From IMG/VR virus record IMGVR_UViG_3300024259_000145, positions 1-25,378 of that record: 25,378 nt of DNA; one strand, 5' to 3'. This DNA comes from a virus. This document shows positions 1 through 25,378 of this stretch, piece by piece. The position numbers and the translations under genes are program-made. Position 1 is the stretch's first letter, and every line of letters starts with the position of its first letter. A model generated the notes under the pieces. The model was not told where the DNA came from. It saw nothing but the letters and a program-made list of their open reading frames with translations, and ran no database searches.

Positions 1-318
1 CACGCCCTTGGGCTGGCCGGCGTTGTTGTAGTAGGTGATCGATCCAGCACGCGTGATGTGCCCTTCCATTCCCGCCCGTCCCTGGGCGAATGCAACGTTG
101 ACCTGGGCAACCACAACCGGATCGCTCATGTTGACCGTGCAGGTCACCTCGGTGGCGACGCCCTTGCCGGTCTGACGGACCTGTCCGGTTGCGGCAGTCG
201 TCGTGGTTGTCGCGTCGGCGATGTCGCCCATCTCGATCAGGTCAAGCGGGCCCTGGTTCAAAACCAGCGTCGCCTGTCGCGTGATGATCAGTTGTTCCGC
301 AAAGCTATCGATCGGCAT
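1..318 (-). CDS. Probable tail tube protein (N-terminal part, cut by window edge)
   Basis: An open frame on the minus strand starts at ATG 318 and is still open at position 1, giving at least 106 residues beginning MPIDSFAEQL. The start has a GGAGAC-like ribosome site just upstream. The readable part is rich in Thr, Val and Gly and alternates hydrophobic and polar residues, as expected for a beta-rich tube subunit. It lies directly downstream of the large sheath-like gene, 8 bases away, and sheath followed by tube is the standard order in contractile-tailed phages. The assignment rests mainly on position and composition. No diagnostic motif is visible and the C-terminus is missing. Confidence 0.6.
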   Translation of the reverse strand, partial: MPIDSFAEQLIITRQATLVLNQGPLDLIEMGDIADATTTTTAATGQVRQTGKGVATEVTCTVNMSDPVVVAQVNVAFAQGRAGMEGHITRAGSITYYNNAGQPKGV

Positions 319-326
319 GATGTCTC

Positions 327-3146
327 CTAGTAGTTGACGGCTACGCCGCCGGTCCCGACTGCGAAGACCACGCGCTGCGCAGTATCAACGATTCCCTTGA
401 CCAGTTCGATCACGCAGACCATGTCGCCAGCTGCCGCGACTGCCGGCGGGTTCTCGTCGTCGCCAGCCTTGAAGAAGATGACGTCGTCGAAGTCTTCGCC
501 CTCGGCATGAGCAAACCATCCGTCAGCCCACTTGGATGTGAAGATGGGCCTGATCTGCCTCACCAGGCTGATGCGCGATGCAACGTCGTTGGCTTCCCAT
601 ACCGACTCAGGGACGGCATGCAAAAGCTCCTGACCGATGTGCAACAAACACTCGACTTTGTGCTTCCAAACGGCTCCGAAGTAGTTGTCGTTCGGGTTCT
701 GGTCGCCCCACAGGTACAGGAGCGCACCCTCTTTTCGGACGCCCTGGAGCCCAACAGGAAACAAGATCGTGTCGCGAGGATGGGCCGGATTGTCGGCTTG
801 GAGGCCGACCGACGTCCCCGAGAACGTCCCGCCGATGCTGGACTTCTTGCCGGCCGCGGGGATGTGATACCCCTTCTTCTCGCGGGCAAGCCTGGCTTCC
901 ATGCCGAGGATGGCGCCGGTCATGGGATAGACCGTCTCCTGCCCGGTGAACGGTTTTTGGTGCGGGTATCCGTAGGCGTCGAACGCAATGGACCGGTTGC
1001 GCGAGGCGGTCAGATTGTCGATCACCCAGTTGGCGGCGGTCTCATCGCTGGTCGCGTTGGTCGTGGACAACTCACCTCGGTAGGCGTACCCGACCGTGTC
1101 CGCGAACGTGTGGGCCGCGTTTTGCACCGTGGCCACGGACATGCCGGGCGTCGCCATCTTGACGAGACCGGTGTTGACCTGCTGCAACCCAAGGACGGGG
1201 CTACTGACGACGTCGAAAGCGTCGGTGTAGTGGCTGTTTGCCAGCGTCGCGACACCGTCCTGGCCGCCGTTGAGGTTCTCGCGGTAGCTGATCGCAACTA
1301 CCGACCCAACCACGCTGTTGGTGTATGCCGCGGCGGTCCAGCCCACGATGGCGTTGAGGGTACCGGCACCGATCGTCATGGATGCTGCTGTGCCGCCTAC
1401 GGTACCGATGTCCTTGAGTTGGGTGACGGTGATCGAGCCCGCAGCGTTGACGGCGAACTCGATGCGAGGCGGCTGATTGATGGCGTCGCGTTGACCGGTC
1501 TCGCTGTTGGCCGCGGCACCAGTGTTCAACTCCACTACCAGGGCGGCTGCGGTGATGGCCGCACCAACAAGGCTGTTCGTCAGTGTGATAGGTCCAGCAT
1601 CGTCGTGCAGTGTGTAGATGAACGTCTCAGCACCGGCGAGGTTGAAGGTCCCAGCCGTGACACCGGCATGGAAGACTTGAACCGGAGCGGTCACGGTGTA
1701 CGTTGAGCCAAGCGTCACGGTCGACGCCACTGTCACCGTGGTCGCCGTATTGCTGACGATCGGGAGCGATGTACGGATGTCGGTCCCACTTGCAGTGTGG
1801 GCATGCGGATAGAGCCTGCCGTTGAGGAGCTGAATGTTGACGGGCAGCGGGTCAAACCAGATCGTCACGGTGTCGGTCGATGCCATCGGCGTCGCACCGG
1901 CGTAGATCATGAACGACGGCAAAAACGCGGTCCCTGGCACGAACAACGTCCCGAGCGTGACACCCTCACCAGCGGCCACGGTCCATGTGTCACCGATGAC
2001 CGTATCGTCCCACAACCTGAACTCGACGTCTGCTGTGATCGGTGCGGTGAACGTGCAGACTGCCTTGCAGCGGAACCGGTTGGCGGGATAGACCGTCTGG
2101 GCTTCATCTGGTGTTGCGGTCCCAACGCTCACCGGTGCGGACCGTGCCCAGTACTGGGTTTTGAGCGTCAGGACGTTGGTGACCGCCGAATCAGGATCGA
2201 CCAGATACGATCGGTTCGCCGGGCGCATCTCGGAGCTGTTCGGGTTCGGGAGTGTCTCAGCGTCGAAGCTCAGCAGATGCTGCCGACCAGCGCGGCCGTC
2301 CGCTACGATGATCGATTCCGCGTAGCTGTCGCGGCTGGAATCAAGGCCGAGCGTGTCCCAACTCGGCTTGACCTCAGCGGACCCGCGATGGTCGTAGGTC
2401 TGGAGTGAGAACTCCTCGGTCGGCCGCTGTACGCTGCCGTCGATCTGGACTGCGAGCCCGTCACGATCACCGTTGGCGTCGGTCGTGTTGAGATCGATGA
2501 ACCAGTAACCGCCACCAGCCGCCGGTCCAGCATCACCGGTGCTAACTTCGATGGACAGGAGGCCGCCGGTGGTATTGCCAGTGATTCGGTACGTCAGCGA
2601 GACGCCGTCGATGTAGAGCAGCCCATCCTTGAACTGGTCCGACACCATCGTCTCAGCGGTCGCGAATGTTCCAGCGGCGGCGTCGAATGCCGCAGCGATT
2701 GCCGCGAGATACCCGCTCTTGTGGGCGATCTTTCCACCGCGCCGGCCATCGTACAGCCCCTCGATGTCCGCCACCTTGGTGGGCTGCGAGTATCCGGTCT
2801 GGTAGGTGTAGTTTCGGTCCTGGTCACGACCGTAGACCGGGATCGATGCCTGGGCCTCGTCGCCATCAGCCAGGCGGTACGTGTACAGTTTGCCGGCGCC
2901 GCGTGCCTGCTCGTACCAGTGATAACAGTTCAACGCCGTATGATCCTCCGTCATCGGAGAACCACGATAGGCGCCGAAGTGCGTCTCACCGGTGTGGGCG
3001 ACTACGGTCCGAATCGCGCCCCACTGATATCCACCAAGGAAGAGGCTCGACCCGTACGGAGACGGGGTCCCCGGCGCTGTCGGCTCCGAAAACTCGACGG
3101 CGACGCCAGCTTCTCCGGGTGCCGCTCCGATATGTGTCGTTGCCAT
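327..3146 (-). CDS. Probable phage tail sheath protein, unusually long (939 aa)
   Basis: The start is taken at ATG 3146, which has GGGGAG nine bases upstream and begins just after the stop of the previous gene. The longer frame upstream overlaps that gene and has shadow-like composition. The N-terminus (about residues 10-110) has a sheath-like opening with SLFLGGYQWGA, then a region describing a test-like strand and HFGAYRGSP. The last 200 residues (VWKHKVECLLHIG, then IRPIFTSKWADGWF) resemble the C-terminal sheath domain. Roughly residues 330-640 are a Thr/Val/Ala-rich beta segment that looks inserted. Sheath subunits polymerise around the tail tube and contract at infection. Typical lengths are about 380-660 residues, so this one is long. 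The next gene is a probable tube. It could instead be another large tail structural protein. Confidence 0.62.
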   Translation of the reverse strand: MATTHIGAAPGEAGVAVEFSEPTAPGTPSPYGSSLFLGGYQWGAIRTVVAHTGETHFGAYRGSPMTEDHTALNCYHWYEQARGAGKLYTYRLADGDEAQASIPVYGRDQDRNYTYQTGYSQPTKVADIEGLYDGRRGGKIAHKSGYLAAIAAAFDAAAGTFATAETMVSDQFKDGLLYIDGVSLTYRITGNTTGGLLSIEVSTGDAGPAAGGGYWFIDLNTTDANGDRDGLAVQIDGSVQRPTEEFSLQTYDHRGSAEVKPSWDTLGLDSSRDSYAESIIVADGRAGRQHLLSFDAETLPNPNSSEMRPANRSYLVDPDSAVTNVLTLKTQYWARSAPVSVGTATPDEAQTVYPANRFRCKAVCTFTAPITADVEFRLWDDTVIGDTWTVAAGEGVTLGTLFVPGTAFLPSFMIYAGATPMASTDTVTIWFDPLPVNIQLLNGRLYPHAHTASGTDIRTSLPIVSNTATTVTVASTVTLGSTYTVTAPVQVFHAGVTAGTFNLAGAETFIYTLHDDAGPITLTNSLVGAAITAAALVVELNTGAAANSETGQRDAINQPPRIEFAVNAAGSITVTQLKDIGTVGGTAASMTIGAGTLNAIVGWTAAAYTNSVVGSVVAISYRENLNGGQDGVATLANSHYTDAFDVVSSPVLGLQQVNTGLVKMATPGMSVATVQNAAHTFADTVGYAYRGELSTTNATSDETAANWVIDNLTASRNRSIAFDAYGYPHQKPFTGQETVYPMTGAILGMEARLAREKKGYHIPAAGKKSSIGGTFSGTSVGLQADNPAHPRDTILFPVGLQGVRKEGALLYLWGDQNPNDNYFGAVWKHKVECLLHIGQELLHAVPESVWEANDVASRISLVRQIRPIFTSKWADGWFAHAEGEDFDDVIFFKAGDDENPPAVAAAGDMVCVIELVKGIVDTAQRVVFAVGTGGVAVNY

Positions 3147-3151
3147 TTCTG

Positions 3152-4492
3152 CTAGCTCCCCGCGTAGTCGAGTTCTGGTCCGGTGAGGACCCTTCTCTGC
3201 CGATCGTCGCCGACCGTGATTGTGATGCCGTCTGCATCGACGATCGCGACGTTGTCGCTGTCTCCGTGATACTGACGGGTCCATACGCGGAGGACGAACC
3301 GCGCTGCTGCTGCTGCGTTGACTCCAGTCCGTGACGGGCGCATTTCGCCTTGCTGGTAGGCCGCAATGGGCATGCCCGTCCCTGTGCTCACCCATGAACC
3401 ACGAAGCACGCCAGATCTTCGGAGCGACTCGAACACGTCGAACGCAGATACGTGGTCGTGTCCTTGCACCAGCATCGAGATGTCAGAAATCGTGGTTGTC
3501 ATCGCCGGGAGTTGAACCGCCGTCTCGCTCGTGACGTCGCGGACAAGCTCCCGATTGACGTGCTCACGCGACCTGACCGTGACGATCCGCTCAATAATCA
3601 CCTGGGGCAGCGTTGCGGTGAACAGATCGAGGCCGCCGGTGTAGGCAACCTCTGGCTCGTAGGTGAGACGCGCTGCATACCGTGTGCCGGCCGTCAACGG
3701 CGCGGTGAGCGTGTAGATCTTCGTGATCGAACTCCACGCACCAGCCAACGGAGTGAGCATCGTGGGGTCAGAATCGAGGTTATACACCGATTCGACTTCA
3801 TGGGGAATCTTTGCCCATTCGCCCACTCCAGCAGAGTAATCGAGGGTCGATGTGTCTGCGGCGATGATCCCCTCGTCGGTTACCTCTGGCCTGACCAGCA
3901 TCATCCGGGGAATCAACTCGCGATGGATGAGGTCGTCGGTCCACCCATCAGACCTGCTTTCGGTCGACCCGGTCCGGGCAGCGAAGAACAACGACGCCGC
4001 GATGTCGGCCCCGTAGACCGTTGGGGTCACGAACTTCGTCGTCGTCTGTAGGCGCCATTCCACCGTCAGTGATGTTGCCGTCGCTGGCGCGAACGTCGCG
4101 AAGTTCGTCTGGACAACAGCAGGCGTGTTCCAGTTCGCGCCGGCAACGGCCCAAGCCGCCCCGGTCCAGTAGTAGGCGATGGTCCCGTCGTGGAGCCTGG
4201 CTTCCAACGTGGTGTCGTCTGGCTCGTCGTAGGACAACTCAATCGCGTCCCATGTCCGCAACAGCGTCCCACCGCGTACAGACTGCCGAACGGTCGCTGT
4301 TGTCGTGGTGGTGTCGTAGTAGCCTGACGTCTGCCGGGCCATGGTGTACGACGCCACAAAGATCCGGTCCTTTTGGAGCCGGACCACTGACGGGAGACGG
4401 TTCCGTGAGACACCTGCATCCTTGTCGATGCCGCCGTAAAACGCCTCGCTCTCCTCATCGCACCTGATGCTATATCCAACCGTCTGCGTCAT
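3152..4492 (-). CDS. Tail-module structural protein of unknown function (446 aa)
   Basis: The start is ATG 4492, which overlaps the stop of the preceding gene by four bases (ATGA) and begins MTQTVGYSIRC. The frame continues further upstream but there it only shadows the previous gene. The product is Thr- and Val-rich and contains runs typical of beta-structured virion proteins (for example YYDTTTTTATV). No catalytic motif, signal peptide or membrane segment is visible. It lies between a gp10-like tail completion gene and the sheath-like gene, where contractile phages encode tail terminator, initiator or decorating proteins. I do not recognise the family, so the call rests on context. Confidence 0.55.
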   Translation of the reverse strand: MTQTVGYSIRCDEESEAFYGGIDKDAGVSRNRLPSVVRLQKDRIFVASYTMARQTSGYYDTTTTTATVRQSVRGGTLLRTWDAIELSYDEPDDTTLEARLHDGTIAYYWTGAAWAVAGANWNTPAVVQTNFATFAPATATSLTVEWRLQTTTKFVTPTVYGADIAASLFFAARTGSTESRSDGWTDDLIHRELIPRMMLVRPEVTDEGIIAADTSTLDYSAGVGEWAKIPHEVESVYNLDSDPTMLTPLAGAWSSITKIYTLTAPLTAGTRYAARLTYEPEVAYTGGLDLFTATLPQVIIERIVTVRSREHVNRELVRDVTSETAVQLPAMTTTISDISMLVQGHDHVSAFDVFESLRRSGVLRGSWVSTGTGMPIAAYQQGEMRPSRTGVNAAAAARFVLRVWTRQYHGDSDNVAIVDADGITITVGDDRQRRVLTGPELDYAGS

Positions 4493-5055
4493 TTCGACCC
4501 CCTGCTCGCAAGGAACCGTATCGTACGATGGATCGCATCGGCGTACTGACGTTGCGCAAAACTGCGCCAAGACCGCGACTTGAACACGTCGCCCAAATAC
4601 GGCCTGGCCGGGATGGTCCAGAACGGTTTCGGACCGTCGACTGATGCCAGCCGCCTGCGTGCCGACTTGCTCAACCTGGCGAATAGCGCCTTGCGCATCT
4701 GTGGCGTGACCGGAATGGTCGCGCCGTTGTGGAGCACCTCGGCCAGTAGCCTGCCAGACTTCAACCGGATGGACGCCACACCAAGTTGAATCCTGAACGG
4801 TTCCGCATTCCACGTCACCGAGCCAAACAGGTCTCCACCAGCAACTAGAGGCGTATCCGAACCCTTGCCGAGCACTGTCACGAGACTGTTCGCCGCGTAT
4901 TTGTGGTCGTTGATACGCTCGCGTACGTCATCCTGAAACCTGGACCCGACCCTCTTCTGTGCCCGGAGCATGTCGACCTTGAACCGACGCTTGAAGCTCG
5001 CCGAATCGAGCATCTTGGCCAGTTGATCGAAGCCGAACTTTCGAAGGTCGGCCAT
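4489..5055 (-). CDS. HK97 gp10-like / virion morphogenesis tail completion protein
   Basis: The chosen start, ATG 5055 (MADLRKFGFDQLAK), has AGGA seven bases upstream. An earlier in-frame start would overlap the previous gene and adds an Arg-rich, unlikely N-terminus. The 188-residue protein starts with an amphipathic helix, has a basic middle, and contains segments typical of this family: LLAEVLHNGATIPVT near residue 115 and IPARPYLG near residue 150. The pattern 'boundary of residues stating a target size, then IPARPFLG' is well known in HK97 gp10 and Mu gpG/P2 gpS-like proteins. These act in tail completion or head-tail joining. Its place between the head closure genes and the tail genes agrees. 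Its TGA stop overlaps the next start. Confidence 0.72.
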   Translation of the reverse strand: MADLRKFGFDQLAKMLDSASFKRRFKVDMLRAQKRVGSRFQDDVRERINDHKYAANSLVTVLGKGSDTPLVAGGDLFGSVTWNAEPFRIQLGVASIRLKSGRLLAEVLHNGATIPVTPQMRKALFARLSKSARRRLASVDGPKPFWTIPARPYLGDVFKSRSWRSFAQRQYADAIHRTIRFLASRGSK

Positions 5056-5059
5056 GGTC

Positions 5060-5467
5060 CTAGTTCTCCGCGCGACGGTTCGGCGAGTCGTCACGGAGCA
5101 CGAGGACCCACTCAGTATGCCGACCTGCGGCCCACGCGCCAGAGGGATGCGCAGACCGGACATACAGGTTGAGTGGGTCCTCGGTTCCGTCTCTGTCGAT
5201 CACGGAGTCAACGCGGTCACCGTCTTGCGGTGTGTAGCTTGCTCGCAGCGCGTCGGACTTCCTGATCGTGACTACTGTCGCGGTCTCCTCGTTCGCACCG
5301 GCGTATCCTGGTATGCGGTTCAGCCGCCGGTTGAAGTCGACCTGCCCTTTGATCTGGAACGCGGTGTCGTACTCCCGTCGCGACACCGCGCGACGCGCCC
5401 GCTCGTCCGTAGCCATGGTACGATCGAGCGGGCTGATTCGGATGTACTGCCAGTGGATCAGAAGCAC
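5060..5467 (-). CDS. Putative head-tail adaptor / head closure protein (135 aa)
   Basis: A GTG start at 5467 follows the previous gene's TAG by six bases, and the gene ends four bases before the next start. The N-terminus is MLLIHWQYIRISPL. The product is small, mixed alpha/beta and rich in Arg and Asp, with segments such as KSDALRASYTPQDGDRV and HTEWVLVLRDD. In tailed phages a head-tail stopper usually sits between the connector (here 5754-6386) and the gp10-like protein (here 4489-5055), so position argues for head closure. No sequence motif proves it. The internal ATG at codon 18 is an alternative start but has no better ribosome site. Confidence 0.5.
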   Translation of the reverse strand: MLLIHWQYIRISPLDRTMATDERARRAVSRREYDTAFQIKGQVDFNRRLNRIPGYAGANEETATVVTIRKSDALRASYTPQDGDRVDSVIDRDGTEDPLNLYVRSAHPSGAWAAGRHTEWVLVLRDDSPNRRAEN

Positions 5468-5473
5468 GACGGC

Positions 5474-5743
5474 CTACTTGCTGGACTTCGGCCCCTTCTT
5501 CTTGGGGCTGGTCTTGCGAACCTTCTTCGGTTTCGGAACGGTCGGCACGGCGGATCGTGCCGGCCGTACGTCGAGCCCTTCGAATCCGGCAAGATATTCA
5601 GCGTCCTCTTCCGCCAACTCGTAGACCGACACCCCATGGACCCCAGGTAGACGAATGTCAGCGCCGCTCGGCAACTCTTCATGGAAGGGAGCGGCGGTGC
5701 GCCCGAGGCGCCGAATGCGGTAGTCTTTGTTTTTCTTCGGCAT
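5474..5743 (-). CDS. Small basic-tailed structural-module protein
   Basis: Two in-frame starts are possible, ATG 5752 and ATG 5743. I prefer 5743 (MPKKNKDYRIRRLG) because the AGGA element sits about nine bases upstream of it but directly abuts 5752. The 89-residue product has an N-terminal domain of about 60 residues (HEELPSGADIRLPGV, VYELAEEDAEYLAGFEG). It ends in a Lys/Pro-rich tail with repeated PKKxxK-like motifs. Such tails occur in several small phage head proteins. No family is recognised. It is packed tightly between the connector and the head closure candidate, so a role in the head-tail interface is inferred from context alone. Confidence 0.5.
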   Translation of the reverse strand: MPKKNKDYRIRRLGRTAAPFHEELPSGADIRLPGVHGVSVYELAEEDAEYLAGFEGLDVRPARSAVPTVPKPKKVRKTSPKKKGPKSSK

Positions 5744-5753
5744 GGCGTCCATC

Positions 5754-6386
5754 CTAGATTGCTAAGAGGTCTTTTGGGGCGTGGTACGGCGCGAGCAGGC
5801 GATCGATCTCGGCGTCTCCCGTGTCCCCACCCAATGACAAGGCGACACCGCCAGCGCCTGTCCCCCACGACTCCGAACGGCCCTGGACAACGACCTGTTT
5901 TAGATCGCCTGTTCGACGTTCCAAGGCAGCGTCCTCGTCTGCCAGTTGTGGGACTCCACGGATCACCAACATGATGCACGCCGTCGTGATGTCGTCAGGC
6001 GTCGCGCTGTCTTCGAGCCACCCGAACGTCCCGGTTATGTCGTACGCCTGCGGTCCCGTGTTCCAGTCGCCCACGAGGTTGCGGATGACCGGGTTTTTGA
6101 CAGCGGTGTAGACTAGGTAGTTGGCCGCCGCCACCGTCGTCGTCACACCTGAGAAACGTTCCACGTAGTCGATCTGGGTGACGGTGATGATCGGGACGTG
6201 GAGGTGGAGGTACTTGGTCCCAGGCCCTTCTTTGGTGATCGTCTCTGCACGACTTTCGAACCAACTGCCGGTGATGTTGTCTATGCGTGTTGATGCCTGA
6301 TCCAACAAAGCAGTGACTCGAGCATCACTCGCCATTGCGACGCTGACGCCTTCGTCACGAACCTGCAGTAGTGTCGCATAGGCCAC
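5754..6386 (-). CDS. Head-tail connector protein (gp6/DNA-packaging adaptor-like)
   Basis: The gene starts at GTG 6386 with GGGAG five bases upstream and encodes 210 residues. The N-terminal third is helical, with DARVTALLDQASTRIDNITG, which is the classic opening of HK97 gp6/SPP1 gp15-type adaptors (a helical bundle docking on the portal). The middle part has beta hairpins (LHLHVPIITVTQIDYVE). The segment TPDDITTACIMLVIRGV near residue 125 matches the last helix of that fold. The Gly-rich region after it is poorly conserved in the family. The adaptor ring forms the junction between portal and tail. It sits upstream of the other joining genes, as expected. Confidence 0.72.
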   Translation of the reverse strand: MAYATLLQVRDEGVSVAMASDARVTALLDQASTRIDNITGSWFESRAETITKEGPGTKYLHLHVPIITVTQIDYVERFSGVTTTVAAANYLVYTAVKNPVIRNLVGDWNTGPQAYDITGTFGWLEDSATPDDITTACIMLVIRGVPQLADEDAALERRTGDLKQVVVQGRSESWGTGAGGVALSLGGDTGDAEIDRLLAPYHAPKDLLAI

Positions 6387-6398
6387 ATTTGCTCCCGC

Positions 6399-8717
6399 TT
6401 ACAGGAACTGGTAACGCACGTAGATGGTGATTTCGCCTTGGTCCGTGTCCGCCACATCTTCACCCGCACCAACGGTCAACGTTGCGGTGATGGTGTCCGC
6501 ACCGGCGAGGATCGTCGTCAACGCGTCGTCAACGAAAGCTCCCTTGAGCGCGTTGGTCAACGACTTCCAACCAGCACCGGCACCAGTAAGGACATTGGCG
6601 GTAAGGGCGAAGTCGTTGGCGGCTCCGCCGCTGGTTCCGATCGTCAAATCAGCAGCGGTGATCGGAGGACCGGCGAGGTCATCGAACTCGACTTCCAACT
6701 CGTACCAGACGTCGAGAACGTTCATGTCGTCAGGTACGGTGTAGACTGCGATAGTCTCGGCTTGTGCGGCAGCAGTCCACGCGGTGTGCTCGACATTGAT
6801 CTGCATCAACCGGACATCGTACAGGTTCCGCTCACCGATGATGACCCACTCGTCGGTCGCCACGTTCGTGTCGATGATCGCGAGCGCTGCGCCACCACCG
6901 AGTTCGTATGTCGCCCCGCCACCCTGGTTCGCACCGACCGTCTCGGCTCCGTCACCGTCGATGGTGACAGGATCATCGCCGTTGTTCGTGATCTGGATCC
7001 TTCGTCCAAGAGCGGCAGATGCCGGAAGGTCCAGTTCGATCGGTCCACCGGATGTGTCACAGTAGATCACGCTGTCCGCAGCGAGGACCGTGTACGGAGA
7101 TGCGCCGAAGGCGACAGTCGTGACCGCGCCGAGGTGCTCATATCCGGTGTTTCCGATGCCAGCGAAGATCACAGCCGCGTCGACAGACGTGCGCTGGTTG
7201 CCGGCGACGATCTGCCATTCCTGCGTCGCCACGCCGGTATCAAGAACCGTGACCGCATCGCCGTTGGACGCCATAACAAACGTCGCGCCGCCACCCTGGT
7301 CAGCACCTACGGTCTCAGCGCCGTCGCCGTCAAGGGTGACGTTGCCCGCACCCTGGCGGTAGATGCTGATCTTTCGGCCAACAGCGCCTGACGCCGGCAG
7401 GTCCAACTCGATCGCACCGCCCGACGTATCGCAGACGATCTCGCTGTCCGTTGCCAGGACCGTATACGGTGACGCACCAAAAGCGACGACCGTGACCGCA
7501 CCCTTGTTCTCTCCGCCGGTGTTCGTGACGCCCGCGAACTCCACGGCGGCGTCTGTCGAGAGCCGCTGGTTCGGCGATACGAGTTGCCATTCGAGCGTCG
7601 CGACGTTGGTGTCGAGGATCGAGACTGCGTCGCCGTCCGAGGCCATCACATAGGTAGCCCCGCCGCCCTGGTTTGTCCCCACCGTCTCTGCACCGTCACC
7701 GTCGAGCGTGACGTTGTTGCCACCCTGGCGGTAGATGTTGATCCGTCTACCAAGAGCCGCGGACGCAGGGAGATCGAGTTCGATCGCGCCGCCGCTCGTA
7801 TCGCAGATGATGGAGTCATCGGACGACAGGACCGTGTAGGGAGATGCGCCGAAAGCAACGAGCGTGACCGCGCTGACGGCCGGACCTTCCAGCTGCCATT
7901 CCAACGTAGCCACGTTGGTGTCGAGGAGCATCACACTGGCGCCGTCTTCGTCCAGAATGTACGCGAGACCACCACCCTGGTTAGCACCGACCGTCTCGGC
8001 CCCATCACCTTCGATGGTGACGTCGTTGGCGCCCTGTCGGTAGACCGCGAGCTTGCGCCCGAGAGCCGCAGAGGCTGGCAGGTCGAGCGTGACAGCGCCG
8101 CCAGAGGTATCACACACGATCTCGCTGTCGGTGGCGAGCACGGTGTACGGAGATGCACCGAAGGCAACCACGGTGGGCGGGCCCATGTTCTCGCCACCGG
8201 TATTGGTCACGCCCGCGAAGCTGACAGCTGCATCAGTCGACAACCGCTGGTTGTCCGCGATGCGCTGCCATTCTAGCGTGGCCACGTTCGTATCGAGGAT
8301 CATCACGGCTTCGCCGTCGGAGGCGAGGACGTAGGTGGCACCACCGCCCTGGTTCGCGCCGACAGTCTCAGCCCCGTTGCCATCGATGGTGACGTTGCCC
8401 GCACCCTGGCGGCAAATGACGATCTTCCGACCGATCGTGTCCGAAGCGGGCAGATCCAACTCGATCGCGCCGCCAGAAGTGTCGCAGACGATGAAGTCGT
8501 CCGCCGTGAGCACGGTGTACGGGGACGCCGCGAAGGCCACGACCGTTGGGGAGCCGATTGCGCCGCCTTCGAGAGCCAGAATCGCGGCTGCGGCCTCGGT
8601 GCTTCGCGCACGGAGGTTTACCGCCAGTTCATACAGTGTGCCGCTGTTGATGCCCTTTCCACCCTTGGTGAAAGTCGGGGACAGCGTCGTCGGGTCGAGT
8701 GCAGTCGAGATGGGCAT
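6399..8717 (-). CDS. Five-repeat beta-structured virion protein (772 aa), putative head fibre or decoration
   Basis: The start at ATG 8717 has AAGGAG eight bases upstream. After about 55 N-terminal residues the protein has five copies of a roughly 100-residue unit. Each contains ASPYTVL, CDTSGGxIELDLPAS, GRxIxIxRQG, a DGDGAETVGANQGGG turn, and an ending like LDTNVATxEWQ. A 20-residue spacer (QRLSTDAAVxFAGVTNTGG) joins units 1-2, 3-4 and 4-5. It is missing between units 2 and 3. Similar units occur in phage tail and head fibres. The last 140 residues form a different domain ending QGEITIYVRYQFL, similar to the end of the protein at 9263-9667. The gene lies among head genes, so a capsid-surface role is favoured over a tail role. 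Confidence 0.65.
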   Translation of the reverse strand: MPISTALDPTTLSPTFTKGGKGINSGTLYELAVNLRARSTEAAAAILALEGGAIGSPTVVAFAASPYTVLTADDFIVCDTSGGAIELDLPASDTIGRKIVICRQGAGNVTIDGNGAETVGANQGGGATYVLASDGEAVMILDTNVATLEWQRIADNQRLSTDAAVSFAGVTNTGGENMGPPTVVAFGASPYTVLATDSEIVCDTSGGAVTLDLPASAALGRKLAVYRQGANDVTIEGDGAETVGANQGGGLAYILDEDGASVMLLDTNVATLEWQLEGPAVSAVTLVAFGASPYTVLSSDDSIICDTSGGAIELDLPASAALGRRINIYRQGGNNVTLDGDGAETVGTNQGGGATYVMASDGDAVSILDTNVATLEWQLVSPNQRLSTDAAVEFAGVTNTGGENKGAVTVVAFGASPYTVLATDSEIVCDTSGGAIELDLPASGAVGRKISIYRQGAGNVTLDGDGAETVGADQGGGATFVMASNGDAVTVLDTGVATQEWQIVAGNQRTSVDAAVIFAGIGNTGYEHLGAVTTVAFGASPYTVLAADSVIYCDTSGGPIELDLPASAALGRRIQITNNGDDPVTIDGDGAETVGANQGGGATYELGGGAALAIIDTNVATDEWVIIGERNLYDVRLMQINVEHTAWTAAAQAETIAVYTVPDDMNVLDVWYELEVEFDDLAGPPITAADLTIGTSGGAANDFALTANVLTGAGAGWKSLTNALKGAFVDDALTTILAGADTITATLTVGAGEDVADTDQGEITIYVRYQFL

Positions 8718-8735
8718 GTCGGCTCCTTGTGACCT

Positions 8736-9194
8736 CTACTTATTGAGATCTGCCAGGGACTTCGGGGTCGTGGGCTTCCGTGCCGCCGGCTTCTTCGCCG
8801 CCGGCTTGGTCTTCTTCTTCGCAGCCGCTTTCTTCTTCGCCGGCTTGGACTTCACTTCTGGTTCGGGGTCGACCGCAGGAACCGCCTCATCAGACGCGGT
8901 CTCCGCCTTCTCCGGCTCGTCGGCCGGTGTCGCAACGCCGATGGTTTCGGCGGCAGCCATGAACTTCTCGATCGCATCCATCCCGGAAGGATCAGCCGCC
9001 AGCCTGTTGAGGATGGCCTTGGCTCTTTCCTTCTCAGTGCTGCTCGGCCCGGACGCGACAACGGCGCGATGGAAATGCTTGTCGGCAGCGATGAGTTTGA
9101 GCGCAAACTCGTCTTCGACATCGTAGATCTTCCCGGGCCGGAACTTCTTCTTCCCGTGCCCGTAGCCTGCCAGCCCTTTGAGTTCGATCTTCAT
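8736..9194 (-). CDS. Head-module protein with Lys/Ala-rich C-terminal tail (152 aa)
   Basis: The start at ATG 9194 has GGAG about ten bases upstream. The first 50 residues (MKIELKGLAGYGHGKKKFRPG, cut here for length) form a small beta-rich domain with the shape 'xxxVxFxPGKxYDV', which is common in phage head accessory and tail proteins. About residues 55-90 are helical. From about residue 95 the chain is Pro/Glu-rich and then becomes a run of KKKAAAKKKTKPAAKK type. That run resembles histone H1-like or nucleic-acid-contacting tails. A tail like this could contact packaged DNA or the capsid surface. That is inference, and the family is not identified. Confidence 0.5.
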   Translation of the reverse strand: MKIELKGLAGYGHGKKKFRPGKIYDVEDEFALKLIAADKHFHRAVVASGPSSTEKERAKAILNRLAADPSGMDAIEKFMAAAETIGVATPADEPEKAETASDEAVPAVDPEPEVKSKPAKKKAAAKKKTKPAAKKPAARKPTTPKSLADLNK

Positions 9195-9219
9195 GGCGCG
9201 TTTTCTCCTGTCAGGTGAT

Positions 9220-9253
9220 AGTGGACGCGCACCCGTATGAGTACGCGTCCACT
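9220..9253 (-). terminator. Strong hairpin between decoration-like gene and next head gene
   Basis: A perfect 10-bp inverted repeat (AGTGGACGCG paired with its complement at 9244-9253) with a 14-base loop lies in the only sizeable gap in this part of the head operon. It falls ten bases after the stop at 9263 on the minus strand. No uridine run follows, so it is more likely a partial terminator, RNA-processing site or mRNA-stabilising stem than a classical terminator. It would let capsid and decoration genes be expressed above the genes downstream. Confidence 0.5.
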
Positions 9254-9262
9254 TGGTGACGA

Positions 9263-9667
9263 TCAGCCAGCGGTGTTCATCAGCGTGATCTCAACGTAGA
9301 CGTCGACCTCGCCCTGAGTCGCGTCGTTGTTCTGGCCCTCGTACAGCGCGAAATATGCTGCACCGGTCGTGAGCACGACGGCCACGCTACCAGCCACGAC
9401 GTCGGTATAGGTCGCCGCCGCCGTCAGATCCTGGTCGGTGGTGTCACACAACGCGTCGTCGTTCGCCAGGGTGCCGAGCTTGAGGGTGTCGGTACCACTG
9501 TCGTCGAACGTCGTGCTCACGACACGCGTGCTGCCGTGGATGATGCTGCCAGCCGGGAATGTACCAAGGGGAGCAACAGTGTTCTCGTCCGCGAACGTCA
9601 CGCGAACGCCGAGCGTCTGCCTGATACCCCGAAGGGCCGAGTTGAGTTCCTGGAATACAAAGGCCAT
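9263..9667 (-). CDS. Putative capsid decoration / minor head protein (134 aa)
   Basis: The start at ATG 9667 has AGGAGA six bases upstream. The chain is rich in Thr, Val, Asp and Gly and reads as almost entirely beta strand, for example FPAGSIIHGSTRVV, VVAGSVAVVLTTGAAYFALY and EVDVYVEITLMN at the end. Small beta proteins encoded directly after the major capsid gene are commonly head decoration proteins that bind the assembled shell and stabilise it. The last 20 residues resemble the end of the long repeat protein encoded further downstream, which suggests a shared fold. The family is not identified with certainty. A hairpin follows the stop. Confidence 0.58.
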   Translation of the reverse strand: MAFVFQELNSALRGIRQTLGVRVTFADENTVAPLGTFPAGSIIHGSTRVVSTTFDDSGTDTLKLGTLANDDALCDTTDQDLTAAATYTDVVAGSVAVVLTTGAAYFALYEGQNNDATQGEVDVYVEITLMNTAG

Positions 9668-9691
9668 GTGTATCTCCTGTGGCGTCTCGGC

Positions 9692-10651
9692 CTAGTTGAG
9701 CGTGTGGATCTCGACGATTCCGGTGACGTCGGCGATGACCGCGTCCATCTCCAGGGTGCCGAACAGGTGGGTGACCTCGCGCACGGCGTAGACGCCGTTC
9801 GATTCGGCCTTGAGGTTCCAGGTGTTCTTGTTCGCGACCAAGATCAGGTTCTTGGGCTCCGCGAGCAGAACGGTGGTCCCGAGTGCATCGAGGATGTTCA
9901 CGGGCCTGCCATAGAACTTGGTGACGCCATCGGCACCCTCGCTGATGATCTTGTCGCCACCACTGGTGGCACGGTCCGCGACCTCTTCGAGGAACTCCTC
10001 GAACTTGGTACCGGACAGCCACCACTCCATCGACTTCATGCGGCTCTTGTGCCGTTCGGGGAGCAACTGTCGGGCACCAGCGAGGTGGCCCCACGTGAAG
10101 TTACCACCGTTGATGGTCGACCCGTCGAACCGGTTGCCGCCGGCCTGGATCTGGACCAACCAGCCGTCGTCGATGTTGAGGCTGGGATCAGCGCTCAGGA
10201 CATCGCCAACCATACCGAGACGAAGGATGTCGAGGCCCCATGCCTCAGACGCCTCGTTCATGGTCGCGGTGGACCAGTCCTCGCCGCCGCCAGCCGCATT
10301 GGCTGCGTAGGTCTCAGACTGGGCGGTGATCTCCAGGTCGATGCGGTGCCGGTTCGTGGCGAACGCTACGCCGCTATGGGTCGCGTTTGCGGTGAACGCC
10401 GGATCGGTGCCCTCGGCCGCAGCACGGATGTTGCCCGTACCGAGGCTGATTCGACGAATCGAGCCAGACTGCGCCGTGGTGACGTAGATCGAACCGGCCC
10501 GAAACAGGCGGTCGAGCGACTCCACAGACTCGCGCGCAAGGCGCAGATGAGCGAGGAACTGATCAGGACCTTTGAGCCCGGCACCCGGCGTCCCGATGAG
10601 CGCGGTAGTCGTCTGGGCTCGGAGAAGTTCCTGGTTGGTCGTACCAGACAT
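9692..10651 (-). CDS. Major capsid protein (HK97-fold, 319 aa)
   Basis: The start at ATG 10651 (MSGTTNQELLRAQ) is chosen because GGAGAG lies four bases upstream and the previous gene's TAG ends there. The longer frame upstream shadows that gene. The protein follows a protease-scaffold gene and precedes a decoration-like gene, the standard head cassette. It has a helical N-terminus. Residues about 65-110 (SIRRISLGTGNIRAAAEGTD) are reminiscent of the E-loop region. There is a central alpha/beta part, and a beta-rich C-terminus (VTKFYGRPVNILDALGTTV, then a VADVTGIVEIHT-like end) typical of the P- and A-domains of HK97-type shells. It would self-assemble on the scaffold into the icosahedral capsid. 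Sequence evidence is moderate, context is strong. Confidence 0.78.
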   Translation of the reverse strand: MSGTTNQELLRAQTTTALIGTPGAGLKGPDQFLAHLRLARESVESLDRLFRAGSIYVTTAQSGSIRRISLGTGNIRAAAEGTDPAFTANATHSGVAFATNRHRIDLEITAQSETYAANAAGGGEDWSTATMNEASEAWGLDILRLGMVGDVLSADPSLNIDDGWLVQIQAGGNRFDGSTINGGNFTWGHLAGARQLLPERHKSRMKSMEWWLSGTKFEEFLEEVADRATSGGDKIISEGADGVTKFYGRPVNILDALGTTVLLAEPKNLILVANKNTWNLKAESNGVYAVREVTHLFGTLEMDAVIADVTGIVEIHTLN

Positions 10652-10652
10652 G

Positions 10653-12491
10653 CTACTCTCCTTCGATCTTCTTGGGAGTGGGGGCCAGGTTCGATCCCAG
10701 TTCGCGCGCGATGTCCTCGGAGTTTTCGAGGTCGCAAAGACGCGTCGGGGCAACGTCCTGGTTCTCAGGGGTTTGCGGCTCGACGGATTGCCGGGCAGCG
10801 GGCGCGTTTCGGTACTTCTCGATCTCCGCGTTGGCGGCGTCGAGCTTCGTCTTGAGGTCTGTGGCCTCGTCGGTCGCGGCCCGGAGAAGCTCGGACGCCT
10901 CCTCGGTCTTCGTGGCCGTTTCGTTCACGGATGCGAGCGCTTCCTCGACCTCGCGCTTGAGCGCTTCGACCTCGGCCTCTCGATCCTTGTCGTCTTCGTC
11001 CTCGGCTGCGTCGCTGAGGTCAGCAAGCAATGACTTGAGTCCATCGACGAGCTCTGACAACTTCTTCATCCGGCTGGCAGACATCTTACGGCCCGCACGC
11101 TCCGTCTCGACCGTCATGCGATCGATCTCGGCGGACAGGGCCGACTCGGAGGTCTCGACGTCTTCGAAGATCGCCGCGGCGCGCGGGACGAGCCAGGCGA
11201 CAAACGCCTCGGTCTCCGCCTTCACTGCGGCGGCCTTGTCTTCGATGTCGTCCGACTGCAGGACCTTGAACAGCCCGCGATGGTACGCGCGCCAGCCACG
11301 GCCCAGTTCCCAAGCGGCCTGCTCGGCGGCTTCATCGGCAAGGGCTTCGTCGAACTCGGCGCGCTTGGTGTCGGACTCTGCGCCGTCATCGTCGCCAGCG
11401 CCGCCCGTCTCATCGTCGCGGGTCTCGTCCGCTTCGACATGGCTGCCATCGGACAGATTAGGCTCGGCGCTGCGGAACCAGTTCACCAGCCGTTTCATGA
11501 CCCCGTCCTTGTCGTCGATGGTCGCGTCGAGGTCGTCGGCCGTCTTGGTCTTCTCTTTGTCGTCCACGTCCTTCTCCTCGGTTTCCCACGGTGGGGTCTT
11601 TCTCATCACCTTGTAGTACCGCGCCAAGTGGGCTTTGACCCCCGGCACGTCACCGTCCGGCAGTTTGACACCGCCGCGCGCCCCCATGAGAGCAGCACCG
11701 GCAGCCAACACCGCACGAGGGACCGCAGTCAAACGGTCACCGACGACATCAGCGATCGGAAGCTTGTACGAGCCGATCAGGTCGGTACGGTCCGAATCAA
11801 CCCATACGAACGCTCGACCGTACTTCTTCAAGTCGACCGTCTCGTCGTCGTTTGTCGCCCATTTGCGGACGCGCGCCTTGGCCATCGCCGCGTTCCATGC
11901 CGTGGCAGGCTTCACCATCGGGAGCTTCTGGTACGGCAACGCGGCGCGCTTGACCTGGAAGTGTTCCCCGATGCTCGGGATGGCTACGAGCGATAGATAG
12001 CTCGGGTTCGGTTCGGCGCCTTGGAGCAGTCTCGTCTCGATCGGGTTTTCGCCAGCATCGTCGGTGACAACAACCATCACCTCGCGGACGCGCAAGGTGA
12101 ACTGAATCGAGTAGGCCGTCAGTTTGCCGTCTTCGACTTCCTTCCACACGTTGTCGTCGTAGATCTTCACGCCGCAGACGAACGCGCCAGGCTGCCACGG
12201 GCCCCAACCGGCGTCGCGTGCCACGAACGACTCAACGATCTCGGCGCCGATCGGCTCGTTGTCGTGCCTGACGTCGATGCTGACGCGTTTGGCAAGGACC
12301 CGGTGCGCGAGTTGCTCAACCGCCTCAGCGTCGAGGAACAGGCCGTCGTGGTGTACGCCGGCAAGCTCGGATTGCGGAATGGTCTGACCGGGCTCAATGT
12401 CGGGTCCCGGAACCATGACCTCGCCGTAGACGATACGCTGCGCGTCGTCTTGGCGTTGGATCTCGACTCGTCTGAGAACTTCTTGTTCCAC
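10653..12491 (-). CDS. XkdF-like prohead protease fused to scaffold (612 aa)
   Basis: The gene starts at GTG 12491 with MEQEVLRRVEIQRQDD. Residues about 15-185 match the XkdF-type phage serine protease layout: RIVYGEVMVPGPDIEPGQ, then HHDGLFLDAEAVEQLAH, then PSYLSLVAIPSIGEHFQV. Residues about 210-310 carry a second module common in phage proteases (DUF6582-like): WNAAMAKARVRKW, KKYGRAFVWVD, SYKLPIADVV, and VKAHLARYYKVM. The remaining 300 residues are acidic, Glu/Asp/Lys-rich and predicted coiled coil, as in scaffolding domains, ending in a Pro/Gln-rich tail. The fusion would template capsid assembly and then be cleaved. No catalytic triad is assigned here with confidence. It lies between the minor head and capsid genes, as expected. 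Confidence 0.8.
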   Translation of the reverse strand: MEQEVLRRVEIQRQDDAQRIVYGEVMVPGPDIEPGQTIPQSELAGVHHDGLFLDAEAVEQLAHRVLAKRVSIDVRHDNEPIGAEIVESFVARDAGWGPWQPGAFVCGVKIYDDNVWKEVEDGKLTAYSIQFTLRVREVMVVVTDDAGENPIETRLLQGAEPNPSYLSLVAIPSIGEHFQVKRAALPYQKLPMVKPATAWNAAMAKARVRKWATNDDETVDLKKYGRAFVWVDSDRTDLIGSYKLPIADVVGDRLTAVPRAVLAAGAALMGARGGVKLPDGDVPGVKAHLARYYKVMRKTPPWETEEKDVDDKEKTKTADDLDATIDDKDGVMKRLVNWFRSAEPNLSDGSHVEADETRDDETGGAGDDDGAESDTKRAEFDEALADEAAEQAAWELGRGWRAYHRGLFKVLQSDDIEDKAAAVKAETEAFVAWLVPRAAAIFEDVETSESALSAEIDRMTVETERAGRKMSASRMKKLSELVDGLKSLLADLSDAAEDEDDKDREAEVEALKREVEEALASVNETATKTEEASELLRAATDEATDLKTKLDAANAEIEKYRNAPAARQSVEPQTPENQDVAPTRLCDLENSEDIARELGSNLAPTPKKIEGE

Positions 12492-12579
12492 GTCCCGGGT
12501 TGTAGCAGCCCGGTGACGCGAGACACAAACGTTGCACCGTGCAAGCCACCATGCTACGATTCGTGCTCCTCCTGGTGTG

Positions 12580-12623
12580 GGGTGGAGGTCAGGGTGCCGC
12601 CCATCTGGTCCTGGCCTTCACCC
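12580..12623 (-). promoter_or_regulatory. Long hairpin in the 150-bp gap ahead of the protease-scaffold gene
   Basis: The arms 12580-12593 and 12610-12623 pair at 12 of 14 positions around a 16-base loop. This is the largest gap within the left-reading head operon (12492-12641). An AGGAGGAG sequence follows it on the minus strand near 12570, but the ATG it would serve (12554) opens only a frame of about 40 codons. The hairpin may be a partial terminator after the minor head gene or a processing site. Otherwise no gene is seen in the gap. Confidence 0.42.
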
Positions 12624-12641
12624 CTGCCTTGCGCAGGAAGG

Positions 12642-13598
12642 TCAGTCGAAGACTGCGACCAGGGTAGATCTGCAACGGCCGTGCAGCGGAGGTGACGTGA
12701 CGCCAGCGGCGGCAAGTTCGGCGTCGTCCATCGCCAGTACCTCGGCCTCAGGCAACCACGGACTCGCCGCCTTCATCTCGTCAGGGGTCTTGGCGTCCAT
12801 AACGGACGTTGCCTGTTTGACCGCCACGTCGATGGTCCACGTCCGACCATGGAGGTGTTTGCAAATTTCGGTTCGTCTTTCATCAATCACCGAGACGAAC
12901 TTGAAGCTCTTCGCGTCCGCCTCCACGAACCCGCTCACCGCCCCAAACGCACGAGCCCGCGTCATCGACGCGCTGGACACCGTCTCCCAGTAGGATGTCG
13001 GCTCGGCGAACTGGGCAAGGTCAGCCTTGAGCCGCTTGGCCAACTCCTTTCGTCCCAACCCTTCCTGCAAAGCTGAGTTGGTCTTCGACGCGATCCGGTC
13101 ACCGAGTCCTTCATCCCACACGTCACGGACCCAGAACTTGTTGTCCTTCTTCAACCACTTCTCTGCCTTGCGGTCGATGACCTTGTACGGGCCGGGTGTC
13201 GCCGCATCGATGAGGCCCTTCGGTTGCTTCTTCGTTTCAGTGTCCACCCCGAAGGACTTGAGGACGTTGCCCTGGCTCAGCCCGTATGCCCCTGCGACCA
13301 ACGACTGCAACGCCTTGGAAACCTTCGGAGAGATCCAGCCCGCGAACTTGCTCTTGCCGGCGGCGAACGACTTCGCGGCGTTGTTTGTTGCCAATGCCGT
13401 CGCGATGATGGCTGCCTCGGCGCCCGGCCAACGACGCTTCCAGTTGGCCATGATGATGGCGACGTGGTCTCGGATGAACTTGGCTAGCTTGCCGTTGGGG
13501 AAGGTGCGGACGATGTCGCCCGGTACTTCCAACCGGTGCATCAGTGCGAGCGTCAATGCGCGTTCGAGGTGAATCCAGGTTGGGGCTTGCGCCGTCAT
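12642..13598 (-). CDS. Phage minor head protein (Mu F / SPP1 gp7-like)
   Basis: The start at ATG 13598 overlaps the previous stop (ATGA). The 318-residue protein is mostly helical and ends with the hallmark of the family. Around residue 240 is SVIDERRTEICKHLHGRTW, and near the C-terminus SPPLHGRCRSTLV. The paired Cys/His segments ('DxRTxxxCxxLxG...' and 'PPxHxxCRS') are what define the Mu F-like domain (PF04233). These proteins bind the portal or inner capsid in a few copies and assist genome ejection. An Arg/Lys-rich middle and the helical segment LASKTNSALQEGLGRKELAKR (quoted in part) are also typical. Its position between portal and protease is canonical. Confidence 0.87.
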   Translation of the reverse strand: MTAQAPTWIHLERALTLALMHRLEVPGDIVRTFPNGKLAKFIRDHVAIIMANWKRRWPGAEAAIIATALATNNAAKSFAAGKSKFAGWISPKVSKALQSLVAGAYGLSQGNVLKSFGVDTETKKQPKGLIDAATPGPYKVIDRKAEKWLKKDNKFWVRDVWDEGLGDRIASKTNSALQEGLGRKELAKRLKADLAQFAEPTSYWETVSSASMTRARAFGAVSGFVEADAKSFKFVSVIDERRTEICKHLHGRTWTIDVAVKQATSVMDAKTPDEMKAASPWLPEAEVLAMDDAELAAAGVTSPPLHGRCRSTLVAVFD

Positions 13599-13849
13599 CT
13601 CGTGACCGTCTCGAATATCGGTGTCGGCAAAAACCGCAGTTCCTCACCTTCACCGGTCACAACGTTGACCCGCCACCTTCCGCCTTCTGAATCACACGTG
13701 AATACCCAGTCACCGGACCCATCATCGTCGGGGTCCTTTTTGACCTCGTTGGTCAGTTCAAGGACACCGGCATATCCAACGAGATACGTTCGGCCTGATG
13801 GTGTTCTCTTGATTGTTGGGCGCCCACGGCTAACAAGCCTCGTCATCAC
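13595..13849 (-). CDS. Small hypothetical protein (84 aa)
   Basis: The start, MMTRLVSRGRPTIKR, lies at 13849, overlapping the upstream stop by four bases, and its own stop overlaps the minor head start. The product looks beta-rich: TYLVGYAGVLELTNEV, then GDWVFTCDSEGGRWRVNVV and a short C-terminal strand. No family is recognised. The tight coupling to portal and minor head genes suggests it is a genuine structural or assembly accessory. Codon use fits its neighbours. Confidence 0.6.
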   Translation of the reverse strand: MMTRLVSRGRPTIKRTPSGRTYLVGYAGVLELTNEVKKDPDDDGSGDWVFTCDSEGGRWRVNVVTGEGEELRFLPTPIFETVTR

Positions 13850-14124
13850 CCCACCTCATGCCTTCGAGTTGCATCAAGACACAACTCCCTGCCCTCATTC
13901 CGCCACCGGTAGATCCGACGACGTTCGCCGCCGCAGCACATCCCGTCGTCCGTTCTTGGTCGCCCGTGCTGCCGCTTTGAACAGCCGCAACTAAACGGGC
14001 TCCGCTTCCGCCAAGCACCCTTCATCGCGTCCGTGATCTCCCACCCTGGAGAAACCGCACGAGCAAGCCGCACCCGCCGGTTCTTGACGGTCTCGGCCCT
14101 TGCCCTTCGCTCAGCCCTGGTCAT
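13846..14124 (-). CDS. Small Arg-rich protein with a Cys cluster (92 aa), putative zinc-binding
   Basis: The start at ATG 14124 (MTRAERRARAETVKNRR) falls two bases beyond the previous stop. A longer frame to 14298 exists but shadows the neighbour. The N-terminus is a basic helix. The C-terminal half contains CGC, then CC about 16 residues later (in FSCGCSKRQHGR and DDGMCCGGERRRIYRW), with histidines nearby. That pattern suggests a small metal- or nucleic-acid-binding fold. No known family can be named. It lies in the head operon between two other tiny genes. Confidence 0.55.
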   Translation of the reverse strand: MTRAERRARAETVKNRRVRLARAVSPGWEITDAMKGAWRKRSPFSCGCSKRQHGRPRTDDGMCCGGERRRIYRWRNEGRELCLDATRRHEVG

Positions 14125-14125
14125 C

Positions 14126-14332
14126 TCACCCACCATCCAGTTGGAGCTTTTCAAGCGCAGCATGGACCGCGTCGTCGTCCTTGGTCCAGGTTGACACCAG
14201 CGGTAGGCGTTCCTCAAAGAGGATGAACCGTCTTGGGATCGTGAACGTATCCGCATCCGGGTACGCCTCACGGGCGAGCGCGAGCCATGCCTTGGCATCC
14301 TGTGCGGTACTCATCTGGCGCGTTTCAATCAC
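14126..14332 (-). CDS. Small hypothetical protein (68 aa) coupled to portal
   Basis: The GTG start at 14332 overlaps the portal stop (GTGA) and lies just after a GAGGGGGG ribosome-site-like run inside the portal gene's end. That decides the start over the internal ATG at codon 7. The 68-residue product has one helix (AQDAKAWLALAREAYPD) and a short strand (RFILFEERLPLV). No family is recognised. Translational coupling suggests it is made in proportion to portal. Confidence 0.58.
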   Translation of the reverse strand: MIETRQMSTAQDAKAWLALAREAYPDADTFTIPRRFILFEERLPLVSTWTKDDDAVHAALEKLQLDGG

Positions 14333-16002
14333 CTCACCCCCCTCGCCATGTCCTCCAACTTCGCCGCCAGCCGCTCGATACCCTCGGCCGTACCACCGCG
14401 CACCACGATCTCCGCACCGTCGCCGTCACCGTCAAGCTCGACAACCAGCGCCCCAGTCTGCACCCCAAGAGTCGTCAGAGCGATCGGCACCTGCGCCCAT
14501 GCCCCGGATGTCGCCGGGATGGAGACACCAAGCACACGCTCCAGCACCTCGCTCCAGAACGCTGGCGAGCCGACGCCGACCTTGGCGCCCGCCTCGATGA
14601 CCTTCGTGATGTCCTCGACCGACGTCAGCGACTGCGACTTGAATGCGAACTTCCAGAACAGGACCTCCAGTTCCGGCATGATAAACCGGTTGATCCGGTC
14701 AGACGCCATGCCGCGATCTGGGCCGGTGATGTTCGCATCGAACACCTCGGCGGATACCTGCGCTGTGGCTCGGTTGTAGTCCGTTGTTTCGCCAATCACG
14801 ATGGGCGGGACACCACACGTGGACCGGACCTTGTTGCGGTTGTTGGCGTCGTAGGCCTGAAAATGAGCATCGCCGCGTTGCAAGTCCGCGAACTTCTCGA
14901 ACTGGATCCGAGGCGCGGCGTTCGATCCAGACGTCTGGAGCAAGTCTTTGACAGCACCGCCGCCAGCAACGACCGCCTCCATCAACAGGATCTTGTGGAA
15001 GTTGTCACGACCCTTCAACGTCTCCCAAAGCTGCCCGATTCGCTCCTTCGAGTCCGGCGTGAACTTGCCACCGGACACACATACCGCCATCGGTGGGACG
15101 GCCTTGTCGTCGAAGTATGTCACGTTGGTCTCGGACGACACGCGCGATCCCGTGATCTCCGGTGAAGCCCCGACCCATCTCGGGATCGAGTAGATGTTGT
15201 TCGGGTTGTACTGGCCGAACATCCACAGCATTTCATGGGCAAGCTCTGGATCCGACCAGTCATCGCGGCTCATCAGTCCGTCAAGGACAAACCCGTCGCT
15301 CGCCCTCACCCGACGCATGTCACCCGGCTGCTTGAACCACACTTTATCGTTGCCCCACGCTTGGACGTACAGCCGTGGGTAGTCCCATGCGATCTCCTCG
15401 ATCCACTCACTCCCGTCCGCCGAGAGGCTGCGACGCCGGATCTCGACCGGAGTGTCAGACCTGGGCGCCATGTAGATCGTCTTGCCGCGGACATGCGCGA
15501 GACCTGCGAGCCTGCCGTCCATTGACCGCAGGTATTCAAGGCCGCTGTGCCCGACAGACTCGATGTCGCGGCGGACCCGCTCCATGCCGTGGGTGAACGG
15601 GAAGTCAAGGAACGCGCCGTTGAAAAAGCGCTCGCCACGAAGCCGTTCCTCGTCAACTCGTTTGAGAAACGCCTCATCCACGTTCTCTCGCGCCCATCCA
15701 TGCGAGACGAAATGCCAACCATGCCCCTCGATGTTGCGCGCCAGAGCCGTGATGCACTGAGGTAGGATGGTCGAGTTCTCGGGCCATGACGCCAGATCGT
15801 CGAGGTCGTACGGTGGCGACTCGATCGTTCCCGCACCGGCCATGGCCTGGATGTTCTCGTTTCGGATCTGCGACGACGGGCCAGCCGGCGTCCCTTGGTC
15901 CGGCGCGGCTTTACGGATCAAGGACACGCTGACGTCGACCTCGGATGGAGCGTCCTGCGTCGGCTCGGCGTCGACCTGCGGCTGCACTTCTTCGAGTTTC
16001 AC
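14329..16002 (-). CDS. Phage portal protein (557 aa, PBSX/COG5518-like)
   Basis: A GTG start at 16002 has GAGGTGA a few bases upstream. After a disordered, Pro/Gln-rich N-terminus of about 50 residues, the segment STILPQCITALARNIEGHGW (about residues 77-96) is a hallmark of PBSX-type portals. Later come DSVGHSGLEYL-like and HEMLWMFGQYNPNNIYSIPRW (quoted in part; about residue 270), where the 'NPxxxYGxPRW' pattern is diagnostic. The segment CGVPPIVIGETTDYNRA near residue 400 is the usual clip/stem region. Length fits the family (about 400-560). The dodecameric portal forms the DNA channel at one vertex and docks the terminase encoded from 19064. Confidence 0.87.
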   Translation of the reverse strand: MKLEEVQPQVDAEPTQDAPSEVDVSVSLIRKAAPDQGTPAGPSSQIRNENIQAMAGAGTIESPPYDLDDLASWPENSTILPQCITALARNIEGHGWHFVSHGWARENVDEAFLKRVDEERLRGERFFNGAFLDFPFTHGMERVRRDIESVGHSGLEYLRSMDGRLAGLAHVRGKTIYMAPRSDTPVEIRRRSLSADGSEWIEEIAWDYPRLYVQAWGNDKVWFKQPGDMRRVRASDGFVLDGLMSRDDWSDPELAHEMLWMFGQYNPNNIYSIPRWVGASPEITGSRVSSETNVTYFDDKAVPPMAVCVSGGKFTPDSKERIGQLWETLKGRDNFHKILLMEAVVAGGGAVKDLLQTSGSNAAPRIQFEKFADLQRGDAHFQAYDANNRNKVRSTCGVPPIVIGETTDYNRATAQVSAEVFDANITGPDRGMASDRINRFIMPELEVLFWKFAFKSQSLTSVEDITKVIEAGAKVGVGSPAFWSEVLERVLGVSIPATSGAWAQVPIALTTLGVQTGALVVELDGDGDGAEIVVRGGTAEGIERLAAKLEDMARGVR

Positions 16003-16015
16003 GGCTCACCTCACG

Positions 16016-16032
16016 GCGGGAGTGTAGCCCGC
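16016..16032 (-). promoter_or_regulatory. Small hairpin ahead of the portal ribosome site
   Basis: GCGGG and CCCGC form a 5-bp stem with a 7-base loop just upstream of the portal ribosome site. It is short and may be chance. It could influence portal translation. Confidence 0.2.
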
Positions 16033-16046
16033 AGATCTGAACGGGG

Positions 16047-16778
16047 CTAATCGACGGTTGCGCTACGCCTCGGCTTGCGGGTCGGTACGTGCGCCATCAC
16101 GCGCCTGATGCTTTCCGCTTCGTCATCCGTGAACGGGCTACAGAAAACGAGGCGCCTTGATACGGCGTAGATCGTGAACCTTGAGCGGTCGATCTCCCTG
16201 GAAATGGTGCCGCAGTTGTGAGGCCGTCGCTTCTTCTCCACGATCGCAGCCACAAGATCGGCACACGCGCCATCTGACAACTCGCCCGACCTGATGCCAA
16301 GCGTCTGAGCGAGGTAGTAGGCCGCTTTCTTCAACGCGTCGTGCGCTTCTGCGACTGATGCGATTGTTGTCGGCTGCTCTTCATCGACCAGTTCCTGGAC
16401 GATGTCCTCGGCCTGTTCCTCGGTGATGATCCTGGGAGCACGTGGGGTGTCTCGTGTCCTGATCAAGCGCTTGCGTGATAGTTGGACACCACGCTCGATC
16501 TGCTTCCGGTGGTACCCGGTCTCACGTGCCAAGCCCTCCACAGTGTGGACACCACGAAGGACGGACGCGCTCATACCAAGGCGTTGAACTTTGCGACGAC
16601 ATGCCTGCGGTGTTCGCCCGAATCGTTCTGCCGTCACGGTGACGGGTTCCGACCCCCAGTCCCATGGAAGCCTGTCGACCTCATCCCTCGTCCAGCGCTT
16701 GCCGCCCCGTCTCGTCATGCAGCCATTGTACAGGCCGCCAGCATAGACAGCAACGCCCAGACCGCTCGCCCATGTCAT
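16047..16778 (-). CDS. Putative DNA-binding protein (Myb/HTH-like N-terminus), 243 aa
   Basis: The ATG at 16778 overlaps the previous stop (ATGA), which supports coupled translation. ATG 16718 (MTRRGGKRWTRDEVDRL) is a credible alternative that removes 20 unlike-looking residues. After that point the segment RWTRDEVDRLPWDWGSEPVT, then ERFGRTPQACRRKVQRLGM, has the spacing of a SANT/Myb or small HTH domain used by phage regulators and recombinases. A second HTH-like stretch, VEGLARETGYHRKQIERGV, follows. The C-terminal half is helical and Arg-rich. It could act as a transcriptional regulator or, less likely, in DNA packaging. No precise family is claimed. Confidence 0.55.
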   Translation of the reverse strand: MTWASGLGVAVYAGGLYNGCMTRRGGKRWTRDEVDRLPWDWGSEPVTVTAERFGRTPQACRRKVQRLGMSASVLRGVHTVEGLARETGYHRKQIERGVQLSRKRLIRTRDTPRAPRIITEEQAEDIVQELVDEEQPTTIASVAEAHDALKKAAYYLAQTLGIRSGELSDGACADLVAAIVEKKRRPHNCGTISREIDRSRFTIYAVSRRLVFCSPFTDDEAESIRRVMAHVPTRKPRRSATVD

Positions 16779-17116
16779 GGCTCATTACCGAGCCCCCAGT
16801 TCAAGGCCACCCTGAGGCGTTCAGCTTCCCGTGCGGCGTCGGCCAGTTCGTCTTCGGTCCAACACTCACGATTGATCTTGAGCTTTGACCACCCATCTCC
16901 CACGTCCCAGACCATGTAGGCGCCCTCAACCAAGAGATCCCAGTCGGACGGGTCGAAGGATGAAAGGTAGATATCAGCGACTTCATCTGGCTTTTCAGGT
17001 GTTGTCATGTCGGTCAGCCGGGCCGTGACGACATGATGCCCAAGCTCATCCGTGTGCGGTCCTTCTAAGAGGAATCCCTGGAACTGGACGAGCACCTTTT
17101 GGTCCTCTGCGCTCAT
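16775..17116 (-). CDS. Hypothetical acidic protein (113 aa)
   Basis: The start at ATG 17116 (MSAEDQKVLVQFQG) overlaps the TGA of the preceding gene (ATGA). An in-frame extension to 17272 lies inside that neighbour and looks like a shadow. The product is acidic, with a beta-like N-terminal half (HHVVTARLTDM) and a helical C-terminus (TEDELADAAREAERLRVAL). A Trp-rich middle (DPSDWDLLVEGAYMVWDVG) suggests a folded globular domain. No family is recognised. Coupling on both sides places it in the same operon. Confidence 0.55.
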   Translation of the reverse strand: MSAEDQKVLVQFQGFLLEGPHTDELGHHVVTARLTDMTTPEKPDEVADIYLSSFDPSDWDLLVEGAYMVWDVGDGWSKLKINRECWTEDELADAAREAERLRVALNWGLGNEP

Positions 17117-17508
17117 GCGCCGGCCGGCACCCAGTCCATCGACGGGGCACCCCACGCCTTCCTTGCCTTGGTGCCGTTGGAGCGCTCGAAGTCGCGACGG
17201 TCGACGTACATCCTTCGGACGGTGACGACCAGACAGTTGACGGCGTCGATCGATGCAAGCGTTGACTGCCACCTAACGACCAGCCACACGCCCAGCCATG
17301 CCGTTGGCTCCGCGAAGGCGACGCCGGGACGGACCGGACGGAGCTTCTTGACGTCGTCCATCTCACGGCAGTTGGCGTAGATCCAGTGGTCGGAGCCGAC
17401 GACTGATACATCGTCCGGGTTGACTTCAAGGTCCAGTTGCCCGGAGCGACACATGTTACGGAGGCGGTCCGCCGTCTGGTGGGCGCGGGTTGTTCGGCTG
17501 AGTTTCAT
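17113..17508 (-). CDS. Hypothetical protein (131 aa)
   Basis: I place the start at ATG 17508 (MKLSRTTRAHQTADRL), with GGTGGG seven bases upstream. The frame could start at 17568, but that would put the start codon inside the loop of the hairpin at 17544-17587. The product has a basic helical N-terminus, then mixed strands (EVNPDDVSVVGSDHWIY, and a hydrophobic AWLGVWLVVRWQS that may be a buried strand rather than a membrane segment). It ends in a basic region. No family is recognised. It is the first protein gene after the tRNA-like region on this strand. Confidence 0.55.
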   Translation of the reverse strand: MKLSRTTRAHQTADRLRNMCRSGQLDLEVNPDDVSVVGSDHWIYANCREMDDVKKLRPVRPGVAFAEPTAWLGVWLVVRWQSTLASIDAVNCLVVTVRRMYVDRRDFERSNGTKARKAWGAPSMDWVPAGA

Positions 17509-17543
17509 CGTACCCACCGTTTCGGACGACGTGGAATGTTTGG

Positions 17544-17587
17544 AAGGGCGGGGAAACATCGGTTCCATTGATGGGCTCCCCGCCCTT
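17544..17587 (-). terminator. Perfect 11-bp hairpin after the tRNA-like region
   Basis: AAGGGCGGGGA (17544-17554) is repeated inverted at 17577-17587 around a 22-base loop that itself can form a 4-bp CATC/GATG inner stem. On the minus strand it lies just after the left tRNA-like module and before the gene starting at 17508. No U-run follows, so it may act as a terminator, a processing stem or an mRNA 5'-end cap. It is the strongest stem in this region. Confidence 0.55.
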
Positions 17588-17589
17588 GT

Positions 17590-17738
17590 AAAGGCTTGAC
17601 TGACACACGCTTACTCGCATCCGGTTGAAACGGCCCGCTCTGTCCACTGAGCTACCCTCACATATGTGGGGTGAGGGGTGGGATTTGAACCCACGACGCA
17701 GCCGTAAGGTGCTTTCATGCAGAGACAACCTAGCCTTT
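17590..17738 (-). other. Flank-paired module enclosing the left permuted tRNA
   Basis: Sequence before the 3' half and after the 5' half is complementary and nested. AAAGGCT (17738-17732) pairs with AGCCTTT (17596-17590), 7 bp. CTCTGCAT (17724-17717) pairs with ATGCGAG (17620-17614) with one bulge. GAAA (17716-17713) pairs with TTTC (17630-17627). Together they extend the anticodon stem outward into a long helix that brings the two internal ends together. An alternative pairing GGTTG with CAACC would make a pseudoknot. This looks like a processing or splicing scaffold. Confidence 0.55.
17624..17708 (-). tRNA. Circularly permuted tRNA gene, class I (left module)
   Basis: On the minus strand the 3' half comes first: CGGCT (17704-17700), 5-base variable loop GCGTC, T-stem GTGGG/CCCAC with loop TTCAAAT, acceptor strand CCCTCAC (17677-17671), C, then CCA. 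After CATAT comes the 5' half: acceptor GTGAGGG (17661-17655), TA, D-stem GCTC/GAGC with a GG-containing loop, G, then GGCCG (17635-17631). Acceptor pairs 7/7. GGCCG pairs with CGGCT (one G-U). T- and D-stems pair fully. All spacings match a canonical tRNA once the halves are swapped, so the junction lies in the anticodon loop. The anticodon depends on the junction: UCU (Arg) if TTTC joins TTA, CCU if TT joins CCTTA, UCA if the 5' half supplies the whole loop. C73 is unusual. Ends are approximate. Confidence 0.72.
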
Positions 17739-17760
17739 TTAATACTGAGCATCTGAGGGT

Positions 17761-17905
17761 AAAAGCTAAGGGGACGATACGCGGAACCGATGCTGTCAAG
17801 GCGTCGTGCGTATACCGTTCCGCCACCGCTCCACTCTTGGAGCGGGCAGGATTCGAACCTGCAATAGCGTACCGTGTTCCCATAGGTCAGTTTGATCCTA
17901 AGCCT
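17761..17905 (-). other. Flank-paired module enclosing the right permuted tRNA
   Basis: ACGGTACGC (17875-17867) before the 3' half pairs with GCGTATCGT (17782-17774) after the 5' half at all 9 positions (one G-U). Further out AGGCT (17905-17901) pairs with AGCTT (67-63 of 17700s; one G-U), and CTATGGG with CCCTTAG at 6 of 7. The outer AGGCT/AGCYTT pairing and the downstream AGCYTTTAC are shared with the left module. Module length (145 nt) is close to that of the other (149 nt). Confidence 0.5.
17783..17866 (-). tRNA. Circularly permuted tRNA-like gene with Leu-like D-arm (right module)
   Basis: The 3' half comes first on the minus strand: TATT, T-stem GCAGG/CCTGC (17862-17858 and 17850-17846) with loop TTCGAAT, acceptor strand CCGCTCC (17845-17839) and A. 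After AGAGT comes the 5' half: acceptor GGAGCGG (17832-17826), TG, then GCGGAACGGTATACGC, a D-arm close to those of leucine tRNAs. The acceptor pairs 7/7 and CCA is not encoded. A hairpin follows with loop CTTGACA and stem CGACGC/GCATCG (one A-C mismatch), which would give anticodon UGA (Ser) with an atypical C37. The amino-acid identity is therefore unresolved. The permutation point is probably in the long variable-arm-like helix. The boundaries are approximate. Confidence 0.58.
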
Positions 17906-17942
17906 GAATCTCAGTCTACCTCAGTTGGAGATCCGTTCCCGG

Positions 17943-18683
17943 CTACTTGCCGAGCACGTAATCGAATAGCGGTCCAACAACGTCCACCTCATCCACGCGA
18001 GCGCGGTTGGCGTCGTCTCGGGCCTTCTTGATCGCAGCGATCATTTCGTCGCAGCGGGCCAGCATGGCCTTCTTGTCCTTGCGGGTCATGGCGCCGCTGA
18101 ACTTGGTGCCACGCCACCACCCGACGGTCACATCTTCGCTGATGAGCTGGGTTTGCGCCGGGTGCTCCTTGGTCGGCTTGTGAAGCACGATTGCGCGCGT
18201 CCTTTTGGCGGTCTTGCGGGTCGTTACCTGATGCGCCGTACGGTGGTAACCGAGATCCTCATCCCAGGCCCACTCGTCCGCCTCGTCCAGGGTTGGCACC
18301 ACGTCGATGGCGCGCCTCATGTCGGTGAACTGCTTTTCCAGGAACAGCAACGCCGGAACCGGCAGCGGCATGGTGGTCATGGTGTCTGACACCGTGACCG
18401 GGGCCATGGCGGCCTCATTGCAGTTGCCCAGTTCCTTGGACAAGGTGAGGCCACCCAACTTAGCCCACGCATCGGTAATGTCCTGAAGGGCGTCACCGGC
18501 CACCATCCGAACCCTTACCCTCTTGGCCGGCAGGGCTTCATCTGTGTCCGAGGCTGGCTCGTACACTTCCACGCTTCCGGCGTACAACTCGCCCTTCTGC
18601 ATGGCCTTGTGAATGGCGGTGACCTCACCGTGTGTTCGCTTCTTGGCGTCAGCTTCCAACGCCACAACCTGCGATAGCCTCAT
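17943..18683 (-). CDS. DUF7873-like phage protein (246 aa)
   Basis: The start at ATG 18683 has AGGAGG five bases upstream and follows a TTGCAA-17-TAAGGT promoter. The layout matches a conserved family in actinobacteria and their phages that I recognise as DUF7873. The N-terminus is MRLSQVVALEADAKKRTHGEV, quoted in part. A middle segment TLSKELGNCNEAAMAPVTV follows. Then comes the motif PVPALLFLEKQFTDMRRAID (about residues 125-145), and a C-terminus with EHPAQTQLISEDVTVGWW, then KFSGAMTRKDK and GPLFDYVLGK. The biochemical role is unknown. It is the first gene of the long left-reading operon that leads to the head genes, with the tRNA-like modules right after its stop. Confidence 0.72.
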   Translation of the reverse strand: MRLSQVVALEADAKKRTHGEVTAIHKAMQKGELYAGSVEVYEPASDTDEALPAKRVRVRMVAGDALQDITDAWAKLGGLTLSKELGNCNEAAMAPVTVSDTMTTMPLPVPALLFLEKQFTDMRRAIDVVPTLDEADEWAWDEDLGYHRTAHQVTTRKTAKRTRAIVLHKPTKEHPAQTQLISEDVTVGWWRGTKFSGAMTRKDKKAMLARCDEMIAAIKKARDDANRARVDEVDVVGPLFDYVLGK

Positions 18684-18719
18684 GACATCCTCCTGACATT
18701 CATCCCGTCATGTGTGTTG

Positions 18720-18748
18720 ACCTTACACGAACGCTTCAACCGTTGCAA
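18720..18748 (-). promoter_or_regulatory. Sigma70-like promoter for the left-reading operon
   Basis: On the minus strand TTGCAA (18748-18743) and TAAGGT (18725-18720) are separated by 17 bases, about 37 bases ahead of the DUF7873-like start. The -35 is identical to that at 23101. Seen in sequence; activity is inferred. Confidence 0.5.
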
Positions 18749-18801
18749 GATGCGCCGTCCTTTTCCTTACTCTGCAACGACAACGTAGGACGCACACCTG
18801 G

Positions 18802-18831
18802 TTGACTACGACACCACCCGTCGCATACGAT
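18802..18831 (+). promoter_or_regulatory. Sigma70-like promoter for the HTH-terminase operon
   Basis: TTGACT (18802-18807) and TACGAT (18826-18831) are 18 bases apart and stand about 17 bases before the HTH start. Together with the minus-strand promoter at 18720-18748 this makes a divergent promoter region. Confidence 0.5.
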
Positions 18832-18848
18832 GACGTCGAGGTGGCGCT

Positions 18849-19064
18849 ATGCACGGACGAGACTTGCCGACAGGGACGGAGGCGGCAAGGCGTACAGGGA
18901 CCGGAGTCAGGCGCGCACAGCGGCTCCTGTCCGGCCGGCAGGACTTCCCAGTCCACGAGTTGGTCAAACTCGCACGAGCCTACGACCTCGGCCCCGAGAC
19001 CTTCCTCCAATGGGCGTGGGAGTTGGAGCAGAGGCGTGCCGCTCGCATGAACGGTGGCGCCTGA
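18849..19064 (+). CDS. Small HTH protein (Cro/CI-type) ahead of terminase (71 aa)
   Basis: The start at ATG 18849 follows GAGGTGG seven bases upstream. The product is basic. Residues about 19-60 read as an XRE-type helix-turn-helix: GVRRAQRLLSGRQDFPVHEL and then VKLARAYDLGPETFLQW, where 'xxLSGRQxxPxxELVKLARAxxLxPE' is the typical recognition-helix end. Its TGA overlaps the ATG of the small terminase by one base, so they are translationally coupled. It may regulate the divergent promoters beside it, or be a helper in packaging-site recognition. A longer N-terminus is not visible. Confidence 0.65.
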   Translation: MHGRDLPTGTEAARRTGTGVRRAQRLLSGRQDFPVHELVKLARAYDLGPETFLQWAWELEQRRAARMNGGA

Positions 19065-19765
19065 TGGCAAGGCGCAAGCCGTTGGTCAACGAGGTTGCGT
19101 TCCGTCGACTGATCAGCGCGATCCAGCTCGGAACAACCATCGCAGACTCATGCGCATACGCTGACATTACCATCGACGCCTACAAGTCAGCGATGAGGCA
19201 CGGCGAGGACTGTCGGGATGACTGGTCGATCAAGTTCCGCGACACGGTCAAGCGAGCCGTCGAAGACGCATCCATCGGCCTGACCCATCGCATCCGGCGT
19301 GCGGCGGAAGATCGGGAGGTCTCCTACGAAACGACCGACCGTGACGGGAACCACAGAACCGTCACCAAGCACATCGTCGGAGACTGGCGTGCGGCAGAAG
19401 CTCTGTTGAAGTACCGCGAGCGGTCAACAGACCGGGCCGAAACGTCCGAACTGCGCCGCCGGTTGTTGACCGCAGACGTGGAAAAAAAGGAGTTGGAGAA
19501 CCTGGCCCTCAAGGTCGTGATGGCGACCGCCGCAAAAGGTCAAGGCAACGGGATGATCCTCCCACCATCGATCATCGCGCTACTGCCAGAGTCAACAATC
19601 GACCTACTCGCACAGCACGGTGTGAGCATCATCCCGCGTGACCGCCTCTTCGACCAGTCCAAGGCTACCGACCTGCCTGAATTCGCACGGTACATGGCGC
19701 AGAAGGAGACGCGAGAAGCGGTGGTGGTGAAGTCCAGGAAACGCCCAAAGAAGAACGATGAGTGA
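19064..19765 (+). CDS. terS: Terminase small subunit (233 aa)
   Basis: The start at ATG 19064 (MARRKPLVNEVAFRRLI) overlaps the HTH gene stop by one base. The N-terminal 45 residues form a helix-turn-helix: RRLISAIQLGTTIADSCAYA then TIDAYKSAMRHGED, the usual DNA-binding domain of small terminases. Residues 60-150 are helical and would drive oligomer formation, and the tail is basic (KSRKRPKKNDE). It recognises the packaging site on concatemeric DNA and hands it to the large subunit, whose gene overlaps this one by 8 bases. The pairing with a clear TerL makes the call firm although the family is variable. Confidence 0.78.
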   Translation: MARRKPLVNEVAFRRLISAIQLGTTIADSCAYADITIDAYKSAMRHGEDCRDDWSIKFRDTVKRAVEDASIGLTHRIRRAAEDREVSYETTDRDGNHRTVTKHIVGDWRAAEALLKYRERSTDRAETSELRRRLLTADVEKKELENLALKVVMATAAKGQGNGMILPPSIIALLPESTIDLLAQHGVSIIPRDRLFDQSKATDLPEFARYMAQKETREAVVVKSRKRPKKNDE

Positions 19766-21599
19766 TGCCGAAGCGGTGCCTCAGGAATGGCTCGACCATC
19801 AGGATCTGCTGGCCGTTGATCCAGCCGCACGCCGCAATCTAGCACTGGCCAGCCCGACATGGTTCGACACCCATTACTGCGGGATGCGGTGGGCTGAGCA
19901 CCGCGAGCGCTGGCTCAACGACGTGATGGGGCAGTTCGTCGAGGCACAGGCTGCCCAGGCCGAAGCCGTCGAGCGCGCGTATCTACGAAAGGATGACGAA
20001 GAGAAGCAGTTCGAGCCGGCGGCTGATCCCGGAATGGTCACGGCTCGCGACACACGTCGGAAACTGCTCCTGCTCGGGCCACGCAAACACGGCAAGACCG
20101 AACTTGCGATCACCATCGCATCGTTGCTGATCTGCTGGAACCGCAACATCCGCATCCTCCTGGTCTGCGAAAGCGAGGGGATGGCGAAGAAGCGCCTCGG
20201 CAAGATCAAGCGCCAGCTGCTCACCGAGCGCATCCAGGCCGACTGGTGTACGGCCCCAGATGAAGGATTCGGGCCGTTCCTCAACAAGACGCGATCCCGC
20301 GAAGACCCGACGAAGTGGGACGAGACGGAGATCAGAGTACTCCGCGACGTCGACCACGTAGACTCGACGGTGATGGCGGTCGGCACCGGCACCGCGATGG
20401 TCGGTGGTCACTACGACGTCATCATCCTCGACGACCCCGAAAGCAACGACACCGTTATGAGCCCGCTGAAACGGGCGCGTCATCGAGCATGGTTCGGTGA
20501 GACGCTGGAGTCGATGCTGGAACCAGGCGGGCTACTGCTGGTCATCGGGACACGGAAACACCACGACGACATCTATCACCACCTGATCCACAACACGACG
20601 TTTCAGACCCTCACTGACGACGACGGCGAACTTGATAGAGCGATCAAGGTCTGGCCGGACAAGCATGAGGCGATCTACGAGAAAGACGACCTCGGCTTCC
20701 CGGTGGTCGTGGGATGGGACATCGAAGGCGAGCACAAGGTGTTGTGGCCTGAGGAACGGCCGATCGAATGGTTGTTGACCGCCCGCGAATCGAACACGCT
20801 TGGATATACGGGCTTCGCTCGCGAGTATCAGCACGAAGTCATTGACGATGAGAGCGCCGAATTCAAACGCGATTGGTTGAACGCGGCATGTGCGCGTGGT
20901 GAGAACCTGACGCTACCATGCCAGGACAGACCAACCGGCGGACCATGGCCTGAACGGATGCTGATGGTGATTGGTGGCGATCCGGCGTTCACGCTCGACA
21001 AAAAGAAGGCAGAGACCGGCGACCGGGACTATGCCGCCTTTGTTGGATGGGGCCTCGACCTGGATACGATGGATCGCTACCTGTTTGACGCGCATCGCGA
21101 GCGTGGTGATTCGAGGACCACAAAGAAATGGAACGTCGTCCGCATGTTCAAGCGCTGGTCGCCAGGGTACGGGACGGCAGATCAATCGTTCACGGACCAC
21201 GTCGAAAACCGATGGGTAGCCATTGTCTCCATCGAGCGCAACAGCGCGGGCCAATGGCACATCATCGACGTAGGCGAAGCGATCCCAGACATGCCGTTGA
21301 TGGCCCACCAGACTGGACGCGAGAAGCGCGACGTCTATGTTGGGGTTCCAAGGCTGTCGAGCCTGTTGGAGCAGGGCAAAGTCGTGTTCCCCTACGGCAA
21401 CGCTGAGACGCGCTCGATGGTCGACACGATGACGGAGGAGTTCCATGGTCTCGGGGTCAACGCCCATGACGACCTCGTGATGGCGATCTGGATCGCCGAG
21501 GTCGCGCTGATGCGTGCATGGGACCAACTCAAACAAGAGATGGAGTACAAGGCCGCACGCGACAAGAAGACACCTGAACCAGATCAGGCCCCGGACTGA
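19758..21599 (+). CDS. terL: Terminase large subunit (613 aa)
   Basis: The start at ATG 19758 lies in the last codons of the small subunit. The ATPase domain has the Walker A motif LLLLGPRKHGKTELAIT at about residues 102-118 and Walker B YDVIILDDPES near residue 220, with the coupling segment LVIGTRKHHDDIYHHL near 260. The RNase H-like nuclease follows: MVIGGDPAFT near residue 405 supplies the first Asp, and VNAHDDLVMAIWIAEVA near 570 supplies the last. It powers DNA translocation through the portal encoded at 14329-16002 and cuts concatemers. Terminase is usually on the same strand as portal. Here it is divergent, separated by the tRNA-like region. Confidence 0.93.
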   Translation: MSDAEAVPQEWLDHQDLLAVDPAARRNLALASPTWFDTHYCGMRWAEHRERWLNDVMGQFVEAQAAQAEAVERAYLRKDDEEKQFEPAADPGMVTARDTRRKLLLLGPRKHGKTELAITIASLLICWNRNIRILLVCESEGMAKKRLGKIKRQLLTERIQADWCTAPDEGFGPFLNKTRSREDPTKWDETEIRVLRDVDHVDSTVMAVGTGTAMVGGHYDVIILDDPESNDTVMSPLKRARHRAWFGETLESMLEPGGLLLVIGTRKHHDDIYHHLIHNTTFQTLTDDDGELDRAIKVWPDKHEAIYEKDDLGFPVVVGWDIEGEHKVLWPEERPIEWLLTARESNTLGYTGFAREYQHEVIDDESAEFKRDWLNAACARGENLTLPCQDRPTGGPWPERMLMVIGGDPAFTLDKKKAETGDRDYAAFVGWGLDLDTMDRYLFDAHRERGDSRTTKKWNVVRMFKRWSPGYGTADQSFTDHVENRWVAIVSIERNSAGQWHIIDVGEAIPDMPLMAHQTGREKRDVYVGVPRLSSLLEQGKVVFPYGNAETRSMVDTMTEEFHGLGVNAHDDLVMAIWIAEVALMRAWDQLKQEMEYKAARDKKTPEPDQAPD

Positions 21600-21796
21600 C
21601 GGCGATCCCACTTCGTTGCCAACTCATGGACGAACCACCTGGCATCCATCTCAGGGAACGCAACGAGGATGCGGTCCATGTTGTTCGGGGTCGGGCGTCT
21701 GTACCCGTTGAACCAGAGCGTGACGTTCCTCGCGCTCAAGAACGGGCAGCGGCGGTTGACTTCGGCGGGCTTTGGGAGGCGCTGTTGTTCTTCCAT
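21584..21796 (-). CDS. Small HTH protein (70 aa), convergent with terL
   Basis: The likely start is ATG 21796 (MEEQQRLPKPAEVNRR), but no clear ribosome site precedes it. An upstream in-frame ATG at 21856 is the other possibility and would put the start inside the operator-promoter region. The product has an XRE-type HTH, with LSARNVTLWFNGYRRPTPNNM and DRILVAFPEMDARWFVHEL (each quoted in part). In it 'ISxRxVxxWxNGxxRPT' is the characteristic turn and recognition helix. The end overlaps terL by 16 bases. It may repress the two similar promoters at 21864 and 23101. Confidence 0.6.
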   Translation of the reverse strand: MEEQQRLPKPAEVNRRCPFLSARNVTLWFNGYRRPTPNNMDRILVAFPEMDARWFVHELATKWDRRQSGA

Positions 21797-21834
21797 GACC
21801 AGACGATAGACGTTGGGTCGTTCGGGCGCAATAT

Positions 21835-21860
21835 GAAAAATACACACGGTGTGCATTTTC
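21835..21860 (+). promoter_or_regulatory. Imperfect inverted-repeat operator ahead of promoter at 21864
   Basis: GAAAAATACACAC and GTGTGCATTTTC are inverted with one extra base. The right arm shares GTGCATTTTC with the operator at 23072-23098, at the same distance (31 bases from its start to GTGCGTATA). A repressor site is inferred. Confidence 0.45.
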
Positions 21861-21863
21861 CTC

Positions 21864-21892
21864 TTGCATTCCATGCGCACTGTGCGTATAGT
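21864..21892 (+). promoter_or_regulatory. Sigma70-like promoter of the accessory region
   Basis: TTGCAT (21864-21869), 17 bases, TATAGT (21887-21892), with GGAGG before the ATG at 21916. It is nearly the same in layout as the promoter at 23101, and the overlapping inverted repeat suggests regulation. Confidence 0.65.
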
Positions 21893-21915
21893 CTGCTTAC
21901 CACCACGGAGGACCA

Positions 21916-22119
21916 ATGGAAACCACCTACGAACTCGCAAGCGAAGTCATCGGCCAGATGAGCAACGACGAAATCGCGGCGGCAAGACAACTCGGCAACG
22001 TCTGCAACCTGCGCCACACCATCCAGATGTTCGTCAGCATCTTCGGGCAGGAGAACCGCTGCGCGATGCCTGACACCGAGGATGTCCTCGACGCAATCTC
22101 CGACATGCTGGATCTGTAG
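21916..22119 (+). CDS. Small acidic protein (67 aa) of unknown function
   Basis: The start at ATG 21916 has GGAGGA five bases upstream and follows a strong promoter. The product is acidic and helical (ELASEVIGQMSNDEIAAARQ, then DVLDAISDMLDL), with Cys residues at about 29 and 49. No family is recognised. It is the first gene after the promoter and is followed four bases later by the ArdC-like gene, so they are probably co-expressed early. A role as a small inhibitor of a host function is possible but not shown. Confidence 0.58.
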   Translation: METTYELASEVIGQMSNDEIAAARQLGNVCNLRHTIQMFVSIFGQENRCAMPDTEDVLDAISDMLDL

Positions 22120-22123
22120 ACCA

Positions 22124-23059
22124 ATGAAGAAGCAAGACCACTACACTGAGATCGCCAACCGGGTCGCTACCGCCATCGACGAGGTCCTTACCGGCAAGCG
22201 CGAGGCGCCGCCGTGGGTCCGTCCGTGGAACGCGGTCGGCACCCCACACAACGGCTCCAGCGGCCACGAGTACCGCGGCATGAACGTGTGGCTGACCTGG
22301 ATTGCAAGCTACGCCGACCCGCGCTGGTACACGTTCGGGCAGGTTCAGAAGATCAACGGCTTCGAGAAGGCCGGGCGTGGATGGAAGTGGGCCGGCAATG
22401 GTGACGCACCGAGCGGCCTCGGCGTCCGCAAGGGTCAGAAGGGCACCAAGATCACGTTCTGGAAGAAGATGACCAAACGCGACCGCGACGACGACGGCAC
22501 CGAGACCCTGAAGTCGTTCATGATGCTGAAGGTCTACACGGTGTTCAACCACGAGCAGATCAACTGGGCACCGGGCAAGGAACGACCGCTTGCCGACCTC
22601 GAAGTGCTGGCCGAGGACCCGCGCGAAACCTACAACAACGCGCAGGACTTCGTGGATGCTACCGGTGCCGAGATCACGCATGATGCAGCCGGCGCCTGGT
22701 ACATCCCCGGCGAGGATCGGATCCAGCTCCCGCCAGCGACCCGGTTCCATACGCCCGACTCGTACTGGTCCGCATGCCTGCATGAACTGGGGCACTGGAC
22801 GAAGAAGCCCGAACGCTGTGACCGCGACCTCGACCGGGCGATGGAGGAGCTTGTCGCCGAGTTGACCAGCTCGTTCCTGTGCTGCGACTTGGGCATCCGC
22901 AACGAACTCCACCCCGAGAACGAGGCGTATCTCGTCCACTGGGCTGGCCATCTCCGTGAGCAGCCGAAGGCGATCTTCACCGCCGCAAGCAAGGCCAGGC
23001 TCGCAGCCGAGTACCTGACCGATGCGGCCGGCAGCGACGTGGACGCGCTGGCTGCCTAA
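22124..23059 (+). CDS. ArdC-like antirestriction protein with zincin-type metallopeptidase domain (311 aa)
   Basis: I place the start at ATG 22124 (MKKQDHYTEIANRVATA). The N-terminal 130 residues match the ssDNA-binding domain of ArdC: PPWVRPWN, then GHEYRGMNVWLTWIAS, PRWYTFGQVQKI and GVRKGQKGTKITFW, where 'YRGxNxxxL...WxTFxQ...VrKGxkGtxI' is diagnostic. The C-terminal part contains the zinc-binding motif HELGHW near residue 220 and the following EELVAELTSSF segment near 245 that supplies the third ligand. Family members protect incoming DNA from restriction enzymes. Expression from an inducible-looking promoter next to a small acidic protein fits an early anti-defence role. Confidence 0.85.
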   Translation: MKKQDHYTEIANRVATAIDEVLTGKREAPPWVRPWNAVGTPHNGSSGHEYRGMNVWLTWIASYADPRWYTFGQVQKINGFEKAGRGWKWAGNGDAPSGLGVRKGQKGTKITFWKKMTKRDRDDDGTETLKSFMMLKVYTVFNHEQINWAPGKERPLADLEVLAEDPRETYNNAQDFVDATGAEITHDAAGAWYIPGEDRIQLPPATRFHTPDSYWSACLHELGHWTKKPERCDRDLDRAMEELVAELTSSFLCCDLGIRNELHPENEAYLVHWAGHLREQPKAIFTAASKARLAAEYLTDAAGSDVDALAA

Positions 23060-23071
23060 ACCGTGGTGAAA

Positions 23072-23098
23072 AGAAAATGCACTTTTCGTGCATTTTCT
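23072..23098 (+). promoter_or_regulatory. Perfect inverted-repeat operator ahead of promoter at 23101
   Basis: GAAAATGCAC and GTGCATTTTC (with an outer A-T pair) form an 11-bp perfect inverted repeat around TTTTC, directly before the -35. It shares its right arm with the operator at 21835-21860. Confidence 0.6.
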
Positions 23099-23100
23099 GC

Positions 23101-23129
23101 TTGCAATGCTTACGCGGTGTGCGTATAAC
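23101..23129 (+). promoter_or_regulatory. Sigma70-like promoter of the second accessory operon
   Basis: TTGCAA (23101-23106), 17 bases, TATAAC (23124-23129). The spacer ends GTGTGCG, as in the other promoter, and the -35 is the same as that of the left-reading promoter at 18720. Confidence 0.65.
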
Positions 23130-23169
23130 TATACCCGTGAGCAGGACAAACCACCAAGGAGCGAGCAAG

Positions 23170-23409
23170 ATGCAGAACCTCAAAAAAGACACCACCACCG
23201 ACATGATGGACTGCGCGAACGAGTGGTTCGACGCCAGGATGAAGACGCGCGCCAACTACCGCCACCACACCGAGATGACGAAGGGCGACGCGAGCGTGGC
23301 CCAGTTCAAGACCGACCTCGGCTACGAGCGCAGGATGCTCCGGCAGGCAGAGGAAGAGATCGAGGCGCTCCGCATCGCACTCCGCAGCCTCGGACGCGAC
23401 GACTACTAG
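23170..23409 (+). CDS. Small helical protein (79 aa) of unknown function
   Basis: The start at ATG 23170 (MQNLKKDTTTDMMDCANEWF, quoted in part) has AAGGAG ten bases upstream. An earlier in-frame start at 23077 would include the operator and promoter and is rejected. The product is charged and helical, with a C-terminal heptad-like stretch (RMLRQAEEEIEALRIALRSL) that suggests a coiled-coil dimer. It is the first gene after its promoter and is followed by a strong terminator, so it may be a dedicated short transcript. No family is recognised. Confidence 0.6.
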   Translation: MQNLKKDTTTDMMDCANEWFDARMKTRANYRHHTEMTKGDASVAQFKTDLGYERRMLRQAEEEIEALRIALRSLGRDDY

Positions 23410-23419
23410 GCCACCACCC

Positions 23420-23445
23420 AGCCCCGGAGCTTTTGCTCCGGGGCT
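23420..23445 (+). terminator. Strong hairpin terminator after the 79-aa gene
   Basis: AGCCCCGGAGC (23420-23430), loop TTTT, and its exact complement at 23435-23445. It is 11 bp with high GC. No U-run follows, but the stem is one of the strongest in the window, and it separates the 79-aa gene from the next operon. Confidence 0.7.
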
Positions 23446-23473
23446 GCTACGCACACCAAAGAGGATGAACGGC

Positions 23474-23782
23474 ATGATGATCGACACCACGAAACGAGAC
23501 TACCCGTTTGATGTCATGTATCAACGGGCACCCTACTACGAGCCAACGCTCCGCAAGGCGCGCCTGACGAAGACGAAAGTCTGCATCCGGTGTAACGAGA
23601 TGTCTGAGCAGCGGTTTTCGCTCAAAACAGGAATGCCGAGCCCGCGACCGCGAGGCCTCCAAGCAATCGGATGCGCCCGTGTTCTCCTCCGGGACCCGCG
23701 CACCGCACCCGAAGTCAAAGAAGCGCACGAAGCTCTCTCGGTAGAGGCGAATAAGCGCATCAACCATCAGGACAGACCATGA
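23474..23782 (+). CDS. Small protein with a CxxC pair (102 aa), function unknown
   Basis: The ATG at 23474 (MMIDTTKRDYPFDVM) is preferred over 23465 because AGAGG lies nine bases before it but directly abuts the earlier ATG. Residues 37-40 or so contain CIRC (KVCIRCNEMSEQRFSL), a small metal-binding or oxidoreductase-like pair, with another Cys near residue 67. The C-terminus is helical and basic. The family is not recognised. Its stop overlaps the start of the ATPase gene by four bases, indicating coupling. Confidence 0.58.
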   Translation: MMIDTTKRDYPFDVMYQRAPYYEPTLRKARLTKTKVCIRCNEMSEQRFSLKTGMPSPRPRGLQAIGCARVLLRDPRTAPEVKEAHEALSVEANKRINHQDRP

Positions 23783-24396
23783 CCACCCCCAAGACACCCG
23801 GCCACATCCACCACTGCGTCATCGGCCCGCACTGTTCGGGCAAGACCCTCTGGGCTCGCGAAGTCGCGAAGACGTGGCGGGACAAGGAAGCGTACGATGA
23901 CCACGACAAGATTCTCCATCTCGCACGGCTGGAGCAGTTGGACGTGCAGAGCCCACCTTTCCGCGCCCCGCATCACACCTGCTCGCTGGTCGCCATCACC
24001 GGACGGCTGGAACGTGAGTGGTACGCACAGCCCGGTGAGGTCTCGCTCGCACACGGCGGCGTCCTGTTCATGGACGAGGGTGCGGAGTTCAAACGCACGG
24101 TCATCGAGCAGGTCGTTCGTCTGGCAGGCGACGAAGGCACGTTGGTGAACGGGCTGCCGCACGACTTCACCTTGGTCGTCGCGCTGGCGCCGTGTCCCTG
24201 TGGTCGCCTCGGGTACGAGGGGACAGTGCTTCCCGGCTACACCAACCCCTTAGAAGCGTGCAGGTGTGACCCGAAGTCCGTCGAGCGCTACCAAGCACGA
24301 CAGCACTCGATGTTCGGCACCCTCCCCGTCTACGACGTTCTTACTGGCGAGGAGGTGGTGCTGGACTACATCTTGACCAAAAAGGACACCCCATGA
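23779..24396 (+). CDS. Miniature ComM / Mg-chelatase-type AAA ATPase (205 aa)
   Basis: The ATG at 23779 overlaps the previous stop. The protein matches the AAA core of the YifB/ComM family. Walker A is GPHCSGKTLWAREVA (about residues 16-30). The motif PPFRAPHHTCSLVAITG lies near 58-74, where family members read 'RPFRAPHHTxSxxALxG'. PGEVSLAHGGVLFMDEGAEF near 85-104 is Walker B. LAPCPCGRLGY near 136 is the 'NPCPCG' equivalent, and the C-rich stretch CRCDPKSVERYQAR near 163 fits 'CxCTPxQVxRYxxR'. Full-length ComM is about 500 residues, and the N-terminal Lon-like and C-terminal parts are absent here. ComM drives branch migration in natural transformation. A phage role in recombination or replication is inferred. 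Confidence 0.78.
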   Translation: MTTPKTPGHIHHCVIGPHCSGKTLWAREVAKTWRDKEAYDDHDKILHLARLEQLDVQSPPFRAPHHTCSLVAITGRLEREWYAQPGEVSLAHGGVLFMDEGAEFKRTVIEQVVRLAGDEGTLVNGLPHDFTLVVALAPCPCGRLGYEGTVLPGYTNPLEACRCDPKSVERYQARQHSMFGTLPVYDVLTGEEVVLDYILTKKDTP

Positions 24397-25211
24397 ACAA
24401 GACAAGCATCGCCTGGACCGACCGCACGTGGAATCCTTCTACTGGTTGTGACCCGATCAGCAACGGATGCGCCAATTGTTACTCGAAAGCGCTCTCCAAG
24501 CGCCTCCACGCCATGGGCAGCAAGCGCTACACGAACGGCTTCAAGTTCACGATCCACGCCGACAAGATTCGCGGCCCGGTCAGCAACAAGAAGCCGGCGC
24601 GTATCTTCGTCAACAGCATGAGCGATCTGCTCCACAAGGACGCACCAGACGACTTCATCATGGACGTCTTCGATACCATGGCGGTTCGTGCGCCATGGCA
24701 CGAGTACCAAGTGCTGACGAAGCGTGCGGAGCGATGGCCCGAGATCTCCGAAATGGTCGTGAAGCGCTTTGGGCGGTGGCCACAGAACGTGATTCCTGGC
24801 GTGACCGTCGAGTCCATCCGATACCGATACCGGCTCAACCTCCTCGGTTGCGTCGGTGACGACAGCACAACCCGCATGGTCAGCGCCGAGCCGCTGCTCG
24901 GGTCGCTCCTCAATCCGCATGTCCCGCGTCACCAAGCCGTCGACGAGTTCGCCCAACACCTCAACGGAAAGGGGATTTCTCATCTGGTCACGGGTGGTGA
25001 GTCGGGATTCAAAGCACGGCCGGCTCAAGTCGACTGGTTCCGCGAGCTGCGCGATGCGTGCCTTCGTGCCGGCGTCCCGTTCTTCTTCAAGCAGCACGGT
25101 GGCCGCGGCGTGACCGAGAAAGCCAAGCGCGGCGGTGAACTGGCGGTGCTGGATGGGCGGACGTGGACTCAGAGGCCGGAGGTCAATGGCGAGTCCGTCA
25201 CGCTTTTGTGA
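24393..25211 (+). CDS. DUF5131 (phage Gp37/Gp68) family protein (272 aa)
   Basis: The ATG at 24393 overlaps the previous stop. It begins TSIAWTDRTWNPSTGCDPIS and NGCANCYSKALS; the Cys at 19, 26 and 29 (C-x6-C-x2-C) are the family hallmark and resemble a metal-cluster or zinc site. Further family motifs are ARIFVNSMSDLLHKDAPDDF, YQVLTKRAERW, a central MVSAEPLLGSL and the late ISHLVTGGESGFKARPAQVD (parts quoted), then PFFFKQHGG. Many phages and mobile elements carry this gene. Its reaction is not established. It lies downstream of and coupled to the ATPase. Confidence 0.85.
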   Translation: MNKTSIAWTDRTWNPSTGCDPISNGCANCYSKALSKRLHAMGSKRYTNGFKFTIHADKIRGPVSNKKPARIFVNSMSDLLHKDAPDDFIMDVFDTMAVRAPWHEYQVLTKRAERWPEISEMVVKRFGRWPQNVIPGVTVESIRYRYRLNLLGCVGDDSTTRMVSAEPLLGSLLNPHVPRHQAVDEFAQHLNGKGISHLVTGGESGFKARPAQVDWFRELRDACLRAGVPFFFKQHGGRGVTEKAKRGGELAVLDGRTWTQRPEVNGESVTLL

Positions 25212-25214
25212 GCG

Positions 25215-25378
25215 TCAGCCTGCCTCAATGTCTACTCGCGCCCGAACGGTCGTGATGATCGCCATGACCTGAAGGATCGGATCGGACCTGTCCCACACCC
25301 ACGACGGCATCAGCATGGTCCAGAGCGCCGCACGTGTGTCCTGGTTGCCGTGGACACCAACGACCCGCGCCAGCATGT
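25215..25378 (-). CDS. Partial hypothetical protein on the minus strand, ending near right edge
   Basis: A minus-strand frame ends with TGA at 25215-25217, three bases past the DUF5131 stop, and is open to the window edge, with an in-frame ATG at 25376. It reads MLARVVGVHGNQDTRAALW to DIEAG, about 53 residues. The convergent, tightly spaced position fits a real gene end. Whether the ATG is the true start cannot be decided at the edge. No family is recognised. Confidence 0.4.
   Translation of the reverse strand, partial: MLARVVGVHGNQDTRAALWTMLMPSWVWDRSDPILQVMAIITTVRARVDIEAG

What the first reader, a model, noticed from the sequence alone, without database searches (positions are those of the whole stretch)
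17590..17738. Circularly permuted class I tRNA gene in a phage
The 3' half of a tRNA (variable loop, T-arm, CCCTCAC, C, CCA) lies upstream of its 5' half (GTGAGGG, TA, D-arm, GGCCG) on the same strand, separated by five bases. Acceptor strands pair 7/7, T- and D-arms pair fully, and GGCCG pairs with CGGCT when the halves are swapped, so the reordered molecule has exactly canonical loop and stem lengths. Permuted tRNAs are established in some algae and archaea. I am not relying on any known phage case. Bacteria lack the archaeal splicing endonuclease, so processing would need another route.
Basis: partly seen in the sequence, partly recalled or inferred. Interest (0 to 1): 0.95.

Follow-up and report, generated by a model that had tools for sequence, protein, structure and literature searches.

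The report
Phage protein with permuted tRNA-like RNAs
The swapped-halves tRNA seen in this phage is real and has a twin beside it; the pair follows a gene of unknown function (DUF7873) in phages of many hosts, and the RNAs look like tRNA mimics that partner that protein rather than tRNAs that read codons, an apparently undescribed protein-RNA system.

Summary
The swapped arrangement is real (minus strand, 17704-17631; "A") and is not alone. A second permuted module ("B", 17874-17775) lies just upstream, and both directly follow a co-directional DUF7873 gene (17943-18683). A structural scan finds exactly these two in the window and none in 60 shuffled windows. In IMG/VR, 71 of 80 DUF7873 loci have one or two such modules within 900 nt downstream (45 have two); upstream and antisense controls gave one each. 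Phages of Gordonia, Arthrobacter, Rhodococcus, Pseudanabaena, Klebsiella, Vibrio and Rhizobium show the same, mostly unannotated. Covariance models from relatives find module 2 in 31/33 held-out loci and rank B as module 1, A as module 2. Acceptor and closing stems covary strongly. The junction keeps no anticodon-loop sequence, the conserved flanks are not bulge-helix-bulge, and every permuted module tried, Ro60-linked Y RNAs included, also "becomes a tRNA" when reordered, so that test is not diagnostic. Module 1 carries YUNA repeats every 6 nt (95 pairs vs 3.3 expected), suggesting a protein-binding array. DUF7873 has a confident predicted structure without a convincing PDB match. Best reading: a phage RNP of DUF7873 and two permuted tRNA mimics, Y-RNA-like in plan, not a permuted tRNA gene. 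Its function is inferred.

The parts
17943..18683 (-). DUF7873 protein gene (246 aa), directly upstream of both RNAs
   Evidence: Pfam PF25283 4e-66; conserved gene-RNA-RNA order
17887..17916 (-). 6-nt repeats of module B: GACTGA GATTCA GGCTTA GGATCA AACTGA (NNYTNA type, one copy degenerate)
17763..17908 (-). Module B (module 1): permuted tRNA-like RNA
   Evidence: R2 50.4 bits full length; structural scan
17846..17862 (-). B T-arm GCAGG TTCGAAT CCTGC
17839..17845 (-). B acceptor 3' strand CCGCTCC
   Evidence: 7/7 with 17832-17826
17833..17838 (-). B acceptor loop AAGAGT (no CCA)
   Evidence: sequence
17826..17832 (-). B acceptor 5' strand GGAGCGG
17808..17823 (-). B D-arm GCGGAACGGTATACGC (Leu-like)
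17788..17806 (-). B anticodon-like hairpin CGACGC CTTGACA GCATCG in the 5' half (tentative)
   Evidence: RNAfold; no covariation test for this window
17867..17874 (-). B closing stem, 5' strand CGGTACGC (tentative)
   Evidence: 8/8 with 17782-17775; shuffles reach it in 99 of 1000
17775..17782 (-). B closing stem, 3' strand GCGTATCG (tentative)
17593..17735 (-).
   Evidence: R1 48.3 bits for the core
17700..17704 (-). A closing (anticodon-position) stem, 3' half CGGCT
   Evidence: 5/5 with 17635-17631; the position covaries in relatives
17678..17694 (-). A T-arm GTGGG TTCAAAT CCCAC
17671..17677 (-). A acceptor 3' strand CCCTCAC
   Evidence: 7/7
17662..17670 (-). A acceptor loop: C, encoded CCA (17669-17667), CATAT
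17655..17661 (-). A acceptor 5' strand GTGAGGG
17637..17652 (-). A D-arm GCTC AGTGGACA GAGC
17631..17635 (-). A closing stem, 5' half GGCCG
17717..17724 (-). A stem S2 5' strand CTCTGCAT (partner ATGCGAG 17620-17614; tentative)
   Evidence: by position in family alignment A5; not significant alone
17614..17620 (-). A stem S2 3' strand ATGCGAG (tentative)
   Evidence: as above
17726..17735 (-). A stem S1 5' strand GGCTAGGTTG (partner CAGTCAAGCC 17602-17593; tentative)
   Evidence: 9/10, but 450 of 1000 shuffles do as well
17593..17602 (-). A stem S1 3' strand CAGTCAAGCC (tentative)
   Evidence: as above

Best explanation
The finding is one of a tandem pair of circularly permuted tRNA-mimic RNAs belonging to a conserved phage locus: DUF7873 gene, then module 1 (B), then module 2 (A). 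Shown: conserved gene-RNA-RNA order, the permuted cloverleaf core, covarying acceptor and closing stems, extra stems S1/S2 with a GAUCGACC/CUUAAACG internal loop in module 2, 6-nt-spaced YUNA repeats in module 1, and no conserved anticodon loop. Inferred: DUF7873 binds the flanking stems and repeats and forms an RNP that displays tRNA-like elbows and acceptor ends, in plan like Ro60-Y RNA. Where CCA is encoded, RNase P and 3' trimming may open the acceptor loop and leave a two-piece RNA with a real CCA end, as in two-piece tmRNA, with no splicing enzyme. The likely use is as decoy or tether for tRNA-acting enzymes, for example host anticodon nucleases or a degradation enzyme; this last step is the least certain (about 0.3 on its own).
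For: Exactly two modules in the window, none in shuffles. DUF7873 4e-66 just upstream. 71/80 IMG/VR DUF7873 loci carry modules downstream, 45 two, controls about 1/80; also in many named phages. Held-out CM hits: module 2 31/33, module 1 22/33. 27/30 module-2 pairs with double changes, 12/16 in module 1. Closing stem z 13-14. YUNA periodicity 95 vs 3.3. CCA enrichment. No anticodon-loop signal. Window spacing (86 and 168 nt) fits the family.
Against: No expression, binding or phenotype data. The window is a divergent member: R1 matches only the core of A, and S1/S2 of A and the closing stem of B are not significant alone. Fewer than half of the modules encode a full CCA. DUF7873 has no recognised fold, so RNA binding is inferred from synteny and periodicity. 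Module B keeps an anticodon-like hairpin.
Confidence: 0.66

Rival explanations
1. Permuted tRNA gene: the precursor is cut and religated at the anticodon loop and gives a normal, charged, decoding tRNA.
For: Permuted order, full cloverleaf pairing, encoded CCA in A and in 47/107 relatives, covarying closing stem, many relatives in tRNA arrays.
Against: No conserved anticodon loop at the junction; conserved S1/S2 stems and motif are not a BHB; the RNAs track one protein gene and come in pairs; TGA is used as a stop here.
Confidence: 0.1
2. YrlA-type Y RNAs that use a host or phage Ro60 (TROVE) protein.
For: Same order of arms; Rfam YrlA 28.3 bits in the window and 31-38 bits in relatives; YrlA-type modules beside TROVE genes in 8 of 24 other phage contigs.
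Against: Far below gathering; no TROVE in the 46.8-kb sister contig and in only 6 of 40 DUF7873 contigs; DUF7873 absent from the YrlA-type contigs tested; different conserved motifs and acceptor loops.
Confidence: 0.1
3. Two-piece tRNA: RNase P and CCA maturation open the acceptor loop, and the two pieces, held together by the stems, work as a charged and decoding tRNA.
For: CCA enrichment; anticodon-like hairpin in the 5' half of B, CTTGACA, and an alternative one in A, TTTCAAC; permuted tmRNA is a precedent for unligated two-piece RNA (PMC3978253).
Against: The anticodon stems have mismatches; most class-I relatives have no anticodon hairpin in that place; the fold of A is tied with the closing-stem fold.
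Confidence: 0.08
4. Debris of rearranged tRNA genes with no function of its own.
For: Many relatives sit in tRNA arrays; the outer stems of the window copies are weak.
Against: 84 distinct acceptor stems, 113 of 116 paired 7/7; fixed order and spacing next to one gene; strong covariation.
Confidence: 0.02

Closest known systems
YrlA Y RNA (Rfam RF02553) with Ro60/Rsr
   Same: A ncRNA mimicking tRNA with T-arm, closed acceptor hairpin and D-arm in that order, flanked by stems and an internal loop; encoded beside its protein partner, also in phages
   Different: Partner gene is DUF7873, not TROVE; two different RNAs in tandem; other motifs (GAUCGACC/CUUAAACG; YUNA repeats); acceptor loop usually N73-C(CA) plus a leader rather than a tight short loop
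Circularly permuted tRNA genes of algae and an archaeon (BHB type; PMC3978253)
   Same: 3' half before 5' half with a short intervening sequence (1-74 bp there; 5 nt after CCA here)
   Different: No BHB at the junction, no conserved anticodon, bacterial-virus setting, tied to one protein gene
Two-piece (permuted) tmRNA
   Same: Permuted tRNA-like domain with the acceptor loop as possible processing site; no religation needed
   Different: Both D- and T-arms look like tRNA; tmRNA models match the window only at 14-17 bits, far below gathering
DUF7873 (PF25283)
   Same: The protein family of the locus
   Different: No function described; no paper in the library held names it

Membership tests
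Circularly permuted tRNA gene | 3' half upstream of 5' half; cloverleaf after reordering | tested here: met
Circularly permuted tRNA gene | Functional anticodon loop after joining (U33, R37) | tested here: not met
   near-zero conservation at the junction in module 1; YUNA motif instead in module 2 (relatives with a 5/5 closing stem)
Circularly permuted tRNA gene | BHB motif formed by leader and trailer | tested here: not met
   consensus of module-2 relatives is 7-bp S2, internal loop, 7-bp S1; no dedicated BHB search was run on the window
Circularly permuted tRNA gene | Circular intermediate and charged mature tRNA | not testable with these tools
   needs RNA from infected cells
YrlA Y RNA (RF02553) | Score at or above Rfam gathering threshold | tested here: not met
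   28.3 and 20.6 vs 69 bits; note that true TROVE-linked phage modules also scored below it
YrlA Y RNA (RF02553) | Encoded with Ro60/TROVE | tested here: not met
   none in the sister contig; 6/40 in DUF7873 contigs
YrlA Y RNA (RF02553) | tRNA-like T/acceptor/D module | tested here: met
DUF7873-linked permuted RNA family (defined here) | DUF7873 directly upstream, two tandem modules 140-187 nt apart | tested here: met
   86 and 168 nt in the window
DUF7873-linked permuted RNA family (defined here) | Match to covariance models built from relatives only | tested here: met
   B by R2 50.4 bits full length; A by R1 48.3 bits, core only
DUF7873-linked permuted RNA family (defined here) | S1/S2 stems with GAUCGACC/CUUAAACG in module 2 | tested here: inconclusive
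   A can form both, but not better than shuffles, and its motif letters differ
Two-piece tmRNA | tmRNA model match | tested here: not met
   14-17 bits against gathering 47-70 in the window; about 25 bits against 84 in relatives

The most novel reading that the evidence does not exclude
A previously undescribed phage ribonucleoprotein: DUF7873, possibly a new RNA-binding fold that assembles along 6-nt YUNA repeats, carrying two permuted tRNA mimics whose acceptor ends are opened to real CCA ends, used to divert tRNA-acting host enzymes such as anticodon nucleases.
Probability: 0.35. Interest if true: 0.93.

Novelty: new variant of a known kind. Interest (0 to 1): 0.84.

Why it matters
Phages of very different hosts keep a mostly unannotated gene plus two structured RNAs that copy the tRNA body. 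If it is an RNP, it is a second, apparently independent invention of the Ro60/Y RNA plan, a handle on how phages deal with tRNA-targeting defences, and it gives a ready test of what DUF7873 does. It also shows that scoring a reordered sequence as a tRNA cannot tell permuted tRNA genes from tRNA mimics, which affects any survey for permuted tRNAs.

Tried and rejected
Canonical tRNA calls: none. The ARAGORN 'SeC(tca)' at 17586-17662 appears only at a relaxed threshold, and Rfam tRNA there is 21.2 bits, below gathering. Reordering plus ARAGORN: positive for every module tried, so uninformative. Thermodynamics: head and tail of A and B are no more stable than shuffled flanks (z +1.0, +0.4), and two folds of A tie. 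Group I intron or permuted intron-exon: no Rfam hit in relatives. TGA recoding to explain a UCA anticodon: TGA ends 10 of 21 window genes. Cas7 relation of DUF7873: Foldseek E 2e-3 but TM 0.13, and hhalign with CasC is null; kept only as a lead because of the 6-nt spacing. DUF7873 is not in PHROGs and has no significant sequence relative in the PDB. No sigma-70-like promoter and no minus-strand terminator near the RNAs. The first DUF7873 alignment was too diverse for a collection scan; a closer set worked. Close relatives of the window's own proteins or RNA beyond the sister contig were not found.

Full report
WHAT IS THERE. The window is an IMG/VR phage record of 25,378 bases; a longer record of the same phage (46,769 bases) is identical over 23.9 kb. 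ARAGORN and Rfam at gathering see nothing. A generic scan for T-arm, 7-bp acceptor hairpin and D-arm in that order finds A and a second module B (T-arm 17862-17846, acceptor CCGCTCC/GGAGCGG, Leu-like D-arm), nothing else in the window, and nothing in 60 shuffled windows.

FIRST RIVAL: Y RNA. Rfam's best weak hit is YrlA, the bacterial Y RNA whose tRNA-like domain has this same order (review PMC8394870). A scan of IMG/VR for the core gave many permuted modules outside canonical tRNAs; 8 of 24 of those contigs hold a TROVE/Ro60 gene, by coordinates within about 1.5 kb of the module.

THE REAL CONTEXT. The gene directly upstream of B and A, on the same strand, is DUF7873 (4e-66). tblastn finds it in 62 GenBank phage records. 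In Gordonia phages Phendrix and GodonK, Arthrobacter phages Mimi and Talia1610, Rhodococcus phage NiceHouse, Klebsiella jumbo phages and others, the gene is followed by a stretch with no gene, or only a doubtful one, annotated, that holds two permuted modules, often with ACCA, TCCA or GCCA after the 3' acceptor strand; the Vibrio and Rhizobium phages show one. Gordonia phage Keelan and Pseudanabaena phage PA-SR01, which the first scan missed, show both with the covariance models, and the Microcoleus phage shows weaker hits about 2 kb away. In IMG/VR 324 relatives were found and 80 kept: 71 have at least one module within 900 nt downstream and 45 have two; upstream and antisense controls gave one each. 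The window's spacings, 86 and 168 nt, fit the family.

STRUCTURE AND CONSERVATION. Alignments of relatives give 12 of 16 pairs (module 1) and 27 of 30 pairs (module 2; this alignment also holds window A) with changes on both sides. Module 2 has two further 7-bp stems around GAUCGACC / CUUAAACG. Models built without the window find module 2 in 31 and module 1 in 22 of 33 held-out loci and assign B to module 1 (50.4 bits, full length) and A to module 2 (48.3 bits, core only). YrlA modules also score 36-48 bits on the core of these models, so the core score of A alone would not place it; the neighbouring gene, order and spacing do. The window's own outer stems are not significant alone; they rest on homology.

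WHY NOT A DECODING tRNA. At the junction neither U33 nor a purine 37 is kept; module 1 shows almost no conservation and module 2 shows a YUNA motif instead. Module 1 heads carry YUNA motifs every 6 nt, 95 observed pairs against 3.3 expected; B has the same array in slightly degenerate form (run of three, 12 of 5000 shuffles). [quoted passage not shown]). Module B does keep an anticodon-like hairpin, so a two-piece decoding form is not excluded for it.

WHY NOT SIMPLY YrlA. Scores are far below gathering, although this alone is weak because TROVE-linked modules also fall below it. DUF7873 is absent from the TROVE-linked and other YrlA-type contigs tested, TROVE is in only 6 of 40 DUF7873 contigs, and the acceptor loops differ: CCA in 47/107 and C74 in 94/107, against 5/76 and 29/76.

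PROTEIN. AlphaFold gives pLDDT 95 and pTM 0.82. No PDB match passes E 1e-3; the top entries are Cas7 subunits of Cascade at E 2e-3 but TM 0.13, and hhalign with E. coli CasC is null. Given that Cas7 binds RNA in 6-nt steps (established knowledge), this is a lead and no more. The best viral model match is a crAss-like phage protein (TM 0.43/0.57).

MECHANISM. Shown: locus architecture, RNA structure by covariation, motif periodicity, absence of an anticodon signal at the junction. Inferred: co-transcription from upstream (no promoter match between gene and RNAs), DUF7873 binding, optional opening of the acceptor loop to a CCA end, and a role as tRNA mimic that engages tRNA-acting enzymes. I found no description of this pairing in the paper library held, which lacks most subscription papers; the original YrlA papers could not be read, so prior mention there cannot be excluded.

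VERDICT. The sequence observation is confirmed, the tRNA-gene reading is only partly supported, and the locus is filed as a new variant of a known kind: a permuted tRNA-mimic RNA with a protein partner, as in YrlA/Ro60, but with an unrelated protein family, two RNAs and other motifs.

Noticed in passing
L019, L076, L084, L087, L093, L119, L120, L161, L216, L285 and others: In 63 of 92 YrlA-type modules the anticodon arm can be completed 5/5 in split form: nt 27-28 come from the 5' half and 29-31, loop and 39-43 from the 3' half, often with real-looking loops (CTGTTAA, CTCATAA, CTTTTAA, CTTCTAA). Not controlled by shuffles.
   Followed up: partly
L285, L290, L087, L019, L128, L117, L124: Permuted modules in phage tRNA-rich contigs, with no DUF7873 detected and, where tested, no TROVE, with upstream TACAGCAA or GCTTATTTC motifs.
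   Followed up: partly
L156, L212 (Aquimarina), L192 (Saprospiraceae), L251: Chains of tRNA-like halves in which an acceptor strand pairs with the next unit's and the anticodon arm sits in the 5' half.
   Followed up: no
L497:2501-3226: A DUF7873 open frame with one in-frame stop under table 11: possible recoding or error.
   Followed up: no
L443:3507-3590: Annotated 'tRNA-Stop(tta)' in Klebsiella phage Centimanus overlaps the permuted module region and is probably a mis-call.
   Followed up: partly
L446:3441-3650: HEARO RNA (129 bits) downstream of DUF7873 in Microcoleus phage My-WqHQDG.
   Followed up: no
L076:8513-8608: cow-rumen-3 RNA match (71.6 bits, gathering 86.7) near a permuted module.
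   Followed up: no
window 6399-8717: Open frame of 772 aa on the minus strand with several tandem repeats of roughly 115 aa.
   Followed up: no
L527 / G064: One phage contig carries a TROVE gene within about 2 kb of its DUF7873 locus, so the two systems can sit together.
   Followed up: no
Deinobacterium chartae (control genome): The only one of 14 control genomes with a DUF7873 match, and also the only one with TROVE; whether it has the RNA modules was not looked at.
   Followed up: no
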